Shown in pieces: positions 1 to 64,000 of a stretch of 64,000 bases of DNA. Where the stretch lies: NCBI GenBank assembly GCA_018402765.1, contig JAGYIE010000001.1, positions 62,001 to 126,000 of the forward strand. The letters are read 5' to 3'. The position numbers and the translations under genes are program-made. The stretch is from Vicingaceae bacterium (GTDB taxonomy: Bacteria; Bacteroidota; Bacteroidia; Flavobacteriales_E; Vicingaceae). The stretch's first letter is position 1. Each line of letters begins with the position of its first letter. The notes beneath the pieces are model-generated. The model was not told the DNA's origin. It made no database searches and worked only from the letters and a program-made list of their open reading frames with translations.

Positions 1-609
1 ATTATGCATTGGCCTTATGCCAATATTTTGATGTATTCAGGAACTATCATTTTTACCGCAATTTATGTTCCGCTTTATTTTTTTACACGGATCAGACGGC
101 CTGAAATGAAGTTCAATACGATTGTTAACTCTGTGTTGATGATTGCCTTCGGAGGTATTATGTATTCTTTATTTGACTTAAGTTATAGTAAAAAATATGC
201 TGATCAGATGCAAGAGAATCACTATTACTTACACGACAATGCAATGTTATTGTTCGAGTCTAATGCGAGTCTGTATGCTGCTATTCCTGCATCTGAGCAA
301 GTCAAGCAGTTAAAATCAATCACGTTAGAGGTTAATATTTATTTAGAGAAGATGGTGAGAACACTAGTTAAAAATAAGCGTACTAATGGACTAAATTCTT
401 CTGTTCCTGAGCTGATGTCGGCATTGAATCAATACAATTCGTTTGTTGGGTCTTTAAATAACACTAGTCTTAAATCTATCGATGATAGTGGATTAAAGGT
501 GATTGAAAGAATTAATACAGAGCTAGCTATGAATATTTTAGCCAGAGTTCAGCAACAATTGGCTGTTAATGAGAATGCATTTCTCTCAAAGTATGTTGTT
601 GCGAAATAA
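1..609 (+). CDS. Membrane protein of unknown function, 5' end outside the window
   Basis: The reading frame is open from base 1, and an in-frame ATG at 4 is probably internal, so the true start likely lies upstream. Two hydrophobic segments are visible near residues 8-28 and 40-58, followed by a hydrophilic domain of about 140 residues rich in Leu, Asn and Gln that looks helical. The HWP-like sequence at the start of the first helix resembles the beginning of GldL-like and other small Bacteroidota inner-membrane proteins, but I cannot assign a family. A strong terminator follows directly. Function unknown. Confidence 0.6.
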   Translation: MMHWPYANILMYSGTIIFTAIYVPLYFFTRIRRPEMKFNTIVNSVLMIAFGGIMYSLFDLSYSKKYADQMQENHYYLHDNAMLLFESNASLYAAIPASEQVKQLKSITLEVNIYLEKMVRTLVKNKRTNGLNSSVPELMSALNQYNSFVGSLNNTSLKSIDDSGLKVIERINTELAMNILARVQQQLAVNENAFLSKYVVAK

Positions 610-635
610 AAGCATTCTTGAGTTAAACAATTAAG

Positions 636-672
636 AGCTTCCTGGGCGTGTGTGACCTTGGAAGCTTTTTTT
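636..672 (+). terminator. Rho-independent terminator of the first gene
   Basis: AGCTTCC at 636-642 pairs with GGAAGCT at 660-666, followed by a run of seven T. It lies 27 bp past the stop of the plus-strand gene and overlaps the stop codon of the convergent miaE-like gene. Confidence 0.8.
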
Positions 673-1252
673 ATCCGTGTATGGTTTCTGATTTTCCGTA
701 TCGTTGAATCACTTCTGCTTCAAATTCCACCAACTCTTTCCACCTGCGGTCTACGTCGATGTCATGTCCATACTTTCTGGCAAAAGTGATAAATGTAGTA
801 TAGTGTCCTGCCTCACTAATCATAAGTTCTCTATAAAATTTTGCCAATTCTTGATCGCTAATGGTTTCAGATAATAACCGAAAGCGTTCACAACTTCTTG
901 CTTCGATCATTGCAGAAAATAATAATCGATCTACCAAAGCTTGTTGTCGGTTTCCACCTTTGTTCATGAATTTATACAATTCATTCACATAGCTGTCTTT
1001 GCGTTCTCTTCCCAAGGTATAACCTCGCTTCTTGATGATTTCGTGCACCATTTGAAAATGCTCCAATTCTTCTTGCGCTAATGCTAATAAATCGGTCACC
1101 AATTCTTCGTGTTCCGAATTGTTAGTAATGATCGTAATTGCATTGGTCGCTGCTTTCTGTTCGCACCATGCATGATCTGTTAAAATCTCTTCTATGTTTG
1201 ATTCTACTACATTAACCCATCTTGGATCAGTTACTAATTTCAGGTGAAGCAT
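671..1252 (-). CDS. miaE: tRNA-(ms[2]io[6]A)-hydroxylase-like diiron protein (MiaE family)
   Basis: About 193 residues from the ATG at 1252; a longer TTG start at 1270 is less likely. It shows the ferritin-like diiron pattern of MiaE: a Glu/Gln-rich first helix (EQKAA), an EELEHF helix around residue 75, an IEARSCERF helix around 117 and an SEAGHY helix around 147. MiaE hydroxylates the isopentenyl group of ms2i6A37 in tRNAs reading U-starting codons, an oxygen-dependent reaction. The family match is clear from these motifs; the exact substrate in this organism is inferred. It is a single gene, convergent with the upstream membrane protein gene. Confidence 0.85.
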   Translation of the reverse strand: MLHLKLVTDPRWVNVVESNIEEILTDHAWCEQKAATNAITIITNNSEHEELVTDLLALAQEELEHFQMVHEIIKKRGYTLGRERKDSYVNELYKFMNKGGNRQQALVDRLLFSAMIEARSCERFRLLSETISDQELAKFYRELMISEAGHYTTFITFARKYGHDIDVDRRWKELVEFEAEVIQRYGKSETIHG

Positions 1253-1400
1253 TGTGTGGTTTTTTGGCAAAATTAAGGATAAAAGCTAATTTTAATTGTT
1301 AGTTATTAATGGTTAATCAGTCTAGAGTATGACTAACTTGAATCAATAGTTTGAAGATTTATTAGCAGAAAAGCGGCGAAGAGCCCTGAAATCTTCGTAA

Positions 1401-1451
1401 AAAAATAGAGTTTTAGGCCAAAGAAGGGACATAGTCCTAAAATCTATTTTT
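1401..1451. repeat. A/T-rich inverted repeat in the miaE-msrA gap
   Basis: A left arm at 1401-1417 (A-rich, ending GAGTTTTAGG) pairs with 1436-1451 (CCTAAAATCTATTTTT) with one bulged base and an 18-base loop. It could act as a second, bidirectional terminator between msrA and miaE. No protein-like frame is convincing in this gap. Confidence 0.45.
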
Positions 1452-1458
1452 TTAACCA

Positions 1459-1494
1459 CAAAAAACATCCTACCTATTGGAATAGACAGGATGT
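1459..1494 (-). terminator. Rho-independent terminator of msrBA
   Basis: Read on the minus strand, ACATCCT pairs with AGGATGT and an inner CTATT pairs with AATAG around a two-base loop, followed by six T. It starts about 34 bp downstream of the msrA stop codon. Confidence 0.85.
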
Positions 1495-1527
1495 AGAGTT
1501 CCTTTTGTTTTATTGGTGTAATCAAAA

Positions 1528-2055
1528 TTAATCTTTTAAATGAGAACTATACAGCTTTCTAAACTTGCTAAGTTTTGGGCTGATCACTGCTTGGCAATAT
1601 CCTGCATCACTGTTATTTTTATAATAATCTTGGTGTTCAGGCTCAGCCCAATAGAAGGATGCAGATGCAGCTACTTCAGTTACTATTTTAGCATCGTAAA
1701 CGGCTTGCACTTCCGCAATGGCAACTTCTGCTATTTGCTTCTCAGCCTCGTCGGCATAAAAAATGATACTTCTATACTGTGTGCCTCTATCTGCTCCTTG
1801 CTGATCTTTCGTAGTAGGGTCATGTGTGGTTAGGTGAATAATCAACAAGTTTTTTAAGCTGATAATTTCATCATCATAATGTACTTCAACTACTTCAGCA
1901 TGGCCTGTTCTGCCAGTACATACTTCTCGATACGCTGGATTTTTGATAACACCCCCACTGTAACCGCTATTTACTTCTAAAACGCCTTTCAATTCTGAAA
2001 AAATTGCTTCTGTGCACCAAAAGCATCCACCACCTATTACTATTCTTTTATCCAT
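1528..2055 (-). CDS. msrA: Peptide methionine-S-sulfoxide reductase MsrA
   Basis: A 175-residue protein with the GGGCFWC active site (catalytic Cys11), the GYSGG motif near 31, the HAEVV motif near 52 and the HDPTT...Q motif near 79, all typical of MsrA. It reduces the S epimer of methionine sulfoxide in proteins using thioredoxin. No signal peptide is seen, so it is probably cytoplasmic. It starts one base after the msrB stop codon, so both reductases are made from one transcript and together cover both sulfoxide epimers. Confidence 0.97.
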   Translation of the reverse strand: MDKRIVIGGGCFWCTEAIFSELKGVLEVNSGYSGGVIKNPAYREVCTGRTGHAEVVEVHYDDEIISLKNLLIIHLTTHDPTTKDQQGADRGTQYRSIIFYADEAEKQIAEVAIAEVQAVYDAKIVTEVAASASFYWAEPEHQDYYKNNSDAGYCQAVISPKLSKFRKLYSSHLKD

Positions 2056-2056
2056 C

Positions 2057-2512
2057 TTAAATTCTCTCTTTTTCTTCTACTTTTTTTAATGATACCGCAT
2101 TCATGCAAAAACGTAATCCATTAGGAGCAGGGCCGTCAGGAAATACATGTCCTAAGTGCGCATCACAAACGCTACAGGTAGTTTCTACTCTAATCATACC
2201 GTGACTTGTATCCTTAATATGTGCAATATGATTGTCCTGAATTGGCTGAGTAAATGAAGGCCAACCTGTTCCACTTTCAAACTTTTCATTGGCGTCAAAA
2301 AGTATTGTATCACAACATTTACAGGCATATATTCCAGGTTCGAAAAGGCTACACATCTCCGAACTATTCGGCCTTTCTGTTCCTTTCTTACGGGTTACAT
2401 AATACTCTTCATCAGTTAAAATCTCTTTCCATTCTTCAGCGCTTTTTTCTACTCTTTTTGGCGGAGTTAGATTGCCATTGTTCGCATAATTGATTACGTC
2501 TTTCCAATTCAT
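2057..2512 (-). CDS. msrB: Peptide methionine-R-sulfoxide reductase MsrB
   Basis: A 151-residue SelR-domain protein. Zinc-binding pairs are visible at C64/C67 and C113/C116. The SGTGWPSF motif is at 80-87, and the catalytic cysteine is C136 within RFCMN. It reduces the R epimer of methionine sulfoxide. It is the first gene of the msrB-msrA pair, and its product is probably cytoplasmic because no export signal is present. The promoter must lie in the upstream gap; no strong box was identified there. Confidence 0.97.
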   Translation of the reverse strand: MNWKDVINYANNGNLTPPKRVEKSAEEWKEILTDEEYYVTRKKGTERPNSSEMCSLFEPGIYACKCCDTILFDANEKFESGTGWPSFTQPIQDNHIAHIKDTSHGMIRVETTCSVCDAHLGHVFPDGPAPNGLRFCMNAVSLKKVEEKERI

Positions 2513-3129
2513 TGAATTCGTTTTATAGTTTGTGTAAAGAATAGTCTAAAGCTAATATCGGGTAATTCACTTAATTTGCAGCAAATCGACCAAATTATCT
2601 CCTTTTATATCAACAAATCGAACCATGTTTAGTTTTTTAATGAAAAATCTACACTAGTCGTTGAACGCTCATCCTATGGTATCGCTGTGATATAACAGGG
2701 TATAAATTTCCAACAACATTGATAATTAATGTAATAATAGAAATCAATATTTCTCTTTCAATAATCAGGTAAATGCATGTGTTAGAAATAACAATAAACG
2801 GAAAGATATGTCAAATGATTTCTTAGACTGTAATATTAACTGTTTCAGACTAAGTTTTCCTCCACTGAAGTGGCCTTTTCTCATTTTCTGACTCTTCCAT
2901 AAAGTAGCTAATAAGAGCTTTCTAAAAATTTCTGTAATAAATAGTGTCAACAATCACGCTAAGAAAATACTTAAACTTATTGAAAGTTAAATAATTAGTT
3001 AGGTAATTCTAGAAGATTGACTAATCAAAAATAATGTTCCAAGGATTGATAAGACATTTTTGAATAGGGTTTATTATAGGAGTATGTATAAGCTAATTAT
3101 CCAAGATTTTAATTCACATAAAATGTGGT
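2513..3129. other. Gene-free gap of about 617 bp
   Basis: Both strands are broken by frequent stops. The only longer frame (2765-2953, minus, 62 codons) has no recognisable features and untypical composition. I see no tRNA, strong hairpin or clear gene remnant. The stretch presumably holds the msrB promoter. Confidence 0.5.
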
Positions 3130-3507
3130 TTAATCTTCAAAAAATTCTTTCAAGGCTCCAAAATAATTATAGTTCCAACCTTCAACTATATCTTCGAAGG
3201 TTTCATCTGGAATATTAGTATGTCTCAGTTCAACAGATGTTTTAGACTTATCCTCATGAAGTTTTATGGTAACAATTGAAGGTGCTGATTCACCAAAATA
3301 CCATTGCTGCACAATTTTTTTATTTTCTTCGAATTCAATATTTTTTCCAACTATTGCCCCCTCCCATAATGAGAATTCACTGTCTACATCTCTTGTCATC
3401 TCTGCAACTTCTCCACTCCATAAATGAATTGTAGTAGCTGTGGTTAATGCTAGATAAATTTCTTCTGGAGTGGCAGATATGCTAAAATATGCTTTATAAT
3501 CTTTCAT
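3130..3507 (-). CDS. AHSA1/SRPBCC-family protein
   Basis: About 125 residues from the ATG at 3507, which overlaps the preceding TAA as TAATG; an ATG nine bases further upstream is in frame but lies inside the preceding gene. The pattern (N-terminal strand, APEEIY-like helix, LWSGE, a central EFSLWEGAIVGKN turn, a WYFGE strand and a long C-terminal helix with GWNYNYF) matches the activator-of-Hsp90-ATPase-homolog 1 / SRPBCC fold. These are small helix-grip ligand-binding proteins whose ligands are mostly unknown. It is the last gene of the rpsP operon. Confidence 0.8.
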   Translation of the reverse strand: MKDYKAYFSISATPEEIYLALTTATTIHLWSGEVAEMTRDVDSEFSLWEGAIVGKNIEFEENKKIVQQWYFGESAPSIVTIKLHEDKSKTSVELRHTNIPDETFEDIVEGWNYNYFGALKEFFED

Positions 3508-4097
3508 TATATCCAAGTAGTTTTTTCTTCTATTGAAGTTGTAAATTTTTTATCAAGTAGTTTTAAGTCAGCTTTAGGTATACCCATTTGAAATAATCCC
3601 ATTACAGATTCATTTTCTTTTAACCCCAAAAATTGATGAAGTTCATTAGAATAAGCTAATTTGCCGGTTCCCCAATAGGCTCCAATTCCCAAGGAAGTTG
3701 CCGTTAAGTGCATATTTTGAACGGCACAAGCTACTGCCCATTCTTCTTCTTTTTTAGGTAATTTACTCGCTGGGTTGTAGTGAACGATTACTACAATTAA
3801 ATGCGATAAGTTATTGGATTTCATCTGCATCTTCTTTACTTTTAGTTCAGAGTAGTCAGCTTCAGAAGTCAGTGATTTATATAGCTCTATTTGTTTTTCA
3901 AAAAAACTATTTAAAGCAGTTCCTGAGAAAACTATAAAGCGCCAAGGTTCAGTTTTGTAATGACTAGGTGCGTGATTTGCACTTAGTAAAATTGCTTCTA
4001 CATCTTTTTTTGAAATAGATTTACTTCCATCTAATTGTGTTGGAAAAATTGATCTCCTACTTTCTATTATTTCTTTTGTATACTCAAATAAACTCAT
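3507..4097 (-). CDS. Nitroreductase-family FMN oxidoreductase (YdjA-like)
   Basis: A 196-residue protein. An N-terminal SRRSI motif (phosphate of FMN) is near residue 13, ANHAPSHYKTEPWRF is near 40, ACAVQNMHLTA is at about 123 and a GIGAYWGTG flavin-contact segment is near 136. This matches short nitroreductases of the YdjA type, which use NAD(P)H and FMN; the substrate cannot be told from sequence. It is coupled to trmN6 upstream and the AHSA1-like gene downstream by TAATG overlaps. Confidence 0.88.
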   Translation of the reverse strand: MSLFEYTKEIIESRRSIFPTQLDGSKSISKKDVEAILLSANHAPSHYKTEPWRFIVFSGTALNSFFEKQIELYKSLTSEADYSELKVKKMQMKSNNLSHLIVVIVHYNPASKLPKKEEEWAVACAVQNMHLTATSLGIGAYWGTGKLAYSNELHQFLGLKENESVMGLFQMGIPKADLKLLDKKFTTSIEEKTTWI

Positions 4098-4798
4098 TAG
4101 GCAAATAAATAAAATTCGTTTATCAAAGATAGGTATTGATTCGTATATTCGTGTCTCTTAGTGGTCTCTATTGTAAGTGTTCCTAATTTTGGAATCACTT
4201 GTTGTTTCCCAAAACGAAGAAGCATTCGTTTTACTTCTTTATCTGGATTTCCTTTTACAGCAATTTTTTCTTGAATATATAGATTAGATTTATTTGCTAA
4301 TGTCTCATATTCTTCTGTGATTTCTCTTGGAATGATACAACAAAAAGAGCCATTCTTATTAAGTAATTCATCCACTTTATTAAAAAGTAAGGCAGGAGGG
4401 AGGGAGTTATTCTGTCGGGCCAAGTCACGTTGTGCATTTCCACTAGTATTTGTCCCGTTATAAAATGGAGGGTTACTTACAATAAGATCAAATCTAACTG
4501 ATGAAATATCCGATAGGTTTGTTCGAGTGAATGTAATTCTGTCACTCCATCGATTCTTTTGTCGATTTTCTTGCGCTTGTTCTATTGTATCATCATCGAT
4601 ATCAATCCCTGTTATAATGGAATCTGGAAATCGCTGTGCCATCATAAAGCAGATTAGTCCACTTCCTGTGCCAATATCCAAAATGGTTACTGGGTTTTGA
4701 TGATCAGCCCAAGCACCAATTAGCACACCATCAGTTCCAACCTTCATAGCGCATCTATCATGAGCTATAGAAAATTGTTTAAAATGAAAATCAGGCAT
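4097..4798 (-). CDS. trmN6: tRNA1(Val) adenine-37 N6-methyltransferase
   Basis: A 233-residue class I SAM methyltransferase. The SAM-binding motif DIGTGSGL is at about residues 41-48, the acidic motif GIDIDDD near 64, and the NPPF catalytic motif typical of N6-adenine methyltransferases near 110. The N-terminal segment with AMKVGTDGVLIGAW is diagnostic for the YfiC/TrmN6 family, which methylates A37 of tRNA1(Val). It lies between rimM and the nitroreductase gene with TAATG junctions at both ends, consistent with translational coupling. Confidence 0.9.
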   Translation of the reverse strand: MPDFHFKQFSIAHDRCAMKVGTDGVLIGAWADHQNPVTILDIGTGSGLICFMMAQRFPDSIITGIDIDDDTIEQAQENRQKNRWSDRITFTRTNLSDISSVRFDLIVSNPPFYNGTNTSGNAQRDLARQNNSLPPALLFNKVDELLNKNGSFCCIIPREITEEYETLANKSNLYIQEKIAVKGNPDKEVKRMLLRFGKQQVIPKLGTLTIETTKRHEYTNQYLSLINEFYLFA

Positions 4799-5340
4799 TA
4801 AGCTTCTAAATACATTTCGATTAAACCTTCCATCGTGGTCACGTGGAGGGTTGTTTTTTCCCGATCTACTTTAAGTATGGTGTCGGATAATAATGGAATT
4901 AAAATCTCTTTGTCGTCTGAATTTATAACTTGTAAAATATCCTGAGAAGGATAATCAAGAACCGACTTTATTTTTCCAACTACTCCAAAACGGTCATCAT
5001 GAACTGTCCAATCGACTATTTCATGATAGTAAAATTGGTCACCTTTCAATTTCGGAAGTGCTGCTGTTGGTAAGTAAAGTTCTTTTCCAACTAATTCTTT
5101 CGCTTCGATCTGGTTAGATATTCCTTCGATAGCAACCCGAAGGATTCCTTTTTGCTGTAGTTTAGACTGTGTAATGAAAAAGGGGACTAAAATGTCATCA
5201 TTTATATTAACTCGAATAAAAACAGCATCGAGTCCTTCATACAAAGAAGGGGAATCAACGTCTAGTTTAAACGCTAATTCCCCATTGTTTCCAATTATCT
5301 TGGAAGAATACCCTAAATAAAAGCAGTCTGCTACTTTCAA
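4798..5340 (-). CDS. rimM: Ribosome maturation factor RimM
   Basis: A 180-residue protein with an N-terminal RimM barrel domain (an LGYSSKIIGNNGELA-like start, near residue 8) and a C-terminal PRC-type barrel (LVGKELYLP near 84 and a GKIKSVLDYPSQDILQV segment near 137). RimM binds S19 and assists 30S head maturation. It lies 11 bp after rpsP, the conserved gene order in many bacteria, and overlaps trmN6 by TAATG. Confidence 0.95.
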   Translation of the reverse strand: MKVADCFYLGYSSKIIGNNGELAFKLDVDSPSLYEGLDAVFIRVNINDDILVPFFITQSKLQQKGILRVAIEGISNQIEAKELVGKELYLPTAALPKLKGDQFYYHEIVDWTVHDDRFGVVGKIKSVLDYPSQDILQVINSDDKEILIPLLSDTILKVDREKTTLHVTTMEGLIEMYLEA

Positions 5341-5351
5341 GGTATCTTATA

Positions 5352-5921
5352 TTATTCTGCTGTTGGCTCTTCTGATGAAGACTCTTCATTTGCAGGAGTT
5401 GCTTCTTCTGCAGGAGTTGCTTCTTCTGCAGGTGCTTCTTCTGTAGGTGCTTCTTCAACTACAGGTGCATTTTTAGCTGCAATTTCTGCTGCTCTCTTTG
5501 CATTAACTTCAGCTTCAGCGTCTGCTTTTTTCTTCTTGTCTGCTGCTTCTTGTGCAGTTAAACCGTTTTTCTTTGCAGAAATCTTGTTTTCTTTCTCTTC
5601 CATCCAAGCTGCAAATTTAGCATTGGCTTGCTCTTCTGTTAAAGCTCCTTTAGCTACACCTTTAGCTAAGTGATTTTTGTAAAGGATTCCTTTGTATGAA
5701 AGTATTGCTCTAACTGTATCAGTTGGTTGAGCTCCTTTAGTTAACCATCCGTAAGCTTTATCGAAATCTAATTCGATAGTTGCAGGATTGGTGTTTGGGT
5801 TGTACGTGCCTATTTTCTCAATAAACCTCCCATCTCGTGGGGCACGACTGTCGGCAATAACAAGGTGAAAAAAAGCATTTTGCTTTCTACCGTGTCTTTG
5901 CAATCTCATTTTTACAGGCAT
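5352..5921 (-). CDS. rpsP: 30S ribosomal protein S16 with long Ala/Glu/Lys tail
   Basis: A 189-residue protein. The first 80 or so residues are a typical S16 core ([13 protein letters not shown], a FHLVIAD strand and a [10 protein letters not shown] turn). S16 is usually 80-100 residues; the extra 100 residues are a Lys/Ala-rich helix followed by a low-complexity tail of repeated EEA/TPAEEA units. Extended S16 proteins are common in Bacteroidota. The tail is encoded by short tandem repeats at about 5390-5470. First gene of a five-gene operon with rimM, trmN6, the nitroreductase gene and the AHSA1-like gene. Confidence 0.96.
5390..5470. repeat. Short tandem repeats inside the rpsP tail
   Basis: On the plus strand a unit like GCTTCTTCTGCAGGAGTT recurs with small changes about four times, coding the TPAEEA/APTEEA repeats at the C-terminus of S16. 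Its copy number could vary between strains. Confidence 0.75.
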
Positions 5922-5962
5922 AAGTCTTGTTTAAATGTAATTAATAATAAATTTTCAGGCGG

Positions 5963-5970
5963 CAAATATC
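5963..5970 (-). promoter_or_regulatory. Possible -7 box of the rpsP operon
   Basis: GATATTTG on the minus strand, one mismatch from the Bacteroidota -7 consensus TAnnTTTG, about 42 bp upstream of the rpsP ATG. No good -33 TTG was found at the usual spacing. Confidence 0.35.
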
Positions 5971-6047
5971 CGCTAATTATTCCAATAATAAAAATTGGGA
6001 TTTAAATTATTCTTTTTGATTGTAAGTAGTTTATAATTTAGTTGAAA

Positions 6048-6590
6048 TTATTCTTCAACAAGTTTAGCTATTTTTTCCAATTTCAAGCTAGTGTATCTGC
6101 CTGAGGTGCTATAAATAATAGTACCTTCTTTATCTAAAACAAAGATATACGGCACTTTTCTATCCTCCATGGCCAACTCGTCCCTGTAGTTACCCATTTC
6201 TCCCTTATATAATAAGATATGATCTCTGTAAGTATCTAATGTTCCATCTTGTATCATCTTTTCAGCTTTATTATATGCTGCTTTATTTACTCCTGTAAAT
6301 AGCAATAGTAAGTTTACCTTAACATCATAAACCATTGCATTTAGGCCTTCTTTGTCTAAAAACAAAGTGTGTATAGGAAGCCCCCAAGTATACAAATCAT
6401 CTTGCGCATCCTCTGAAAATGCCACTCCTACAACAGCAAATTGGCCATTGTGATCTATAGGTAGTGTGATTTGTTTACTATTTAAGTTTTCTGCTACAAT
6501 CTTAGGAAATTGATTTCCTTCTTGAGCAAATAAAAGATTAAACTGAAATAGAATAAAAACTATTAGTGATGGTTTAACTATTTTATTCAT
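6048..6590 (-). CDS. Exported thioredoxin-fold-like protein without CxxC
   Basis: About 180 residues from the ATG at 6590; a longer frame would run back into aroQ. An N-terminal hydrophobic signal peptide ends in LLFAQ near residue 23. The rest resembles redoxin/ATP10-like proteins: a strand with AVVGVAFS, then late motifs KVPYIFVLDKEGTIIYSTSGRY. No CxxC or peroxidatic cysteine pair is seen, so disulfide chemistry is unlikely. Only 4 bp separate it from the aroQ stop codon, so the two genes are co-transcribed. Role unknown. Confidence 0.7.
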   Translation of the reverse strand: MNKIVKPSLIVFILFQFNLLFAQEGNQFPKIVAENLNSKQITLPIDHNGQFAVVGVAFSEDAQDDLYTWGLPIHTLFLDKEGLNAMVYDVKVNLLLLFTGVNKAAYNKAEKMIQDGTLDTYRDHILLYKGEMGNYRDELAMEDRKVPYIFVLDKEGTIIYSTSGRYTSLKLEKIAKLVEE

Positions 6591-6594
6591 AGAA

Positions 6595-7011
6595 CTATAA
6601 GTTAAAAAAATGGACAGCCAATTCATAAGAAGCAGGACCAAATCCGCTAATACTACCGATACAATTAGCTGAGATTAAAGAAGTTTTACGTTCTTGTTCT
6701 CGACCAAAAATATTTGATATATGAACCTCTACTACAGGAGTTTGTATTGCTGCTATCGCATCTGCGATAGCTATACTTGTATGTGTGTAAGCAGCAGCAT
6801 TTAATATGATTCCATCATAATTTTGATCAGCATCTTGCAAGTAATTTACCAAATCTCCTTCTATGTTAGATTGCAAATAATCCAACATAATACAAGAATA
6901 CTTTTTGGAAATTGATTGAAGTATGTCTTCAATGGATTGCTTTCCATACAAACTGATTTCACGTTTTCCCAAAAGATTTAAGTTGGGTCCGTTAATAACT
7001 AGAATTTTCAT
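6595..7011 (-). CDS. aroQ: 3-dehydroquinate dehydratase, type II
   Basis: A 138-residue protein matching the small dodecameric type II enzymes of the shikimate pathway. The GPNLNLLGKRE motif is at 8-18 with the catalytic Tyr shortly after (SLYG). The LNAAAYTHTSIA motif is near 70 and the VEVHISN motif near 93. It converts 3-dehydroquinate to 3-dehydroshikimate. It is transcribed divergently from the xerD-like gene, with 37 bp between the two start codons. Confidence 0.96.
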   Translation of the reverse strand: MKILVINGPNLNLLGKREISLYGKQSIEDILQSISKKYSCIMLDYLQSNIEGDLVNYLQDADQNYDGIILNAAAYTHTSIAIADAIAAIQTPVVEVHISNIFGREQERKTSLISANCIGSISGFGPASYELAVHFFNL

Positions 7012-7036
7012 GCAGCTAAGTTAATGAACAAAGCGG

Positions 7037-7044
7037 TATTTTTG
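7037..7044 (+). promoter_or_regulatory. TATTTTTG box directly before the xerD-like gene
   Basis: A perfect TAnnTTTG match ending 4 bp before the ATG at 7049. If used, the transcript would start at or next to the ATG (leaderless or nearly so). No clear -33 TTG is present. Confidence 0.4.
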
Positions 7045-7048
7045 TACC

Positions 7049-7948
7049 ATGAATTGGACTTCTGATATTAATGGATTTAAAGCTTACATGAAATTGGAAC
7101 GCTCACTGTCAGTTAATTCAGTTAACGCATATCTAAGTGATGTGGATAAGTTATTGTTGTATTTAGAACAATCCAATACGAATGTAAATCCTACTCAAAT
7201 TTCGAATGATCATATGATTGGCTTTATTAATTGGATAAATAAAATTGGTTTAGGTGCAAGGTCGCAAGCTCGTATCATTTCTGGTTTAAAAGCTTTCTTT
7301 GGTTATTTGCAATTGGAAGATCGCATCCAACAAGATCCAACAGAACTCATTTCTTCTCCAAGAATAGGGAGAAAATTACCTGAAGTTCTTGAAATTCAAG
7401 AAATAAATGAGATAATAGCCGCTATTGATTTAAGTAAAGCAGAGGGAGAGCGAAATAGAGCAATAATTGAGACGCTTTATAGCTGTGGTTTACGTGTAAG
7501 CGAATTGGTTAATTTAAAAAAATCACATTTATTAAAGGAAGAGGGTTTTATTCGAGTTACAGGAAAAGGGGATAAAGAACGACTCGTTCCAATAGGTGGA
7601 GTAGCGCTAAAGTATATTCGATTTTATGAAGAAACTACTCGTAATCATGTAATTGCTAAAAAAGCAGATCAAGATATTTTGTTTTTAAATAGGAGGGGAG
7701 CCCGACTAACTAGAGTGATGATTTTTACTATAGTAAAACAGTTGGCAAAAGCAGCAGGAATTGTAAAGACAATAAGTCCACATACATTTAGACATTCATT
7801 TGCAACCCATCTGATAGATGGAGGAGCAGATTTAAGAGCTGTGCAAGATATGCTTGGACATGAGTCTATCACGACTACTGAAATTTACACGCATTTAGAC
7901 GTAACCTTCTTAAGAGATACCATAACTCAATTTCATCCAAGGGCTTAA
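7049..7948 (+). CDS. xerD: Tyrosine recombinase, XerC/XerD type
   Basis: A 299-residue protein, normal for Xer. It has an N-terminal SAM-like DNA-binding domain (residues 1-90) and a C-terminal catalytic domain with the full set of active residues: R149 (GLRVSEL), K173 (GKGDKER), H245 and R248 (SPHTFRHSFATH), H271 (LGHESI) and the nucleophile Y280. Xer recombinases resolve chromosome dimers at dif. I cannot decide between XerC and XerD from one copy; no dif-like site was recognised here. The lack of integration genes nearby argues for the housekeeping enzyme. Confidence 0.93.
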   Translation: MNWTSDINGFKAYMKLERSLSVNSVNAYLSDVDKLLLYLEQSNTNVNPTQISNDHMIGFINWINKIGLGARSQARIISGLKAFFGYLQLEDRIQQDPTELISSPRIGRKLPEVLEIQEINEIIAAIDLSKAEGERNRAIIETLYSCGLRVSELVNLKKSHLLKEEGFIRVTGKGDKERLVPIGGVALKYIRFYEETTRNHVIAKKADQDILFLNRRGARLTRVMIFTIVKQLAKAAGIVKTISPHTFRHSFATHLIDGGADLRAVQDMLGHESITTTEIYTHLDVTFLRDTITQFHPRA

Positions 7949-8098
7949 AAATGGGATACATTTTACTTTAAAGTCCTTGAAGAGAGCATATCGAAACAAT
8001 TTTTAGTGCCTCTTGATACTATTTTTTTTAGTACCTCCATAGAACATGTTTTTTTACGTGATTGTATCGAGATGCGCAAAAAAATCCTTCGATGTACT

Positions 8099-8120
8099 AA
8101 AAACTGGGATTAGTTTTTTT
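8099..8120 (+). terminator. Weak terminator after the xerD-like gene
   Basis: AAAAACT at 8099-8105 pairs with AGTTTTT at 8112-8118 around a six-base loop and runs into T. The stem is A/T-only apart from one pair, so it may be weak. Confidence 0.4.
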
Positions 8121-8138
8121 CAAAAACAATAAATCAAT

Positions 8139-8714
8139 CTAAAAACGTTTCAGTTCCTCATATAACAAATGCATCGGCATTCCCATTACGGTATAATATG
8201 AGCCAATCATTTGTTCTATGCCAATGTAACCAATCCATTCTTGAACCCCATAAGCACCTGCTTTGTCAAAAGGTTTAAACCTCTCAATATAGAATTCAAT
8301 CTCTTCTTGATCAATTACTTTAAATTTTACTAGTGTAGAGTCGCAAAAAGAGATTTGTTTATCCTTACTCGTAAGGCATACAGCAGAATAGACTGTATGC
8401 TGTTTTCCTGAAAGTGCTCTTAACATACGTTTGGCATCTTTAGCGTCTAAAGGCTTTTCTAATATTTCACTATCTAAACAAACTACAGTATCAGAGGTGA
8501 TTAGGATGTCATTCGGTGATAAATCCTCTTTAAAAGCATCAGCCTTTTTTAAGGCTATAAAGGTTGGCACTTCAGCTTCTTTTAAGTTTGATGGGTAACT
8601 TTCGTCTATCTGCTTTGTCTTTATTTCAAAATCTACACAAAGTCCTTTTAATAATTCTTGTCTTCTTGGAGATTGGGAGGCTAGTATTAGTCGCGATGAG
8701 CCGAGTTTAAACAT
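8139..8714 (-). CDS. maf: Maf-family nucleoside triphosphate pyrophosphatase
   Basis: A 191-residue protein with the Maf signature ILASQSPRRQELLKGL at 11-26 and the TSDTVVCL motif near 76, followed by a GKQHTVYSAV segment. Maf proteins hydrolyse dTTP/UTP or modified nucleotides to monophosphates. The start overlaps the end of the prenyltransferase gene by 8 bp, so the two are probably translated from one message. Confidence 0.94.
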   Translation of the reverse strand: MFKLGSSRLILASQSPRRQELLKGLCVDFEIKTKQIDESYPSNLKEAEVPTFIALKKADAFKEDLSPNDILITSDTVVCLDSEILEKPLDAKDAKRMLRALSGKQHTVYSAVCLTSKDKQISFCDSTLVKFKVIDQEEIEFYIERFKPFDKAGAYGVQEWIGYIGIEQMIGSYYTVMGMPMHLLYEELKRF

Positions 8715-9723
8715 TTAAATAAAATTCTTGAAAATAAATAACTGAAGTATAAAGAATACCAAAAAGCATTATGAGCTTAGTTAATCGACTTGCCCAAGCG
8801 TATTCATTTTTCTTTTTTGCAATTAATAGTTTCACAATTAGCATAAATAATGGAAGTTGCAAGAATACTGAGAAGTAAAGGAATGAAATGATTTCAGAGC
8901 TCATAAGCTGGGTATACTGCACAAACACTAACAATAAAAAGGTTAGAATAGAAATTGCAATAGTGGTATTGTTTGCGGTAGTTATACCTGCAACTATTGG
9001 CAAGGTTTTACACCCTTGTTCTTGATCTCCATCATAATCTTCAATGTCTTTTATAATTTCTCTTACCATAGTTAATAGAAAAGCAAATAGAGCATACCCT
9101 CCAATCCATAATCCTATATTTGATAACACATCTTTAAAGAAAATACTGGCATAGATCTGATTTTCAGCTGTATTTAATTCTATAAAGCTTTGTAGCTCTT
9201 CTAATAGATGATTTTTAAGTTCTATAAACTCATATAATCCTGCTGATATAGGAACTAATGCAGTAAGTAAAGCAATGATAATATTACCAACTAGTATGCG
9301 TCTTTTAAAGTTGATCGAGTAATACCAAAGGGCCATTACGCTGCCAATTTGAATTAGTGATAGCCATAAATAATTAATATACCAAGCAATGTATATAGAA
9401 ATGGCAATAGCCAAAACACTGATGACGATATGAGCTCCCATTGCAACTCTTCTTTTGATAAGTTTACCTACAATAACTCTTTTTGGTTTATTTACACGAT
9501 CAATTTTTGTGTCAAAATAATCGTTTATGATATATCCTCCTGCTGCAACCATAACGGTAGCCAAAACCAATAAGAAAAAGTTTGCTTCAGACATGGCTAG
9601 CTGAAATCCTGAACCACTTAAAAGAGGAAACATTAGTCCAAAACGAACAGCGTATTGCGTGAGGGCAATTATCAGTAAGTTAGGTAATCGAATTAAACGA
9701 AAAAAGGCTAAAAAGCTTTTCAT
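8707..9723 (-). CDS. UbiA-family prenyltransferase
   Basis: A 338-residue integral membrane protein with about nine hydrophobic segments. The first Asp-rich motif is N67-D68-Y-F-D71-x3-D75 (NDYFDTKIDRVNKP), and the second is DIEDYDGDQEQGCKTLP in the second half; both bind prenyl diphosphate through magnesium. Bacteroidota homologues are often annotated as geranylgeranylglycerol-phosphate geranylgeranyltransferase-like, but the acceptor cannot be told from sequence and a quinone or other lipid role is possible. Confidence 0.85.
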   Translation of the reverse strand: MKSFLAFFRLIRLPNLLIIALTQYAVRFGLMFPLLSGSGFQLAMSEANFFLLVLATVMVAAGGYIINDYFDTKIDRVNKPKRVIVGKLIKRRVAMGAHIVISVLAIAISIYIAWYINYLWLSLIQIGSVMALWYYSINFKRRILVGNIIIALLTALVPISAGLYEFIELKNHLLEELQSFIELNTAENQIYASIFFKDVLSNIGLWIGGYALFAFLLTMVREIIKDIEDYDGDQEQGCKTLPIVAGITTANNTTIAISILTFLLLVFVQYTQLMSSEIISFLYFSVFLQLPLFMLIVKLLIAKKKNEYAWASRLTKLIMLFGILYTSVIYFQEFYLNV

Positions 9724-9980
9724 TTCTTAAATTTTTATGCAACCAAAATTAGCTAATCGATAGTAAAATTATACTATGGTAGGTAGGTATTTTTATGTTA
9801 ATAAAGAATAAATAGTTTAATTCGTTTAGTTGACTAGTTATTAATTATTAAAATTTATCAGCTTATTTAATTTCAATAATATAGATCTATTTTGTGCTTA
9901 CAATTTTTTAAATAGATGTGGTGTATAAATCGTTGAAATGAGATGAGTGATATATTAGTTATATAAGAGTGGAGTAGTTT
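9724..9980. other. Gene-free A/T-rich gap
   Basis: About 257 bp between the prenyltransferase start and the tRNA terminator, with stops in all frames. Apart from the presumed prenyltransferase promoter I see nothing in it. Confidence 0.5.
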
Positions 9981-10016
9981 AAAAAAAAAGTCAAGAAATT
10001 AATCTTGACTTTTTTT
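9981..10016 (-). terminator. Terminator of tRNA-Met, probably bidirectional
   Basis: AGTCAAG at 9989-9995 pairs with CTTGACT at 10004-10010, flanked by nine A on the left and seven T on the right. On the minus strand this stops transcription just past the tRNA. Confidence 0.85.
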
Positions 10017-10018
10017 AG

Positions 10019-10092
10019 TAGCGAGAAGGAGATTTGAACTCCTGACCTCCGGGTTATGAATCCGACGCTCTAACCAACTGAGCTACCTCGCC
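10019..10092 (-). tRNA. tRNA-Met (anticodon CAT)
   Basis: Read on the minus strand the 74 bases fold as a cloverleaf: acceptor GGCGAGG with TCTCGCT (two G-U pairs), D stem GCTC/GAGC, anticodon loop TTCATAA with CAT, variable loop AGGTC and T arm AGGAG-TTCAAAT-CTCCT. No CCA is encoded. The first pair is G-U rather than the unpaired C1/A72 of initiators, so it is probably the elongator; a tRNA-Ile with lysidine-modified CAT cannot be excluded. The closing pair of the anticodon stem is an A-C mismatch. Confidence 0.93.
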
Positions 10093-10107
10093 ATTTTTTT
10101 GAGGGGG

Positions 10108-10115
10108 CAAATATA
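10108..10115 (-). promoter_or_regulatory. -7 box of tRNA-Met
   Basis: TATATTTG on the minus strand, a perfect TAnnTTTG box 16 bp upstream of the mature tRNA 5' end. Confidence 0.6.
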
Positions 10116-10237
10116 ATAAATTGTCAATTCAAGGAGCATAATTTTTTATCTTTTTTTAATTATTTCTTTATAAACACTTTCGATATTTTATCTATATTGC
10201 AACATTAATGGTTTTAGAATATTAGAACTCGAAAATT

Positions 10238-10618
10238 ATGTCAGATAAAATAGAATATCAATTGGAGTTTCCTGTAAAGTCTTCTCCCAAAATTTTATAT
10301 AATTTCATTGCCACACCAAGTGGCCTTTCAGAATGGTTTGCTGATAATGTAAATTCAAGAGGTGATTCCTATACTTTTATTTGGGATGGATCAGAGGAAG
10401 TTGCCGAATTGCTTTCTAAAAAAGCAGGGTCGCATATTAAATTTAAATGGGAAGAAGAGGAAGACGATACGTTCTTTGAACTTAGAATACGTATAGACGA
10501 TTTAACAAAAGATACAGCTTTAATTATTACTGATTTTGCTGAGGAAGACGAGTTAGACGAATCGAAAATGCTTTGGGAGTCGCAAATTGCTGAATTGCTT
10601 AGTGTTATTGGGGGGTAA
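10238..10618 (+). CDS. START-like / SRPBCC domain protein
   Basis: A 126-residue acidic protein. The N-terminal strand-helix pattern (EYQLEFPVKSSPKILYNF, then PSGLSEWFADNV) is that of the AHSA1/START-like proteins conserved in Bacteroidota. The central part carries an acidic EEEEDD stretch and the C-terminus a long helix (KMLWESQIAELLSVIGG). The fold is recognisable and the ligand unknown. It precedes the lptF-like gene by 73 bp in the same direction and may share its message. Confidence 0.8.
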   Translation: MSDKIEYQLEFPVKSSPKILYNFIATPSGLSEWFADNVNSRGDSYTFIWDGSEEVAELLSKKAGSHIKFKWEEEEDDTFFELRIRIDDLTKDTALIITDFAEEDELDESKMLWESQIAELLSVIGG

Positions 10619-10691
10619 TTCCTGAGGTGAATTCTGTAATTTCTCTTTTGAATGGGTATATTTGTAGCCCAATAATTCTATTGTATTTCTA

Positions 10692-12137
10692 TTGAAAACA
10701 TTAAGCAAGTTTATACTTAGAACCTTCGCAGGACCATTTATTGCTACTTTCTTCATCGCTGTATTTATTTTGCTAATGCAGTTTATTTGGAAGCATATAG
10801 ACGATATGGTTGGCAAAGGCCTAGAGTGGTATGTTATTTTAGAATTGCTTGCGTATATATCAGCTAGTCTTGTGCCACTAGCACTTCCTTTGGCAGTTTT
10901 ATTGTCTTCACTCATGGCATTTGGAAATTTGGGTGAGAATTATGAACTTATTGCTTTTAAGTCGGCAGGTATTTCTCTAAAAAGAGTACTTAGGCCGCTC
11001 TCCATTTTTGTTGTTTTTTTATCAATTGCAGCATTTCTATTTGCCAATTATTTATTACCAATCGCTAATTTAAAAAGTAGATCATTACTTTATGATGTTC
11101 GAGAGCAAAAGCCGGCAATGGACCTCAAGCCTGGAATATTCTCATCAGAACTAAATGATTTAACAATTAGAGTTGGTGATAAGAAACCTACAGAAGAAGG
11201 GGATCGACTCTATGACATTATGATTTATGATCATTCAAATGATCGAGGTAATCGAACAGTTACTCTCGCCGAAGAAGGAGTCATGAAGTTATCATCAAAT
11301 AAACAGTTTTTAGAATTAAGGTTATTTAATGGTCGTAGCTATGATGAGCAACCAAATAAGGGTGCAGACAAAGATTTCGTATTGGCAAGAGTTGAGTTTG
11401 AAGAAGATTTAATCCGAACAGATTTATCCGAATTTCGACTGAATAGAACAGATGAAGATTTGTTTAAGACCAACTATAAAATGCTTAACATCGACCAACT
11501 TACAGTTGCAATTGATTCTTTAGAAAAAAGACTTGGTGTTTCAATTAGTGCTTATGAGGAAAATTTAGAATTTTCCTACTCTATATTTAACAAACCTAAG
11601 GAAGAGCAAAATTTTGAGCATTCCAAAGAGACCCTAATTTTCGATTCTATATTTACTTACATGAATGGTTTTGAAAAAGAGCGACTTTATAAAACTGCTG
11701 CAAATTTGGCCAGAAGTGCTAAATCTAAGTCTGACGCAATTATAAGAGAAAAAGAAATCCGAGATGAAGCAATTAGAAGACACAGGATAGAATGGCATAG
11801 GAAGTATACCTTATCATTTGCTTGCATTATCTTGTTTTTTATAGGGGCACCTTTAGGCGCCATTATACGCAAAGGAGGATTAGGAATGCCTATGGTTATA
11901 TCCGTGGTATTTTTCTTAATCTACCACATGATTAGTATTACAGGTGAAAAAATGGCTAAGGAAGGAGCTATGACTTCATTTGAGGGAATGTGGCTATCCG
12001 CGTTTATTCTATTACCATTTGGTATTTACCTAACCTACAAGGCAACTACAGATTCCGCATTATTAAGTGCTGATGCGTACAACTCTTTTTTCTCCAAACT
12101 ATTTAAGAAAAAAGGTAAAGGGGACACAGAGAGCTAA
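10692..12137 (+). CDS. LptF/LptG (YjgP/YjgQ) family permease
   Basis: A 481-residue inner-membrane protein with the family's layout: three N-terminal membrane helices (about residues 12-32, 50-78 and 96-120), a large periplasmic beta-jellyroll region (about 130-350) and three C-terminal helices. The family forms the permease of the LptB2FG exporter that lifts lipopolysaccharide from the inner membrane. The start is TTG: an in-frame TAG at 10665 leaves no ATG upstream, and the N-terminus then aligns with the usual family start. It overlaps the next gene by TAATG. Confidence 0.9.
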   Translation: MKTLSKFILRTFAGPFIATFFIAVFILLMQFIWKHIDDMVGKGLEWYVILELLAYISASLVPLALPLAVLLSSLMAFGNLGENYELIAFKSAGISLKRVLRPLSIFVVFLSIAAFLFANYLLPIANLKSRSLLYDVREQKPAMDLKPGIFSSELNDLTIRVGDKKPTEEGDRLYDIMIYDHSNDRGNRTVTLAEEGVMKLSSNKQFLELRLFNGRSYDEQPNKGADKDFVLARVEFEEDLIRTDLSEFRLNRTDEDLFKTNYKMLNIDQLTVAIDSLEKRLGVSISAYEENLEFSYSIFNKPKEEQNFEHSKETLIFDSIFTYMNGFEKERLYKTAANLARSAKSKSDAIIREKEIRDEAIRRHRIEWHRKYTLSFACIILFFIGAPLGAIIRKGGLGMPMVISVVFFLIYHMISITGEKMAKEGAMTSFEGMWLSAFILLPFGIYLTYKATTDSALLSADAYNSFFSKLFKKKGKGDTES

Positions 12138-13324
12138 TGAATGTTTTGCAAATATGTCATAAACCACCATTTCCTCCCATTGATGGGGGATGTTTGGCTA
12201 TGGATGACATTAGCAACGGATTAATAGGCAAAGGCGTTAACGTAAAGATTTTAACCTTATCGACAGAAAAGCATCCCTTTCGAAAAGAGAAATTAAGTGA
12301 CAACTATTTAAAAACAACTAAAATAGAGGCAATCGCTATTTCAACTGAGTTACGACCAATTTCTGCATTTTTCAATCTTTTTTCAGATCAATCGTATAAT
12401 GTTAGTCGTTTTTATTCTAAAAAATTTAAACAGAAAATTATCGATGTATTAAAGTACACTTCTTTCGATGTGATACAGTTAGAGAGTTTGTTTGTGGTGC
12501 CATACTTATCTGTAATAAGAGCTTACTCAAAAGCTAAAGTTATTTATAGGGCCCATAATGTAGAACAACAAATTTGGTATGAAAAATTCCAACAAGAACA
12601 AAATCCAATTAAGAAGGCCTACCTAAAACTACTTTACCAACGCCTAAAAAAGTTCGAAGACAAGCACTTTTCACTTTTTGACGGAATAGCCGCTATTAGC
12701 AATCGAGATATTACGCTAATTAATGAGTTGGGAAACACTAAACCTATTGTAGAAATCCCATTTTCGATCAATCCAACTAGATATTTTCCCATTTCAAAAC
12801 AAGACAATACCAATTTGTTTTTTATTGGTTCTTTAGACTGGCAACCAAATATAGAGGGTTTGGATTGGTTTTTACGAATGTGTTGGCCAACGATTAAGAA
12901 AAAGTGTCCCACTATTATTTTGCATATTGCAGGTAAGTCTATGCCAACTAGATTATTACATCTAGCAGATAAACAGATCGAAGTTCATGGGGAAGTAGAA
13001 GATGCCATGGAATTTATTAGAAGTCAAGGGATTATGATAGTACCTCTTTTCTCAGGAAGTGGAATACGAATCAAAGTATTGGAAGGTTTGGCCTTTGGGA
13101 AGGCAATTGTTGGAACTGCAAAAGCTGCTGAAGGAATTCAGGTTTCTGATCAAGAGTTGATTATAGCTAATACTTCTGACGAGTTTATTAGTAGTATAGA
13201 AAAGTTATATTTAAATTCAACTTTGAGAGTCGATATGGGCGCTAATGCTCGTAAATTTGTCAAACTACATTTCAATAATGACTCGATCACAGAAAAATTG
13301 ATAGATTTTTATCGCCATCTATAA
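12137..13324 (+). CDS. Glycosyltransferase, GT4-like
   Basis: A 395-residue GT-B type protein. The N-terminal domain starts with a strand and PPFPPIDGGCLAM, typical of GT4 acceptor-side loops; an RAHNVEQQIWYEKF segment is near 150. In the C-terminal domain, FIGSLDWQPNIEGLDWF and the PLFSGSGIRIKVLEGLAFGKAIVGT motif (about 300) are the nucleotide-sugar site with the conserved Glu. Probably adds a sugar to LPS or another surface glycan in the cytoplasm. Coupled to the lptF-like gene (TAATG) and 1 bp before the next glycosyltransferase gene. Confidence 0.9.
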   Translation: MNVLQICHKPPFPPIDGGCLAMDDISNGLIGKGVNVKILTLSTEKHPFRKEKLSDNYLKTTKIEAIAISTELRPISAFFNLFSDQSYNVSRFYSKKFKQKIIDVLKYTSFDVIQLESLFVVPYLSVIRAYSKAKVIYRAHNVEQQIWYEKFQQEQNPIKKAYLKLLYQRLKKFEDKHFSLFDGIAAISNRDITLINELGNTKPIVEIPFSINPTRYFPISKQDNTNLFFIGSLDWQPNIEGLDWFLRMCWPTIKKKCPTIILHIAGKSMPTRLLHLADKQIEVHGEVEDAMEFIRSQGIMIVPLFSGSGIRIKVLEGLAFGKAIVGTAKAAEGIQVSDQELIIANTSDEFISSIEKLYLNSTLRVDMGANARKFVKLHFNNDSITEKLIDFYRHL

Positions 13325-13325
13325 T

Positions 13326-14510
13326 ATGAAGCTATTCGTTTTACTTTCTCGTTTTCCATATCCTTTAGAAAAAGGAGACAAACTAAGGGCGTTTTATCAA
13401 ATAAAAGAGTTAAGTAAAAGTCACGAGATTCACCTTTGTGCTTTAAGTGATAATAAGGTAAGCAAAGAATCTTTAGCTCAATTACAACCTTTTTGTAAGT
13501 ATATTGAGATAATTAAATTATCTAAATATCAGATTTATTTTAATCTAATTTTTGGGTTACTCTTTTCTAAATTGCCTTTTCAAATAATTTATTTTTATTC
13601 TAAATCAGCTAAAAGAAGAATAAATAGATTGATATCTGCTCAACAGTTTGATCATATTTATGCTCAATTGATTAGGACTTCAGAATATATTAAGGATATT
13701 AAAGATACGCCCAAAACACTTGATTATATGGATGCCTTGTCGAGGGGGATGGAAAGAAGAGTAGAAAAGAGTCCTTTTTACCTTCGTCCATTAGTTAAAC
13801 TAGAGGCATTGAGATTAAAGCGATATGAACACTTCATATTTTCTTATTTTACAAACAGTACCATTATTTCTGATCAAGATAGAGCGTTAATTGTTAATGC
13901 AAATAATGATCAGATTACTATAATTCCAAATGGAGTTCAACACGACTTTTTTAAAGCAGAAAAAGTCAAGAAAAAGTATGATTTGATCTTTACAGGAAAT
14001 ATGAGTTATGAACCCAATGTTCTTAGTGTTGAATACTTATCTAGAGAAATTATACCTTTAATTAAAAAAGAACTTCCGCAAATAAAGCTAGCCATAGCAG
14101 GAGCTTGTCCGACTAATAGAGTAAAGGCTTTAGCGAATGAAAACATTATTGTAACAGGTTGGGTAGAGGATATTCGTGAATATTATAATGCTGCAAAGCT
14201 ATTTATAGCACCAATGCAAATAGGTACAGGATTGCAAAACAAATTATTAGAGGCCATGTCTATGAAATTACCGTGCATAACATCTGACTTAGCTAACAAT
14301 GCGTTAGGAGCTGAGGAAGGCAACAGTATTCTAATCGGTAGGTCTCCTCAGGAGTATGCTAACTTAGTTATCGAATTATTAAATGACCAAGTTAGAGCAT
14401 CTGAATTGGCTATAAATGGTCATCAGTATGTTCAAAATAATTTCAGTTGGGAGATAAGCACTAAAAAATTAGAACAAATTTTCAAAGAGAATAAGGAATG
14501 CAAGAGCTAA
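13326..14510 (+). CDS. Glycosyltransferase, GT4-like (Stp1/Stp2-type)
   Basis: A 394-residue GT-B protein. The N-terminus (SRFPYPLEKGDKLRAFYQIKEL) matches the sugar transferase group often linked to exopolysaccharide loci. IPNGVQHDFF is near 200, FTGNMSYEPNV near 222, and MQIGTGLQNKLLEAMSMKLP near 300 forms the donor-binding segment. Substrate unknown. It sits between another GT4 gene and dapD, overlapping dapD by 13 bp, so the operon mixes envelope glycan and lysine/peptidoglycan functions. Confidence 0.9.
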   Translation: MKLFVLLSRFPYPLEKGDKLRAFYQIKELSKSHEIHLCALSDNKVSKESLAQLQPFCKYIEIIKLSKYQIYFNLIFGLLFSKLPFQIIYFYSKSAKRRINRLISAQQFDHIYAQLIRTSEYIKDIKDTPKTLDYMDALSRGMERRVEKSPFYLRPLVKLEALRLKRYEHFIFSYFTNSTIISDQDRALIVNANNDQITIIPNGVQHDFFKAEKVKKKYDLIFTGNMSYEPNVLSVEYLSREIIPLIKKELPQIKLAIAGACPTNRVKALANENIIVTGWVEDIREYYNAAKLFIAPMQIGTGLQNKLLEAMSMKLPCITSDLANNALGAEEGNSILIGRSPQEYANLVIELLNDQVRASELAINGHQYVQNNFSWEISTKKLEQIFKENKECKS

Positions 14511-15313
14511 AAAGTAGGATAGAACACATTTGGGAAAATAGAGATATACTTCATAATGAAGAAAGTAAAACTGCTATTCGAGAAGTAATAGAGCATATTG
14601 ATAAAGGTCGTTTACGAACTGCTGAGCCTACAAACGAAGGATGGCAGGTAAATGAATGGGTGAAAAAAGCTGTCGTTTTGTATTTTCCTATTCAGGAAAT
14701 GGAGACTATTGAGGTTGGTCCATTTGAATTTCATGATAAAATGAAATTGAAAACCAACTATAAAAATCTTGGTGTTAGAGTGGTACCTCATGCGATTGCC
14801 CGTTATGGAGCATATATTAGTAAAGGTGTAATTATGATGCCTTCTTACATTAATATAGGAGCTTATGTTGATTCAGGAACAATGGTTGATACGTGGGCTA
14901 CTGTTGGCTCTTGTGCTCAAATTGGAAAAAATGTTCACTTAAGCGGCGGAGTTGGTATTGGGGGCGTCTTAGAACCACTTCAAGCATCTCCTGTAATTAT
15001 AGAAGATAATTGCTTCATAGGTTCTCGCTGCATAGTCGTAGAAGGCGTACATGTTAAAAAAGAAGCTGTTCTAGGGGCGAATGTTGTATTAACCAAGTCG
15101 ACGAAGATAATTGACGTAAGTGGAGCTGAAGCAATAGAAATGAAGGGAGTTGTTCCTGAGCGATCTGTAGTAATACCGGGCACATACACGAAAAAATTTC
15201 CAGCAGGAGAGTTCCAAGTTCCTTGTGCACTAATCATAGGTACCCGAAAAACAAGTACTGATTTAAAAACTTCACTCAATGATGCATTGAGAGATTTTAA
15301 TGTAGCTGTATAA
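14498..15313 (+). CDS. dapD: 2,3,4,5-tetrahydropyridine-2,6-dicarboxylate N-succinyltransferase
   Basis: A 271-residue protein of normal DapD length. An N-terminal helical domain (1-95) is followed by a left-handed beta-helix of hexapeptide repeats (about 100-215; for example IGAYVDSGTMVDTWATVGSC and IGGVLEPLQASPVIIEDN). It succinylates tetrahydrodipicolinate in the meso-diaminopimelate/lysine pathway, feeding peptidoglycan synthesis. It is embedded between glycosyltransferase genes rather than with other dap genes. Confidence 0.96.
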   Translation: MQELKSRIEHIWENRDILHNEESKTAIREVIEHIDKGRLRTAEPTNEGWQVNEWVKKAVVLYFPIQEMETIEVGPFEFHDKMKLKTNYKNLGVRVVPHAIARYGAYISKGVIMMPSYINIGAYVDSGTMVDTWATVGSCAQIGKNVHLSGGVGIGGVLEPLQASPVIIEDNCFIGSRCIVVEGVHVKKEAVLGANVVLTKSTKIIDVSGAEAIEMKGVVPERSVVIPGTYTKKFPAGEFQVPCALIIGTRKTSTDLKTSLNDALRDFNVAV

Positions 15314-15315
15314 TA

Positions 15316-16296
15316 TTGAATAAAATACTTATAATACAAACCGCTTTTATTGGAGATGTTATTTTAGCAACTCCACTTATAGAAAAGTTACATGACTATT
15401 ATCCTGATTCAAAAATTGATTTTTTGCTCAGAAAAGGTAATGAAGGACTTTTTATTGACCATCCTAAACTAAATAATGTTGTTATTTGGGATAAAAAGAA
15501 ACAAAAATACCTTGGTATTCTTAAAATAGTTAAACAAATAAGAGCGGAAAAATATGATCTGGTTGTTAACTTACAACGATTTGCTGCTAGCGGGTTTATG
15601 ACAATGCTTTCTAATGGAAAACAACGTATTGGTTTTGACAAAAATCCATTTTCATTTAGTTTTACAGAAAAAGTAAAGCACCAAATTGGAAATGGGCTCC
15701 ATGAAACTGTTAGAAATTTAAAACTCATTAGACAGCTGACAGATCAAAAGTATTATCGACCTAAACTGTATCCGAGATTAGAAGACGAAAATAAAATCAA
15801 CTCATTAAAAGTAAATGATTATGTCTGTATTGCCCCAACATCCGTATGGTTTACTAAGCAATTTCCTGAAAATAAGTGGCTAGAATTGATAGAGAAGATT
15901 GATAGTGCAACAACAATTTACCTTCTTGGTGCTCCTTCAGACTTTGATGCGGCAGAAGAAATTAAGAGAAAGTCGAATAGAGATAACTTGCGTAATCTTT
16001 GCGGTGAATTGGGTTTTTTAGCATCTGCTGCACTAATGAGAGATGCTAAGATGAATTACGTAAATGATTCGGCTCCAATGCACATGGCTTCTGCAGTAAA
16101 CGCTCCTACAACAGCTATTTATTGCTCAACATTGCCTTCATTTGGCTTTGGTCCATTATCTACTAACTCATATGTAGTGGAGGTTGATGAAAAATTGAGT
16201 TGTCGGCCTTGTGGCTTACACGGATTAAAAGAGTGTCCTCTGAAGCATTACAATTGCGCACAAAATATTAACAGTGATCAAATTCCATTGCCCTAA
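15316..16296 (+). CDS. Glycosyltransferase family 9 (heptosyltransferase-like)
   Basis: A 326-residue GT9 protein. The N-terminus (ILIIQTAFIGDVILATPLIEKL) is the classic ADP-heptose:LPS heptosyltransferase start. YVNDSAPMHMASAVNAPTTA near 250 is the donor-site motif. The start is a TTG two bases after the dapD stop codon; no ATG is available nearby. It probably adds a core sugar to lipopolysaccharide. It ends 7 bp from the convergent PGPGW gene, with no evident terminator. Confidence 0.9.
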   Translation: MNKILIIQTAFIGDVILATPLIEKLHDYYPDSKIDFLLRKGNEGLFIDHPKLNNVVIWDKKKQKYLGILKIVKQIRAEKYDLVVNLQRFAASGFMTMLSNGKQRIGFDKNPFSFSFTEKVKHQIGNGLHETVRNLKLIRQLTDQKYYRPKLYPRLEDENKINSLKVNDYVCIAPTSVWFTKQFPENKWLELIEKIDSATTIYLLGAPSDFDAAEEIKRKSNRDNLRNLCGELGFLASAALMRDAKMNYVNDSAPMHMASAVNAPTTAIYCSTLPSFGFGPLSTNSYVVEVDEKLSCRPCGLHGLKECPLKHYNCAQNINSDQIPLP

Positions 16297-16303
16297 TCTG
16301 TTT

Positions 16304-16558
16304 TCAGTCCTCCTCTCCAAAAAACTTATTTAGCTTACGTTCTACTTTTTTTAGTTTACCTGACTTGTCTTTAAGTTTTACCCTACGGATCCACTTATTT
16401 AATAAAGGTATTTTTTTAGCCAATAGAAGAAAGCTAGCAAAAATAAAAATATACCCTAGTGGGATCATAGGGAGAAGAGCAAAAACGCCACCTAATAGTA
16501 AAAATAAGATGCCATATATAATTCGTGAGTATTTGAATTTAAATACATTAAGCTTCAT
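16304..16558 (-). CDS. Small PGPGW-like transmembrane protein
   Basis: An 84-residue protein with one long or two short hydrophobic segments (about residues 12-50, with LLLGGVFALLPMIPLGYIFI) and a very basic C-terminal half. The length and the G/P-containing hairpin resemble putative transmembrane proteins of the PGPGW group. It follows the rhomboid gene with a TAATG overlap, so it is likely made with it. Function unknown. Confidence 0.65.
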   Translation of the reverse strand: MKLNVFKFKYSRIIYGILFLLLGGVFALLPMIPLGYIFIFASFLLLAKKIPLLNKWIRRVKLKDKSGKLKKVERKLNKFFGEED

Positions 16559-17457
16559 TAATTACTCTGTTTAAATAAAAAGTTTTTTTCTTCTTTAGAT
16601 AAACTATCATAACCTGATTTTGAAATTTTATCTAAGATAGTATCTAACTGTTCTTGAGTTTCCTTTTTCTTAGCGTTGTATTGATAATCCGATTTGGGTA
16701 CATTTGACGAATACTTTACATCAAATTTTGGTTTTCTTTTAAATGAAAATATTCGGTTAAAGAAATCACCAATAGGCCATATCCATTTGCTAATATCTCT
16801 TCCTTTTTTGAGTTGAATCGCAAATAAATATCCGTATATAGCGCCACCAATATGCGAAATGTGACCTCCACTATTACTCTGACTAATACTCAGCACATCT
16901 ATCATAAATAGGAAGATAACAACCCATTTAAGTTTGATGTTACCAAGAAAAAATAACCGCACCTCCATATTTGGAATATGTGTTGCAATAGCTGCAAAGA
17001 GCGCCATAACAGATGCAGATGCTCCGATGGCTTTTGAAATAGTCAATGTTTCACTAAAAACAGGAAAAATATTATAAGAAATAATATAGAGTAAAGCTCC
17101 CGCAATACCACCATTAATATATACACTCCAAACTTTTTTCTGACCTAAAAATTGACTAAATAGTTGACCACCAAAATATAGAGCAATCATGTTAAACAAT
17201 AAGTGTAAAATTCCTGTATGGGTAAACATATAGGTAAAGACGGTCCAAGGTTTATATAGTAAACTAACAAGGTCACTCGGAACAGCAAAGAATCTATTGA
17301 CCAAAATTACACCACCCCCTTGTACCTCAAAAAGCCATAGAATAATACCTACGAGATGAATAAATACAAACACAGCTGCATTGATATAAATCAATCGCAT
17401 TGCAGCATCTGCATCTTTGTAACTTTTTAGAAGTTGGTCAAATGAAAATTTACTCAT
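16558..17457 (-). CDS. Rhomboid-family intramembrane serine protease
   Basis: A 299-residue protein with six or so membrane segments. Catalytic residues are visible: S147 in GASAS and H202 in HISHIGG, plus the HLLFNM segment (about 85-90) of the oxyanion region. After residue 215 comes a 85-residue polar cytoplasmic tail rich in Lys, which is unusual for a minimal rhomboid. It starts 4 bp after the stop of a second rhomboid gene. Substrates unknown. Confidence 0.92.
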   Translation of the reverse strand: MSKFSFDQLLKSYKDADAAMRLIYINAAVFVFIHLVGIILWLFEVQGGGVILVNRFFAVPSDLVSLLYKPWTVFTYMFTHTGILHLLFNMIALYFGGQLFSQFLGQKKVWSVYINGGIAGALLYIISYNIFPVFSETLTISKAIGASASVMALFAAIATHIPNMEVRLFFLGNIKLKWVVIFLFMIDVLSISQSNSGGHISHIGGAIYGYLFAIQLKKGRDISKWIWPIGDFFNRIFSFKRKPKFDVKYSSNVPKSDYQYNAKKKETQEQLDTILDKISKSGYDSLSKEEKNFLFKQSN

Positions 17458-17461
17458 CGTA

Positions 17462-18277
17462 TTAATAGAAATTAGTGGTATCTTTTTTCCAATAAAGTAT
17501 TAGAAAAAATCCAAAAAGCATTCCACCTAGGTGGGCAAAATGGGCTACATTATCTCCTGGATTATTACTTATTCCTGAATATAATTCAATAGCTCCGTAG
17601 ATAATTACGAAGTATTTAGCCTTAATTGGAATAGGCGGAATAAGGAGCATAAGCTGCGTATTTGGAAATAACATACCAAAGGCCAATAAAATACCAAATA
17701 CAGATCCTGATGCTCCGACAGTAGGCACATCTCTAGTTATTACTAACATCTGTTGTGCTTTTTCGATTGTTGCTGCTATGTATTCATTGTTTTGAGCATT
17801 CTCTGTAAACTCTGCTATAAACTGCATGTAATTACCACCGCCGCCATAGCTATCTAAAAATAACTCAAAATTGGAGGGAGTTGGATTCTGGACATAATAA
17901 TTAACAGCCTCTTCCATCCCACTAAGCGCATACGTTTGAACTAGCATGTTGATTATTGCTGCACCAATCCCTGTTACCATATAATAAAGCAAGAATCGCT
18001 TTGGACCCCAAAAGGTTTCCAATACTTTTCCGAACATGTATAAAGCAAACATATTAAAAAATAGGTGTGTAAACCCTCCATGCATAAACATGTATGTAAC
18101 CAATTGGTATGGTTTAAAATCAGGGCTAGAGTAGTGGTGAATTCCTAAAAAATTAGTTAGGTCAAAACCTCTACTTTCCATAACCATCGTTGCTAAAAGC
18201 ATGATTACGTTTATAATCAGTAAGTTTTTAACCACTTCAGGTATATTACTTAAAAATGATTGTCGTTGAAAATTCAT
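17462..18277 (-). CDS. Rhomboid-family intramembrane serine protease
   Basis: A 271-residue membrane protein. Catalytic S190 lies in GASGS and H249 in HFAHLGG; the HLFFNM motif is at about 71-76. A polar insertion of about 60 residues (120-180) between membrane helices is longer than in simple rhomboids and probably faces the periplasm. It overlaps the mutL stop codon by ATGA and is followed directly by another rhomboid gene, so a tandem pair is co-expressed with mutL. Confidence 0.92.
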   Translation of the reverse strand: MNFQRQSFLSNIPEVVKNLLIINVIMLLATMVMESRGFDLTNFLGIHHYSSPDFKPYQLVTYMFMHGGFTHLFFNMFALYMFGKVLETFWGPKRFLLYYMVTGIGAAIINMLVQTYALSGMEEAVNYYVQNPTPSNFELFLDSYGGGGNYMQFIAEFTENAQNNEYIAATIEKAQQMLVITRDVPTVGASGSVFGILLAFGMLFPNTQLMLLIPPIPIKAKYFVIIYGAIELYSGISNNPGDNVAHFAHLGGMLFGFFLILYWKKDTTNFY

Positions 18278-20133
18278 AAGCGTTGGAATCGTTTATCTAG
18301 TTCGTCAATACTATACGTTATAACGATTGGTTTTCCATTCGGTAATGTATTGGGGCTTTCACATGCAAAGAGCTCATCAATAAGATTTTGCATTTCTTCC
18401 TCATGAAGTGTTTTGCCTCTTTTAATCGCTGTGTTGTGGGCTAAAGAACGAGCTAAGCTCTCCAACTTACCCATTTTTAAATCATCACTGTTCAATTTGA
18501 ATTGATCTAATAATTTCTCTAATAAATCAGTTAAGTTATTGTCAGTAAGCTCGAAAGGTACTGCATTTACTACAAATGTATTTTTACCGAATTCATTAAT
18601 TTCAAATCCCAATAGATTTATTTCATCTATTAACCCATGCATTAAGGCGAAGTCGTCGGGAGAAAATTCGACGGTTTCAGGAAACAAAAGCCGCTGGCTT
18701 GTGTGTTTCTTCTCATTAAGCGCTTTAATGAATCGTTCATAGAGAATTCGTTCATGAGCTCTAGCCTGATCAATTATGACTGCACCTGACTTAATTTGTG
18801 TTATTATATATCGCTGATGCAACTGAACCATTTTGTGGTTATGTTGGATAGCAGATTCGTCCCAATTTGAAGCAATTGTATTGGTAACTAATTCATTATT
18901 AATTACATTATATTTTGACTCATTTTCAAAATCTTGTTGCGAATAGAGTGCTTGCCAATTTGTATCAATCTTTTCCTTCTTAAAATCAAAATGCTCTCCT
19001 GTTGATGGCCTTGGAGGTTTTTGGGTTGTTTCAAAAGGATTGAAATTTGGATTTACTTCTATAGTTGGTATTCTTACTCGATCAGGAGCTACATGAGATG
19101 CATTAAAACTAGTTTCTTGCTCGAAGTCAAGACTAGGAGCAATATTGTACTTTCCCAAAGCTTGTTTTACTGAAGTTCTTATAATCGCATATATCGACCT
19201 TTCGTCTTCAAATTTAATTTCAGTCTTTGTAGGATGAATATTGATATCAATTCGGGAAGGATCAATTTCTAATTTTAGAAAATAGGAGGGATGCTGATCT
19301 TTTGTAATTAATTCATCAAAAGCGTGTTGAATAGCATGATTTAAATATGGACTTTTGATGAAACGGTTATTTACAAAAAAATACTGCTCCCCTCGAGTTT
19401 TCTTTGCAAATTCAGGCTTTCCTACAAATCCACTAATGCTAACAATGTCAGTAACTTCTTCTACAGGAACTAGTCGTTGGTTGTATTTATCACCGAACAT
19501 ACTAACTATACGTTGTCTGAAACTTCCTTTTTGTAAGTTAAACAATTCATTACTTTCAGAATACATTTTAAATGCAATCTCAGGATGTACCATTGCAACA
19601 CGGTAAAACTCTTCAATAATGTGTTTTGTTTCAACAGGATTTCCCTTAAGAAAATTTCTCCTAGCGGGAACATTAAAGAAAAGGTTTTTAATACTTAAAC
19701 TTGAACCAACAGCTGTTGAACAAGGTTCTTGTGAGTTAACTTCACTGCCTTCAATTATAATGTGTGTACCAAGGTCTTGATCCTCTTGTTTACTTTTTAA
19801 TTCAACCTGGCTAATCGCGGCAATAGAGGCTAATGCTTCGCCTCTAAACCCCATCGTCTTTAGTGAAAACAAATCATCGGCAGACTTTATTTTCGATGTT
19901 GCATGACGTTCAAATGCCATTCTAGCATCCGTCATGCTCATTCCTTTTCCATTATCTATTACTTGAATTAATGTTTTACCTGCATTCTTGATAATTAAGG
20001 AAATTTCTTTTGCATTTGCATCAATAGCATTTTCAAGTAACTCTTTCACTGCTGAGGCAGGACGTTGGACAACTTCTCCTGCAGCTATTTGATTAGCAAC
20101 GGAGTCGGGAAGAAGTTGTATGATGTCTGACAT
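18274..20133 (-). CDS. mutL: DNA mismatch repair protein MutL
   Basis: A 619-residue protein. The N-terminal GHKL ATPase domain has ELLENAIDANAKEI (about 31-44), DNGKGM near 60 and GFRGEALASI near 96. A disordered linker spans about 340-430 and a C-terminal dimerisation domain follows. An endonuclease-type motif is present as DQARAHERILYE, so the His of the textbook DQHA(X)2E(X)4E motif is replaced while the Asp and both Glu are kept; the late zinc-site segment is CESPNTLPNGKP. MutL couples MutS recognition to strand incision. Confidence 0.97.
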   Translation of the reverse strand: MSDIIQLLPDSVANQIAAGEVVQRPASAVKELLENAIDANAKEISLIIKNAGKTLIQVIDNGKGMSMTDARMAFERHATSKIKSADDLFSLKTMGFRGEALASIAAISQVELKSKQEDQDLGTHIIIEGSEVNSQEPCSTAVGSSLSIKNLFFNVPARRNFLKGNPVETKHIIEEFYRVAMVHPEIAFKMYSESNELFNLQKGSFRQRIVSMFGDKYNQRLVPVEEVTDIVSISGFVGKPEFAKKTRGEQYFFVNNRFIKSPYLNHAIQHAFDELITKDQHPSYFLKLEIDPSRIDINIHPTKTEIKFEDERSIYAIIRTSVKQALGKYNIAPSLDFEQETSFNASHVAPDRVRIPTIEVNPNFNPFETTQKPPRPSTGEHFDFKKEKIDTNWQALYSQQDFENESKYNVINNELVTNTIASNWDESAIQHNHKMVQLHQRYIITQIKSGAVIIDQARAHERILYERFIKALNEKKHTSQRLLFPETVEFSPDDFALMHGLIDEINLLGFEINEFGKNTFVVNAVPFELTDNNLTDLLEKLLDQFKLNSDDLKMGKLESLARSLAHNTAIKRGKTLHEEEMQNLIDELFACESPNTLPNGKPIVITYSIDELDKRFQRL

Positions 20134-20234
20134 GTATTTCTTATGTAAAGGAAAAATTGATACGATTAGACAAAAGTAATAAAATGAATAGGCAAAAATT
20201 GTCCTAATGGGTATAAAAGTAATCGATTACTAAC

Positions 20235-20534
20235 TTACTTTAACACCAAATATACAAGACCAAAGAGTATAGCTAAAATGATTAATATGCGGCTATTGGA
20301 TTTCTTTGAGAAGCTAGAAATGTTCTTATTACCTTTCCATTGTTGTTTTAGTGCACCTCTTAGATGTAAAGAGTTATACTCAGTTATTTTACCATTCTCT
20401 CTATCTAACTCAGCTTTAATCCGAGCTTTTCGCTCCTTCATTGCTTCCTTAGACTCGTTATAGTATCTTGGAGAAAACTCAAACTGCTTGGGTTGTCTAC
20501 TTTTAAAAAATGATGGTAATCTCATCCCTGCCAT
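20235..20534 (-). CDS. Small conserved-looking membrane-tail protein
   Basis: A 99-residue protein; an ATG three codons downstream is an alternative start. It has a basic N-terminal part with FEFSPRYYNESKEAMKER, a charged middle and a single hydrophobic C-terminal helix (about 80-98), so it looks tail-anchored. Short proteins with the same PRYY motif occur upstream of mutL in other Bacteroidota as I recall, sometimes with a misleading riboflavin synthase label; I do not support that function. Unknown role. Confidence 0.65.
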   Translation of the reverse strand: MAGMRLPSFFKSRQPKQFEFSPRYYNESKEAMKERKARIKAELDRENGKITEYNSLHLRGALKQQWKGNKNISSFSKKSNSRILIILAILFGLVYLVLK

Positions 20535-20651
20535 ACACCAAATTTACGAATTCTCTCTAACAAATATCTAGAACAGGAGTTCTCTTTTCGACTAAATGAT
20601 TTTGCTTTTAAAATAATTATTGGGTTTTAAAAAGTTGTTTTTTTAAGTGAA

Positions 20652-21116
20652 TTAAACCTTTAAGGCTCTGTCCATATAGCGCTTATCGTCTTTTGCTTTT
20701 AGGCTTTCTCGTTTATCATACATCTTTTTTCCCTTCGCTAAGGCAATCTGAATTTTTGCTAAACCTCTTGAATTTATATACATTTTTACGGGAATGATGG
20801 TTAAGCCCACATCATTCTTCTTTTTCGAAAGTTTCTCAAGCTCTCTTTTGTGAAGTAGTAGTTTTCTATCTCGCTTTGGTTCGTGGTTATTGTAGCTACC
20901 TTCTTTGTATTCAGAAATATGGATGTTTTTAATATATAGTTCTCCCTTTTTAAAAACACAATAGCCTTCTTTTATACTTGCTTTTGAATCTCGAATAGAT
21001 TTAATTTCGGTGCCCATTAATTGAAGTCCTGCTTCATACGTGTCAATGAACTCGTATTCAAAAGATGCTTTTTTATTTTTTATAGTAACATTTAAATCTT
21101 TCTTTTCTTTGGTCAT
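20652..21116 (-). CDS. smpB: SsrA-binding protein SmpB
   Basis: A 154-residue protein with the SmpB core: [19 protein letters not shown] with the GTEIKSIR motif near 35-42, NIHISEY near 64, [12 protein letters not shown] near 80 and a basic C-terminal tail [14 protein letters not shown], which enters the mRNA channel. It binds tmRNA and is essential for trans-translation. No ssrA gene was seen in this window. It lies 21 bp after the aminotransferase gene. Confidence 0.97.
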
Positions 21117-21137
21117 ATCATTGCGAAATTAACTATT

Positions 21138-22328
21138 CTAATGAGTAGTTTTTTCAATTGCGGCTAAAATTATCGCGCAGCCTTTTTCTAAATCTTCATT
21201 CGAAATATTCAAAGGAGGTGCTAATCGAAAAGAATAAGCAGTAGACAAAAACCAAAAAGTAAGTAATCCATTGGCTAAACAATCATCAACTACTTTTTGC
21301 ACACGCTCCTCGGAATCAAGGTCTATAGCAAACATAAGCCCTTTATTTCGTACTTCTTTTATAAATGGATGCACGAGTAATGAGGTAATTTTTTCAGCTT
21401 TAGCCTGCACTTGATTAATTAAATTCTCTTTCCTTAATACTTTCAATCCTGCTGCTGCTGCTGCGCAAACTACTGGATGACCTCCAAATGTTGTAATATG
21501 TCCGAGCATTGGATTTTCACTTAACTGTTGCATCAATCCTTTTTTTGAAGCAAAACAGCCTATGGGCATACCTCCACCTAATGCTTTTCCCATTGTAATA
21601 ATGTCTGGTATAATGTTATAATGTTCAAACGCCATAAACTTTCCTGTGCGTCCTATCCCACACTGAATTTCATCTAATATGAGCATTGCACCAACTTCTG
21701 TACACTTATTCCTCAGCGCTTGCATGTAGTTATAAGCAGGAATTCTGACACCTGCATCCCCTTGTATAGTTTCTAATATAACACAAGCAGTATCTTTCGT
21801 AATTTTATTTAAATCTGTCAACTCATTTAACCGAATTCGGTCGATGTTTGGTAAAAGTGGCAGAAACGGTGCTTGCTTTACTTTATTTCCACTTACACTT
21901 AAGGCGCCGTGAGTGCTTCCATGATATGCCTTTTCAAATGCGATAATCTGTTGTCTATTTGTTACCCGTTTAGCTAATTTAAGTGCACCTTCTATAGCTT
22001 CTGTACCTGAGTTTACAAAGTAATAACTATCAATTTCTTTTGGTAAAACCAGTTTTAATTCTTCTCCTAATCTGGATTGCGCTTCTTGAATAAATTCGCC
22101 ATAAACCATTACATGCATGTGTTTTTCTACTTGGTCTATAACTGCTTTTTTAATGGCAGGATGCCCATGTCCTAGGCTACTTACTCCAATACCTGAGATG
22201 AAATCTAAAATAGCACGACCATCAGTAGTGTATATCGTAGAACCTTCGGCATGGCTAATTTCATAACCTAATGCAAATGGGGTCGTTTGGGCTAAATTAG
22301 TGTAAAATGTATCTTTACTTGTTGACAT
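21138..22328 (-). CDS. Class III (ornithine/acetylornithine-type) aminotransferase
   Basis: A 396-residue PLP enzyme. The PLP-contact motifs are NSGTEAIEGALKLAK at 106-120, LILDEIQCGIGRTG at 216-229 and the lysine K248 in TMGKALGGG. The family includes ArgD, RocD, GabT and LAT; the sequence alone does not settle the substrate, and there are no arginine genes next to it. It precedes smpB and may share its message. Confidence 0.9.
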   Translation of the reverse strand: MSTSKDTFYTNLAQTTPFALGYEISHAEGSTIYTTDGRAILDFISGIGVSSLGHGHPAIKKAVIDQVEKHMHVMVYGEFIQEAQSRLGEELKLVLPKEIDSYYFVNSGTEAIEGALKLAKRVTNRQQIIAFEKAYHGSTHGALSVSGNKVKQAPFLPLLPNIDRIRLNELTDLNKITKDTACVILETIQGDAGVRIPAYNYMQALRNKCTEVGAMLILDEIQCGIGRTGKFMAFEHYNIIPDIITMGKALGGGMPIGCFASKKGLMQQLSENPMLGHITTFGGHPVVCAAAAAGLKVLRKENLINQVQAKAEKITSLLVHPFIKEVRNKGLMFAIDLDSEERVQKVVDDCLANGLLTFWFLSTAYSFRLAPPLNISNEDLEKGCAIILAAIEKTTH

Positions 22329-22461
22329 CTATCAAAGGTAAGTGTATTTGATAAGTACTGTTTTATAAAAGGCTTAAATTTTAGATTATTCTGTAAATGG
22401 GTGAAATAAATAGAGCATGAACGATTAATGAACTAATTTAAATTACATTTTATTGAAATAT

Positions 22462-22505
22462 AAAAGCATTTACCATAAATCGTTAAGCTTTTGTTTAATG
22501 CTTTT
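22462..22505 (-). terminator. Possible terminator of the sigma-factor operon
   Basis: AAAAGCATT at 22462-22470 pairs with AATGCTTTT at 22497-22505 around a long loop. On the minus strand only a short T stretch follows, so it is weak. It lies 18 bp past the Spy-like gene stop codon. Confidence 0.4.
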
Positions 22506-22522
22506 TAAAGTTTATGCCTTTT

Positions 22523-23029
22523 TTAATTTGTGTGGCTAGGATGCATAGGTCGCTCATTTTCTCTCATTCCTTTTCCACCTTCATTTTTATCCCTTAACTT
22601 ATCAAGAAGCTCTTTTCTAAATTCTCTCTCAGCTTCATATAACTGAGCTACTTTTTTGATCGGAAGTACTGATTTAAATTTTGCAAGATATTCTTTATCA
22701 ATAGCTATTCCTTTTTCCTTTTGGGCGATATGTGCATTTAGCTCTTTTTCAATTTCTTCTTCTGATTTTTCAGAAAGCAATTGCTTTTCTCCTCGCAGAC
22801 TGCCTTTTTCTGATCTAAATTCTATTTTCGCATCCATCTCCATTTTTAAGAACTCTTGATAAATGGGTAAAAAATCAGACTCTTCTTGTTTTGTTAACCC
22901 TAATTTTTCTTTTACAAAGTTAACTTTGTATTCAAGCATTTTTTCAATTCTGTCAGCTCTTTTATCTTGTGCATTAGCACTAATTACTGTTGATATTGCA
23001 ATAAGTGCAATTAGGATTATCTTTTTCAT
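22523..23029 (-). CDS. Exported Spy/CpxP-like Gln/Glu/Lys-rich protein
   Basis: About 168 residues from the ATG at 23029; a longer frame starts inside the preceding gene. A signal peptide (MKKIILIALIAISTVISANAQ) is followed by an almost wholly helical charged region with KLGLTKQEESDFLPIYQEF, the pattern of Bacteroidota Spy-like periplasmic proteins. The tail is Arg/Glu/His rich. Spy/CpxP proteins act as periplasmic chaperones or stress-sensor partners; here that is inferred. It is the last gene of a sigma / anti-sigma operon, so it is a likely target or modulator of that system. Confidence 0.75.
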   Translation of the reverse strand: MKKIILIALIAISTVISANAQDKRADRIEKMLEYKVNFVKEKLGLTKQEESDFLPIYQEFLKMEMDAKIEFRSEKGSLRGEKQLLSEKSEEEIEKELNAHIAQKEKGIAIDKEYLAKFKSVLPIKKVAQLYEAEREFRKELLDKLRDKNEGGKGMRENERPMHPSHTN

Positions 23030-23051
23030 GTTTCGTGTATTTAATTGATAA

Positions 23052-23462
23052 TTATATTTCGATTTCAATATTCTCTTGTGTCATTAAGTATTCAATTATT
23101 TCATCCTCCGTCGGCTCATTTGTTACAGATGACCAATCTTCCATATATTCGAAAAGCAGCAATTCATTATATTCATCTATTTCGAAGTTAGATAAGTAGG
23201 TATATGCTTCTTCAGAGTTGATACTTTTTTCAGGTTTTGTTGAATCAGAAAACTGCAAAATAACTAGAACTAAAGCCACCATAATACTGCTTACTATAGT
23301 GAATCTACCTCTTAAGATTAAACTAATTTTTTCCCAAATGGTTATCTCATTTTCTTCACTATTTATTACATCTTGCAATTTTGATGGAAATTCTTCAAAG
23401 TATCCTTTTGGTACATCAAAAGAATGTAAACTTTTCTTATCTAATGGATTATTTGATTTCAT
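23052..23462 (-). CDS. Putative anti-sigma factor (single membrane helix)
   Basis: A 136-residue protein. An N-terminal cytoplasmic part carries the FDVPKGYFEEFPSKL motif seen in many Bacteroidota proteins encoded beside ECF sigma genes. One hydrophobic helix lies at about 54-71, and a Glu-rich periplasmic tail follows. No zinc-binding HxxxCxxC is present. Its position 33 bp after an ECF sigma gene suggests that it tethers and inhibits that sigma factor; this is inferred from context and topology. Confidence 0.65.
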   Translation of the reverse strand: MKSNNPLDKKSLHSFDVPKGYFEEFPSKLQDVINSEENEITIWEKISLILRGRFTIVSSIMVALVLVILQFSDSTKPEKSINSEEAYTYLSNFEIDEYNELLLFEYMEDWSSVTNEPTEDEIIEYLMTQENIEIEI

Positions 23463-23495
23463 CTTTGTTTATGGACTAGTTGAATTAACTAAGGT

Positions 23496-24047
23496 TTAAT
23501 CTTGTTTAATAAAAGTTTTAATTTTTTCTACTGCATAATAGTATGAAGCCTTTAATGCGCCAACTGAGGTACCTGTAATTTCAGCTATTTCTTCGTACTT
23601 TAATTCTTCAAAATACTTTAAATTAAATACCAATCGTTGTTTGTCAGGCAAGGTCAGTAGTGCTCTGTGAAATATTTTTTCCATTTCATCACCTGTAAAC
23701 AGTGGATCTTCTTCTAAGGTGTTTAAATACTTTTTTTCAACTTCTTCAAGTGAGATATTCATTCTTTTTTTCTTAGTATTTAGAAAGTCTATGCATACAT
23801 TGGAAGCAATTCTGAAAAGCCAAGTGTATAGTTGGCTTTCGCCTCTAAACAGCATAATGCCTTTCCAAGCTTTTATAAAGGTTTGTTGGAGTAGATCATC
23901 TGAGTCTTCATGAATCAAAACCATCTTTCTAATATGGAAGTATAATCGCTTTTGATATTTCCTTACCAATAAATTAAAGCCATAAGATTGACTCTCTTTA
24001 TTTTGACAAAGAGTAAGAAGTTCCTGATCGCTTAGGTATTTTTCCAA
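23496..24047 (-). CDS. ECF-type RNA polymerase sigma factor
   Basis: A 183-residue protein starting at a TTG codon; no upstream ATG is in frame. Region 2 shows FNLLVRKYQKRLYFHIRKM, DLLQQTFIKAWKG (2.2) and TWLFRIASNVCIDFLN (2.4). Region 4 shows LPDKQRLVFNLKYFEELKYEEIAEITGTSVGALKASYYYAVEK, a full sigma-4 helix-turn-helix. It directs RNA polymerase to a stress regulon, probably including its own operon with the putative anti-sigma and Spy-like genes. Confidence 0.95.
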   Translation of the reverse strand: MEKYLSDQELLTLCQNKESQSYGFNLLVRKYQKRLYFHIRKMVLIHEDSDDLLQQTFIKAWKGIMLFRGESQLYTWLFRIASNVCIDFLNTKKKRMNISLEEVEKKYLNTLEEDPLFTGDEMEKIFHRALLTLPDKQRLVFNLKYFEELKYEEIAEITGTSVGALKASYYYAVEKIKTFIKQD

Positions 24048-24072
24048 TTTACTTTGTTATTAGCCATTTAAC

Positions 24073-24108
24073 AAAAAAAGCCATTAATTCCTAAGAACCA
24101 ATGGCTTT
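24073..24108 (-). terminator. Terminator of the transketolase operon
   Basis: AAAGCCATT at 24077-24085 pairs with AATGGCTTT at 24100-24108. On the minus strand the second arm runs into seven T. It lies about 20 bp past the stop of the transketolase C-terminal subunit gene. Confidence 0.85.
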
Positions 24109-24127
24109 ATATCGTTAAAAGTGAGTT

Positions 24128-25081
24128 TTACTTACGTTTAATCACCTTTTCTGCAGATTGAACAATATTAGCCGCATCCAAACCATATTTGGTCATTAAT
24201 TCTTCTGGTGTTCCACTTTCTCCAAATGAGTCATTTACCGCTACATATTCCATAGGAGTAGGATTCTCTCTCGATAAGAGTTGTGCAATAGTATCTCCCA
24301 ATCCACCATGGCGCATATGCTCTTCAGCAGTAACAACGCATTTAGTTTTAGCTACAGAAGCTATGACTGCCTTGTCATCTAAAGGTTTAATGGTATGTAT
24401 ATTTATTACTTCAGCAGAAATCCCTTTTGCTTCTAATTCTTCAGCAGCTTTAAGTGCTTCCCAAACTAGGTGGCCAGTTGCGAAAATGCTAACATCTGAT
24501 CCTTCAATAAGCGTAATAGCTTTGCCGATTTCAAATTTCTCATTTTCCGGCATAAAAACTGGCACTTTTGGACGACCGAAACGCAAATAGACAGGTCCGT
24601 GATGTTCCGCAACAGCAATAGTTGCTGCTTTTGTTTGGTTATAGTCACAAGGGTTAATCACCGTCATTCCAGGTAACATTTTCATTAAACCAATATCTTC
24701 TAAAATTTGATGTGTGGCACCATCTTCTCCAAGAGTCAACCCTGCATGAGAAGCGGCTATCTTTACATTTTTATCACTATAAGCAACTGACTGTCTGATT
24801 TGATCATAAACACGACCTGTAGAGAAATTTGCAAATGTTCCTGTAAATGGAATTTTTCCACCAATGGTTAAACCTGCAGCTAAACCGATCATGTTTGCTT
24901 CAGCAATACCTGCTTGTATAAATCGATCAGGAAACTCATTTTTAAACGCATCCATTTTAAGTGAGCCTGTTAAATCTGCGCAAAGGGCCACTACGTTTTC
25001 ATTTTTCTTGCCTGCTTCTAATAATCCGTCTCCAAATCCTGAGCGGGTGTCTTTATTTCCTGTAGAAGTGTACTTTTTCAT
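24128..25081 (-). CDS. Transketolase, C-terminal subunit
   Basis: A 317-residue protein containing the pyrimidine-binding and C-terminal domains of transketolase: RFIQAGIAEANMIGLAAGL near 53, GLTLGEDGATHQ near 114 with the conserved His, and VITAEEHMRHGGLG near 245. It pairs with the N-terminal subunit encoded at 26530-27372 to transfer two-carbon units in the pentose phosphate pathway. Split transketolases are known in many bacteria; here a third gene lies between the halves, and all three run in the same direction. Confidence 0.93.
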   Translation of the reverse strand: MKKYTSTGNKDTRSGFGDGLLEAGKKNENVVALCADLTGSLKMDAFKNEFPDRFIQAGIAEANMIGLAAGLTIGGKIPFTGTFANFSTGRVYDQIRQSVAYSDKNVKIAASHAGLTLGEDGATHQILEDIGLMKMLPGMTVINPCDYNQTKAATIAVAEHHGPVYLRFGRPKVPVFMPENEKFEIGKAITLIEGSDVSIFATGHLVWEALKAAEELEAKGISAEVINIHTIKPLDDKAVIASVAKTKCVVTAEEHMRHGGLGDTIAQLLSRENPTPMEYVAVNDSFGESGTPEELMTKYGLDAANIVQSAEKVIKRK

Positions 25082-25088
25082 CGTTTGA

Positions 25089-26483
25089 TTAAAATTTAAC
25101 TTGGGTTGTTTGTCCTGAGGTTATCGTGAATGGTATTTCTTTTGTATATATAGATTGTTTTGCATTTACCGGGCGAAAAACCAATCGGTAACTTCCTGGT
25201 TGCAATACAATAGATTCTCTTACTGAGCTAGTATTTAGTGTAGTTACCAGTTCTAGTTGATCTGCTTTTTCCACAAAGATACTTCCGTAACCTTTTACGC
25301 CCGTTCCGATAGAGGCTACACCCGGCTGTGGAATCATTACTTTGGTAACATTGCTTTGGGCCACATTAACATCGGTTAATAAGATACGTGGTAAAGTCAT
25401 TATTTCTAAATCATATTTACCCACTAGGTATTTCTTTTCTTCATCAAAAGCATGGGCGTATAAGGTGGTCATTTCATCTTTCTTACGAACAATAGCTTGA
25501 AGTTTTTGATATTCATTAAACCCGTTCATCTGAAGTGTTAAACTGCCTTGAGCCGCATCTACTGCGATGTAGTTATGCGTTCCTGCAGTGAGTTCGATTC
25601 CTTTTTTCTCTACTGTCGGAGTAGTATGAACGACTAAGTCATACTTCCCTAAAGGGTCGATTGGAATAGTATCCGGATTTCCGCGACTATCGATAGTGTG
25701 CACAAAATTGTAACGAGGTACACCTGAAAAGGAATCATAGAAAGTCATTGCTACATTTGTTTCAGTTGGTTTGTTATAAATATCCAACAAATTAACTTGG
25801 GCTGTTGTATTGTTAAGCGCTTGAGAAATTACAATGTTTAAGACTTGCTTAAAGGTAGACTCATTGCGCGCATCATAAAAGTTACCGATACATTTAAAAG
25901 CATCCATAATACTTGGATCTAATCCTAAACCGATAACGAATGGTTTTAATATAACACCTTTTCGCTGAAGGGCTAAAGATACTGCACAAGGATCTCCATC
26001 ACATTCTTCAATTCCGTCTGTGATTAAAACGATAATGTTTCTGCAATCTGAGCAAGTTGGAAAATCATTTGCTGCTTGTTCTAATGAATAGGCGATAAGA
26101 GTTGTTCCCATTGGTCTAATTTCTCTTAGCTTACTAATAATTCTATTGTGATTATTTTTACCAAAAGGAACTTCCAATTTTGTGTCGGTGCAGCTTCGAT
26201 CACCTTGCACTACTCGATAGGTATGCCCGAAAGCACGCAAAGCAACTTCAACATTTTCGATACTTTTTAAGCTATCCACCATTTCACTTAGAAGGCGGGT
26301 GGCAACTTGCATTTTTTGTCCATTTTCCCATCGAGCATACATACTTTGTGAGCCATCAAGAACAAATAGGATACGTGTATTTTTAGGTATTTGCGCAGTG
26401 GTATTAAAAGGCACTAATAACGGAACTCCTAAAAGAATTGTAACTATTATTTTTTTCAGATAATTTGTAAAACTATTTTTCAT
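25089..26483 (-). CDS. Exported von Willebrand factor A (VWA) domain protein
   Basis: About 464 residues from the ATG at 26483 (a TTG 21 bp upstream is less likely). A signal peptide with a long hydrophobic core ends near ...NTTAQ. The VWA domain follows with the metal-site motif DGSQS and later RPMGTTLIAYSLEQAA and ITDGIEECDGDPC, so the MIDAS residues are in place. The second half is beta-rich repeats. Probably a periplasmic or surface protein binding other proteins through a divalent metal. It lies within the transketolase operon, 7 bp before the C-subunit gene. Confidence 0.85.
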   Translation of the reverse strand: MKNSFTNYLKKIIVTILLGVPLLVPFNTTAQIPKNTRILFVLDGSQSMYARWENGQKMQVATRLLSEMVDSLKSIENVEVALRAFGHTYRVVQGDRSCTDTKLEVPFGKNNHNRIISKLREIRPMGTTLIAYSLEQAANDFPTCSDCRNIIVLITDGIEECDGDPCAVSLALQRKGVILKPFVIGLGLDPSIMDAFKCIGNFYDARNESTFKQVLNIVISQALNNTTAQVNLLDIYNKPTETNVAMTFYDSFSGVPRYNFVHTIDSRGNPDTIPIDPLGKYDLVVHTTPTVEKKGIELTAGTHNYIAVDAAQGSLTLQMNGFNEYQKLQAIVRKKDEMTTLYAHAFDEEKKYLVGKYDLEIMTLPRILLTDVNVAQSNVTKVMIPQPGVASIGTGVKGYGSIFVEKADQLELVTTLNTSSVRESIVLQPGSYRLVFRPVNAKQSIYTKEIPFTITSGQTTQVKF

Positions 26484-26529
26484 GAGTTCTTTTAATCGGT
26501 TCAATGCCTTAAATCAACAACTGTGCCTC

Positions 26530-27372
26530 TTAGTAATCTCCCAAGGTCTCAGGTAGTTGACTTAAAGCATCGACTAACTGCTCATCATTTGGTGCTACTC
26601 CATGCCATTTATGTGATCCCATCATAAAATCTACTCCGGCTCCCATTTCTGTTTTCATGATAATCATTACGGGCTTTCCTTTCCCTGTCAATGATTTAGC
26701 ATGAGTTAATCCATTAATTACCGACTTCATATCATTTCCATTCATTTCGGTTACTGTCCAGCCAAAACTTTCCCATTTAGCTCTTAAGTTTCCTAAATCC
26801 ATCACATCACTTACATCCCCATCAATTTGACGATTATTAAAATCAATTGTAGAGATGATGTTGTCTATTTTGTTATGTGTGGCAAACATTGCTGCCTCCC
26901 AAATTTGGCCTTCTTGAAGCTCACCGTCACCGTGTAACGTATAAACTATACCGCTGTCGTTATTATATTTTTTAGATATTGCAGCACCTAATGCAACAGA
27001 TAAACCTTGACCTAAAGAACCGCTAGCTACACGAACTCCAGGCAACCCCTCATGTGTAGTAGGGTGGCCTTGTAGGCGGGTATTTAACTTTCTAAATGTA
27101 CTTAACTCTCTTACCTCAAAGAATCCTGCTCTGGCTAAAGTGCTGTACCATACAGGCGAGATATGTCCATTAGATAAAAAGAATAAATCTTCACCTTTCC
27201 CATCCATATTGAAATTGGTAGAGTAGTTCATTACTTCATTATATAGCGCTGTGAAATAGTCTGCACAACCTAAAGAGCCACCAGGGTGTCCTGAATTTAC
27301 GGCGTGTACCATTCTTACTATGTCTCTTCGAACTTGAGAAGCGATGCTTTCTAACTTTGCTATATCAGCCAT
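26530..27372 (-). CDS. Transketolase, N-terminal subunit
   Basis: A 280-residue thiamine-diphosphate-binding subunit. HAVNSGHPGGSLG is at 23-35, GSLGQGLSVALGAAI near 117-131 and the ThDP motif HGDGELQEGQIWEA...N near 147-180. With the C-terminal subunit it forms one functional transketolase. It is the first gene of a three-gene unit; the VWA gene starts 46 bp after its stop codon. It is divergent from ychF across a 164 bp gap. Confidence 0.94.
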   Translation of the reverse strand: MADIAKLESIASQVRRDIVRMVHAVNSGHPGGSLGCADYFTALYNEVMNYSTNFNMDGKGEDLFFLSNGHISPVWYSTLARAGFFEVRELSTFRKLNTRLQGHPTTHEGLPGVRVASGSLGQGLSVALGAAISKKYNNDSGIVYTLHGDGELQEGQIWEAAMFATHNKIDNIISTIDFNNRQIDGDVSDVMDLGNLRAKWESFGWTVTEMNGNDMKSVINGLTHAKSLTGKGKPVMIIMKTEMGAGVDFMMGSHKWHGVAPNDEQLVDALSQLPETLGDY

Positions 27373-27494
27373 TCTTTTTTGATTTTGCGAGGTTGGTTTG
27401 AGCTACAAAAGTAACTGAATTCATCTACAATGCTAGATTTCTGTTAATAACTTTCGAAATTCGTTGAAAACGAAATTAACCGCTAAATAATAAA

Positions 27495-27502
27495 TATATT
27501 TG
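27495..27502 (+). promoter_or_regulatory. -7 box of ychF
   Basis: TATATTTG, a perfect TAnnTTTG box, followed by GCGGCC and a leader of roughly 30 bases before the ychF ATG. No well-placed -33 TTG is visible. Confidence 0.55.
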
Positions 27503-27536
27503 CGGCCTTTTTTTAATCACCCAAAACAATAGAAGA

Positions 27537-28634
27537 ATGGCTTTAAAGTGTGGAATTGTTGGTTTGCCGAATGTTGGAAAATCAACGTTATTTAATTGTT
27601 TGTCTAATGCAAAAGCACAATCGGCAAACTTTCCTTTTTGTACCATAGAACCAAATGTTGGCGTGATTACAGTGCCTGATGAGCGCTTAAATGCTTTGGC
27701 AGATTTGATTAATCCTGAACGTATTTTACCAACAACGATTGATATCGTCGATATTGCAGGATTGGTTAAGGGTGCAAGTAAAGGTGAAGGTTTAGGAAAT
27801 AAATTTTTAGGAAATATTCGTGAAACGGATGCGATTATTCACGTACTTCGCTGCTTCGAAGATGGCAATATTGTACATGTTGATGGAAATGTTAATCCTG
27901 TTAGGGATAAAGAAACAATAGATTATGAGTTGATCCTAAAAGATTTAGAGGCTATTGATAAGAAACTAGAAAAAACAGTTAGAGCCGCAAAAACAGGAGA
28001 TAAATTAGCAATCAAAGAACGAGAAGTATTAAATGTATACAAAGCTCATTTAGAGTCAGGAAAAGCGGCTAGATCAACGCCTGTAGAAGATGATGATCAA
28101 AAGTACGTAGCTGATTTATTTTTATTAACTGCAAAACCTGTTCTTTATGTTTGTAATGTAGATGAAGGTTCTGTCAATACCGGTAATGAATTTGTAGAGC
28201 AGGTAAGAGAGGCAGTAAAAGAGGAGAATGCTGAAATTATTATTGTAGCAGCCGCTTTGGAAGCTGATATCGCAGAATTAGAAAGTGCTGAAGAGCGTCA
28301 AGAGTTTTTGGAGGATGCAGGTTTAAATGAGCCGGGTGTAAACCAATTAATCAAAGCGGCTTACCGATTATTAAATCTTGAAACGTATTTGACAGCAGGA
28401 GTTAAAGAAGTTAGAGCTTGGACCATTCGTAAAGGAATGACGGCTCCTCAAGCTGCAGGGGTAATTCACTCAGATTTTGAAAGAGGATTCATCAAAGCAG
28501 AGGTGATTAAGTACGCTGATTTCTTGCATTACAAGTCGGAAGCTGCGGTGAAAGAAGCAGGAAAAATGAGTATGGAAGGAAAAGAATACATTGTGAAAGA
28601 TGGCGACATTATGCACTTTAAGTTTAATGTATAA
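27537..28634 (+). CDS. ychF: Ribosome-binding ATPase YchF
   Basis: A 365-residue Obg-like P-loop protein. G1 is GLPNVGKST (8-16), G3 is DIVDIAGLVKGAS (about 70) and the G4 position reads NVDE, the NxxE version that gives YchF/OLA1 proteins their preference for ATP. A C-terminal TGS domain ends the protein (LETYLTAGVKEVRAWTIRKG... to YIVKDGDIMHFKFNV). It binds ribosomes and is linked to oxidative stress and leaderless mRNA regulation in other bacteria. A single gene with its own promoter and terminator. Confidence 0.97.
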   Translation: MALKCGIVGLPNVGKSTLFNCLSNAKAQSANFPFCTIEPNVGVITVPDERLNALADLINPERILPTTIDIVDIAGLVKGASKGEGLGNKFLGNIRETDAIIHVLRCFEDGNIVHVDGNVNPVRDKETIDYELILKDLEAIDKKLEKTVRAAKTGDKLAIKEREVLNVYKAHLESGKAARSTPVEDDDQKYVADLFLLTAKPVLYVCNVDEGSVNTGNEFVEQVREAVKEENAEIIIVAAALEADIAELESAEERQEFLEDAGLNEPGVNQLIKAAYRLLNLETYLTAGVKEVRAWTIRKGMTAPQAAGVIHSDFERGFIKAEVIKYADFLHYKSEAAVKEAGKMSMEGKEYIVKDGDIMHFKFNV

Positions 28635-28660
28635 CTGATTAAATAATGAAGACACACTAT

Positions 28661-28694
28661 AAAATCCCATGGGCAAAAACCATGGGATTTTTTT
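28661..28694 (+). terminator. Rho-independent terminator of ychF
   Basis: A 12-base perfect stem: AAAATCCCATGG at 28661-28672 and CCATGGGATTTT at 28680-28691, seven-base loop, then T to 28694. Confidence 0.92.
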
Positions 28695-28834
28695 GTTTTA
28701 AACTAAAAAAAATAAACAAGTCTAAAGCGCATAAATACTTCAAAAACTGCAAGAATATTACATTTAATGATGCAATTTTTTACTTTACACTTTAGAATGG
28801 ATAACTTTGTGTTTCTACCAAAAGTAGATCAGAT

Positions 28835-30289
28835 TTGCATTGGATTGATGGCTGCATCTTTATATTTTACATGCTCGCAATGTTGGGTGTTGGTTTTTTC
28901 TTCCTCAAGAAAAATAAGGATGCTGATGACTATTTTGTAGGTGGAAGAAATATGGGGAGATGGCATATTGGTCTCTCGGTAGTTGCTACAGATGTCGGAG
29001 GAGGATTTTCAATTGGTTTAGGAGGTTTAGGGTTTATTATGGGGCTAAGTGGCTCTTGGATGCTTTTTACCGGTTTAATTGGTGCATGGTTAAGTGCAGT
29101 TATCCTCATTCCTAAGGTCTCAAAACTAAATGATCAATTTAAATTTCTAACTTTCCCTCAGGTATTTGCAAGCCATTATGGTGCTAAAGTAGCGCTTACT
29201 GCAGGACTAATTTCTTTAATTGGCTATACTGGTTTTTCAAGTTCTCAAATTTTAGCTGGAGCCAAGCTTGCGTCTGCGTCTATCCCTAGTTTGGAATTAT
29301 CAACAGCACTTGTAATAATGGGATTGATAGCTGTTGTATATACCGTAATGGGAGGCATGAAGGCTGTTATCTATACCGATACCATACAGTGGATATTGCT
29401 ATTATCAGGATTGATTTTTATTGCCATTCCAATGGCCTATAATGCGATAGGAGGATACACTGTAATAGTCGCTTCCGTCGAACCTGAGCTATTAAGTTTA
29501 ACTAATTTTAAGTGGTCTCAATTATTTAATTGGGCCATTACTATTGTACCAATATGGTTCGTTGGCATGACTTTGTACCAGCGAATTTTTGCTGCAAAGT
29601 CTAAGAAGGAGGCACAAAAAGCTTGGTTTATTGCTGGCTTGTTCGAATGGCCTTTGATGGCTTTCATGGGAGTCCTCTTGGGATTATTCTCTAAGATTGC
29701 TGCTGATCAAGGTATGTTTATTGAACTTGGATTTTCATCTTCAAATAGTTTAGATCCTGAAATGGGTTTGCCTTTATTACTTAGTAATATTTTACCAGTT
29801 GGATTAATGGGAATTATGCTCTCAGCATACTTTTCTGCTATCTTATCTACTGCGGATAGTTGTTTAATGGCAGCTTCAGGAAACTTGACGACGGATATTT
29901 TTGGAAAATTTTTAAGGAATAAAAGTCATCAAAGTGTGTTAATATATTCACAATTTTTCACATTGCTGATTGGCGTCATAGCTATATTTATTGCAATGAG
30001 TATGGAAAATGTATTAAACCTGATGCTACTTTCATATGCATTTATGGTATCTGGATTATTGGTTCCAATCTTAGGTTTACTGTTTTGGAAGAGAGTTAGT
30101 TCATTGGCTGCATTCTGTGCAATGATTTTAGGTGGTAGCACAACTATTCTATTGGAATTAATGACGGTTAAATTGCCCTTTAATATAAATGCTAACTTCT
30201 TTGGCATTCTTGCTGCATTAATTATCTATGTTGCAATAACACTCTTAGACAAAAACACAATTATAAAACAATTAAATGGAAAAGATTAA
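28835..30289 (+). CDS. Sodium:solute symporter (SSS family)
   Basis: A 484-residue protein with about 13 hydrophobic helices. The start is TTG (frame closed at 28802, no ATG available). VGGRNMGRWHIGLSVVATDVGGG near 35-57 and the YTVMGGMKAVIYTDTIQW segment near 167 are SSS hallmarks. It imports an organic solute with sodium. It opens a tightly packed unit with a GNAT, an M20 amidohydrolase and two PLP racemase-type genes, so an amino acid, dipeptide or acyl-amino acid is a plausible substrate, though only by context. Confidence 0.9.
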   Translation: MHWIDGCIFIFYMLAMLGVGFFFLKKNKDADDYFVGGRNMGRWHIGLSVVATDVGGGFSIGLGGLGFIMGLSGSWMLFTGLIGAWLSAVILIPKVSKLNDQFKFLTFPQVFASHYGAKVALTAGLISLIGYTGFSSSQILAGAKLASASIPSLELSTALVIMGLIAVVYTVMGGMKAVIYTDTIQWILLLSGLIFIAIPMAYNAIGGYTVIVASVEPELLSLTNFKWSQLFNWAITIVPIWFVGMTLYQRIFAAKSKKEAQKAWFIAGLFEWPLMAFMGVLLGLFSKIAADQGMFIELGFSSSNSLDPEMGLPLLLSNILPVGLMGIMLSAYFSAILSTADSCLMAASGNLTTDIFGKFLRNKSHQSVLIYSQFFTLLIGVIAIFIAMSMENVLNLMLLSYAFMVSGLLVPILGLLFWKRVSSLAAFCAMILGGSTTILLELMTVKLPFNINANFFGILAALIIYVAITLLDKNTIIKQLNGKD

Positions 30290-30731
30290 ATTATCGCCTA
30301 AAGTTTTAACTACCTTTTCGGGACAGGATTTATTTTATAACAATCAAAAAATTGCTCAATTTCTACACACTCATTTAGATAAATATGGAGATCCCGTCGA
30401 AGACATTCTAGCATGCTTAGATTATGTGTTTGAGAAAAATTTAGGAAAAGGTGGTTTTATTTTATTGGGAATCCAAGATGAGGAAATAATTGGAGCAGTT
30501 GTAATTAATGAAACTGGAATGAGTAAATACATTCCTGAAAATATATTGGTTTATATCGCAGTTCATAAAGATTTTAGAGGGTTAGGATTAGGTGGTCAAC
30601 TTATGGAGCAAGCATTGAAATTGACAAATGGAGATATTGCTTTGCATGTTGAACCCGACAATCCAGCTAAAAAGCTTTATGAACGAATGGGATTTACTAA
30701 TAAGTACTTGGAGATGCGCTTAAGTAAATAG
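30276..30731 (+). CDS. GNAT-family N-acetyltransferase
   Basis: A 151-residue protein. The acetyl-CoA site is HKDFRGLGLGGQLMEQAL (about 97-114, the R/QxxGxG/A motif). The late NPAKKLYERMGF segment near 130-141 is also typical. The N-terminal 60 residues are not part of the usual core. It overlaps the symporter gene by 14 bp and ends 1 bp before the amidohydrolase gene. An acetyltransferase next to an M20 deacylase hints at acetylated amino-acid intermediates; substrate unknown. Confidence 0.88.
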   Translation: MEKIKLSPKVLTTFSGQDLFYNNQKIAQFLHTHLDKYGDPVEDILACLDYVFEKNLGKGGFILLGIQDEEIIGAVVINETGMSKYIPENILVYIAVHKDFRGLGLGGQLMEQALKLTNGDIALHVEPDNPAKKLYERMGFTNKYLEMRLSK

Positions 30732-30732
30732 A

Positions 30733-31884
30733 ATGACAAGATTAAGTAAAGAGTTTCTTCAAAAACTAATAGACTTTAGAAAGTTATTGCATAGAAATCC
30801 TGAGGTTTCCAATGCTGAAAAGAAAACAGCGCAAAGAATTGTTGACTTTATAGCTGATTACACGCCTGACGAAATGCTAACGAACGTTGGTGGGTATGGA
30901 ATTTTAGCTATTTTTAAAGGAACTGAGGAAGGTAAGTGTACCGCTATTCGAGCAGAATTAGATGGTTTACCAATTTTGGAGAAGAACGATACAATTGACT
31001 ATTCTTCAGAAAATAATGGAAAGTCACACACCTGTGGTCACGATGGACATGTGGTAATGGTTCTTTCTTTACTTGATTATTTGTCAAATAATAGACCGAA
31101 GAAAGGGAAGGTAATTCTTTTGTTTCAGCCTGCTGAGGAAACAGGGGAGGGAGCTGCTAGAATGATTAAAGATGAAAAGTTTCTAAAACACTTCCCAGAC
31201 GAAATTATTGGTTTACATAATATTCCCGGTGAATCATTAGGTAAAGTGCTAATAGGTAGACAACATTTTGCTGCAGCATCTAAGGGAATAAAACTTTATT
31301 TTGAGGGTGCTACTTCCCATGCCGCAGAGCCTGATAATGGAGTAAATCCTTCATTTGCAATATCAGAATTAGTTCAATTCATCAAACATGTAAATCAATA
31401 TGATGAAAAGAAGGGCTTTGCAATTGCTACAATTATACATATTAAAGTGGGAAAAGTTGCATTTGGTGTTAGTCCTGCTAATGGTGTAATTATGCTTACT
31501 CTTAGAAGTTTTGAAGATAAACACTTAGCATTATTAGAACAACAAATTACAGAGAAGGCAAAAGAGATCTCTCAACAGCATAACTTGAAATTTAGTCTGC
31601 AGCAAACAGAAGTTTTTCCTGCAACGGTTAATCATAAGGAACAAGTTAATTCGTTAATTGCTATTGCTCGAAACATAGATTTTCCTATGCGCTTAATCAA
31701 TCAGCCATTTAAGTGGTCTGAAGATTTTGGACAATTTCTTTCGCATACTAAAGGTGTTTTTTTTGGACTTGGTTCAGGTGAAAATCAACCAGTCTTACAT
31801 CATTCATCTTTTGATTTTCCGGACGCTTTAATTCCAATAGGATACTCCTTATTTAAAAATTATATCCAAATAAATCATTACTAG
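30733..31884 (+). CDS. M20-family amidohydrolase / aminoacylase
   Basis: A 383-residue M20D-type metallopeptidase. FRKLLHRNPEVSNAE is at 16-30, the metal ligands in HTCGHDGHVV at about 96-105, PAEETGEGA at about 132, and the late HHSSFDFPD near 355. Related enzymes remove acyl groups from amino acids (hippurate, N-acetyl amino acids, N-acetyl-diaminopimelate). No signal peptide is seen. It is coupled to the alanine racemase gene by a TAGTG overlap. Confidence 0.92.
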   Translation: MTRLSKEFLQKLIDFRKLLHRNPEVSNAEKKTAQRIVDFIADYTPDEMLTNVGGYGILAIFKGTEEGKCTAIRAELDGLPILEKNDTIDYSSENNGKSHTCGHDGHVVMVLSLLDYLSNNRPKKGKVILLFQPAEETGEGAARMIKDEKFLKHFPDEIIGLHNIPGESLGKVLIGRQHFAAASKGIKLYFEGATSHAAEPDNGVNPSFAISELVQFIKHVNQYDEKKGFAIATIIHIKVGKVAFGVSPANGVIMLTLRSFEDKHLALLEQQITEKAKEISQQHNLKFSLQQTEVFPATVNHKEQVNSLIAIARNIDFPMRLINQPFKWSEDFGQFLSHTKGVFFGLGSGENQPVLHHSSFDFPDALIPIGYSLFKNYIQINHY

Positions 31885-33029
31885 TGTTTCATACATCCTA
31901 CATAGAATTAGATCAATCTGCATTAAATCACAACTTCAATTATCTAAAAAAAATAGTTGGTAAGTCTACTAAAATTAGCACTGTAATAAAGGGAAATGCT
32001 TATGGTCACGGTATATCAGACTTTGTGACCATGATGCTAAAAGCTGGGCAGTCACATTTTTCAGTTTTTAGTGCAGACGAGGCACAAATTTGTAGAGAAG
32101 TAGCACCTAATGCTGAAATTATGGTAATGGGGATGCTTGATAATCATGAAATTGAATGGGCTATAAAAAATGAGATACAATTTTACATTTTCGAAATTGA
32201 CCGTTTAAATTATACACTTGAATTGGCCCAAAAGCTAAATAAGCGTGCAATGCTTCATTTGGAATTAGAGACAGGCATGAACAGGACCGGTCTTCGCAAA
32301 TCTGAAGTAAAAGAAGCAATAAAACTACTTAAACAGTCCAATCGATATATATTAAAAGGTATCTGCACTCACTTTGCTGGTGCTGAAAGCATAGGAAATT
32401 ACGTTAGAATTCAAGAACAAATAAAATCATTCAAAAAGCAGCGAAAACAATTAGAACAACAAGGTATCGTAGCAGAACTTTATCACTCTGCTTCTTCAGC
32501 AGCTACACTTACTTATCCACAAACTCGAATGGATATGGTTAGAATTGGAATTCTTAGTTATGGATTTTGGCCAAGCACAGAAACGTTTATACATTGTGTA
32601 AAAGAAAAAACAGATAAAACGGATCCGCTAAAACGAATCTTGAGTTGGAAGAGTAAAGTGATGAGCACAAAAACTGTAGAAACAGGTGAATTCATCGGCT
32701 ATGGAACTACCTTTATGGCAAGAGAAAATATGAAAATAGCTACAGTTCCGGTTGGGTATAGCCATGGATATAGCAGATCATTAAGCAATCAAGGCAGGGT
32801 GTTGGTTAATGGCGAGCGAGTAAGTGTAATTGGTATTGTCAATATGAACATGATTGTAATTGAAATTACCGATATCCCTGAAACAAAAAAAGGAGATGAA
32901 GTTGTTTTAATTGGAAATCAAGGAGAGAATATCTTATCCGTATCTTCCTTTTCTGAATTAAGTGATCAACTTAACTATGAATTACTAACTCGACTACCGC
33001 ATTCAATTCCTAGAATTATTATTAATTAA
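31884..33029 (+). CDS. alr: Alanine racemase
   Basis: A 381-residue fold-type III PLP enzyme. The PLP lysine is K36 in VIKGNAYGHG. The Tyr-containing GYGTTFMA segment near 265 carries the second catalytic base. VGYSHGYSRSLSNQGRVLVNG near 285 and VNMNMIVIEITD near 312 match Alr. It makes D-alanine for peptidoglycan. The start is GTG overlapping the preceding TAG. Being inside a transport/acyl-amino acid unit, it may be dedicated to that pathway or serve as the only Alr; the window cannot tell. Confidence 0.93.
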   Translation: MFHTSYIELDQSALNHNFNYLKKIVGKSTKISTVIKGNAYGHGISDFVTMMLKAGQSHFSVFSADEAQICREVAPNAEIMVMGMLDNHEIEWAIKNEIQFYIFEIDRLNYTLELAQKLNKRAMLHLELETGMNRTGLRKSEVKEAIKLLKQSNRYILKGICTHFAGAESIGNYVRIQEQIKSFKKQRKQLEQQGIVAELYHSASSAATLTYPQTRMDMVRIGILSYGFWPSTETFIHCVKEKTDKTDPLKRILSWKSKVMSTKTVETGEFIGYGTTFMARENMKIATVPVGYSHGYSRSLSNQGRVLVNGERVSVIGIVNMNMIVIEITDIPETKKGDEVVLIGNQGENILSVSSFSELSDQLNYELLTRLPHSIPRIIIN

Positions 33030-33034
33030 TTATC

Positions 33035-34105
33035 ATGGCATTTATTACATTAAATAAAGAAAAGCTTTCCCATAATTATCAGTTTTTGGATCAACTCTTT
33101 AAGTCTAATGATATAGAGTGGGGGGTAGTAACGAAATTGCTCTGTGGGAATTCTGCATTTTTAGAAGTTTTATTAGGACTTGGTGTAACAGAAGCACATG
33201 ATTCTCGAATTTCAAACTTAAAAACAATTAAATCGATTAATCCGTCTATACAAACCGTTTATATTAAACCTCCTGCAAAAAGAAGCATTGAGAAGATTGT
33301 AAAATTTGCAGATGCTAGTTTTAATACCGAGTTGGATACGATACGAATGCTTTCTGAAGAGGCCATAAAACAAGGAAAAACGCATAAAATCATAATTATG
33401 ATAGAAATGGGTGATTTGCGCGAGGGAGTTATGGGTGAGGAATTGATAGACTTTTATGGGGAAATCTTTGAACTTCCAAATATTGAAATTACGGGTTTAG
33501 GAACAAATTTAAATTGCTTGCACGGAGTGATGCCTTCACCAGATAAATTAGTTCAATTAAGTTTATATGAACAATTAATAGAGGCGAAATTTAATAAGAA
33601 AATTCCTTATGTAACAGGTGGTACATCAGTAGTTATTCCGCTACTTTTACAGCGGATGCTACCCGCAGGAATAAACCATTTTAGAGTTGGAGAAATGCTT
33701 TATTTTGGAAATAACTTGTTTACCGATGAGCCAATAGACGAAATGTATTCTGATGTAATCAAACTGTATGCTGAAATTATAGAGCTAACGGAAAAACCTA
33801 AAACGCCAACAGGAACCTTAGCAGAGAATCCAAGCGGTGAAATGCTAGAAATAAACCCTGATGACTATGGAAAAAAATCATATCGAGCAATTCTAGATAT
33901 TGGTTTGCTAGATATTAACCCTGACTTTTTAATTTCTGATGATGAATCACTAGAAATAGCTGGCGCTAGTTCAGATATGTTGGTTATAGATGTTGGTATT
34001 ACTGAAGGTGAATATAAAGTTGGCGATTTGATCTCTTTCAACTTAAAATATATGGGCGCCCTAAGTTTATTAAATAGTGATTATATAGAAAAGAAAATTA
34101 TTTAG
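33035..34105 (+). CDS. Ornithine-racemase-like PLP enzyme (alanine racemase N-domain family)
   Basis: A 356-residue protein. The PLP lysine is probably K34 (VVTKLLCGN). EAHDSRISNLK near 55, IMIEMGDLREGVMGEEL near 126 and GLGTNLNCLHGVMPSP near 155 are the pattern of the ornithine/alanine racemase group (Orr-like, YhfX-like). It follows alr by 5 bp. It is clearly related to racemases but is not a second Alr; the substrate (ornithine, lysine or another amino acid) is open. Confidence 0.82.
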   Translation: MAFITLNKEKLSHNYQFLDQLFKSNDIEWGVVTKLLCGNSAFLEVLLGLGVTEAHDSRISNLKTIKSINPSIQTVYIKPPAKRSIEKIVKFADASFNTELDTIRMLSEEAIKQGKTHKIIIMIEMGDLREGVMGEELIDFYGEIFELPNIEITGLGTNLNCLHGVMPSPDKLVQLSLYEQLIEAKFNKKIPYVTGGTSVVIPLLLQRMLPAGINHFRVGEMLYFGNNLFTDEPIDEMYSDVIKLYAEIIELTEKPKTPTGTLAENPSGEMLEINPDDYGKKSYRAILDIGLLDINPDFLISDDESLEIAGASSDMLVIDVGITEGEYKVGDLISFNLKYMGALSLLNSDYIEKKII

Positions 34106-34124
34106 ATTCAAATAGCTTAAAAGC

Positions 34125-34690
34125 TTATTCATAAATGAGTTTTTCCCAAATTGCATACTTTTTTGCGGATGGGTGCAATTCGTCATTGGCAATTAGTTCA
34201 GGATTATTTTTCTTTTGTTGCGATGGTGCCCACAGGTAGTCTACTTTACACCATAATTTTCAATATTTTACATAGTAATCGAGTTAAAGTGAGCTATTCC
34301 TTTTGAGATGTCTCGTCCACTTCTGTATTTTTTGCCCTCAGGAGTTGCTAAAAAGTTAGGAATGGCTAATAATATGATCCGTTTAGAACTCATGACCTGA
34401 TCAGTTACTGTTTCTATTTCTATTATATACGTTAAGTTGATCTAAAAAATACCTTTATGTTCGCCTATAAAAATTTTACAATATTAACTTTACTCTCCGC
34501 TAGGATACGTAATTCAGAGTCAATCAATTCTTGATTTGTATAGTCGTTTTTGAGGGATTTGCTTCAAGTTTTATATCAATGCCTTCATCTTATAGATGAT
34601 TTACTAAACATGTTGGCCAACATTAATTTGTGTTTTTTTCTTCACAGATTGTGTAAGAATCACCTAAAGCAACCTATTTTATGGAATGTT
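34125..34690 (-). pseudogene. Decayed SGNH/GDSL hydrolase gene
   Basis: The minus strand encodes ALGDSY (block I, at 34653-34670), later SSKRIILLAIPNFLATPEGKK with a frame change, and finally WAPSQQ...PELIANDELHPSAKKYAIWEKLIYE ending at a stop at 34125; NDELHPS (34167-34187) is the block V Asp-x-x-His. Between these blocks there are several stops and frame changes. This explains most of the 725 bp gap after the racemase genes: a lipase/esterase-like gene that is no longer functional. Confidence 0.82.
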
Positions 34691-34830
34691 TAGATTGAGG
34701 ATATTTAAAGACGTAAGAAAATGAAATTGAGATTGTTATAAGAGTTATGGCTATATAGAGCTTTGAATTGGATTAATTTATGGGATACTGACTCTACAAA
34801 ACAAATAAATCAATTGTAAATTATAAAATT

Positions 34831-35244
34831 ATGGAGCCTAAAGCAAACTACCTTAAACATTCATTAAGTAACTATTTAACAACTGGATTATATTCTGGTA
34901 TTATAGCTGCTGTCTTAAATTTACTTTACTTCTTTTTGTATGATTCTTACGCTAATTATTCTGTGGAAATGATTTCGGGTTATAGAATTGTAATTGGTTC
35001 GCTCATGCCTGGTATTTTTGCAGGTATTATATACTTCATTGTTGAAAGAATAGTAAAGAAAAATGCTTTTAAAATGTATACAACATTTATCATTTTGGGG
35101 ACCCTTATAAGCCTTTTAGGCCCTTATGTTGTAAGTTTATCTGAAACTGTTCCTGACCCTTTAGCATTGTATATTTTAACTTTTCCAATGCAAATAATTG
35201 TCGCTGCTGTTATCTTAATAATGATGAAGGTAAGTTTGTCTTAA
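34831..35244 (+). CDS. Small membrane protein, four helices
   Basis: A 137-residue protein with four hydrophobic segments (about residues 17-36, 49-68, 80-101 and 112-134), connected by short loops. I do not recognise a family. It lies between a pseudogene and a DCC-family gene, with gaps on both sides, so it is probably transcribed alone. Confidence 0.6.
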   Translation: MEPKANYLKHSLSNYLTTGLYSGIIAAVLNLLYFFLYDSYANYSVEMISGYRIVIGSLMPGIFAGIIYFIVERIVKKNAFKMYTTFIILGTLISLLGPYVVSLSETVPDPLALYILTFPMQIIVAAVILIMMKVSLS

Positions 35245-35318
35245 AATTTTTAGAAAATTTAAATCTACTTGGGTAGAATATTGCGCTAATTTAAAAGTTG
35301 GAGTATTACATTTGTCAT

Positions 35319-35816
35319 ATGTTTTCTAAAATTGAAAAGACCGTGAATTCCCCAACCAAACCACTTATGATTTGGGACGGTGAGTGTGGATTCTGTCATT
35401 ACTGGATTATCCGATGGTGGATTAATACGGGAGATATTATTGAATACCAAAAATATCAATTGGCCTATAAACGAATTCAAGACATTTCTATAGATCAATT
35501 CAAAGAGGCTGTTCGTTTAGTGATGCCCAATGGTAGAGTGTATTCAGGACCTGATGCAGCTTATAAAGCATTCGAGTTAGCAGGGAAATATACTTTTCTT
35601 ACAAAATGGTATGCAACCAATAGTTTGTTTATGAATTTATCAGATTGGGGTTATCAGAAAGTTGCCGATCATAGATACCGCTTGTTTGAATGGACAAAAC
35701 GATTATTCGGCAAAAATCCTCGTTCGCCTAAATTACATTGGTTAAATTATCTTTTTGCAGTATTTGTAATACTGTTCGGTTTTTCAGTTCTTATTGCGTT
35801 TTTACTTAAAAGCTGA
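35319..35816 (+). CDS. DCC-family (DUF393) thiol-disulfide oxidoreductase-like protein
   Basis: About 165 residues from the ATG at 35319; a TTG 21 bp upstream is in frame but less likely. The N-terminal IWDGECGFCHYWI carries the DGxCxFC (CxxC) signature of the family. VYSGPDAAYKAF near 80 is also typical. A C-terminal hydrophobic helix (about 143-163) anchors it to the membrane. Redox function is inferred from the CxxC. The end overlaps the convergent outer-membrane protein gene by 11 bp. Confidence 0.82.
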   Translation: MFSKIEKTVNSPTKPLMIWDGECGFCHYWIIRWWINTGDIIEYQKYQLAYKRIQDISIDQFKEAVRLVMPNGRVYSGPDAAYKAFELAGKYTFLTKWYATNSLFMNLSDWGYQKVADHRYRLFEWTKRLFGKNPRSPKLHWLNYLFAVFVILFGFSVLIAFLLKS

Positions 35817-36516
35817 AAGCAAGACCAACTCCCAAATTTAATACTGAAATTGTTTGTTCAACAGTTTTTTTACTAAAAGAATTAGAACTGCTGTTACTTA
35901 AACGTTGCGTTTGATTTTTAAATTCAGGCAATGAGGTAAATGTTTCCGCATTCAATCTTAGATATAATTTAGAAACTATAGGAACTCTGAGGTGTGCTCC
36001 ATAATTGATTCCAAAGGCTAATGCTTCTGTAGATTTATTAATTATTAGAGATTCATTTCCGTTTTGGTCAATGGTAACCTCAACTAGCGGTTGGTCTGAA
36101 TTAACAGCACCTCCTAAAAACTTAAAATCTAAACGAACTTTTTTTATGGGAATAGTAAGGTAAATCCCCGCCATCGCATAACCATTTAACCATTCATCAG
36201 CGCTGATTGTAATACTTTGAGAGGCTCCAAATTCTTTAGTGTAAGCATCTTTTAGATCTTTTTCATCCACAGGATTGATGTATGCTCCTACGTTTAATCC
36301 AAAACCAATAAATCTTGAAACATAAAGTGCTCCTTCTAACCCAAAATATTTACCTGCTTTTGCAGAAGAGGCAAAGGCAGTATCAAAATTGCTGTATTCG
36401 CCAACCGGCATGCTTAATCCACCATTTATACTTATAAAATGAGGCTTTCTTTTAATTTGTGCATGAACAGAAAAGCATGAAATAGAAATAAAAAGAAGAA
36501 ATAAAATTTTGCGCAT
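35806..36516 (-). CDS. Outer-membrane beta-barrel protein
   Basis: A 236-residue protein. A signal peptide (MRKILFLLFISISCFSVHAQ) is followed by alternating-hydrophobicity strands such as GFGLNVGAYI and LRLNAETFTSLP, and it ends in a strand with terminal Phe (GVGLAFSF), the usual outer-membrane insertion signal. About eight strands seem likely. No specific function can be given. Confidence 0.78.
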   Translation of the reverse strand: MRKILFLLFISISCFSVHAQIKRKPHFISINGGLSMPVGEYSNFDTAFASSAKAGKYFGLEGALYVSRFIGFGLNVGAYINPVDEKDLKDAYTKEFGASQSITISADEWLNGYAMAGIYLTIPIKKVRLDFKFLGGAVNSDQPLVEVTIDQNGNESLIINKSTEALAFGINYGAHLRVPIVSKLYLRLNAETFTSLPEFKNQTQRLSNSSSNSFSKKTVEQTISVLNLGVGLAFSF

Positions 36517-36629
36517 GATTATTATTTTTTTGCAAATATAAATGAATATTAAGGGAGTACAAAAAAATCAATGGGGTCAATTAATATTCGGTTCTTTTGT
36601 CTACTTTTCGAATCATTTTTTTTGAGATT

Positions 36630-37718
36630 ATGGAATCAGATAAATCAAAAGTTACCACTAATTCAATAGTTAAATCTATTGGTTTAGTTTTGATTGGAAT
36701 TGCTATAGGTTTTCTTGTCATATTGGGCTACCAATATATTACTACCATACCACCAACTAATTTTGTAGCGCAAGAAATTGCTATAACAAAAGAGGCTAAG
36801 AAGGAAGAATTCGTTAATCCAATGATAAAGCTTCCATACTATAAAAACCATAGCTGGATTAAGTTAAAAGGGATTGAAGAGTTGATTAAAAATCAGGTGG
36901 AAATTGCAAAAAAAGAAAAAAGAATTAGCAGTGGATCGGTATATTTTAGGGATCTAACAAACGACTTTAAAGTAGGAGAAAACGAACTTGAGGAATTTTC
37001 TCCTGCGAGTTTAATGAAAGTTCCGATTATGATTGCTGTATTAAAATATGCAGAAATAAAACCTTACACCTTAACAACGGAAATTTTGTTTGAAGGGCCT
37101 AAAGAGGCAAATTATAGCAAAGTAGACCCAAAAAGTTTTAAATCAAGTACTAAATTAATTGCAGGTAACTTATATGCAGTTAATCAGTTGATTGATATTA
37201 TGATAGCTGAGTCAGACAATGAAGCGACCATTATGCTAATCGATTTTCTTGACCGAGAAGATCCCACTTTCTTACAAAAAGTAGAGGTTGATTTAGGAAT
37301 GGTTATCCCTGAGGGTATTGCGATGAATGATAATTTTTTAACAGTTAAAAGGTATGCTTCCTTTTTTAGAACATTGTTTAATGCTTCTTATCTTTCAGAC
37401 GAAAATTCTGCGAAAGCATTAAACTTCTTGTTAAATACTGGTTATGGTTTTGGTATTAGGCAGTCCATTCCAAGTTCTGTTAATATTGCTCATAAATACG
37501 GGATTAAATTGACAGAGAACCCAAGTTTTCAATTACATCATTTTGGTATAGTATATCATCAAAAGAAACCTTTTTTGATAGGAGTAATGACAAAAGGAAA
37601 CGATTTGGAATCGTTAAAAGGGTTTATTTCTGACGTTGCTTATAATCTTTACGCTCAAGTTGAAATTCAGACAAATAATGCGAATAATGGCTATTTGCAA
37701 AGAGATCTTGATGATTAA
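36630..37718 (+). CDS. Membrane-anchored serine hydrolase of the class A beta-lactamase fold
   Basis: About 362 residues from the ATG at 36630 (a TTG 33 bp upstream is in frame). One N-terminal membrane helix (about 18-37) is followed by a periplasmic domain. Active-site motifs are S127-L-M-K130 (SxxK), S195-D-N197 (SDN) and K289-Y-G291 in the place of KTG. I do not see a clear Glu of the omega loop. It may be a beta-lactamase-like peptidase or esterase rather than a true resistance enzyme. Confidence 0.82.
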   Translation: MESDKSKVTTNSIVKSIGLVLIGIAIGFLVILGYQYITTIPPTNFVAQEIAITKEAKKEEFVNPMIKLPYYKNHSWIKLKGIEELIKNQVEIAKKEKRISSGSVYFRDLTNDFKVGENELEEFSPASLMKVPIMIAVLKYAEIKPYTLTTEILFEGPKEANYSKVDPKSFKSSTKLIAGNLYAVNQLIDIMIAESDNEATIMLIDFLDREDPTFLQKVEVDLGMVIPEGIAMNDNFLTVKRYASFFRTLFNASYLSDENSAKALNFLLNTGYGFGIRQSIPSSVNIAHKYGIKLTENPSFQLHHFGIVYHQKKPFLIGVMTKGNDLESLKGFISDVAYNLYAQVEIQTNNANNGYLQRDLDD

Positions 37719-37722
37719 TTGC

Positions 37723-38079
37723 CTATTCTCCTGTATAGATAACTCCCGAAGTTGGCGTTTCATTCAACTCAATAGTAGACAATTGAGGTAGATTTGGTTT
37801 TATTTTATTCCATATCCACACTGCTAAGCCTTCACAAGTAGGATTTTCAAGTCCCTCAACTTCATTAAGTACTTTATGGTCCAATATTTTTATTATTGGG
37901 TCCACTACTTCCTTTAAATCAGTAAAGTCCATTACCCAGTTAAGATGACGTTCTAAAGGGCCTTCCACAATTATTTTTAAAAGATAAGTATGTCCATGCA
38001 TATTTTTACACTTATGTCCGTCATAAACATTTGGTAAGAAGTGAGCAGAATCAAATGTGAAGCTTTTAAAAATTTTCAT
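37723..38079 (-). CDS. queD: 6-carboxytetrahydropterin synthase / 6-pyruvoyl-tetrahydropterin synthase family
   Basis: A 118-residue T-fold protein. The zinc ligands are His13 (SAHFLP) and the two His of CKNMHGH (24-30), whose Cys is the catalytic base candidate. VMDFTDLK near 49, LDHKVLNEV near 65, NPTCEGLAVWIW near 78 and a late ELNETPTSG complete the pattern. The length and the CxxxHGH form favour QueD (preQ0/queuosine pathway). It lies alone here, convergent with the serine hydrolase gene, 4 bp from its stop. Confidence 0.9.
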   Translation of the reverse strand: MKIFKSFTFDSAHFLPNVYDGHKCKNMHGHTYLLKIIVEGPLERHLNWVMDFTDLKEVVDPIIKILDHKVLNEVEGLENPTCEGLAVWIWNKIKPNLPQLSTIELNETPTSGVIYTGE

Positions 38080-38115
38080 ATCATATATTTTTGCAAAGTT
38101 GCTTATAATCTCAGC

Positions 38116-38145
38116 AAAACTCTACTATTTGGTGCGAGTTTTTTT
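38116..38145. terminator. Possible terminator between the nitronate monooxygenase and queD genes
   Basis: AAAACTC at 38116-38122 and GAGTTTT at 38136-38142 form a stem with a 13-base loop. The longer T run is on the plus strand; on the minus strand, the direction of the adjacent genes, only four T follow. Confidence 0.35.
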
Positions 38146-39094
38146 AAGATTTAAAAAAATCATTCAATATACCTTTTATTGGCTGAATTTTATGAACATA
38201 TTCTATTGAAGGGCCTGCACACCAGAATGTTTTGTAAGTAGCGCCTTCAGCCGCTTTCTTCACCTGATTCATGCCTCTCATATAAATAAACATTTTCACA
38301 TATTTCTTTAGCCACTTGTTTTTGAGTAATGTTCGTTCCCACCAACTCGCTTTTGCACCTACTTTCTTTACATAAGGCGTATTGATGATGGTTAAATGTG
38401 AACCTGAAATACGATCTGTAAGAATAATGTCTTTTTCTCCATAATCAACCATTGCTTGTTTGTATTCATCTGAAATAGTAGCCTCATTACAAGCGATAAA
38501 TACAGTGCCAACACTAGCACCTGCTGCTCCCCAATTCATCGCTTCTTTAAGATGTGAGCCATTAGCAATCCCACCTGCAGTGATAACCGGAATAGTGCAG
38601 TGAGTCGTCAATTCTGTTATTAGCGATTTAGGATCTGTATTTCCACAATGTCCGCCTGCTTTATTGTTCACGGCAATAACAGCATCGGCGCCTAACGCTT
38701 CTACTTTTTTAGCATAATCTAAATTGGTAACATCACAAAATACCTTGATTCCTTTTTTGTGTGCTCGCTTTATTACTTCCTCAGGACTGCCTAAAGAGGT
38801 AATTATATAGGGAACGACTTCTTCAATTAAAATATCGAGCTGTCCCTTATATTTTGGATTGGATTTATTGACAATTAAGTTTACTCCAAAAGCTTCACTA
38901 CTGGCTGATTTGATTGCCTTGATAGCAGACCTAAGTTCTTTATTTGTTTTGTAATTAAGTGCAGGAAATGCCGCACTTACCCCAAAGTTCAGTGCTTCAA
39001 TAACCATTTTTGTGTTGGAAATTAAAAACATTGGAGCTACGATTAAAGGATATTTTACATTTAGTAAATCGTTCAGTTTTTTGGATGATTTCAT
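38144..39094 (-). CDS. Nitronate monooxygenase / 2-nitropropane dioxygenase-like FMN protein
   Basis: A 316-residue TIM-barrel protein. N-terminal YPLIVAPMFLISN (about 15) starts the FMN barrel; VNNKAGGHCGNTDP near 140 carries the family's His; VITAGGIANGSHLKEAMNWGAAGASVGT near 168 binds the FMN phosphate. These enzymes oxidise nitronates or act as enoyl-type reductases, so the exact reaction is open. It starts 3 bp after the TonB-C-like gene and is probably co-transcribed with it. Confidence 0.88.
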   Translation of the reverse strand: MKSSKKLNDLLNVKYPLIVAPMFLISNTKMVIEALNFGVSAAFPALNYKTNKELRSAIKAIKSASSEAFGVNLIVNKSNPKYKGQLDILIEEVVPYIITSLGSPEEVIKRAHKKGIKVFCDVTNLDYAKKVEALGADAVIAVNNKAGGHCGNTDPKSLITELTTHCTIPVITAGGIANGSHLKEAMNWGAAGASVGTVFIACNEATISDEYKQAMVDYGEKDIILTDRISGSHLTIINTPYVKKVGAKASWWERTLLKNKWLKKYVKMFIYMRGMNQVKKAAEGATYKTFWCAGPSIEYVHKIQPIKGILNDFFKS

Positions 39095-39097
39095 GCT

Positions 39098-39625
39098 TTA
39101 TGGATAAACGATAGTGATGGTTCCTTTAGTTTCTAATGGACCCGTAAGGTTTTCATCAAACTTTGCAGATCTTGCAGCAGTTTCAGCTTTTATATGTAGG
39201 TATTCATTACTTGTACTAGTGCCGTTAGCGCCTGCTTTTACACTTCGGATATTCCCATAGCGGTCGATCACAATATCAACCACAATAATTCCTTTATCTT
39301 GTGTACCAATGGAAACCTTTGGATTTCTTATAATCTTTCGGTCTTTTACAGCATACTTCACCGTAAACTGTTCTACTTTAAAACTGATCTCCTCAGTGTC
39401 ATCTAGTAATGAACCATCATATGGAACATGTTCATTAAAGAATAAAGTACTAACTTCTATCATTTGAAATGTTTTCATTTTTCGGTCAACAACCATTGAT
39501 AGCACATCATCTTTTAATTCGATAATTACACCGTTAACTTTTTCGCCATTCTTCAATAACAACGTATGTTGCGCAATAGCTGTAAACTGAATTAAAAATA
39601 AGAGAGAGGTTATAATTTTCAGCAT
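39098..39625 (-). CDS. Exported protein with a TonB-C-terminal-like domain
   Basis: A 175-residue protein. A signal peptide ends near FTAIAQ (residue 19). A short beta domain follows (LLLKNGEKVNGVIIELKDD). The C-terminal 80 residues match the TonB-C-like pattern of Bacteroidota: GIIVVDIVIDRYGNIRSVKAGANGTST...AAETAARSAKF...ETKGTITIVYP. There is no membrane anchor other than the signal and no Pro-rich linker, so it is not a classical TonB. Function unknown. Confidence 0.75.
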   Translation of the reverse strand: MLKIITSLLFLIQFTAIAQHTLLLKNGEKVNGVIIELKDDVLSMVVDRKMKTFQMIEVSTLFFNEHVPYDGSLLDDTEEISFKVEQFTVKYAVKDRKIIRNPKVSIGTQDKGIIVVDIVIDRYGNIRSVKAGANGTSTSNEYLHIKAETAARSAKFDENLTGPLETKGTITIVYP

Positions 39626-39718
39626 GTTTTTAGATATTCGATTTTACCAAATTTCATCATTATAAACTATTAACTTAAGTTAGGTAATGTAACTTTTAAA
39701 CATTTGAGTATTTAAAAA

Positions 39719-39758
39719 CAAAAAAAGCGACACGTTCTTATGAGCGTTCGCTTTTTTT
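39719..39758 (-). terminator. Terminator of ssb, bidirectional in appearance
   Basis: A-run plus GCGA at 39721-39730 pairs with TCGC plus T-run at 39748-39758, with an inner ACG/CGT pairing and one bulged C. The minus-strand version ends in seven T, about 30 bp past the ssb stop codon. Confidence 0.85.
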
Positions 39759-39788
39759 AATACGTAAAAGTATTCTATTCTAAATGGG

Positions 39789-40127
39789 TTAGCTTTTATT
39801 TCCGAGCATTACTATTTCATTAACCAATACCTCAGTGATATATCGTTTCACACCGTCTTTATCTTCATATGATCTGTTGGTCAATTTACCATTTATGGCT
39901 AGTTCACTTCCTTTATCTAAAAATTTCTCAGCTATTTCGGCAGTTTTTCCCCAGGTTACCAATTGGTGCCACGTAGTATCTTGTACTTTTTCTCCTTTAG
40001 CATTTTTATATGTATCTGTAGTGGCAATAGACATACGTGCTACTACTTTTCCGCCTTCTAAATGCTTTACTTCTGGTTTTGCGCCTAAGTTTCCGATTAA
40101 CTGAACATTGTTTCTTAAAGTACTCAT
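39789..40127 (-). CDS. ssb: Single-stranded DNA-binding protein without acidic tail
   Basis: About 112 residues from the ATG at 40127 (MSTLRNNVQLIGNLG), the normal family start; the longer frame adds 18 unlikely residues. The OB fold is complete: VQLIGNLGAKPEVK, VARMSIATTD, DTTWHQLVTWGKTAEIAEKFLDKGSELAINGKL, YITEVLVNEIVMLG. The protein stops right after the OB fold (...LGNKS), so the usual disordered linker and DDxPF-type C-terminal tip that recruit repair proteins are missing. A second, full-length SSB elsewhere in the genome is likely. Confidence 0.94.
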   Translation of the reverse strand: MSTLRNNVQLIGNLGAKPEVKHLEGGKVVARMSIATTDTYKNAKGEKVQDTTWHQLVTWGKTAEIAEKFLDKGSELAINGKLTNRSYEDKDGVKRYITEVLVNEIVMLGNKS

Positions 40128-40191
40128 AATAATTTGTTTTTGTGATTTGTGAATTATTTCGAGGCAAAGGTGAGATGACATGAATGGCTTA

Positions 40192-40240
40192 AACGGTTTT
40201 AAACGTTTATTAGTCGTTTATTAGTCGTTTGTTGTCGTTT
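40192..40240. repeat. Helically phased CGTTT repeats upstream of ssb
   Basis: Five CG(G)TTT units start at 40194, 40204, 40215, 40226 and 40236, so they are spaced 10, 11, 11 and 10 bp. Three of them are GTCGTTT and two share TTAGTCGTTTA. On the minus strand they read AAACGAC and lie about 67-113 bp upstream of the ssb start. Phasing with the DNA helix suggests a binding array for a regulator on one face of the DNA. Confidence 0.6.
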
Positions 40241-40290
40241 GAAAATGATTTTGTAATTGATAATAAGATATTTACTTTTTTTAAGTAAAT

Positions 40291-40640
40291 TTAATTTTTG
40301 TTACAAAAGTTATACTTTAAAGGTATTTTAACCAATTTGTCAGCCGGTTCCCAAGCCACATGCATGATTGGGATAGAAAAGTGGATGAGTATATTTGTTG
40401 GATATTTGGCTCTTAATTTTATATCAATTTCGTTAAATACTAATCCATTAGTTTGACAATTAAGCAAAAACTGAGGAGTTGTTCGTATAGTTTGCCCATA
40501 ACTAACGAGTTTTCTGCTTAGAGTATTTTCTTTAATAATGGCATTTAGAATTAGTTTTCATCAGAAAGGAAAACTGAAATATCGCATACTATATGCTTTT
40601 ATTGACTTATAATGTTTATCAAAAGCAAGTCTAATAGTAT
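40291..40640 (-). pseudogene. Degraded gene of unknown family
   Basis: The minus strand holds an 88-codon open frame (40557 to a stop at 40291) with protein-like composition and no good start codon, including VFNEIDIKLRAKYPTNILI and MHVAWEPADKL. Upstream a different frame reads DTIRLAFDKHYKSIKAYSMRY. Two protein-like stretches in different frames separated by a stop suggest a frameshifted remnant of about 110 codons or more. I do not recognise the family. Confidence 0.45.
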
Positions 40641-40725
40641 CGTTAGCTTAGTGCCAATATAAGGTATTTTTAGAGAGATAGTTAAGTTATATTAACCAAT
40701 AAAATTAAACTGTACTATAGGGATG

Positions 40726-41505
40726 TTATTTAATTCCTTTTAAGAAATTGATTGAATAATCATTAAAAAGACTTGGCTGCTCTACATTAACAACATGTCC
40801 ACAATTTGGAATGACATATAATCTTGCAGATTTATGATGCTCTACTAATTTTGTTATAGAAGGCAAAAACATATGATCTTCTTCACCCATAATATATAAA
40901 GTAGGCACACCACTGTCTTTAATTCTAAATAGCGTCAGTAATGGATTTACTTCAGAAATAAGGGTAAACCAGCGTTTGAATTCTTTTTGGTAGAGTTTTT
41001 TCGCCTCATTTATAAATAGGTTTCTCGATTCTCTATGTTTCTTTTTAGGCATTATAATAAATGCAAAAAAACGATATAATAGCAGGTATGGAATAACTGA
41101 TTTTAATAACGCACCTGTTCTCATTAAAATTTGACCACGTAGATTTAATTTCATTACAGCACCTCCCATTATAAGGCTTTTACTACGTTCAGGAAATCGT
41201 TCTGTAAGTTCGCGGATTACTATAGTGCCTAATGAGATACCCACAAAATGTGTTGACTTTACTTTCAGATGATTTAACACATCAACTACTTCATCACCAA
41301 TTACATCAAAGCTATATTGCTTTAGCTTTTCATAAAAAGGTTTTTTAGATTTTCCATGACCTCTTAAGTCAATCAATAATACATTAAAATGCTTTTGAAA
41401 GTCTCTAATTTGTTTATACCAAATCGAACTACTACCACCTGCACCATGAATAAAGGTAACCCAATCAGCTGATTTAGAATGACTATGTATAGAGTAGTAA
41501 AGCAT
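40726..41505 (-). CDS. Alpha/beta hydrolase
   Basis: About 259 residues from the ATG at 41505 (a TTG 15 bp upstream is in frame). The oxyanion segment is FIHGAGGSSSIW near 19-30, the nucleophile Ser lies in GISLGT (about residue 91), the acid is probably Asp in GEEDHMF near 216, and the His lies in CGHVVN near 240. It has an inserted basic cap region. No signal peptide is seen. Substrate unknown; esterase, lipase or C-C hydrolase are all possible. Confidence 0.87.
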   Translation of the reverse strand: MLYYSIHSHSKSADWVTFIHGAGGSSSIWYKQIRDFQKHFNVLLIDLRGHGKSKKPFYEKLKQYSFDVIGDEVVDVLNHLKVKSTHFVGISLGTIVIRELTERFPERSKSLIMGGAVMKLNLRGQILMRTGALLKSVIPYLLLYRFFAFIIMPKKKHRESRNLFINEAKKLYQKEFKRWFTLISEVNPLLTLFRIKDSGVPTLYIMGEEDHMFLPSITKLVEHHKSARLYVIPNCGHVVNVEQPSLFNDYSINFLKGIK

Positions 41506-41737
41506 GTAGTTTGATAACAATCAATGCAAATATAAGTTTGTATTTGGATTTTTTTGTCTATCGTATTTCTTTACTTATGATGTATTTTATATCTCTTTAG
41601 TATTATTTATGAAATGCTAATTAATATAGACTTTAACTTTATTATAATGAACCGAATGGTTTTATAATTTCGATCCCTACGAATTTAATTTATGTAACTT
41701 ACTTTTTGTTAACGATAGTAAAAAGCTAAAAGATGTT

Positions 41738-42106
41738 TTGTCTAATCAGAAAGAATTAGTAAAAAAGGTAATTGATTATCAGATTGAACCTGTTTTATTT
41801 GATTTTAGAAGTGTAGAATTATCTCCAATAGCTACAAAACAATTGGCTGATTTTGTTAACTCCGTAGAAAACAAAAATGATTTGCTTTTATTGATTACAG
41901 GACATGCAGACAGCATAGGAAGCGAATCTGTAAATATGAAGGTGTCTAACCAACGGGCTATTTCAGTAAAAGCCTTTTTGGTAGCAAAGGGAATAAATTC
42001 TAATGCCATACAACTAGCAGCAAAAGGAGAATCAGCGCCTATTGCGTCTAACTCGAAAGAGAAGGGTAGAGCTAAAAATAGAAGAGTTGAAATTGAGATC
42101 AAGTAA
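41738..42106 (+). CDS. OmpA C-terminal domain protein, possibly 5'-truncated
   Basis: A 122-residue frame beginning at a TTG. It is essentially one peptidoglycan-binding OmpA domain: PVLFDFRSVELSPIATKQL, ITGHADSIGSESVNMKVSNQRA (with the TGHAD Asp) and NRRVEIEI at the end. There is no signal peptide, although this domain works in the periplasm. The frame is open back to 41651 without an ATG. It may be the end of a once longer gene, or a gene whose export signal was lost. Confidence 0.65.
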   Translation: MSNQKELVKKVIDYQIEPVLFDFRSVELSPIATKQLADFVNSVENKNDLLLLITGHADSIGSESVNMKVSNQRAISVKAFLVAKGINSNAIQLAAKGESAPIASNSKEKGRAKNRRVEIEIK

Positions 42107-42122
42107 TTTGCTCAACGCAAAG

Positions 42123-42157
42123 AAACGTCCTACTAGAAACTAGTGGGACGTTTTTTT
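42123..42157 (+). terminator. Terminator after the OmpA-domain gene
   Basis: AAACGTCC at 42123-42130 pairs with GGACGTTT at 42146-42153, with inner ACTAG/CTAGT pairing around AAA, then seven T. It sits between convergent genes and touches the stop of the decarboxylase gene; the minus-strand copy could also terminate the cbb3 operon. Confidence 0.88.
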
Positions 42158-43406
42158 AAGTCAATTTTTTTATCAGCAATGAGGTTTCAACTTCTTTTAG
42201 GAATGCGTCTAGAACATTGTATTTGACATGCGACATAACAACAATTTTCCACCAAGAAGGGGGCGCTTCATATGTATCTGCCACTAATTCATATTTCAGA
42301 GCAATCTTACTTGGAATGCTATTCGCTTTGATGGTTACAATGTTTATGTGTGGATTTCTATAATACTGAATACCCATTTCATCAAGTCGGGTGCATAAGT
42401 ATTCTGTACGCTCCATTAATTCATCCATTTTAGCTTTCCAGCCTTTTGCGCCATAATTCATCAACAGCATCCATATTACAATCGCATTCGCGCCACTTCT
42501 GCTGCCACAAATTGTAAAGTCAAGCCCAGGAACGTATTGTGCTTCATCAGTCGCTACATAATGCATAAATCCTTTACGGATTAAGAACAAACCTGTTCCG
42601 TATGGAGTCTGCAGCATCTTATGGCCATCTATTGATATAGAACTAACTCTGGGATTTGCAAAATTATGTTGACTATATGGGTTGGTAAATGGATAAATAA
42701 ATCCACCGAATGCGGCATCAATATGCAATTTGAAAACCAATCGTTGATCATCCAAATACTCCATTATTGGTTCAATTTCATCCACAGAACCAAATAAAGT
42801 AGTGGACATGTTTAGAACTACTATAAAATATTTTATTCCATGTTTTTTGGCTAAGCCAATTCTTTGATCCATAATTGAATAATCAATTTGGCGAGTAGTT
42901 TTATTGACTGGAAGTAATATTGATTTTACCTGTAGTAAATCACAACCTTTAGCAATGGAATAATGAGTATCTTCCGAATACAATACTCCGATTTGATTAG
43001 CTGATGCGCCGTATTCTTTAATGTAGTAATTTCTATAGATCCACATAGCTTCTATATTGGCCTCAGTTCCACCTGTTGCCACATAACCATCTTGCTGACC
43101 TTTTTCACCCTTAAAAATTTCTTCAGCACATAAATTTATAAGCTCTCTTTCAATTTCTTGAGTTCCTTTGAATATACCAAGACTTTTATTGCCCATTGTG
43201 TGACAACCAATATGGTTTGGGTTGGCAATAAGTGTTTTTAAGAAGGGTGCCTTTTCTAAGAAAGGAGCATCTCTATAAAATTCATCTTCATCTAAATAAG
43301 TGCCCGGTATTCCAAGAATTGGAATACTGTCATAGTTGCCATTCTCTGCTAGAGCTTCTTCTACTCTTTTTAAAATTTCATCTTTAGTTAGTGATTTCCA
43401 GTTCAT
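42156..43406 (-). CDS. PLP-dependent group II amino-acid decarboxylase
   Basis: A 416-residue fold-type I PLP enzyme. The PLP lysine is K263 in SIDGHKML, the ring-stacking His148 in SEDTHYS, and the PLP-N1 Asp230 in HIDAAFGG. GYVATGGTEANIEAMW near 107-122 is the phosphate-side motif. The family includes decarboxylases of glutamate, aspartate, tyrosine and histidine; the substrate cannot be fixed by eye. It starts 14 bp after the safE-type gene, so it is probably the last gene of the cbb3 oxidase operon. Confidence 0.88.
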   Translation of the reverse strand: MNWKSLTKDEILKRVEEALAENGNYDSIPILGIPGTYLDEDEFYRDAPFLEKAPFLKTLIANPNHIGCHTMGNKSLGIFKGTQEIERELINLCAEEIFKGEKGQQDGYVATGGTEANIEAMWIYRNYYIKEYGASANQIGVLYSEDTHYSIAKGCDLLQVKSILLPVNKTTRQIDYSIMDQRIGLAKKHGIKYFIVVLNMSTTLFGSVDEIEPIMEYLDDQRLVFKLHIDAAFGGFIYPFTNPYSQHNFANPRVSSISIDGHKMLQTPYGTGLFLIRKGFMHYVATDEAQYVPGLDFTICGSRSGANAIVIWMLLMNYGAKGWKAKMDELMERTEYLCTRLDEMGIQYYRNPHINIVTIKANSIPSKIALKYELVADTYEAPPSWWKIVVMSHVKYNVLDAFLKEVETSLLIKKLT

Positions 43407-43420
43407 GGTTCAAGTTTTTT

Positions 43421-44119
43421 TTAATGACATTCAATAACAGTTGTCGTAGTATTAATCTTTGGACTTAAATAAGGGATACCCAGATTTAATCCTCTAAGGA
43501 TAAATAAGCAACCGATAAAAACAACAAAGACAGGTATTGCTTTTCTAGCTTTACTTCTAAGTTTAATGGATATTCTATTACCGAGAATAGAAACAGTTAG
43601 CATTAAAGGTAAGGTGCCTGCCCCAAATGCTAGCATAAACAGTCCACCATCAAAGGGTGTAGCCATAGCTAATGATCCTGCTATTCCCATGTAAACTAGT
43701 CCGCAAGGCAATAATCCATTAAGCAATCCAATCATCAATAAATTAACTGATGAAGTTCGCCCAAGTCTTTTTCCAAGATTACTTTTCACCTTACCTAGCC
43801 AACTATTTAAGGCTGGTATATGGTGCATTTTATTTTTAATAACCATTGGCAAAAGAATACTAACAATCATTCCTGTGCCAACGAGTATGGAGAGTGTTTG
43901 CTGATAACCCGCTAGCGTAAATCCTTTTCCTAATAGTCCAAACAAACAACCGATAATGAAATACGTAAATAATCTGCCTGAATTGTACAATAAACTACCG
44001 GTTACCACAGCAGAAAAACGATCGCGCTTCATTGGCAGTGCAAAGGCTATAGGCCCGCACATTCCGATGCAGTGAAGACTGCCTAGAAGCCCAATGGTAA
44101 ATGCAGTTATCAGCTCCAT
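43421..44119 (-). CDS. TauE/SafE-type membrane protein of the cbb3 assembly locus
   Basis: A 232-residue membrane protein with about six helices. The first helix carries GLLGSLHCIGMCGPIAFALP, and a later helix LLNGLLPCGLVYMGIAGSLA carries another Cys. This is the DsbD_2 / sulfite-exporter-like (UPF-type) protein regularly encoded beside ccoGHI genes. The paired Cys in helices suggests copper or thiol handling during oxidase assembly. It begins 2 bp after the ccoH gene. Confidence 0.85.
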   Translation of the reverse strand: MELITAFTIGLLGSLHCIGMCGPIAFALPMKRDRFSAVVTGSLLYNSGRLFTYFIIGCLFGLLGKGFTLAGYQQTLSILVGTGMIVSILLPMVIKNKMHHIPALNSWLGKVKSNLGKRLGRTSSVNLLMIGLLNGLLPCGLVYMGIAGSLAMATPFDGGLFMLAFGAGTLPLMLTVSILGNRISIKLRSKARKAIPVFVVFIGCLFILRGLNLGIPYLSPKINTTTTVIECH

Positions 44120-44121
44120 AA

Positions 44122-44556
44122 TTAAGGGATTACTATCACTTGCTCATCGTAATAAGTATGATTATGTGCACTCCAATTCATTTTAATAAGGTATTTACCT
44201 TTAATAAACTTCTCTAATGGAATCATCTGTTTACTTCCTTTTCCAATAGTTATGTCAAAATCTTTGGTTTCATCAGAAGGTCTAAAACAGTTAATTGTAC
44301 CTTTAAAACTGGCATCCTCTTTTCCGGGAAGCTCAATAATTAGCTGCCTGTCTTTAATAAATAGCTTTACTTTTTCATTTAGGTCAATGGTGTTGGTCTG
44401 ATGGTCTATTCTGTCTTGATAAGCTATTTCTTGTGCATAATAATCTTCCGTTACTAAATCGTAATTTTGATTAAAAGCCATTATTACCATACCGATTATA
44501 AACAGCACAAAGCTGCTATAAAAGATGGCTATTTTAGTACCCCAATTCATTTTCAT
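44122..44556 (-). CDS. ccoH: FixH/CcoH-family protein
   Basis: A 144-residue protein. One N-terminal helix (about 8-27) is followed by the DLVTEDYYAQEIAYQDRIDHQTNT segment typical of FixH and a periplasmic beta domain with INCFRPSDETKD and GKYLIKMNW. FixH/CcoH helps assemble or stabilise the cbb3 oxidase together with the CcoI copper ATPase. It is coupled to ccoG by a TAATG overlap. Confidence 0.9.
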   Translation of the reverse strand: MKMNWGTKIAIFYSSFVLFIIGMVIMAFNQNYDLVTEDYYAQEIAYQDRIDHQTNTIDLNEKVKLFIKDRQLIIELPGKEDASFKGTINCFRPSDETKDFDITIGKGSKQMIPLEKFIKGKYLIKMNWSAHNHTYYDEQVIVIP

Positions 44557-45995
44557 TACTTTTTACGTTTTACGGGAGCTAAAAATGATGTTTTCATATC
44601 ATCAAGTAATTCCCCATTTTGGTCGATAATTTCAAATTCAATGTCTGTCTTTCGTTGTCCTAATTGATCCATGTCTAGGATTAAAAAGAAAGAGCCCTCT
44701 GCTATAGATTCTGAAGGGATTAATAATGCTTCTTTACCTATGATTTGTATTTCGCCCTCCATGCCTTTTAACAGAATTGTAGCAGGGATTGAATCATACG
44801 TTTTGTTGATAATCTTATAGTTATAAAGATTACTAACTTTTCCATCTGGTCTTTTCTGGTATTCTTGTCCTGTTGCTTTTAGAACCGTAGCTTCTACCTC
44901 TGATCGACTCATTAGAAAGAAACCAACTACACATAAAATAATTGTTAATACTACTGTATATCCAATAGTTCTAGTGGACCAAATTTTCTTCTCCTTATTT
45001 ACAATACCTTCCTCTGAGTCGTAGCGAATCAATCCTTTAGGTAATCCAACACTCTCCATCATGTGGTCGCAGGCATCTATGCACGCTGTGCAGTTGACAC
45101 ACTCTAATTGAGTTCCATTTCTAATGTCTATTCCTGTAGGGCATACGTTTACACATTGGTTACAATCGATGCAGTCACCTTTATTTACTTCTCCACGGTT
45201 TTCATTTTTTCTAAATTTTCCGCGCATTTCACCTCTAACGTAGTCATAAGCTACTACAATAGAATTTCTATCGAGCATGACTCCTTGAAGTCTGCCATAG
45301 GGACAAGCTACGATGCAAACCTGCTCTCTAAACCAGCTAAAAACCCAATAAAATACACCTGTAAAAACAATAATGGAAGCTAAACCTACAATATGATTTT
45401 CGGGTGAATCAGTTACCAACTTTATCCACTCATCGGAACCAATAATGTACATTAAGAAAGTATTGGAAATCAAAAACGAAATCAAGAAAAAGATTCCATG
45501 TTTTAAGATACGTTTTCTGATTTTTTCACTGTTCCATTGACTATCTCTCAGTTTCTTTTGCTGCTTAAAATCACCGTCGATTAAGTATTCAATTTTTCTG
45601 AATACCATCTCCATAAATATGGTTTGAGGGCAAACCCAACCACAAAAAATACGCCCGAAAACGACTGTGAATAATACAACGAAGAGAACAAAGCTGAGCA
45701 TCACTAGTACAAAAATGTAAAAGTCTTGTGGCCAAAATACTTGTCCTAAAAGAACAAATTTACGTTCTAGTATATTAACTAATAATAGTGGATGCCCACC
45801 AATTCGTATAAATGGACCTGAGAATAAAAAGAGTAATAAAATAACGCTCACCCATGTGCGAGCGTTATAGTATTTTCCGGAAGGTTTTTTTGGACTGATC
45901 CAATGTCTTTTCCCATCTTCATCTATCGTACCGATAGAATCCCGAAAGGATTGGTCCATATATTCTTCTTTCTCTTTCATTTTAGTTTTTTTCAA
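44556..45995 (-). CDS. ccoG: Cytochrome cbb3 oxidase accessory protein CcoG (FixG/RdxA)
   Basis: A 479-residue membrane protein. After N-terminal helices come GRIFCGWVCPQTIFMEMVFR near 110, a VACPYGRLQG segment near 230 and two 4Fe-4S ferredoxin clusters, CIDCNQCVNVCPTGIDIRNG and CVNCTACIDACDHMM (about 280-315). A C-terminal immunoglobulin-like periplasmic domain follows. CcoG acts in copper delivery, reducing Cu(II) for cbb3 maturation. It starts 18 bp downstream of the ccoP stop codon. Confidence 0.95.
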   Translation of the reverse strand: MKKTKMKEKEEYMDQSFRDSIGTIDEDGKRHWISPKKPSGKYYNARTWVSVILLLFLFSGPFIRIGGHPLLLVNILERKFVLLGQVFWPQDFYIFVLVMLSFVLFVVLFTVVFGRIFCGWVCPQTIFMEMVFRKIEYLIDGDFKQQKKLRDSQWNSEKIRKRILKHGIFFLISFLISNTFLMYIIGSDEWIKLVTDSPENHIVGLASIIVFTGVFYWVFSWFREQVCIVACPYGRLQGVMLDRNSIVVAYDYVRGEMRGKFRKNENRGEVNKGDCIDCNQCVNVCPTGIDIRNGTQLECVNCTACIDACDHMMESVGLPKGLIRYDSEEGIVNKEKKIWSTRTIGYTVVLTIILCVVGFFLMSRSEVEATVLKATGQEYQKRPDGKVSNLYNYKIINKTYDSIPATILLKGMEGEIQIIGKEALLIPSESIAEGSFFLILDMDQLGQRKTDIEFEIIDQNGELLDDMKTSFLAPVKRKK

Positions 45996-46013
45996 CGTAG
46001 TTAATCTCTATTG

Positions 46014-47180
46014 TTATTCTACTTCTCCAGTAGAAGTGTCGTCTTCGGTTACTGTGGTTGCAGTAGTATCGTTTGCTGCATCTTCAATAGATACTTCTAC
46101 TTTTTTTTCTACCCATATTTCTCCTTGTGGATCTTTTCCATTCGGAGGGTTAGTGCCTTGAAGGCTAAGGACATAACTTGCAATTTGTTGTATTTGTAAA
46201 GGACTAAATTGACTTTGCCAAGCAATCATACCTTTTGCTGGAACACCGTACTTGATAACTTTAAACACATTACTAATGCCGCCTCCATGAATCCAGAATT
46301 CATCGGTTAGGTTAGGACCTACTAATCCTTCAGCTAGCGCCCCATGACAAGTAGCACAGTTTCCTTTGTAAATATTTGCTCCTGTATTGATTGCATCTAA
46401 GTCAACTAGAAGGGTTACATTATCTTCTGTGATTTGTTCACCACCACTTTCTAATGCGACAGCTTTAGCTTCTTCAGCCGCTAACATTTCAGCTTTGTAT
46501 TCGGCCAATTGCAATTCACCTGTACCCGTAACGTGATAACGAATGATATAAATGAATGCGAAGATGATGGTAGCGTAAAACATGTACTTCCACCATGGTG
46601 GTAAATTATTGTCAAGTTCTCTAATGCCATCATATTCATGGTCTAGCATTACGGTTACTTCTTCTTCAATTGGCACATTATCAGTTAGCTTACTACCAAT
46701 AAGGTCGAATACAGAACTTTCTTCTTCAAGAAAATTATCGCCTCTCTTATACCGAATCATCGTTTTTAATGAACGGAATAAAATCGCAATCACTAAACCT
46801 AGGAATCCTATTATAGCAATCAATGACCAGAATAATACATCACTCATTACAAATTGTGCAGAAGTAGCTCCGTCGGCAGCGAAAGCTCCAATTGAGGTTC
46901 CAGCCATTAGCAATACTGCAATAGACTTAACAATATTTTCAGTTTTTTTTGCTGCTGCTATTTCTTCTGTAGTTTTAATCTTGCCAATACTTTGGATACT
47001 TTGTCCGATAGCATGAACGATCAAAAGAAGCAGTAAAATAACACTTATTAATGCCGTTAGTAAGAAGGCATCAGAGATACCTGAGCTACTAGTAGCTGCT
47101 GTCTCTGCAGCATAAACACCCGCAGGAAAAGTACAAATGACAACGGCTGTCAAAACGTAAATTAAAGGTTGCTTTTTCAT
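46014..47180 (-). CDS. ccoP: Cytochrome cbb3 oxidase subunit III, monoheme form (CcoP)
   Basis: A 388-residue protein. An N-terminal signal-like helix and additional hydrophobic segments (about 38-60, 85-105 and 112-135) precede the usual CcoP anchor NNLPPWWKYMFYATIIFAFIY near 190. The periplasmic cytochrome c domain has a single CxxCH (GNCATCHGALAEG, near 285) with an axial-Met candidate in PAKGMIAW. Classical CcoP carries two hemes; only one is visible here. Its ATG overlaps the ccoQ stop as ATGA. Confidence 0.93.
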   Translation of the reverse strand: MKKQPLIYVLTAVVICTFPAGVYAAETAATSSSGISDAFLLTALISVILLLLLIVHAIGQSIQSIGKIKTTEEIAAAKKTENIVKSIAVLLMAGTSIGAFAADGATSAQFVMSDVLFWSLIAIIGFLGLVIAILFRSLKTMIRYKRGDNFLEEESSVFDLIGSKLTDNVPIEEEVTVMLDHEYDGIRELDNNLPPWWKYMFYATIIFAFIYIIRYHVTGTGELQLAEYKAEMLAAEEAKAVALESGGEQITEDNVTLLVDLDAINTGANIYKGNCATCHGALAEGLVGPNLTDEFWIHGGGISNVFKVIKYGVPAKGMIAWQSQFSPLQIQQIASYVLSLQGTNPPNGKDPQGEIWVEKKVEVSIEDAANDTTATTVTEDDTSTGEVE

Positions 47181-47389
47181 GGCTTAAAAGGTTCAGAGGT
47201 TTGACTTTGGTTAGTTGTTTCTCCATCACTTAATGGTAAAGCTGATAAACTACTTAGCTCTGTTTTTTTCATTTTAGCTACCCAAATAAATAGCCCAATA
47301 AAAAAGATGAAGAAAATAAGGAAGGAGATGATAGGGAAGATGTCTATCCCTACTATCGTATCCAAGTTATGTTTGATGAATTTTAGCAT
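47177..47389 (-). CDS. ccoQ: CcoQ-like small subunit of cbb3 oxidase
   Basis: A 70-residue protein with one membrane helix (about residues 17-39) and a polar Ser/Thr-rich tail. The position between ccoNO and ccoP, the size and the single helix are those of CcoQ/FixQ, which stabilises the CcoP-core interaction. Sequence conservation is always low in this family, so the call rests mainly on context. Confidence 0.82.
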   Translation of the reverse strand: MLKFIKHNLDTIVGIDIFPIISFLIFFIFFIGLFIWVAKMKKTELSSLSALPLSDGETTNQSQTSEPFKP

Positions 47390-47392
47390 AAT

Positions 47393-49570
47393 CTATTTTT
47401 TATCAGTTGTTGGTACAGCTTCAATATCTTTCCCTAAACGTTGTAGGTAAGCAATTAAAGCAATGATTTCACGATCTGCAGCTACTTCAAATCCATCTTC
47501 TTCTAGAATTTGACGCATATCCTCTACGATTTCATTAGCTTGTTTTTGAACATCTTCATTAGCTCTTGCTGCATAATTTTCACCGTATGGAGCCTCATCA
47601 TAAGGCACACCTAGTGTTATCATGGCATTTATTTTTGCTGCTGTTGTAGAAGTATCGTAGGTATTATCTAACAACCAAGGGTAGGCGGGCATAATAGACC
47701 CTGCAGATAAACTTCTCGGATCATACATGTGTTTAAAATGCCAAGAGTTAGGCTTACGCAATTTACTACTACCTTCACGGGCTAAATCAGGACCGGTACG
47801 TTTAGACCCCCATAAGAATGGATGGTCATAAACAAATTCGCCCGCTTTAGAGTATTCTCCATATCGCTCAGTTTCTGATCTAAATGGACGAATCATCTGG
47901 CTGTGACAGTTAACACAACCATTAGAGATATAAATATCTCTTCCGTGTAACTCTAGAGGTGTATAAGGTTTTACAGCTTCAATAGTAGGAATATTAGATT
48001 TCACTAAGAAAGTAGGAACCATTTCTATTATCCCACCAATTAGAATCACTACTAAAGATCCGATTAGCATTAAAGTAGGCTTACGCTCTAAGATTCTGTG
48101 CCAGTGTTCATCTTTGTATTGATTAGAGATAGGCGCTAAAGCAGGTGCTTCTGCAGGCTCATCTTTCACAAAGCTTCCTGACTTGGCAGTCATAATTAAG
48201 TTCCATACCATAACCAGTACACCTATGTAATAAAGTGTGCCTCCTAATGCTCTGTAAGCATACATTGGTAAAATGTTGGTTACTGTTTCTAAGAAGTTAG
48301 GATACTTTAAGAAACCTTCTGCTGTAAAGTCGTTCCACATTTGGCTCTGTGCAAAACCTGCCCAATATAATGGAATGGCATAGAATAAAATTCCTAAAGT
48401 TCCGATCCAGAAGTGGAAATTCGCTGCTTTTTGAGAGTATAATTTCGTTTTCCACAACACAGGGAATAAGAAATACAACATACCAAAGGTTAAGAAACCG
48501 TTCCATCCTAGCGCTCCCACGTGAACGTGTGCAACGATCCAATCCGTAAAGTGAGCAATAGCATTTACATTTTTCAACGATAACATTGGACCTTCAAACG
48601 TAGACATACCGTAAGCGGTAATAGCGACCACCATAAATTTTAGCACCACACTGTCACGTACCTTATCCCAAGCTCCACGAAGGGTTAATAGTCCATTGAT
48701 CATACCACCCCAAGATGGCGCAATGAGCATAACAGAGAAAACAACACCTAATGATTGTGCCCAATCTGGTAGTGCAGTATATAAAAGGTGGTGAGGACCT
48801 GCCCAAATGTATAAGAAAATTAATGCCCAAAAGTGGATAATGGATAATCGGTAAGAGAATACAGGACGATTAGCCGCTTTTGGAACAAAGTAATACATTA
48901 AACCTAGGTATGGTGTAGTTAAGAAAAATGCTACAGCATTGTGCCCATACCACCATTGCACTAATGCATCTTGCACACCTGCATACCAAGAATAACTCTT
49001 CATAAAGCTAATTGGTAACTCAAACGAGTTGACGATATGCAAAACTGCTACAGTAACGAATGTAGCAATGTAAAACCAAATAGCTACATATAGGTGGCGT
49101 TCTCTTCGCTTTAGAATTGTAGCAAATAAATTCCAACCAAATACAACCCAAATCAATGCAATAGCAATATCAATTGGCCACTCTAACTCAGCATACTCTT
49201 TAGATGTAGTGTATCCTAACGGTAATGTAATAACTGCCGATACAATGATTGCTTGCCATCCCCAAAAGTTAATTTTACCTAGTAAATCACTGTACATTCG
49301 GGTTTTCAATAATCGCTGTAGCGAATAATACACTCCAGCGAAAATTCCGTTTCCTACGAATGCAAAAATCACTGCATTGGTATGCAGTGGTCTTATACGA
49401 CCGAATGAGGTATATTCTATACCAAAATTTAATACCGGGAAAATAAGTTGAAAAGCTACTAATAAGCCAACCAACATACCGATTGCACCCCAAAAGATGG
49501 TTGCGTTCCCAAATAGCCGGACAATATTATTGTCATAGCTAAACTTTTCTGTTTGCATGTTTGTGTTCAT
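47393..49570 (-). CDS. ccoNO: Fused cytochrome cbb3 oxidase subunits I and II (CcoN-CcoO)
   Basis: A 725-residue protein. The first 470 or so residues are CcoN, with 12 helices, heme/copper His ligands in LHTNAVIFAF (about 63), WWYGHNAVAFFL (about 208), AGPHHLLYT (about 258) and AHVHVGALGWNG (about 345). The remainder is CcoO, with an anchor helix near 505-525 and one heme c site CVNCHSQMIRPF (about 560). Fusion of the two subunits is common in Bacteroidota. It is the catalytic core of the high-affinity proton-pumping oxidase. Confidence 0.97.
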   Translation of the reverse strand: MNTNMQTEKFSYDNNIVRLFGNATIFWGAIGMLVGLLVAFQLIFPVLNFGIEYTSFGRIRPLHTNAVIFAFVGNGIFAGVYYSLQRLLKTRMYSDLLGKINFWGWQAIIVSAVITLPLGYTTSKEYAELEWPIDIAIALIWVVFGWNLFATILKRRERHLYVAIWFYIATFVTVAVLHIVNSFELPISFMKSYSWYAGVQDALVQWWYGHNAVAFFLTTPYLGLMYYFVPKAANRPVFSYRLSIIHFWALIFLYIWAGPHHLLYTALPDWAQSLGVVFSVMLIAPSWGGMINGLLTLRGAWDKVRDSVVLKFMVVAITAYGMSTFEGPMLSLKNVNAIAHFTDWIVAHVHVGALGWNGFLTFGMLYFLFPVLWKTKLYSQKAANFHFWIGTLGILFYAIPLYWAGFAQSQMWNDFTAEGFLKYPNFLETVTNILPMYAYRALGGTLYYIGVLVMVWNLIMTAKSGSFVKDEPAEAPALAPISNQYKDEHWHRILERKPTLMLIGSLVVILIGGIIEMVPTFLVKSNIPTIEAVKPYTPLELHGRDIYISNGCVNCHSQMIRPFRSETERYGEYSKAGEFVYDHPFLWGSKRTGPDLAREGSSKLRKPNSWHFKHMYDPRSLSAGSIMPAYPWLLDNTYDTSTTAAKINAMITLGVPYDEAPYGENYAARANEDVQKQANEIVEDMRQILEEDGFEVAADREIIALIAYLQRLGKDIEAVPTTDKK

Positions 49571-49573
49571 GGA

Positions 49574-49762
49574 TTAATGGTTTTTATCTGATTGTTCTGG
49601 ATTGATTTCCGATTTGGATGATACTTTGTCGTCGAAGAGCATTCTAACTGAAGGGGTGTAATCGTCTTCATATTGTCCTGCTCTCACAGACCAAATAAAT
49701 GCCACTAAAAAACCGATGGCTACGGCTAAGCTGACAAGAATTAAAATGATTAAAACACTCAT
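49574..49762 (-). CDS. ccoS: cbb3 oxidase assembly protein CcoS
   Basis: A 62-residue protein with one N-terminal helix (about 3-27) followed by the typical WSVRAGQYEDDYTPSVRML segment that defines CcoS. It is needed for cofactor insertion into CcoN. First gene of the oxidase operon, 3 bp before ccoNO, with an Fnr-type operator upstream. Confidence 0.93.
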   Translation of the reverse strand: MSVLIILILVSLAVAIGFLVAFIWSVRAGQYEDDYTPSVRMLFDDKVSSKSEINPEQSDKNH

Positions 49763-49779
49763 AAATTTTATTTATAGTT

Positions 49780-49787
49780 CAAAGTTG
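49780..49787 (-). promoter_or_regulatory. -7-like box of the cbb3 operon
   Basis: CAACTTTG on the minus strand, one mismatch from TAnnTTTG. Its last G (49780) lies 36.5 bp from the centre of the upstream operator, exactly as at the two related promoters. Confidence 0.5.
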
Positions 49788-49809
49788 CAATATTGGAACA
49801 CTCAAAAAA

Positions 49810-49823
49810 ATGACAATTGTCAT
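49810..49823. promoter_or_regulatory. Fnr-type operator upstream of ccoS
   Basis: ATGACAATTGTCAT, a perfect 14-bp palindrome, centre at 49816.5, 54 bp upstream of the ccoS start. It resembles the TTGAT-N4-ATCAA type of Fnr/Crp site with different half-site bases. Related sites lie at 50437-50450 and 53112-53125. Confidence 0.7.
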
Positions 49824-49841
49824 GTTTAAACATTTTATTGA

Positions 49842-50378
49842 TTAAAAATCACAATCAGCTGTAGCCGTATCATATGTGGGCATTACTTTATGGATTGTTT
49901 TAGAGTCTTCGTTAAACACTTCCCATTCCTTAACCCTATCTACATTAAGGTGTAAGCTTGAAGTGGTTTCCTGACCAGTATTTCTAATACTGTGGTATCC
50001 CATATTATCATTCAGATATATATACTCTCCTTCTCCTATGGTAATCGATCCAGTTCTAATGGTTTTCATGTCTTCTTTATTGATCTGGTATATATCTACA
50101 GTCAGTTTACCTTTCAATACTTTTAACCAGCTTTCTTGAAAATGATAACTATGAATAGGAGAGTGTTGGTCCTTTTTCCAACACATTAATAATAACTCGT
50201 ATTCATCACATGAGCTAATACAATTTCTTGTGTATTTTTTGTCAGAGAAATTGCAGATAGATTTCCAATCTTCAAAAGGGATGTTAATGGCTTTTAAAAT
50301 TTCTGTATATCCACCATAACCTGGTCCAAGGTTGATATTTTTCTTTAGGTCTGAAATTGTTTTTATGGTTGGTATCAT
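49842..50378 (-). CDS. Cysteine-dioxygenase-like cupin with unusual metal site
   Basis: A 178-residue cupin. The layout follows cysteine dioxygenase: LLLMCWKKDQHSPIHSYHFQESWLKVLKG, then GEGEYIYLNDNMGYHSIRN and SSLHLNVD. The first His (SPIH) and the third (GYH) fit the iron ligands, but the second is not in the usual HxH spacing (HSYH), and the position of the catalytic Tyr after SLHL is Asn. So the substrate may not be cysteine. It has its own Fnr-type operator and sits between the cbb3 operon and the copper ATPase gene. Confidence 0.75.
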   Translation of the reverse strand: MIPTIKTISDLKKNINLGPGYGGYTEILKAINIPFEDWKSICNFSDKKYTRNCISSCDEYELLLMCWKKDQHSPIHSYHFQESWLKVLKGKLTVDIYQINKEDMKTIRTGSITIGEGEYIYLNDNMGYHSIRNTGQETTSSLHLNVDRVKEWEVFNEDSKTIHKVMPTYDTATADCDF

Positions 50379-50406
50379 AATTTGAACTGTTTAATTATTA
50401 ACTATT

Positions 50407-50414
50407 CAAATTTA
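50407..50414 (-). promoter_or_regulatory. -7 box of the cupin gene
   Basis: TAAATTTG on the minus strand, a perfect TAnnTTTG box about 28 bp upstream of the ATG and 36.5 bp from the operator centre at 50443.5. Confidence 0.65.
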
Positions 50415-50436
50415 TGTGGGGTTTTTACTGAATAAA

Positions 50437-50450
50437 ATGATATTTGTCAG
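50437..50450. promoter_or_regulatory. Fnr-type operator upstream of the cupin gene
   Basis: ATGATATTTGTCAG; the core TGATATTTGTCA is an imperfect dyad centred at 50443.5. The 14 bases are identical to the site at 53112-53125. The remaining 220 bp up to the ATPase gene stop show no other feature. Confidence 0.7.
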
Positions 50451-50673
50451 GTTTGATGATTATATTTATTTTAAGATCAATTCTTAAAGAGATAATCAAT
50501 CTTACGATAGCCATTTCTAAGATTTAGCTTCTGTTTAATAAAATAATCGAACGGAAGGTATGTATATAACAATGTAGCTTTCACACTTAAAAAAAGCTAT
50601 TCAAAGTAGATAAAAAAAAAAGATCAATTATTAACCTAGAATAAGTAAAAGAAAGTTTAATTAAAAAACTAAC

Positions 50674-53052
50674 TTACCCAATTTTTCTGCTCGCTATCCA
50701 GGTAGCTAATGTTGAAAATCCAACTACACTAATTGAGCTAACAGGCATAAGAATAGCAGCTGCTACAGGAGATAAAAGGCCTTGAACAGCAAGTGTTAAC
50801 CCAACAATATTATAAATAAAAGAAATGATAAAACTAATGATTACGATACGTTTACAATCTTTAGCAAACTTCATGAAGTGGTCTAATAAACTAAATTGTT
50901 CAGCAGCAAGAATCATATCACAAGCAGGTGAAAATGCATTCACATCTTCTGCTAAAGAAACCCCAACATCACTTTTCTTTAGGGCACCTGCATCATTTAA
51001 CCCATCACCTACCATCATTACTTTGATCCCATTGCTTTGTATACGTTCTACAACATCCATTTTGTCCTGTGGTGTTTGATTAAACAATAATTCACTTTCT
51101 GGTGGAAAAAAATTTGCTAAGGCAGATTTTTGATTGTCGTTATCACCCGATAAAATAGATAGCTTAAACTGCATACTAAGCTTGTTAATCAATGAGCGCA
51201 ATCCTTTTCTGTAATCGTTTTGAATAGTAAAATAGCCAATAATTTCTTTATTAATCGCTACGACTACTGTTGTTTCATTATTGTTTTTTAATTCCGTATT
51301 TAACCAATTTGGTGATCCAAGTTGATACAAATTTCCATCTAAGTTTGCTGCCAATCCTTTTCCTGGAATCTCTTTGAAGGTATTGAGTATAGGAAAATCT
51401 CCATTTGGTAAGAAATTGTATATAATTCTGCTTAATGGATGATTGGATTGCCTAAAAATGGTTTTAATTGATAGTTCCTGTGCGGTATTTAACGATTTTC
51501 CATGATAAACTACTGATTGGTCTTTACTATAGGTTAACGTACCTGTTTTATCAAATACAATGTGATCAATATCTGCTAAGTTTTCTACTACATTCGAAGT
51601 TCTTAAATAACAGTTTTTTCTACCTAACCATCTGCTAGCATGTCCGAAAGTAAAAGGCGCAGCTAAAGCAAGTGCGCATGGACACGCTACGATTAAAACT
51701 GCAGAGACCACTTTAACAACCTCGGAAATTCCAAATTGAAGTTGATATAAACCTGAAGCAATTGCTACAAAAAGTATAATAGGAGTAAACCACTGACTTA
51801 TTTGATCAGTAATCTTTGAGAAATGAGTAAAGTCCTCTTCTTGGGTAAATTGATCATTCCACAAACTAGTTAATTTACTTTGAGATAAAGGTTTTAATGC
51901 CTCTATTTCTATTGCTTCTCCTTGTTGTTTACCACCTGCATAGATTCGATCTCCTGAGTTTTTCTTAATTGGTTTAGATTCTCCTGTGGCAAAACTGTTG
52001 TCAATACGTCCGTCTCCTTTTATTAAAATTGCATCAACAGGAATTAGCTCTCCATTATGAATTAAAATGCGATCTCCTTTTTGAATGGTATTTACAGGTA
52101 TCGACTCTTCCCCGTATTCAGTTAGTTTAGTAACTGAGATGGGAAAATAAGATCTAAAATCACGCTCAAAAGAAAGTCTATGATACGTTTTTTCCTGAAA
52201 TATTTTTCCAATTAATAAGAAGAAGAGTAATCCACATAAACTATCGAAATAGCCTGCTCCTGTCTGTGAAACAACCTCATACGCACTTCTTGTATATAGA
52301 ACTAAGATACCTAGAGCGATAGGGACATCTATATTAAGCCGCTTTTTGCGTAAGCTAACTGTTGCAGATTTAAAATAATCCCATCCGCTATAAAAAGCTA
52401 CAGGAGTTGCTATAATTAAGTTGAGGTGGCCAAACCATGATGAAAAGGTGTCGAAAGATTCTAAATCCAATCCGAAATATTCGGGCAAGCTTAATAACAT
52501 AATATTTCCAAATGCAAATCCAGCTAAGCCTACTTGATAGACTAGTCGTCTGCTAATGGATTTCTTTTGAGTCATTGTGGTTCTGTCTAAGTTTATTTCG
52601 GGCTCATAACCTAGGCTAGTAATTAATTCTACCACTCCACGAAGACTCAATTCTTGATTGGAAAAAGTAATCGAAACTTCCTTTTTAAGAAAGTTGACGC
52701 GGCTTTGTTTGATGTTTGGTTGTAATTTAAAAAGGTTTTCTAATAACCATAAGCAAGAGCTACAGTGTATCTGTGGAATATATAAACTGATTTTACTAAT
52801 AGATTCATCCTTAAAATCGAGCAACTGATCTTGAATTTCTGCATGGTCTAAGTAAGCAAATCGGCCTTGTTTTGCAACCTTAGGCGATATCCCGGGCATT
52901 TGCTCTAAACGATAATAGTCACATAAGTCATTTTGATTTAGTATCTCATAGACAGTTTGGCAACCATTACAGCAAAAAGGTTTATCGTCGAAAGTAATTA
53001 TTTCTTCTTCACAAGATTCTCCGCAATGATAACATGTAGGTTGCTTACTCAT
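50674..53052 (-). CDS. ccoI: CcoI/FixI-type copper-transporting P-type ATPase
   Basis: A 792-residue P1B ATPase. A Cys-rich N-terminal zinc/copper segment (CYHCGESCEEE...FCCNGCQTVYEIL, 7-40) is followed by an HMA domain with HCSSCLWLLENLF near 95, eight helices, the ion-site CPCALALAAPF, the phosphorylation site DKTGTLT and MVGDGLNDAGALKK. The N-terminal layout is typical of CcoI, which supplies copper for the CcoN binuclear centre. Divergent from the fnr-like gene, with one operator between them. Confidence 0.94.
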   Translation of the reverse strand: MSKQPTCYHCGESCEEEIITFDDKPFCCNGCQTVYEILNQNDLCDYYRLEQMPGISPKVAKQGRFAYLDHAEIQDQLLDFKDESISKISLYIPQIHCSSCLWLLENLFKLQPNIKQSRVNFLKKEVSITFSNQELSLRGVVELITSLGYEPEINLDRTTMTQKKSISRRLVYQVGLAGFAFGNIMLLSLPEYFGLDLESFDTFSSWFGHLNLIIATPVAFYSGWDYFKSATVSLRKKRLNIDVPIALGILVLYTRSAYEVVSQTGAGYFDSLCGLLFFLLIGKIFQEKTYHRLSFERDFRSYFPISVTKLTEYGEESIPVNTIQKGDRILIHNGELIPVDAILIKGDGRIDNSFATGESKPIKKNSGDRIYAGGKQQGEAIEIEALKPLSQSKLTSLWNDQFTQEEDFTHFSKITDQISQWFTPIILFVAIASGLYQLQFGISEVVKVVSAVLIVACPCALALAAPFTFGHASRWLGRKNCYLRTSNVVENLADIDHIVFDKTGTLTYSKDQSVVYHGKSLNTAQELSIKTIFRQSNHPLSRIIYNFLPNGDFPILNTFKEIPGKGLAANLDGNLYQLGSPNWLNTELKNNNETTVVVAINKEIIGYFTIQNDYRKGLRSLINKLSMQFKLSILSGDNDNQKSALANFFPPESELLFNQTPQDKMDVVERIQSNGIKVMMVGDGLNDAGALKKSDVGVSLAEDVNAFSPACDMILAAEQFSLLDHFMKFAKDCKRIVIISFIISFIYNIVGLTLAVQGLLSPVAAAILMPVSSISVVGFSTLATWIASRKIG

Positions 53053-53081
53053 TTAATAACAGAATTAAAATGTTAAAGCCA

Positions 53082-53089
53082 CAAATTTC
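53082..53089 (-). promoter_or_regulatory. -7-like box of the copper ATPase gene
   Basis: GAAATTTG on the minus strand, one mismatch from TAnnTTTG. Its last G (53082) lies 36.5 bp from the operator centre at 53118.5. Confidence 0.5.
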
Positions 53090-53111
53090 CTTTTATTATA
53101 GCTACTAAAGT

Positions 53112-53125
53112 ATGATATTTGTCAG
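53112..53125. promoter_or_regulatory. Fnr-type operator between ccoI and the fnr-like gene
   Basis: ATGATATTTGTCAG, identical to the cupin-gene site. Its centre is 66 bp from the ATPase start and 17 bp from the fnr-like start at 53136. In the plus direction it contains GATATTTG, a near -7 box, so binding here could activate the ATPase gene and repress the regulator's own gene. Confidence 0.7.
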
Positions 53126-53135
53126 TATAAGTGAT

Positions 53136-53843
53136 ATGAGCGAGAAATTAGAAGTTCCAAGTTGTTCCAAATGTAACGCACGCCACCAATCTGTATTCTG
53201 CAGTCTTAACTCTGAGCAGCTGATTGACTTAGATAGTGAGAAAGGATGTGACTTTTATAAAAAGGGTGAACAAATCTTTAAAGAGGGCGGATATTCTAGG
53301 GGTCTTTTCTGTGTTAACAAAGGCAAGATAAAAATAGTTAGAATGGGACAATCTGGTAAAGAGCAGATTGTTCGTTTTGCAAAGGCGGGAGATATAATGG
53401 GCTATAATTCCATGCTAAGCAAAAGGCAACTTAGTGCTTCGGCAATAGCCTTAGAAGATTCTGCAGTATGTTTTATTCCATCTCACGATTTTTTTGATTT
53501 AATTAGAAGCGAACCAAATTTTAGTTTGAAATTATTAGAACTAACCGCAAAAAATTGGAATGATGCATCTCGATTGATTACTGATATGGCTCAAAAAACA
53601 ACACGGCAGCGATTAGCAGAAATGTTGTTATGGCTAAAAGAGACTTTTGGATTAGATGAAAATGACTGTATTGACGTTAATTTAACGCGAGAAGAAATCG
53701 CCAATATGGTAGGAACTGCAACTGAATCGTTAATTCGTTTGATAGGGGATTTGAAAAAAAATAAGCTCATCAGCCTTGAAGGTAAACGAATTAAACTTTT
53801 AGATATTCACGGTTTGGTTATGATTGCTGACTTAATCGATTAA
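53136..53843 (+). CDS. Crp/Fnr-family transcriptional regulator with N-terminal cysteines
   Basis: About 235 residues from the ATG at 53136; an upstream in-frame ATG at 53112 lies inside the operator. The N-terminus has C10, C13 and C22 (CSKC...FC), and more Cys follow (KGCDF, LFCVN, AVCFI), so an oxygen-sensing iron-sulfur cluster as in FNR is plausible. A cyclic-nucleotide-like beta-roll domain precedes the HTH LTREEIANMVGTATESLIRLI (about 190-210). Encoded beside cbb3 genes, it is the likely regulator of the three operators found here. Confidence 0.9.
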   Translation: MSEKLEVPSCSKCNARHQSVFCSLNSEQLIDLDSEKGCDFYKKGEQIFKEGGYSRGLFCVNKGKIKIVRMGQSGKEQIVRFAKAGDIMGYNSMLSKRQLSASAIALEDSAVCFIPSHDFFDLIRSEPNFSLKLLELTAKNWNDASRLITDMAQKTTRQRLAEMLLWLKETFGLDENDCIDVNLTREEIANMVGTATESLIRLIGDLKKNKLISLEGKRIKLLDIHGLVMIADLID

Positions 53844-53844
53844 T

Positions 53845-54363
53845 CTATTTTTTTAATAAAATTCTTAGTGTGGCAGCAACTCCAGGAGTTAAGCTTTCGG
53901 TATAATGCTCTTCTGTGAGAAGTTCCAAATCATGCTCTAATTCTGGATACTTTTTTGCAATTCTGTGCATTGCTTTAAATGCGGTTATTCTAGTAGATGG
54001 TTTTTTTGATAGATTTTCCCAAATAGACATACATTCATCAAAAAGAAAACCCTCAAATGATTCTTCAAGCTCGATTAATTCTAGATTTTTAATTAATTCT
54101 CGTTGATGGCCATCCTCTTTTCCACGAATCGCTTTTGTTATCCTTATTGCTTCAGCAGATATTCGCTCATCATTTTTTGTTAAACAACTTCTTAAAACCC
54201 AAGCTGCCCTCCAAGCTAGGGGCTCGTTAGACAAAAGTGAAAATGATAAAAAAGCTTTAAAACTTTCTTTGTCATTATTTAACTTATTTATTATTAATTG
54301 TTTTTGTGTTTTATCTCGAAACAATTCCATTAACAAAGAAGTTGTTTTTTCTTTTTCAATCAT
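53845..54363 (-). CDS. Helical-repeat (HEAT-like) protein
   Basis: A 172-residue, probably all-helical protein with patterns such as PLAWRAAWVLRSCL, RITAFKAMHRIAKKYPELE and TPGVAATLRILLKK, resembling HEAT repeats. No signal peptide or catalytic motif is seen. It is convergent with the fnr-like gene (1 bp gap) and 6 bp after the lipoprotein gene. Function unknown. Confidence 0.65.
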   Translation of the reverse strand: MIEKEKTTSLLMELFRDKTQKQLIINKLNNDKESFKAFLSFSLLSNEPLAWRAAWVLRSCLTKNDERISAEAIRITKAIRGKEDGHQRELIKNLELIELEESFEGFLFDECMSIWENLSKKPSTRITAFKAMHRIAKKYPELEHDLELLTEEHYTESLTPGVAATLRILLKK

Positions 54364-54369
54364 CGTTCT

Positions 54370-54972
54370 TTAAGGGATAATAATACCTTTTAAAAATTCT
54401 TTGCTATCATGCTCAGCTAAATTGAGTTCATGTGCAATAACTGTTTCCCCAGATTTATTAATAAAGAAAACCGTTTTGTAAAAAGAGTCTTCATTATTTA
54501 CAATGAATTTGTGTTTCATCATTACCACGCTCATCTCACCTAAATCCTCAAATTTACTATCAAAAAGTTCAATTTTAATGGTTGCATCAGCTTCCATAAT
54601 TAGATCATATTGATGTGCTTGAGCACTTTTAAGTTTATTAAAAGTCAGTTCATTAAAAACTGGGGAATTTCTAGAATTGAGTAGAAGTAAGTAATGAAAT
54701 TTACTTTTTTCATCTTTTAAGATGTCTAGTGTTTGATCGCCTCTTTGTAAGTCATAAAATGAGCTAACAAGCACACTATATTTTACATCATCTAGTTTAT
54801 CGTTATATAATGATGCTATTTTATCCGATGGTATCGGTTGGTAATTTTTTGGTATAGGAAGAGTTATGGTTTCATTTATGAATTGGTAATGCTCTAGCTT
54901 TTGGTTTCCACACGCCAATAGTGTAAGTAATAAAATAGCAATTAATAAATTAGTAAGAATCGGGTACTTCAC
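54370..54972 (-). CDS. Putative lipoprotein
   Basis: A 200-residue protein starting at GTG. The N-terminus MKYPILTNLLIAILLLTLLAC is a signal with lipobox LLAC, cleavage before the Cys at 21. The mature part has an alternating strand pattern (YSVLVSSFY, IKIELF, SVVMMKHKFIV, YKTVFFIN), probably a small beta-rich domain. I do not recognise the family. It is 57 bp after the CIA30-like gene. Confidence 0.65.
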   Translation of the reverse strand: MKYPILTNLLIAILLLTLLACGNQKLEHYQFINETITLPIPKNYQPIPSDKIASLYNDKLDDVKYSVLVSSFYDLQRGDQTLDILKDEKSKFHYLLLLNSRNSPVFNELTFNKLKSAQAHQYDLIMEADATIKIELFDSKFEDLGEMSVVMMKHKFIVNNEDSFYKTVFFINKSGETVIAHELNLAEHDSKEFLKGIIIP

Positions 54973-55029
54973 CTTTATAAAATTTAAATGAAGTTTAAAA
55001 GTATCTAAAATGTAGCTAATGTTAGGTAT

Positions 55030-55542
55030 TTACATAAATTCAATTTCAATAATTTCTAATTCAAATTTTTCCGCTTTTTTATTCCCAATCAACAGTGCTA
55101 CTTCATCAATTGATTGATTCTTTATAGCAGGTAAATCTAAACTTCGACCCCTATAAAAAGGCTTAAAATCTTCAATTTTAAATTCAAAAGTTTCAATTTC
55201 GGATGAGGTCTTAAAATTTACTACATAGCTTTCTCTGTTTAATCGACTCGGCTTTAATCGCAATTGATATGTTTTGCCATCTCCTTTTACGGTTAGTTTA
55301 CAATGTGTGGAACTTGCTTTAACCGCTGGTTTTAAAATTGATTTAACCATGCTGAATCCTCCATTATTCTCTACTGAAACATTCCCTGAGAATATCAAGT
55401 TATTTGCTGAATTGTTTGTGATTCTGGCGGTGGATCTTCCGCCCATAACAGTATCATTTACAATTTGCCAGTTAGATGTGTTTAAGTTTACAATCATACT
55501 ATAGTTAATCAAGTAAATAATGGATATTAACAAAAGACGCAT
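55030..55542 (-). CDS. CIA30-family (complex I intermediate-associated-like) protein
   Basis: A 170-residue protein with an N-terminal hydrophobic segment (about 1-17). WQIVNDTVMGGRSTARI near 26-42 is the NDxVMGGxS signature of the CIA30 family, followed by GNVSVENNGGFSMVKS and a jelly-roll-like pattern. In bacteria the family is exported and its function unclear, despite the mitochondrial name. Confidence 0.82.
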   Translation of the reverse strand: MRLLLISIIYLINYSMIVNLNTSNWQIVNDTVMGGRSTARITNNSANNLIFSGNVSVENNGGFSMVKSILKPAVKASSTHCKLTVKGDGKTYQLRLKPSRLNRESYVVNFKTSSEIETFEFKIEDFKPFYRGRSLDLPAIKNQSIDEVALLIGNKKAEKFELEIIEIEFM

Positions 55543-55747
55543 AACAAGGTATTTTTATAATTAACCCCTACAATTCGTAATTGTTTCCATTTGGAAAACA
55601 ACTAATCAGTTATAAAGTGGATTTTAATTGAGATAAATCCATAGATCTATTTTACGTTAATTACACAATACATCTTTTAGTTCCTAAAAAGCACCTAATA
55701 TTTGGTGAGTACTTTTTTCAACTATTTTAATTTGTTAATTTTAGGAC

Positions 55748-56779
55748 GTGCACCATAAATTTAGTCAGTTTACTAGTCATATAGTCGCTTTTAGCCTATT
55801 GTTTTCTTTTAATTATTTAAAAGGACAAGACGTTCACTTGTCGCAGCCTATGCTAAATCCATTATTACTAAATCCGGCGCTAACTGCACACGGAGATGCC
55901 GATTGGAAATTAATGGCCAACTATCGCAGCCAATGGCAGAGTTTAGGTGCTCCTTTTATTTCTAATGTAATTGCAGTAGACAAAAAGTTAGTGGTTTTAA
56001 ATCAAAATATTGGAGTGGGAGGTTTACTCGTTTATGACCAAAGTGGTGATGGAAATTTAACCAACTTTGCAGTGGGAATCTCTGCAGCCTATGAGAAAGA
56101 CATTGGTAAATTTCATCTTCGAGGTGGTGCAAGAGGAAACTTTTCAATTCAGCAATTCGATTTAACTCAACTAACTTTTCCTGAACAGTATGACCGAACT
56201 CAAGGAGGATTTAATCAGCAGTTGGATAATGGAGAGTCTTTTGCAGGACAGCAAACAAACTATTTGGATATTGCAATTGGTATTCTCGCAGAATATACTG
56301 TTACACCAAAATTAAAAGCAGGATTTGGGATTACTAATTTTTACGTCAATCAACCAAATGTTTCCTTTTATGCCAATGAAAGTAAACGAAATCCATATTA
56401 TAATTATCAAGGATTTGCTAGTTATCAATACACTGAAAGACTGCTTCTAAAACCATATTTAATTTATAGTTTTTTGTCCAAAGCCTCTCAATTACTAATC
56501 GGTTCTGAGGTAAATTACACCTTATTAAATCAACCACAGAAGATTGACTATTTAGTTGGAGCACTTAGTGCTAGATCGGGATTTAATCGAAATTTTGATG
56601 CAGTAGTTCTAAAAGCGGGCTTAGGTTTCAAACGTTTAGAAGTAGGAGTGAGTTATGACTTTACATTCTCATCACTCAGGCAAGTAGCGGACTACCGCGG
56701 AGCCCTGGAGTTTGGATTAGTATTAAAAGGACCTTCTAGCATTTTACCATTTAAAACAATCCCTTGTGAACGCTTATAA
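55748..56779 (+). CDS. PorP/SprF-family type IX secretion membrane protein
   Basis: A 343-residue protein starting at GTG. A signal peptide ends near LKGQ (27), followed by DVHLSQPMLNPLLLNPALT, the start diagnostic for PorP/SprF. The rest is an outer-membrane barrel pattern (for example YRSQWQSLGAPF, LKAGFGITNFYVN, LKAGLGFKRLEVGVSYDF). Such proteins act in type IX secretion or surface attachment of its cargo. It overlaps the OmpA-family gene by 14 bp. Confidence 0.9.
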   Translation: MHHKFSQFTSHIVAFSLLFSFNYLKGQDVHLSQPMLNPLLLNPALTAHGDADWKLMANYRSQWQSLGAPFISNVIAVDKKLVVLNQNIGVGGLLVYDQSGDGNLTNFAVGISAAYEKDIGKFHLRGGARGNFSIQQFDLTQLTFPEQYDRTQGGFNQQLDNGESFAGQQTNYLDIAIGILAEYTVTPKLKAGFGITNFYVNQPNVSFYANESKRNPYYNYQGFASYQYTERLLLKPYLIYSFLSKASQLLIGSEVNYTLLNQPQKIDYLVGALSARSGFNRNFDAVVLKAGLGFKRLEVGVSYDFTFSSLRQVADYRGALEFGLVLKGPSSILPFKTIPCERL

Positions 56780-58772
56780 ATATATAATTTCAGTTTTAGT
56801 TTTTTTTATAGTACTGTCCACAAATGCTCAACAAGCATTAACTAATGCATCTGCATCTAGCTTAAAGCGATATGCAAAAGCAGCTGAACGGGATGGAGAT
56901 TGTAAGAATGGAATCAATTATTTGGAAGCCTACCTCAAACGTAAACCAAAAGATCAAAAAGCTAAATATCAGTTGGCTGAGCAATATGCTAAAAATAGAA
57001 ACTATCAAAAAGCGCATGAACTATTTAGGGAATTGGATCCAACTAAATTTCCGTTGGCCCCATTTTACCAAGGTGAAATGGAAATCAGACTTGGCAGATA
57101 CCTAGAAGCTCAAAAGACCTTAGCTGAATTCAGAAAATCATATAGAGGGGAAAAGAACGATGACTACTTCCGTCGATTGGCAAAAGATAAAATAGAAAGT
57201 GCAGAAGCGGCAGATACCATGTCTCAGCGTAAACCGAGGTATACGGTTAAACGTTTGAATGGTGATGTGAATAAAGTATATATTGAACAAAGTCCATTAT
57301 TAATTAATGAAGAACTACTAATTTATTCATCCTTGCGGTCTGATACATTTATTTCAGTAACTACAAACGAAACTCAGCAACCAACCAAACGCACATTTCA
57401 CAGTGCTCAAAAAGATGGAACAAATTGGAAGTATGTCGGAGTTTATGAGCTACATCCTTTTTTTACCGATTTTGATTTATCAAGTGCATGTTTGTCTCCA
57501 AATGGTAATCAAATGATTGTCTCAGCTTGTCAACAAGAGATTAGCGGTAAAATGATTTGCCGATTGTATTCATTACAGAAAAGCGGAAATACTTGGGTAA
57601 ATCCGACTTTACTGCCTGAAGAAGTAAATGCAAGAGGGGTTTCAACTACTCAACCAACTTTGGCTCCGGGTTGTAAAAATGATAGAGAAATCCTTTACTT
57701 TGTTAGTGAGCGGCCTGGTGGAAGAGGCGGTAAAGATATATGGTATTCTACCTATTATACAGAAAAGGAAACCTATAGAGCGGCAAGAAATGCAGGTATG
57801 AAGATAAATACCAATCAAGATGAACTATCTCCTTATTATGATTTAGCTTCTGCTCAATTGTATTTTAGTTCTGAAGGTCATCCTGGTTTGGGTGGCTTTG
57901 ATTTGTATTCCACTCAAGGTTATAAAGGCAAATGGGAAGAGCCTGAAAATATAGGACCTCCAATAAATTCGGCTGCAGATGAATTGTTTTATACTCCTTC
58001 AAATAGCGGAATAGATGGGTTTTTTACAAGTAATCGGGCAGGAGGAGAGAGGGATAATAAAGAAACTTGTTGTGATGATTTATACCAGTTTAAAAAGATT
58101 GATAGCGCTTATACTTTGTTGGAAGGAAAAGTTCAATTTGATGACAATTCTTCAGGTGATATATGGGTAGAAGTGTACATCACTTCTGTTAATGGTGAGA
58201 AACTATTTGTAAATCGAATTTTAACAGATCAGGATGGGAATTACAGTACACGCTTATTACCTGGTAAGCGCTATGAAGTTTCTACGAGTTCAGATGGTGC
58301 ATTAGCTAAATTGTATGCAATAGACTTACTTCAATCATTTGATAAAAAAAGGATTAATTGGTCACCCACATTACAACCCATTAATGACCAACCCTTCGCA
58401 ATTAAAGATATTAATTATGAATTTGATAAAGATGAATTAACCGCATTAGCAAAGTTGAAACTTGACTCATTTTTACTGCCTGTGATGATCAATAATCCTT
58501 CACTTATTGTTGAAATAGGGTCACATACGGACAATAGAGGAACTACAGCTTACAATTATAATTTATCTCAAAGAAGGGCAGAAAGTATTGTAATGTACAT
58601 GATTAAAAAAGGGATAAGTCCTAATCGATTAACCGCTAAAGGGTATGGTGAATCTATTCCAATAGCAAAAAATGAAAACTCCGATGGTACAGATAATGCA
58701 GCAGGTAGAGCAATTAATAGAAGGTCAGAAATAAAAGTAATCGGTAGAATAGAAGTGGATGAAGAGGAGTGA
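56766..58772 (+). CDS. PorE-like TPR/PD40/OmpA-domain lipid-free periplasmic protein
   Basis: A 668-residue protein starting at GTG. Signal peptide to about residue 22; a TPR-like region (35-130); a WD40/PD40-like beta-propeller (about 160-450, with LYFVSERPGGRGGKDIWY and LYFSSEGHPGLGGFDLY); a carboxypeptidase-regulatory-like domain (about 455-530); and a C-terminal OmpA domain (INYEFDKDELTALAKLKL, EIGSHTDNRGT, NRRSEIKVIG). This architecture and the PorP neighbour match PorE-type proteins that bind peptidoglycan in type IX secretion. It may belong to one of several paralogous pairs. Confidence 0.88.
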   Translation: MNAYKYIISVLVFFIVLSTNAQQALTNASASSLKRYAKAAERDGDCKNGINYLEAYLKRKPKDQKAKYQLAEQYAKNRNYQKAHELFRELDPTKFPLAPFYQGEMEIRLGRYLEAQKTLAEFRKSYRGEKNDDYFRRLAKDKIESAEAADTMSQRKPRYTVKRLNGDVNKVYIEQSPLLINEELLIYSSLRSDTFISVTTNETQQPTKRTFHSAQKDGTNWKYVGVYELHPFFTDFDLSSACLSPNGNQMIVSACQQEISGKMICRLYSLQKSGNTWVNPTLLPEEVNARGVSTTQPTLAPGCKNDREILYFVSERPGGRGGKDIWYSTYYTEKETYRAARNAGMKINTNQDELSPYYDLASAQLYFSSEGHPGLGGFDLYSTQGYKGKWEEPENIGPPINSAADELFYTPSNSGIDGFFTSNRAGGERDNKETCCDDLYQFKKIDSAYTLLEGKVQFDDNSSGDIWVEVYITSVNGEKLFVNRILTDQDGNYSTRLLPGKRYEVSTSSDGALAKLYAIDLLQSFDKKRINWSPTLQPINDQPFAIKDINYEFDKDELTALAKLKLDSFLLPVMINNPSLIVEIGSHTDNRGTTAYNYNLSQRRAESIVMYMIKKGISPNRLTAKGYGESIPIAKNENSDGTDNAAGRAINRRSEIKVIGRIEVDEEE

Positions 58773-58875
58773 TGCGTTTTTAGTTTTCCAACCGGTCTGC
58801 AGTAGTTTTTTGACTTTTTTTAAATTTCGAACATTGATTAAAAAAAGTAAAGCAGGTGGCGTCAGTAATAGATAT

Positions 58876-58912
58876 AAAAAAAGAGGTCAGTAGGCGACCA
58901 AACCTACTGACC
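58876..58912 (-). terminator. Strong minus-strand terminator with no gene upstream
   Basis: GGTCAGTAGG at 58885-58894 pairs perfectly with CCTACTGACC at 58903-58912 around an eight-base loop. Only on the minus strand is it followed by a T-run (TCTTTTTTTA). The two flanking genes are both on the plus strand, so it should end an unannotated minus transcript. Confidence 0.75.
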
Positions 58913-58948
58913 ATGGTTAAAAACCTAATACAAATTAACCAAAAACTC
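58876..58948 (-). ncRNA. Candidate small RNA in the 386 bp gap before yebC
   Basis: A perfect TATATTTG (-7 type) box lies at 58954-58961 on the minus strand and a strong terminator at 58876-58912. A transcript between them would be about 70 nt and end in the 10-bp hairpin. There is no open frame of useful length in it. The rest of the gap (58773-58875 and 58962-59158) shows no feature except the probable yebC promoter region. No known RNA family was recognised. Confidence 0.35.
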
Positions 58949-59158
58949 TGACACAAATATAAAGAGCTTGTTTGGTTTGAGAATATAATTTCTGTTAACG
59001 GAGTTAAACTACATTTAAAAGAACAAGAATTATCGTTTTTCGTATTTTAATTCGGCTAAGTTGCAGTTGAGAATGGTCAATCGAACTTAAATTTTTGCCA
59101 CTTCTTTAATAAAATGAGAAGAATGATTTAATTTGCACTTTCGATTAAATAAACAAAT

Positions 59159-59869
59159 ATGGGAAGAGCGTTTGAATATAGAAGAGCTGCGAAAGAGAAA
59201 AGATGGGATAAAATGTCCAAGGTTTTTCCAAAGTTAGCCAAAGCCATAACTCTAGCTGCTAAAGAAGGCGGGTTGGATCCTGAAATGAATGCTAAACTGA
59301 GAACAGCTATTCAGAATGCGAAGGGTGAAAACATGCCCAAAGACAATATTGAAAATGCCATTAAACGAGCGGAAGCAAAAGATGCAGAAAACTACGTAGA
59401 GGTAAACTATGAAGGAAAAGGCCCTCATGGAGTTTTGGTTTTTGTAGAATGTGCTACTGATAACACTACCAGAACTGTGGCGAATATCAAATCTTATTTC
59501 AATAAAGCAGGTGGTGGAATTGTTCCAAATGGTTCTTTAGAGTTTATGTTTAACCGAAGAGCCGTATTTGAGTTTGTAATCCCTGAAGGTATGGATGTTC
59601 AAGAATTAGAACTAGAACTTATTGACGGCGGATTGGAAGAAATAGAGGTAGATGATAATACGGCCTATGCCTATGCTGATTGGCAAAATTTTGGACAATT
59701 GGCTGCTGCTTTAGAAGAAAATAAAATCGACATTAAAAAATCAAATTTGCAGCGTTTTCCAACTTCTCCAGTAGAATTTACCGATGAACAAATGGTTGAT
59801 ATTGAAAAGATGCTTGATAAAATAGAAGATGATGACGATGCTCAGGCAGTGTATACAAATATTGCGTAA
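59159..59869 (+). CDS. yebC: YebC/PmpR-family protein
   Basis: A 236-residue protein of normal length. [23 protein letters not shown] is the N-terminal signature (Bacteroidota version of AGHSKW), [20 protein letters not shown]-like text is near 53-72, and [16 protein letters not shown] near 121 begins the third domain. The family is described both as a transcription regulator and as a factor easing ribosome stalling at proline stretches. A single gene with its own terminator. Confidence 0.95.
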
Positions 59870-59913
59870 GAGTTTATCGCGTATTACGATTAAAGCATAC
59901 TTAGTAAAAAATG

Positions 59914-59951
59914 AAAATCCTCATTAGTCGTGACTAATGAGGATTTTTTTT
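59914..59951 (+). terminator. Terminator of yebC
   Basis: A perfect 16-bp stem, 59914-59929 and 59932-59947, followed by T to 59951. It sits between convergent yebC and the helicase gene, and the reverse copy could serve the helicase gene. Confidence 0.92.
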
Positions 59952-61257
59952 ATTCTGTTGGTGGTTTCTTTTTCATCGGATAAGCAATTTTCTTCTCTCC
60001 CGAAGGTGTTGCCGCATTTCCATCTTTTTTTGGTTTTCCACCGGTTGGCTTTTTCTTCCGTTTCTTTGATTTATTCGTATTATTAGGTCGTGAACTATGA
60101 TCACCACCAGAGTTGTAATTCGGACCATCCGAAAAACCAGTAGGCAGTGGTCGTTTATCTACTTCAGTGCCGATTAGGGACTCAATCTTTTGAAAATTAT
60201 ACACATCTCTTTGATTGATAAAGGTCCATGCAGTTCCTGTAGATTGAGCTCTAGCTGTTCGTCCAACTCGGTGAACATAATCTTCAGCGTCTCCTGGTAC
60301 ATCATAATTAATTACTAGATCAATACTATCGATATCTATTCCTCTTGAAATGATATCAGTACCTACCAAAATTTTTAACTTCTGATTTTTAAATCGTCTT
60401 AGTACTTCTTCTCGTTCAGCTTGATTTAAATCCGACTGTATGCCGTCAGCATCTAAACCTAGTTTTCGCAAGTTGCGCTTAATATCATTTACATTCACCT
60501 TTCGGGATGTAAAAATAACAATGCTTCGTAAGTCTTTTTTGTCCTTTAATAGCGCTTCTAATAAAGGGATTTTTTGATCATCATGTGCAAGAAATGCTTC
60601 TTGAACCACACCTTCAGCCATCTTAGAGATAGCAATGTTAATTTCTACAGGATTCACCATAGATTCTTTTGCAAGACTTCTAATTTTAGGTGGCATTGTA
60701 GCAGAAAACATAATCGTTTGCTTTTGCTTTGGAAGGTATTCAATGATTTTTTTAATATCATCATTAAATCCCATATCCATCATCCGGTCGGCTTCATCTA
60801 ATATTAGGTGTTTTACATTGCCAAGTTTAGCATATCCTAAATTTAGGTGAGAAAGTAGTCTACCGGGAGTAGCCACAATTATATCAGCACCTTCAGTTAG
60901 CGCCGTTTTCTCTTGATCAAATACTGTTCCTGTTCCACCACCATAAATAGCTATTGAACTAATACCACTAAAATAGGCAAAGCCCTCAAGCTGTTGATCG
61001 ATCTGCTGAGCTAATTCTCTAGTAGGTGCAATGATTATTGTATTTAAATTTCCACCTTGTCCACTAGCTATCTGATGTATAATGGGGAGTAAAAATGCTG
61101 CCGTTTTACCTGTGCCGGTTTGGGCGCAAGCGATGACATCGTTTTTCTTTAAAATTTCGGGGATAGCCTGCTCTTGTACAGGAGTAGGATCTTCAAAACC
61201 CATAGCCTCCAAGGCCTCATTAACAGTAGGATGTAAGCCAAAGTCAGTAAATTTCAA
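59950..61257 (-). CDS. DEAD-box RNA helicase
   Basis: A 435-residue protein. Motifs in order: Q motif (TPVQEQAIP, about 25), motif I AQTGTGKTA (44-52), Ia PTRELAQQ, II LDEADRMMDMGF (about 152), III SATMPP (about 184), IV-VI with FTSRK, TDIISRGIDID and YVHRVGRTAR. The C-terminal 60 residues are Lys/Gly/Asn-rich and probably bind RNA. RhlE-like by length. Such helicases remodel ribosome precursors and structured mRNAs. Confidence 0.95.
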   Translation of the reverse strand: MKFTDFGLHPTVNEALEAMGFEDPTPVQEQAIPEILKKNDVIACAQTGTGKTAAFLLPIIHQIASGQGGNLNTIIIAPTRELAQQIDQQLEGFAYFSGISSIAIYGGGTGTVFDQEKTALTEGADIIVATPGRLLSHLNLGYAKLGNVKHLILDEADRMMDMGFNDDIKKIIEYLPKQKQTIMFSATMPPKIRSLAKESMVNPVEINIAISKMAEGVVQEAFLAHDDQKIPLLEALLKDKKDLRSIVIFTSRKVNVNDIKRNLRKLGLDADGIQSDLNQAEREEVLRRFKNQKLKILVGTDIISRGIDIDSIDLVINYDVPGDAEDYVHRVGRTARAQSTGTAWTFINQRDVYNFQKIESLIGTEVDKRPLPTGFSDGPNYNSGGDHSSRPNNTNKSKKRKKKPTGGKPKKDGNAATPSGEKKIAYPMKKKPPTE

Positions 61258-61391
61258 TGTGCAATTATTTTGATGACCAAATTAAGTATAATTAATCAGA
61301 TACATCATTTAAATAAGTGAGTCCTGCAGAATTAACCGTTATACAATGTTTACTTAGCTTGAAAGTGGGTTTTAAATGAATGAATTTATCC

Positions 61392-61399
61392 TATTTTTG
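61392..61399 (+). promoter_or_regulatory. TATTTTTG box directly before the DHH gene
   Basis: A perfect TAnnTTTG match ending 4 bp before the ATG at 61404, the same arrangement as at 7037-7044. It suggests a very short or absent leader. Confidence 0.4.
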
Positions 61400-61403
61400 A
61401 CAC

Positions 61404-62423
61404 ATGGATTTTAAGAATATTGACTTAGCAAATTTCGACCAATTGTTGGGGGCGAAACAAGAGATTTGTATTGTTTCTCATAAATCGCCAGATGGCGACT
61501 CTATAGGGTCATCTTTAGGTTTATATCATTTTTTAAAACAATTGGGCCATTCGGTATCAGTCATTACGCCTGATCGTCACCCAAGTTTTCTAAACTGGTT
61601 AGAAGGGTCTAAAGAAATCATAAATTTGGAGTACCAGTCACACATCGTCAATAAGCTACTAACTGCTGCAAATTGGATTTTTTGTTTGGATTTTAATGAC
61701 ATTAATCGAGTTGGGGATATTACTCCTTTACTTGAATCCGCTGAAGCCAAAATGATCAATGTGGATCACCACCAGGAGCCTACTCACTTTTGCGATTATG
61801 AATATATAGAGACAGATGCGAGTTCTACAGCCCAATTAATTTATGAGTTGATTGCGCAAACTCCGCACATAGATAGGTTAAATAAAGATATAGCAAATGC
61901 ATTATATGTTGGTATTATGACAGATACAGGTTCATTTAGATTTCCATCTACTACTGCATCTACACACCATGTAATTGCTAATTTATTAGCTACAGGAATT
62001 GACAATGCTGCAATACACCGTAATATTTATGATAGTTCTTCAGAAAGTAGACTGCGATTATTAGGATATTCGATAAGTGAGAAAATGCAATTATTTTTAG
62101 ATCATGGCTTTGCTATTATTGGCCTTTCAGAAGAAGAATTACAACGATTTAATTACCAAAAAGGCGATACGGAAGGAATTGTAAATTTTCCATTATCCAT
62201 TCAAGAAGTTAAAGTCTCGGTATTCCTATCAGCAAAAGATGACAAAGTAAAAATGTCGTTTAGATCTAAAAGCGATATTGCAGTTAATTCAATTGCTAAT
62301 ACTCATTTTAGCGGCGGTGGCCATGCGAATGCAGCTGGTGGAATTTCTTCTTTACCTTTAGCCGATACAATTGAAAAATTAATAGAACTCCTAAAAGAAA
62401 GTTTTCCAATTGAAACAAAATGA
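61404..62423 (+). CDS. DHH/DHHA1 phosphoesterase, NrnA-like
   Basis: A 339-residue protein. SHKSPDGDSIGSSLGL (about 24-39), LDFNDINR (about 94), NVDHHQEP (DHH, about 123) and a TDTGSFRFPST segment (about 172) form the manganese site; the DHHA1 domain ends with FSGGGHANAAGG (about 302). NrnA-type enzymes degrade nanoRNA oligonucleotides and pAp. The stop codon lies 7 bp before the GldI-like start, so these genes form one operon. Confidence 0.92.
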   Translation: MDFKNIDLANFDQLLGAKQEICIVSHKSPDGDSIGSSLGLYHFLKQLGHSVSVITPDRHPSFLNWLEGSKEIINLEYQSHIVNKLLTAANWIFCLDFNDINRVGDITPLLESAEAKMINVDHHQEPTHFCDYEYIETDASSTAQLIYELIAQTPHIDRLNKDIANALYVGIMTDTGSFRFPSTTASTHHVIANLLATGIDNAAIHRNIYDSSSESRLRLLGYSISEKMQLFLDHGFAIIGLSEEELQRFNYQKGDTEGIVNFPLSIQEVKVSVFLSAKDDKVKMSFRSKSDIAVNSIANTHFSGGGHANAAGGISSLPLADTIEKLIELLKESFPIETK

Positions 62424-62430
62424 TAGCAAC

Positions 62431-62955
62431 ATGAAATTCTCATTACTAATTACAGTTTTAATGTTTATCATTTCTGCTTGTAATAGCCAAGAGCAAAAAA
62501 AAGAATTGCCATACACCACTAAAGCTGATTTTGAAGAGTCAATGATTCAGTCACACAAACGCTTTATAGAAAAAACTTCTATAGCTATTACCGCTTATAT
62601 TGATAGTTCAGACCATAACTTTTTTTCTTCGGGCACAGGACTTCGCTATGCAATTCTTAAAAAGGGATTTGGGGCACAACCTAAAAAGGGGAATGAAGTA
62701 AAAATTAATTACACGATTCAGTTTTTAGACGGAGAAGCTGTGATGGAGTTTGACACACCTAAGTCAATTTCTTTTTTTATAGAACAATCTGATGTAGAGA
62801 CAGGTATGCATGAAGCGCTCCAATTAATGAAGGTTGGCGAGAAAACAGAATTTATATTCCCACCTCATTTAGCATTTGGTATAAGTGGCAATAGAAATGG
62901 TATTCCTCCTCAGTCTACTTTAGTGTATACAATTGAACTTGAAGCTATCCGATGA
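62431..62955 (+). CDS. gldI: GldI-like FKBP-type peptidyl-prolyl isomerase lipoprotein
   Basis: About 174 residues from the ATG at 62431. The signal MKFSLLITVLMFIISAC has a lipobox with Cys17. The C-terminal FKBP domain runs from GLRYAILKKGFGAQPKKGNEVKINYTI to IPPQSTLVYTIELEAI, with a GMHEALQLMKVGEKTEFIFPP core. The position right after a DHH phosphoesterase gene and the lipoprotein form match GldI of gliding flavobacteria, but without further gld genes here gliding itself cannot be claimed. Confidence 0.78.
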   Translation: MKFSLLITVLMFIISACNSQEQKKELPYTTKADFEESMIQSHKRFIEKTSIAITAYIDSSDHNFFSSGTGLRYAILKKGFGAQPKKGNEVKINYTIQFLDGEAVMEFDTPKSISFFIEQSDVETGMHEALQLMKVGEKTEFIFPPHLAFGISGNRNGIPPQSTLVYTIELEAIR

Positions 62956-63824
62956 GAAAAATCATTTATTTGGGAATAGCAATACTCATGTTTTCATGTA
63001 ATCGAGAAACTAAAAAGTTCGATATCTTAAATGACCAGTCAACTTATCAGTTGATTGCATTTGATGGAAATAGGGTTAAACCAACAGAAGGTCAATACGT
63101 AGCCACTTATTTAACCATAGTTGATTCATTAGGTGATACCATTCATTATGTCCCTTCGTATCATTATTTTATTGAATATTATAATGAGTCCCCAATTTAT
63201 GAAATTTTGAGTGAGCTATCTATTGGAGATTCTGCTCATTTTCAGGTTTCTGAAGGGCAACTTTATGATGCCTTTAGTTTTAATCGATTAATCGAAGGCA
63301 GTAAAAATAAGGTAGAATTGAGGATTAGGGCTGAGTATTTGGTTAATGAAGATCGGGTAAAGGACACCCTTATGGAAGAGCTAAGCCAACGAATTGAATC
63401 AGAGAAACAATTAATTTGGAATTATTTGAATAATGATGTTGATCCCCAGGCTTACTATGAACAATTAGGTTTATACAAGAAAAATACGCTAAAGTCGATA
63501 GAAGGAATCCAAATTAAAATGGGTGATCAGGTTACCTTAGAATATGAAGGCAGCTTTTTGAACGGATATGTATTTGATAAAAAATATGGTCCTGACGCTT
63601 TGGAAATTACCTATGGGATGAGTGATCAAATTCTTTCGGGATTAAGTATCGGAATTAAAGGAATGCGAGCAGGCGAAAGTGTGAAAATTATATTACCTTC
63701 GCACTATGCTTTTGGAGCGAGAGGTTCAATTAAAGGTATTGTTCCGCCTTATACTCCGGTAGTTTATAATTTATCTATAAAAAACGTAACACGTACAGAC
63801 AACAATGAAAAAGAACGTAATTAA
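62952..63824 (+). CDS. FKBP-type peptidyl-prolyl isomerase lipoprotein
   Basis: A 290-residue protein. Lipoprotein signal MRKIIYLGIAILMFSC with Cys16. It appears to have two FKBP-like halves: a degenerate one (about 40-135, YVATYLTIVDSLGDTIHYVPS) and a complete C-terminal one (about 190-285, GDQVTLEYEGSFLNGYVFD...GLSIGIKGMRAGESVKIILPSHYAFGARG...PPYTPVVYNLSI). The start overlaps the gldI stop by ATGA. Probably a periplasmic folding factor. Confidence 0.87.
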   Translation: MRKIIYLGIAILMFSCNRETKKFDILNDQSTYQLIAFDGNRVKPTEGQYVATYLTIVDSLGDTIHYVPSYHYFIEYYNESPIYEILSELSIGDSAHFQVSEGQLYDAFSFNRLIEGSKNKVELRIRAEYLVNEDRVKDTLMEELSQRIESEKQLIWNYLNNDVDPQAYYEQLGLYKKNTLKSIEGIQIKMGDQVTLEYEGSFLNGYVFDKKYGPDALEITYGMSDQILSGLSIGIKGMRAGESVKIILPSHYAFGARGSIKGIVPPYTPVVYNLSIKNVTRTDNNEKERN

Positions 63825-64000
63825 AGGTATTTCAGCTGGATTAATTTTATCAGTAGCGATGATATCATGTGGTGAAAAACCTGAATATCCTGGTTTTTCT
63901 AAAATAGAGGAAGGATTGTTTATCAAATACGAATCAAGAGTAGAAGGTGAGCGAGAAGTAGAGTTTGGAGATATTTTAAGTATGGATTTAAAATATGGCA
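63805..64000 (+). CDS. Third FKBP-like lipoprotein, 3' end outside the window
   Basis: A frame starting with ATG at 63805, overlapping the preceding gene by 20 bp, open to the window end (65 codons). The signal MKKNVIKGISAGLILSVAMISC has a lipobox Cys at 22. The following text (FSKIEEGLFIKYESRVEGE..., FGDILSMDLKYG) looks like the beginning of an FKBP-type domain. It is too short for the ORF list. Its call as an isomerase is tentative. Confidence 0.65.
   Translation, partial: MKKNVIKGISAGLILSVAMISCGEKPEYPGFSKIEEGLFIKYESRVEGEREVEFGDILSMDLKYG

Follow-up and report, generated by a model that had tools for sequence, protein, structure and literature searches.

The window analysed here, a DNA stretch of 64,000 nucleotides, carries a cbb3 oxidase block on the minus strand. 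The cbb3 oxidase assembly gene ccoS (49574..49762; NCBIfam, Pfam and ORFs) is followed on the same strand by ccoNO (47393-49570), a small ccoQ-like ORF named from its position only (47177-47389), ccoP (46014-47180) and ccoG (44556-45995); ccoNO, ccoP and ccoG were identified with NCBIfam and Pfam. Two further minus-strand genes encode a cupin of the cysteine dioxygenase family (PF05995; 49842..50378), in which the second metal-ligand histidine is a tyrosine, and a copper-translocating P-type ATPase (50674..53052) with HMA and ATPase-cat_bd domains, which is CcoI/FixI-like by context. On the plus strand, an FNR-type regulator of 235 amino acid residues with an N-terminal C-x2-C-x8-C motif, Cys59 and Cys112 is encoded at 53136..53843.

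Three 14-mer dyads were found upstream of the ccoS, cupin and copper ATPase genes, in agreement with the original prediction. Dyad 1 (ATGACAATTGTCAT, 49810..49823, minus strand) lies in the ccoS upstream region and dyad 2 (CTGACAAATATCAT on the minus strand, 50437..50450) in that of the cupin gene. Dyad 3 (53112..53125), an identical 14-mer to dyad 2, has no strand assigned and is common to the ATPase gene and fnr. A TTTG follows exactly 27 bases downstream of each dyad (spacing N27), and the distance from the last G of the box (paired with the C at positions 49780, 50407 and 53082) to the dyad centre measured 36.5 bp in all three promoters, exactly the equal spacing that had been claimed. The boxes are on the minus strand, as are the genes they serve. 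Only the middle one, the cupin -7 box TAAATTTG (50407..50414), matches the proposed TAnnTTTG perfectly; the -7-like boxes of ccoS (CAACTTTG, 49780..49787) and of the copper ATPase gene (GAAATTTG, 53082..53089) each lack the first T.

In the start-site map of Flavobacterium psychrophilum, the -7 box TAnnTTTG occupies positions -12 to -5 with the G at -5 (PMC9723704). When this map is applied, the starts are predicted near 49775 for ccoS, 50402 for the cupin gene and 53077 for the copper ATPase gene, and the dyad centres therefore fall at predicted -41.5. This is the conventional centre of class II sites and that of FNR sites in E. coli and Aliivibrio (PMC3688515), so that the proposed class II activation near -41.5 fits the flavobacterial map. 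With respect to fnr, dyad 3 is centred at predicted -7.5.

In the window, TGAYAWWTGTCA gave 4 strand-matches at 3 places, where 0.21 were expected, and none of 100 shuffles reached 4. The excess was weaker when one mismatch was allowed, with 9 matches against 4.25 expected and 3 of 100 shuffles reaching 9. The whole 3.1-Mb genome contains TGAYANNTRTCA at 24 places and the backward pattern at 16. According to the ORFs, 20 of the 24 places are intragenic, 1 overlaps a gene start codon and 3 are intergenic upstream of genes, and the latter are the three dyads of the cbb3 block. The pattern TGAYN5TCA-N27-TTTG matched the genome 8 times, compared to 4 for the backward control, and again these three were the only strict dyads. 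With the strict pattern, no wider regulon was found in the whole-genome scan. A cytochrome c gene that has a site in five relatives is represented here only by a 33% partial match.

Conservation of the dyads in relatives had been set beforehand as a test, and they are present with the same spacing. TTTG was found at N27 in 20 of the 24 sites listed for ten relatives and in 23 of the 27 block sites listed for 11 genomes including the window, the remaining 4 having TTTA or TTCG. Of the upstream regions, 16 of 25 for ccoS, 16 of 30 for the copper ATPase and 6 of 7 for the cupin contain an N27 match, which is absent from 9 ccoS and 14 ATPase regions. At spacings of 26 and 28 the same regions gave at most 1-2 matches, and 300 rounds of mononucleotide shuffling never gave more than one region. 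Across 46 genomes of the family, TTTG was found at N27 of 93 strict dyads, compared to 16.6 per spacing at N17-26; the relatives are not independent, and these counts include near neighbours such as L143 and L144. The order-level sample consists of the same 46 genomes and the wider comparison was the class, where 112 genomes contained 209 matches, with 15 for the backward control (summed by eye). In loci around fnr, which were chosen irrespective of spacing, N27 was the distance in 32 of the 96 oriented strict dyads, while the other spacings had a mean of 0.78 and a maximum of 6; the backward motif showed no spacing peak in these loci. The generic pattern gave a further peak at N49, for which tandem dyads account in part. 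Since a set of 58 promoters includes loci fetched for their N27 match, only columns outside that pattern count as evidence: here -11 is an A in 93% and -12 a T in 60%. Other N27 targets were read at 50 loci (30 and 20), fewer than all 93 matches, and some of these sites have no clear gene behind them or seem intragenic. Locus L025 of one named relative matches L064 in its genes and dyads.

The regulator belongs to the CRP/FNR superfamily. PF00027, PF13545 and PF00325, corresponding to the beta roll and the Crp-type helix-turn-helix, scored above cut-off, whereas the NCBIfam Fnr model PRK11161 gave 102.7 bits, below its cut-off of 228 bits. The predicted structure has a mean pLDDT of 90.0 and its modelled fold resembles holo-FNR with a TM-score of 0.85. 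Cys10, Cys13, Cys22 and Cys112 are present as candidate cluster ligands. In the alignment, FNR cysteines stand opposite Cys10, Cys13 and Cys112, and the third N-terminal cysteine is shifted, following after eight residues here but after five in FNR, and is not conserved in all relatives. Among 71 homologues, Cys10 was counted by eye in 67, Cys13 in 68, Cys22 in 46, Cys59 in 67 and Cys112 in 69; alignment A1 contains 42 of the 71, and the 29 left out include L156 (without Cys59), L177 and L170 (without Cys10) and the broken or partial L074 and L082. The recognition helix GTATESLIR has the glutamate and arginine of FNR (E-x3-R), with an isoleucine where FNR has serine. Its putative half-site, ATGAC/CTGAC here and TTGAT in FNR, contains TGA. 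The dyads do not match the E. coli consensus TTGATnnnnATCAA, as the outer T and the inner bases differ, but the half-site, which had been noted to differ from the E. coli TTGAT box, is not wholly unlike it, because the core TGA-N6-TCA is the same.

The number of N27 sites follows the presence of an fnr-type gene. In twelve genomes whose fnr match reached at least 60%, the mean number of N27 sites was 3.92 (control spacings 3.75), and in 14 genomes without a match of at least 35% it was 0.50 (control spacings 3.64). N27 sites without a close Fnr occur in G014, G019, G027, G032, G034 and G036, some of these genomes being incomplete; for G032 the fnr match was entered as 0, its best match being absent among the matches listed.

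Taken together, these results make it very likely that the three sites let an oxygen-sensing regulator turn on the high-affinity oxidase together with its helper genes under oxygen scarcity. We are fairly confident in the complete reading, in which the fnr product, acting at the three dyads, activates the cbb3-block genes in the class II manner at low oxygen and represses fnr. The dyads would be operators of the regulator encoded at 53136-53843, which at low oxygen, probably with an oxygen-labile iron-sulphur cluster, would bind them in dimeric form, with the centre at -41.5. There it would activate transcription in the class II manner from sigma-A promoters that have a TAnnTTTG-like -7 box but lack a clear -33 element, and its binding would raise expression of ccoSNOQP and of the genes for the cupin and the ccoI-type copper ATPase.

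The same dyads may be true FNR-type operators that respond, through the cysteines or another cofactor, to NO, redox state or copper instead of oxygen. This is improbable, even though Cys22 is absent in 25 of the 71 homologues, the targets include a copper pump and heme is bound by HcpR and PgRsp, CRP/FNR proteins of P. gingivalis (PMC12040651): the regulator has all three cysteines at its N-terminus, with Cys112 as the counterpart of the FNR ligand, its targets serve a high-affinity oxidase, and the cbb3 genes of F. psychrophilum rise at oxygen limitation (PMC9723704). Still less probable is the binding of another CRP/FNR-superfamily protein, with the fnr-type gene a mere neighbour. Members of the superfamily can share motifs, and N27 sites also occur in some relatives that have no close Fnr, but of the four superfamily genes found in this genome only the adjacent one encodes N-terminal cysteines, and the other three differ in their recognition helices; moreover, the site number tracks the fnr orthologue and the dyad of the fnr-ATPase intergenic region stays beside fnr across the class. 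A chance origin of the spacing, or one promoter copied three times, is hardly conceivable despite the shared 14-mer of sites 2 and 3 and the only about twofold excess of dyads with one mismatch. Chance, which the original prediction too had considered hard to reconcile with three equal spacings, is rejected by the family-wide N27 excess, the upstream-region shuffles and the spacing distribution in the fnr loci; copying is rejected because the 27-base stretches between dyad and box are dissimilar among the three promoters. In relatives, unrelated genes show this spacing as well.

Regulation by the fnr product would include its own gene. The fnr-like gene with N-terminal cysteines indeed adjoins the third site, and in addition dyad 3 overlaps the predicted fnr promoter. 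The candidate fnr -7 box GATATTTG (53114..53121, plus strand) is located inside dyad 3, and no other nAnnTTTG occurs in the 110 bases that precede the fnr start. A dyad covers the predicted fnr core promoter in 19 of 23 divergent fnr-ATPase loci, the exceptions, with the dyad not over a recognisable fnr core promoter, being L068, L169, L178 and L179. Dyad 3 is therefore probably both an activator and an autorepressor site, and its occupancy would repress fnr; we consider autorepression through this dyad somewhat favoured. The ATG inside dyad 3 was rejected as the fnr start, because it is out of frame in L062 (our own count from the locus sequences), while the start at ATGAGC or a similar sequence is kept.

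In Proteobacteria, the CRP/FNR regulators FixK, FnrL and Anr raise the cbb3 oxidase genes at low oxygen, and FNR-type control of these genes is already known. The present case is found in another phylum and with another sigma-factor box, and the regulator gene is divergent from a ccoI-type gene with one dyad in common. New are the Bacteroidota promoter setting with its TAnnTTTG box, the half-site and the shared operator, and, unlike for FNR, only three sites were seen in the genome. Searches of open-licence papers turned up no Fnr operator described as serving cbb3 genes in Bacteroidota. HcpR is likewise FNR-like, and one HcpR type uses TTGACnnnnGTCAA, with TGAC/GTCA as in dyad 1, but HcpR lacks the FNR cysteine motif, serves hcp and has the motif GTAACnnnnGTTAC in its Bacteroides type (PMC1274295). 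Here the cysteines are present and the genes behind the sites are ccoS, cupin and ATPase. The solved chain closest to the regulator, by sequence and by fold, is P. gingivalis Crp (2GAU). Because its aligned part begins only at residue 19, it does not share the N-terminal CxxC, and its function is of the Crp type (PMC12040651).

The analysis provides an operator, its exact activation geometry on an unusual Bacteroidota promoter, a regulator and a list of candidate low-oxygen targets for the phylum. It illustrates a way for a CRP/FNR activator to work with a sigma factor whose -7 box is unlike the classical -10, and a shared operator with autorepression is predicted from it. As a tentative and rather doubtful extension, the ligand set of the Bacteroidota FNR type might consist of the CxxC and two beta-roll cysteines (Cys10, Cys13, Cys59 and Cys112), the classical third N-terminal cysteine being dispensable. 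The shared operator might activate the ccoI-type gene at -41.5 and repress fnr from about -7.5, -18.5 or -27.5, as a negative-feedback switch kept class-wide with a geometry rebuilt several times, and a second dimer might bind exactly two helical turns further upstream in other families. Those families of the class often carry an additional dyad at a distance of exactly 22 bp on the upstream side.

The three 14-base dyads upstream of ccoS (49810-49823), the cupin gene (50437-50450) and the copper ATPase gene (53112-53125) were found in the window where the original prediction had placed them. TGAYAWWTGTCA gave four strand-matches at three places in the window (0.21 expected). With one mismatch allowed, 9 matches were found against 4.25 expected, so the dyads by themselves are just moderately surprising and the weight of the case rests on the spacing between dyad and promoter box. 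The equal geometry was confirmed: in all three minus-strand promoters a TTTG has its last G 36.5 bp from the dyad centre, which leaves 27 bases between the 12-base dyad and the TTTG (N27). The TAnnTTTG-like boxes held up in part, since one is perfect and in the other two the A is present and the initial T missing.

The conservation of the spacing was tested in relatives. A search with the Fnr protein against 46 genomes of the family Vicingaceae gave matches of at least 50%, spanning most of its length, in 23, the window's genome included. The loci of these 23 genomes and some others were fetched, and genes and dyads were marked. Strict dyads, whose absence from close relatives would have counted against the prediction, occur in the same cbb3 oxidase block of ten relatives (genomes G001, G003, G013, G029, G030, G031, G035, G038, G039 and G040). 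Among the 27 block sites listed, including the window's three, 23 have TTTG at N27, and exactly there three of the remaining four have TTTA and one has TTCG. A less selective count used the 220 bases upstream of each gene and covered 71 loci, of which 40 belong to other families of the class Bacteroidia. TGAN6TCA-N27-TTTG was present upstream of ccoS in 16 of 25 regions (outside the family 8/13), of the ATPase gene in 16 of 30 (5/15, one of which, L162, is doubtful with its match 190 bases away) and of the cupin gene in 6 of 7. Per region set, spacing 26 occurred in at most one region and spacing 28 in at most two; ccoS had five at spacing 49.

We then compared N27 with 59 other spacings over the 71 loci, which had been chosen without regard to spacing. 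For oriented strict dyads TTTG stood at N27 in 32 of 96 cases (other spacings: mean 0.78, maximum 6), and for the generic TGAN6TCA in 99 of 1132 (mean 10.5, maximum 33). The motif read backwards showed no peak (2 at N27, mean 3.66). Over the 46 whole genomes of the family, 93 strict dyads with TTTG at N27 were counted (9 for the backward control), and spacings 17-26 gave 166 in all, or 16.6 each. Across 295 genomes of the class, the variant in which a T follows the dyad had 209 matches, spread over 112 genomes, against 15 for the backward control.

The generic maximum of 33 belongs to N49, 22 bases beyond N27, and in 17 of these 33 cases a second TGAN6TCA lies at N27 of the same TTTG. In the 40 loci of other families (L141-L180), 21 dyad pairs exactly 22 bp apart were counted in 16 loci (mean of other offsets 0.28); the window's family has one such pair. 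By these counts, tandem dyads, at predicted -63.5 and -41.5, are present at many promoters in other families of the class. In the window's family a single dyad at predicted -41.5 is the rule, and by eye the window's three sites are of the single kind.

The promoter position was taken from Flavobacterium psychrophilum, where the sigma-A box TAnnTTTG is numbered -12 to -5 (PMC9723704). With the last G of TTTG as -5, the window's dyad centres fall at predicted -41.5. Of the 23 FNR-activated E. coli promoters whose start is known, 19 have their site within 4 nt of this position (PMC3688515). The predicted starts lie near 49775 (ccoS), 50402 (cupin) and 53077 (copper ATPase), which makes the leaders 13, 24 and 25 bases long. 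No TTG was seen by eye at the usual -33 place in the three window promoters; in the ccoS promoter a TTTG ends at about -28. In 58 collected promoters A was found at -11 in 93% and T at -12 in 60%, two columns not used in selection, and T at -33 in 83% and at -32 in 79%. These base preferences show that the boxes behave as -7 elements.

In Proteobacteria, cbb3 genes are known to be under FNR-type control; for Bacteroidota, searches of open-licence papers showed neither an Fnr operator nor class II geometry. In F. psychrophilum, cbb3 is described as rising strongly when oxygen is limiting, in a paper whose main text does not contain the word Fnr (PMC9723704).

The fnr-like gene with N-terminal cysteines (53136-53843, plus strand) adjoins the third dyad as predicted and encodes a CRP/FNR superfamily protein of 235 residues. 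N-terminal cysteines of this kind are missing from the three further superfamily genes found in the genome. In the alignment with the solved A. fischeri FNR, Cys10, Cys13 and Cys112 fall on cysteines that serve there as cluster ligands, and the third N-terminal cysteine is shifted. Among 71 homologues compared, a count by eye found Cys59 kept in 67 and Cys22, the third N-terminal cysteine, in just 46, a hint at a different set of cluster ligands. The recognition helix GTATESLIR shares its Glu and Arg with FNR, and Ile stands where FNR has Ser. The outer T of TTGAT, which FNR contacts through this Ser, is missing from the half-site here, and the replacement would be in keeping with that. The predicted structure (mean pLDDT 90.0) has a TM-score of 0.85 both to holo-FNR and to P. 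gingivalis Crp (2GAU). As the protein scores 102.7 bits with the NCBIfam Fnr model, far under the cut-off of 228, it was classed as FNR-type and not as Fnr proper.

Sites and regulator occur together. The 12 genomes with an fnr match of at least 60%, including G002 with a fragment only and no site, have a mean of 3.92 N27 sites, compared to 0.50 in the 14 genomes without a match of at least 35% (p 6e-5), whereas control spacings were alike (3.75 and 3.64). However, 6 of these 14 genomes have one or two N27 sites.

The genome-wide scan proposed with the prediction covered 3,098,843 bases in 16 contigs and found TGAYANNTRTCA at 24 places (backward control 16). Open reading frames read around all 24 put 20 within genes, one over a start codon and three in intergenic regions upstream of a gene, these three being the window's dyads. 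TGAYN5TCA-N27-TTTG had 8 matches (control 4), with the window's three as the only strict dyads. By this pattern the predicted regulon is local, comprising ccoSNOQP, the cupin gene and the copper ATPase gene, all adjoining the regulator gene.

The third dyad lies between the divergent fnr and ATPase (50674-53052, minus strand) genes. A candidate -7 box of fnr, GATATTTG, is located inside it on the fnr strand, and no other nAnnTTTG occurs here within 110 bases of the fnr start; taken as the -7 box, GATATTTG centres the dyad at -7.5 of fnr. A box within the dyad was seen in 9 of the 10 genomes shown of the window's clade and at the broken gene of L074; L065 has a second box further up and L068 has TTTA for TTTG. 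In more distant relatives the dyad is elsewhere, still over the predicted fnr core promoter: centred at predicted -18.5 (L073, L075, L076, L077) or -27.5 (L071, L146, L163, L165; L146 and L165 also with a box inside the dyad), or just downstream of a box (L170). Exceptions, with the dyad elsewhere or a long gap, are L179, L169 and L178. In 19 of 23 loci the dyad is thus placed where a bound dimer should hinder the polymerase, and on the ATPase side the exact TTTG at N27 is missing in 5 of the 19 (L063, L071, L076, L077, L170). In 9 genomes the third dyad has two variants and a mean pairwise difference of 0.22 of 12 bases, whereas the ccoS dyad has four variants and 1.56. Double duty would explain this near-invariance, and we infer that fnr represses itself through this dyad. 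In the assemblies of two relatives, G035 (L063) and G031 (L074), a stop or a change of frame breaks the fnr gene, and the operators remain.

The genes behind other N27 sites in relatives were read from the loci; six kinds were seen, and Pfam confirmed one example per kind. They encode a cytochrome c lipoprotein in five genomes (L092, L182, L189, L191, L194), an acetyl-CoA hydrolase/transferase (L184, L185, L196), a UPF0176 rhodanese (L110, L111, L187) and a universal stress protein (L109, L113, L118) in three each, a glutamyl-tRNA reductase (L186) and a cysteine-dioxygenase-family protein (L200). The window's genome has only a 33% partial match to the cytochrome c gene, which fits its small set of sites. 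The cupin (49842-50378) matches cysteine dioxygenase (PF05995); the second His of its HxH motif is Tyr or Phe in all seven aligned family copies, and the related protein of L200, from another genus and with its own N27 site, keeps HNH.

Dyads shared by two divergent promoters, with N27 on both sides, were observed in L109 and L113 (cupin and universal stress protein) and in L197, where the genes were read as ketoacid-ferredoxin oxidoreductase and an NADH dehydrogenase subunit. In a second Fnr-type subfamily (L086, L087, L155, L167, L168) the regulator's own promoter has dyads of TGATT-N2-AATCA or near at N27, which suggests that this subfamily activates itself through another half-site. Further along the window, two genes lie in succession at 55748-58772: a PorP/SprF-family gene of type IX secretion and then one with an OmpA domain and with matches to tetratricopeptide and PD40.
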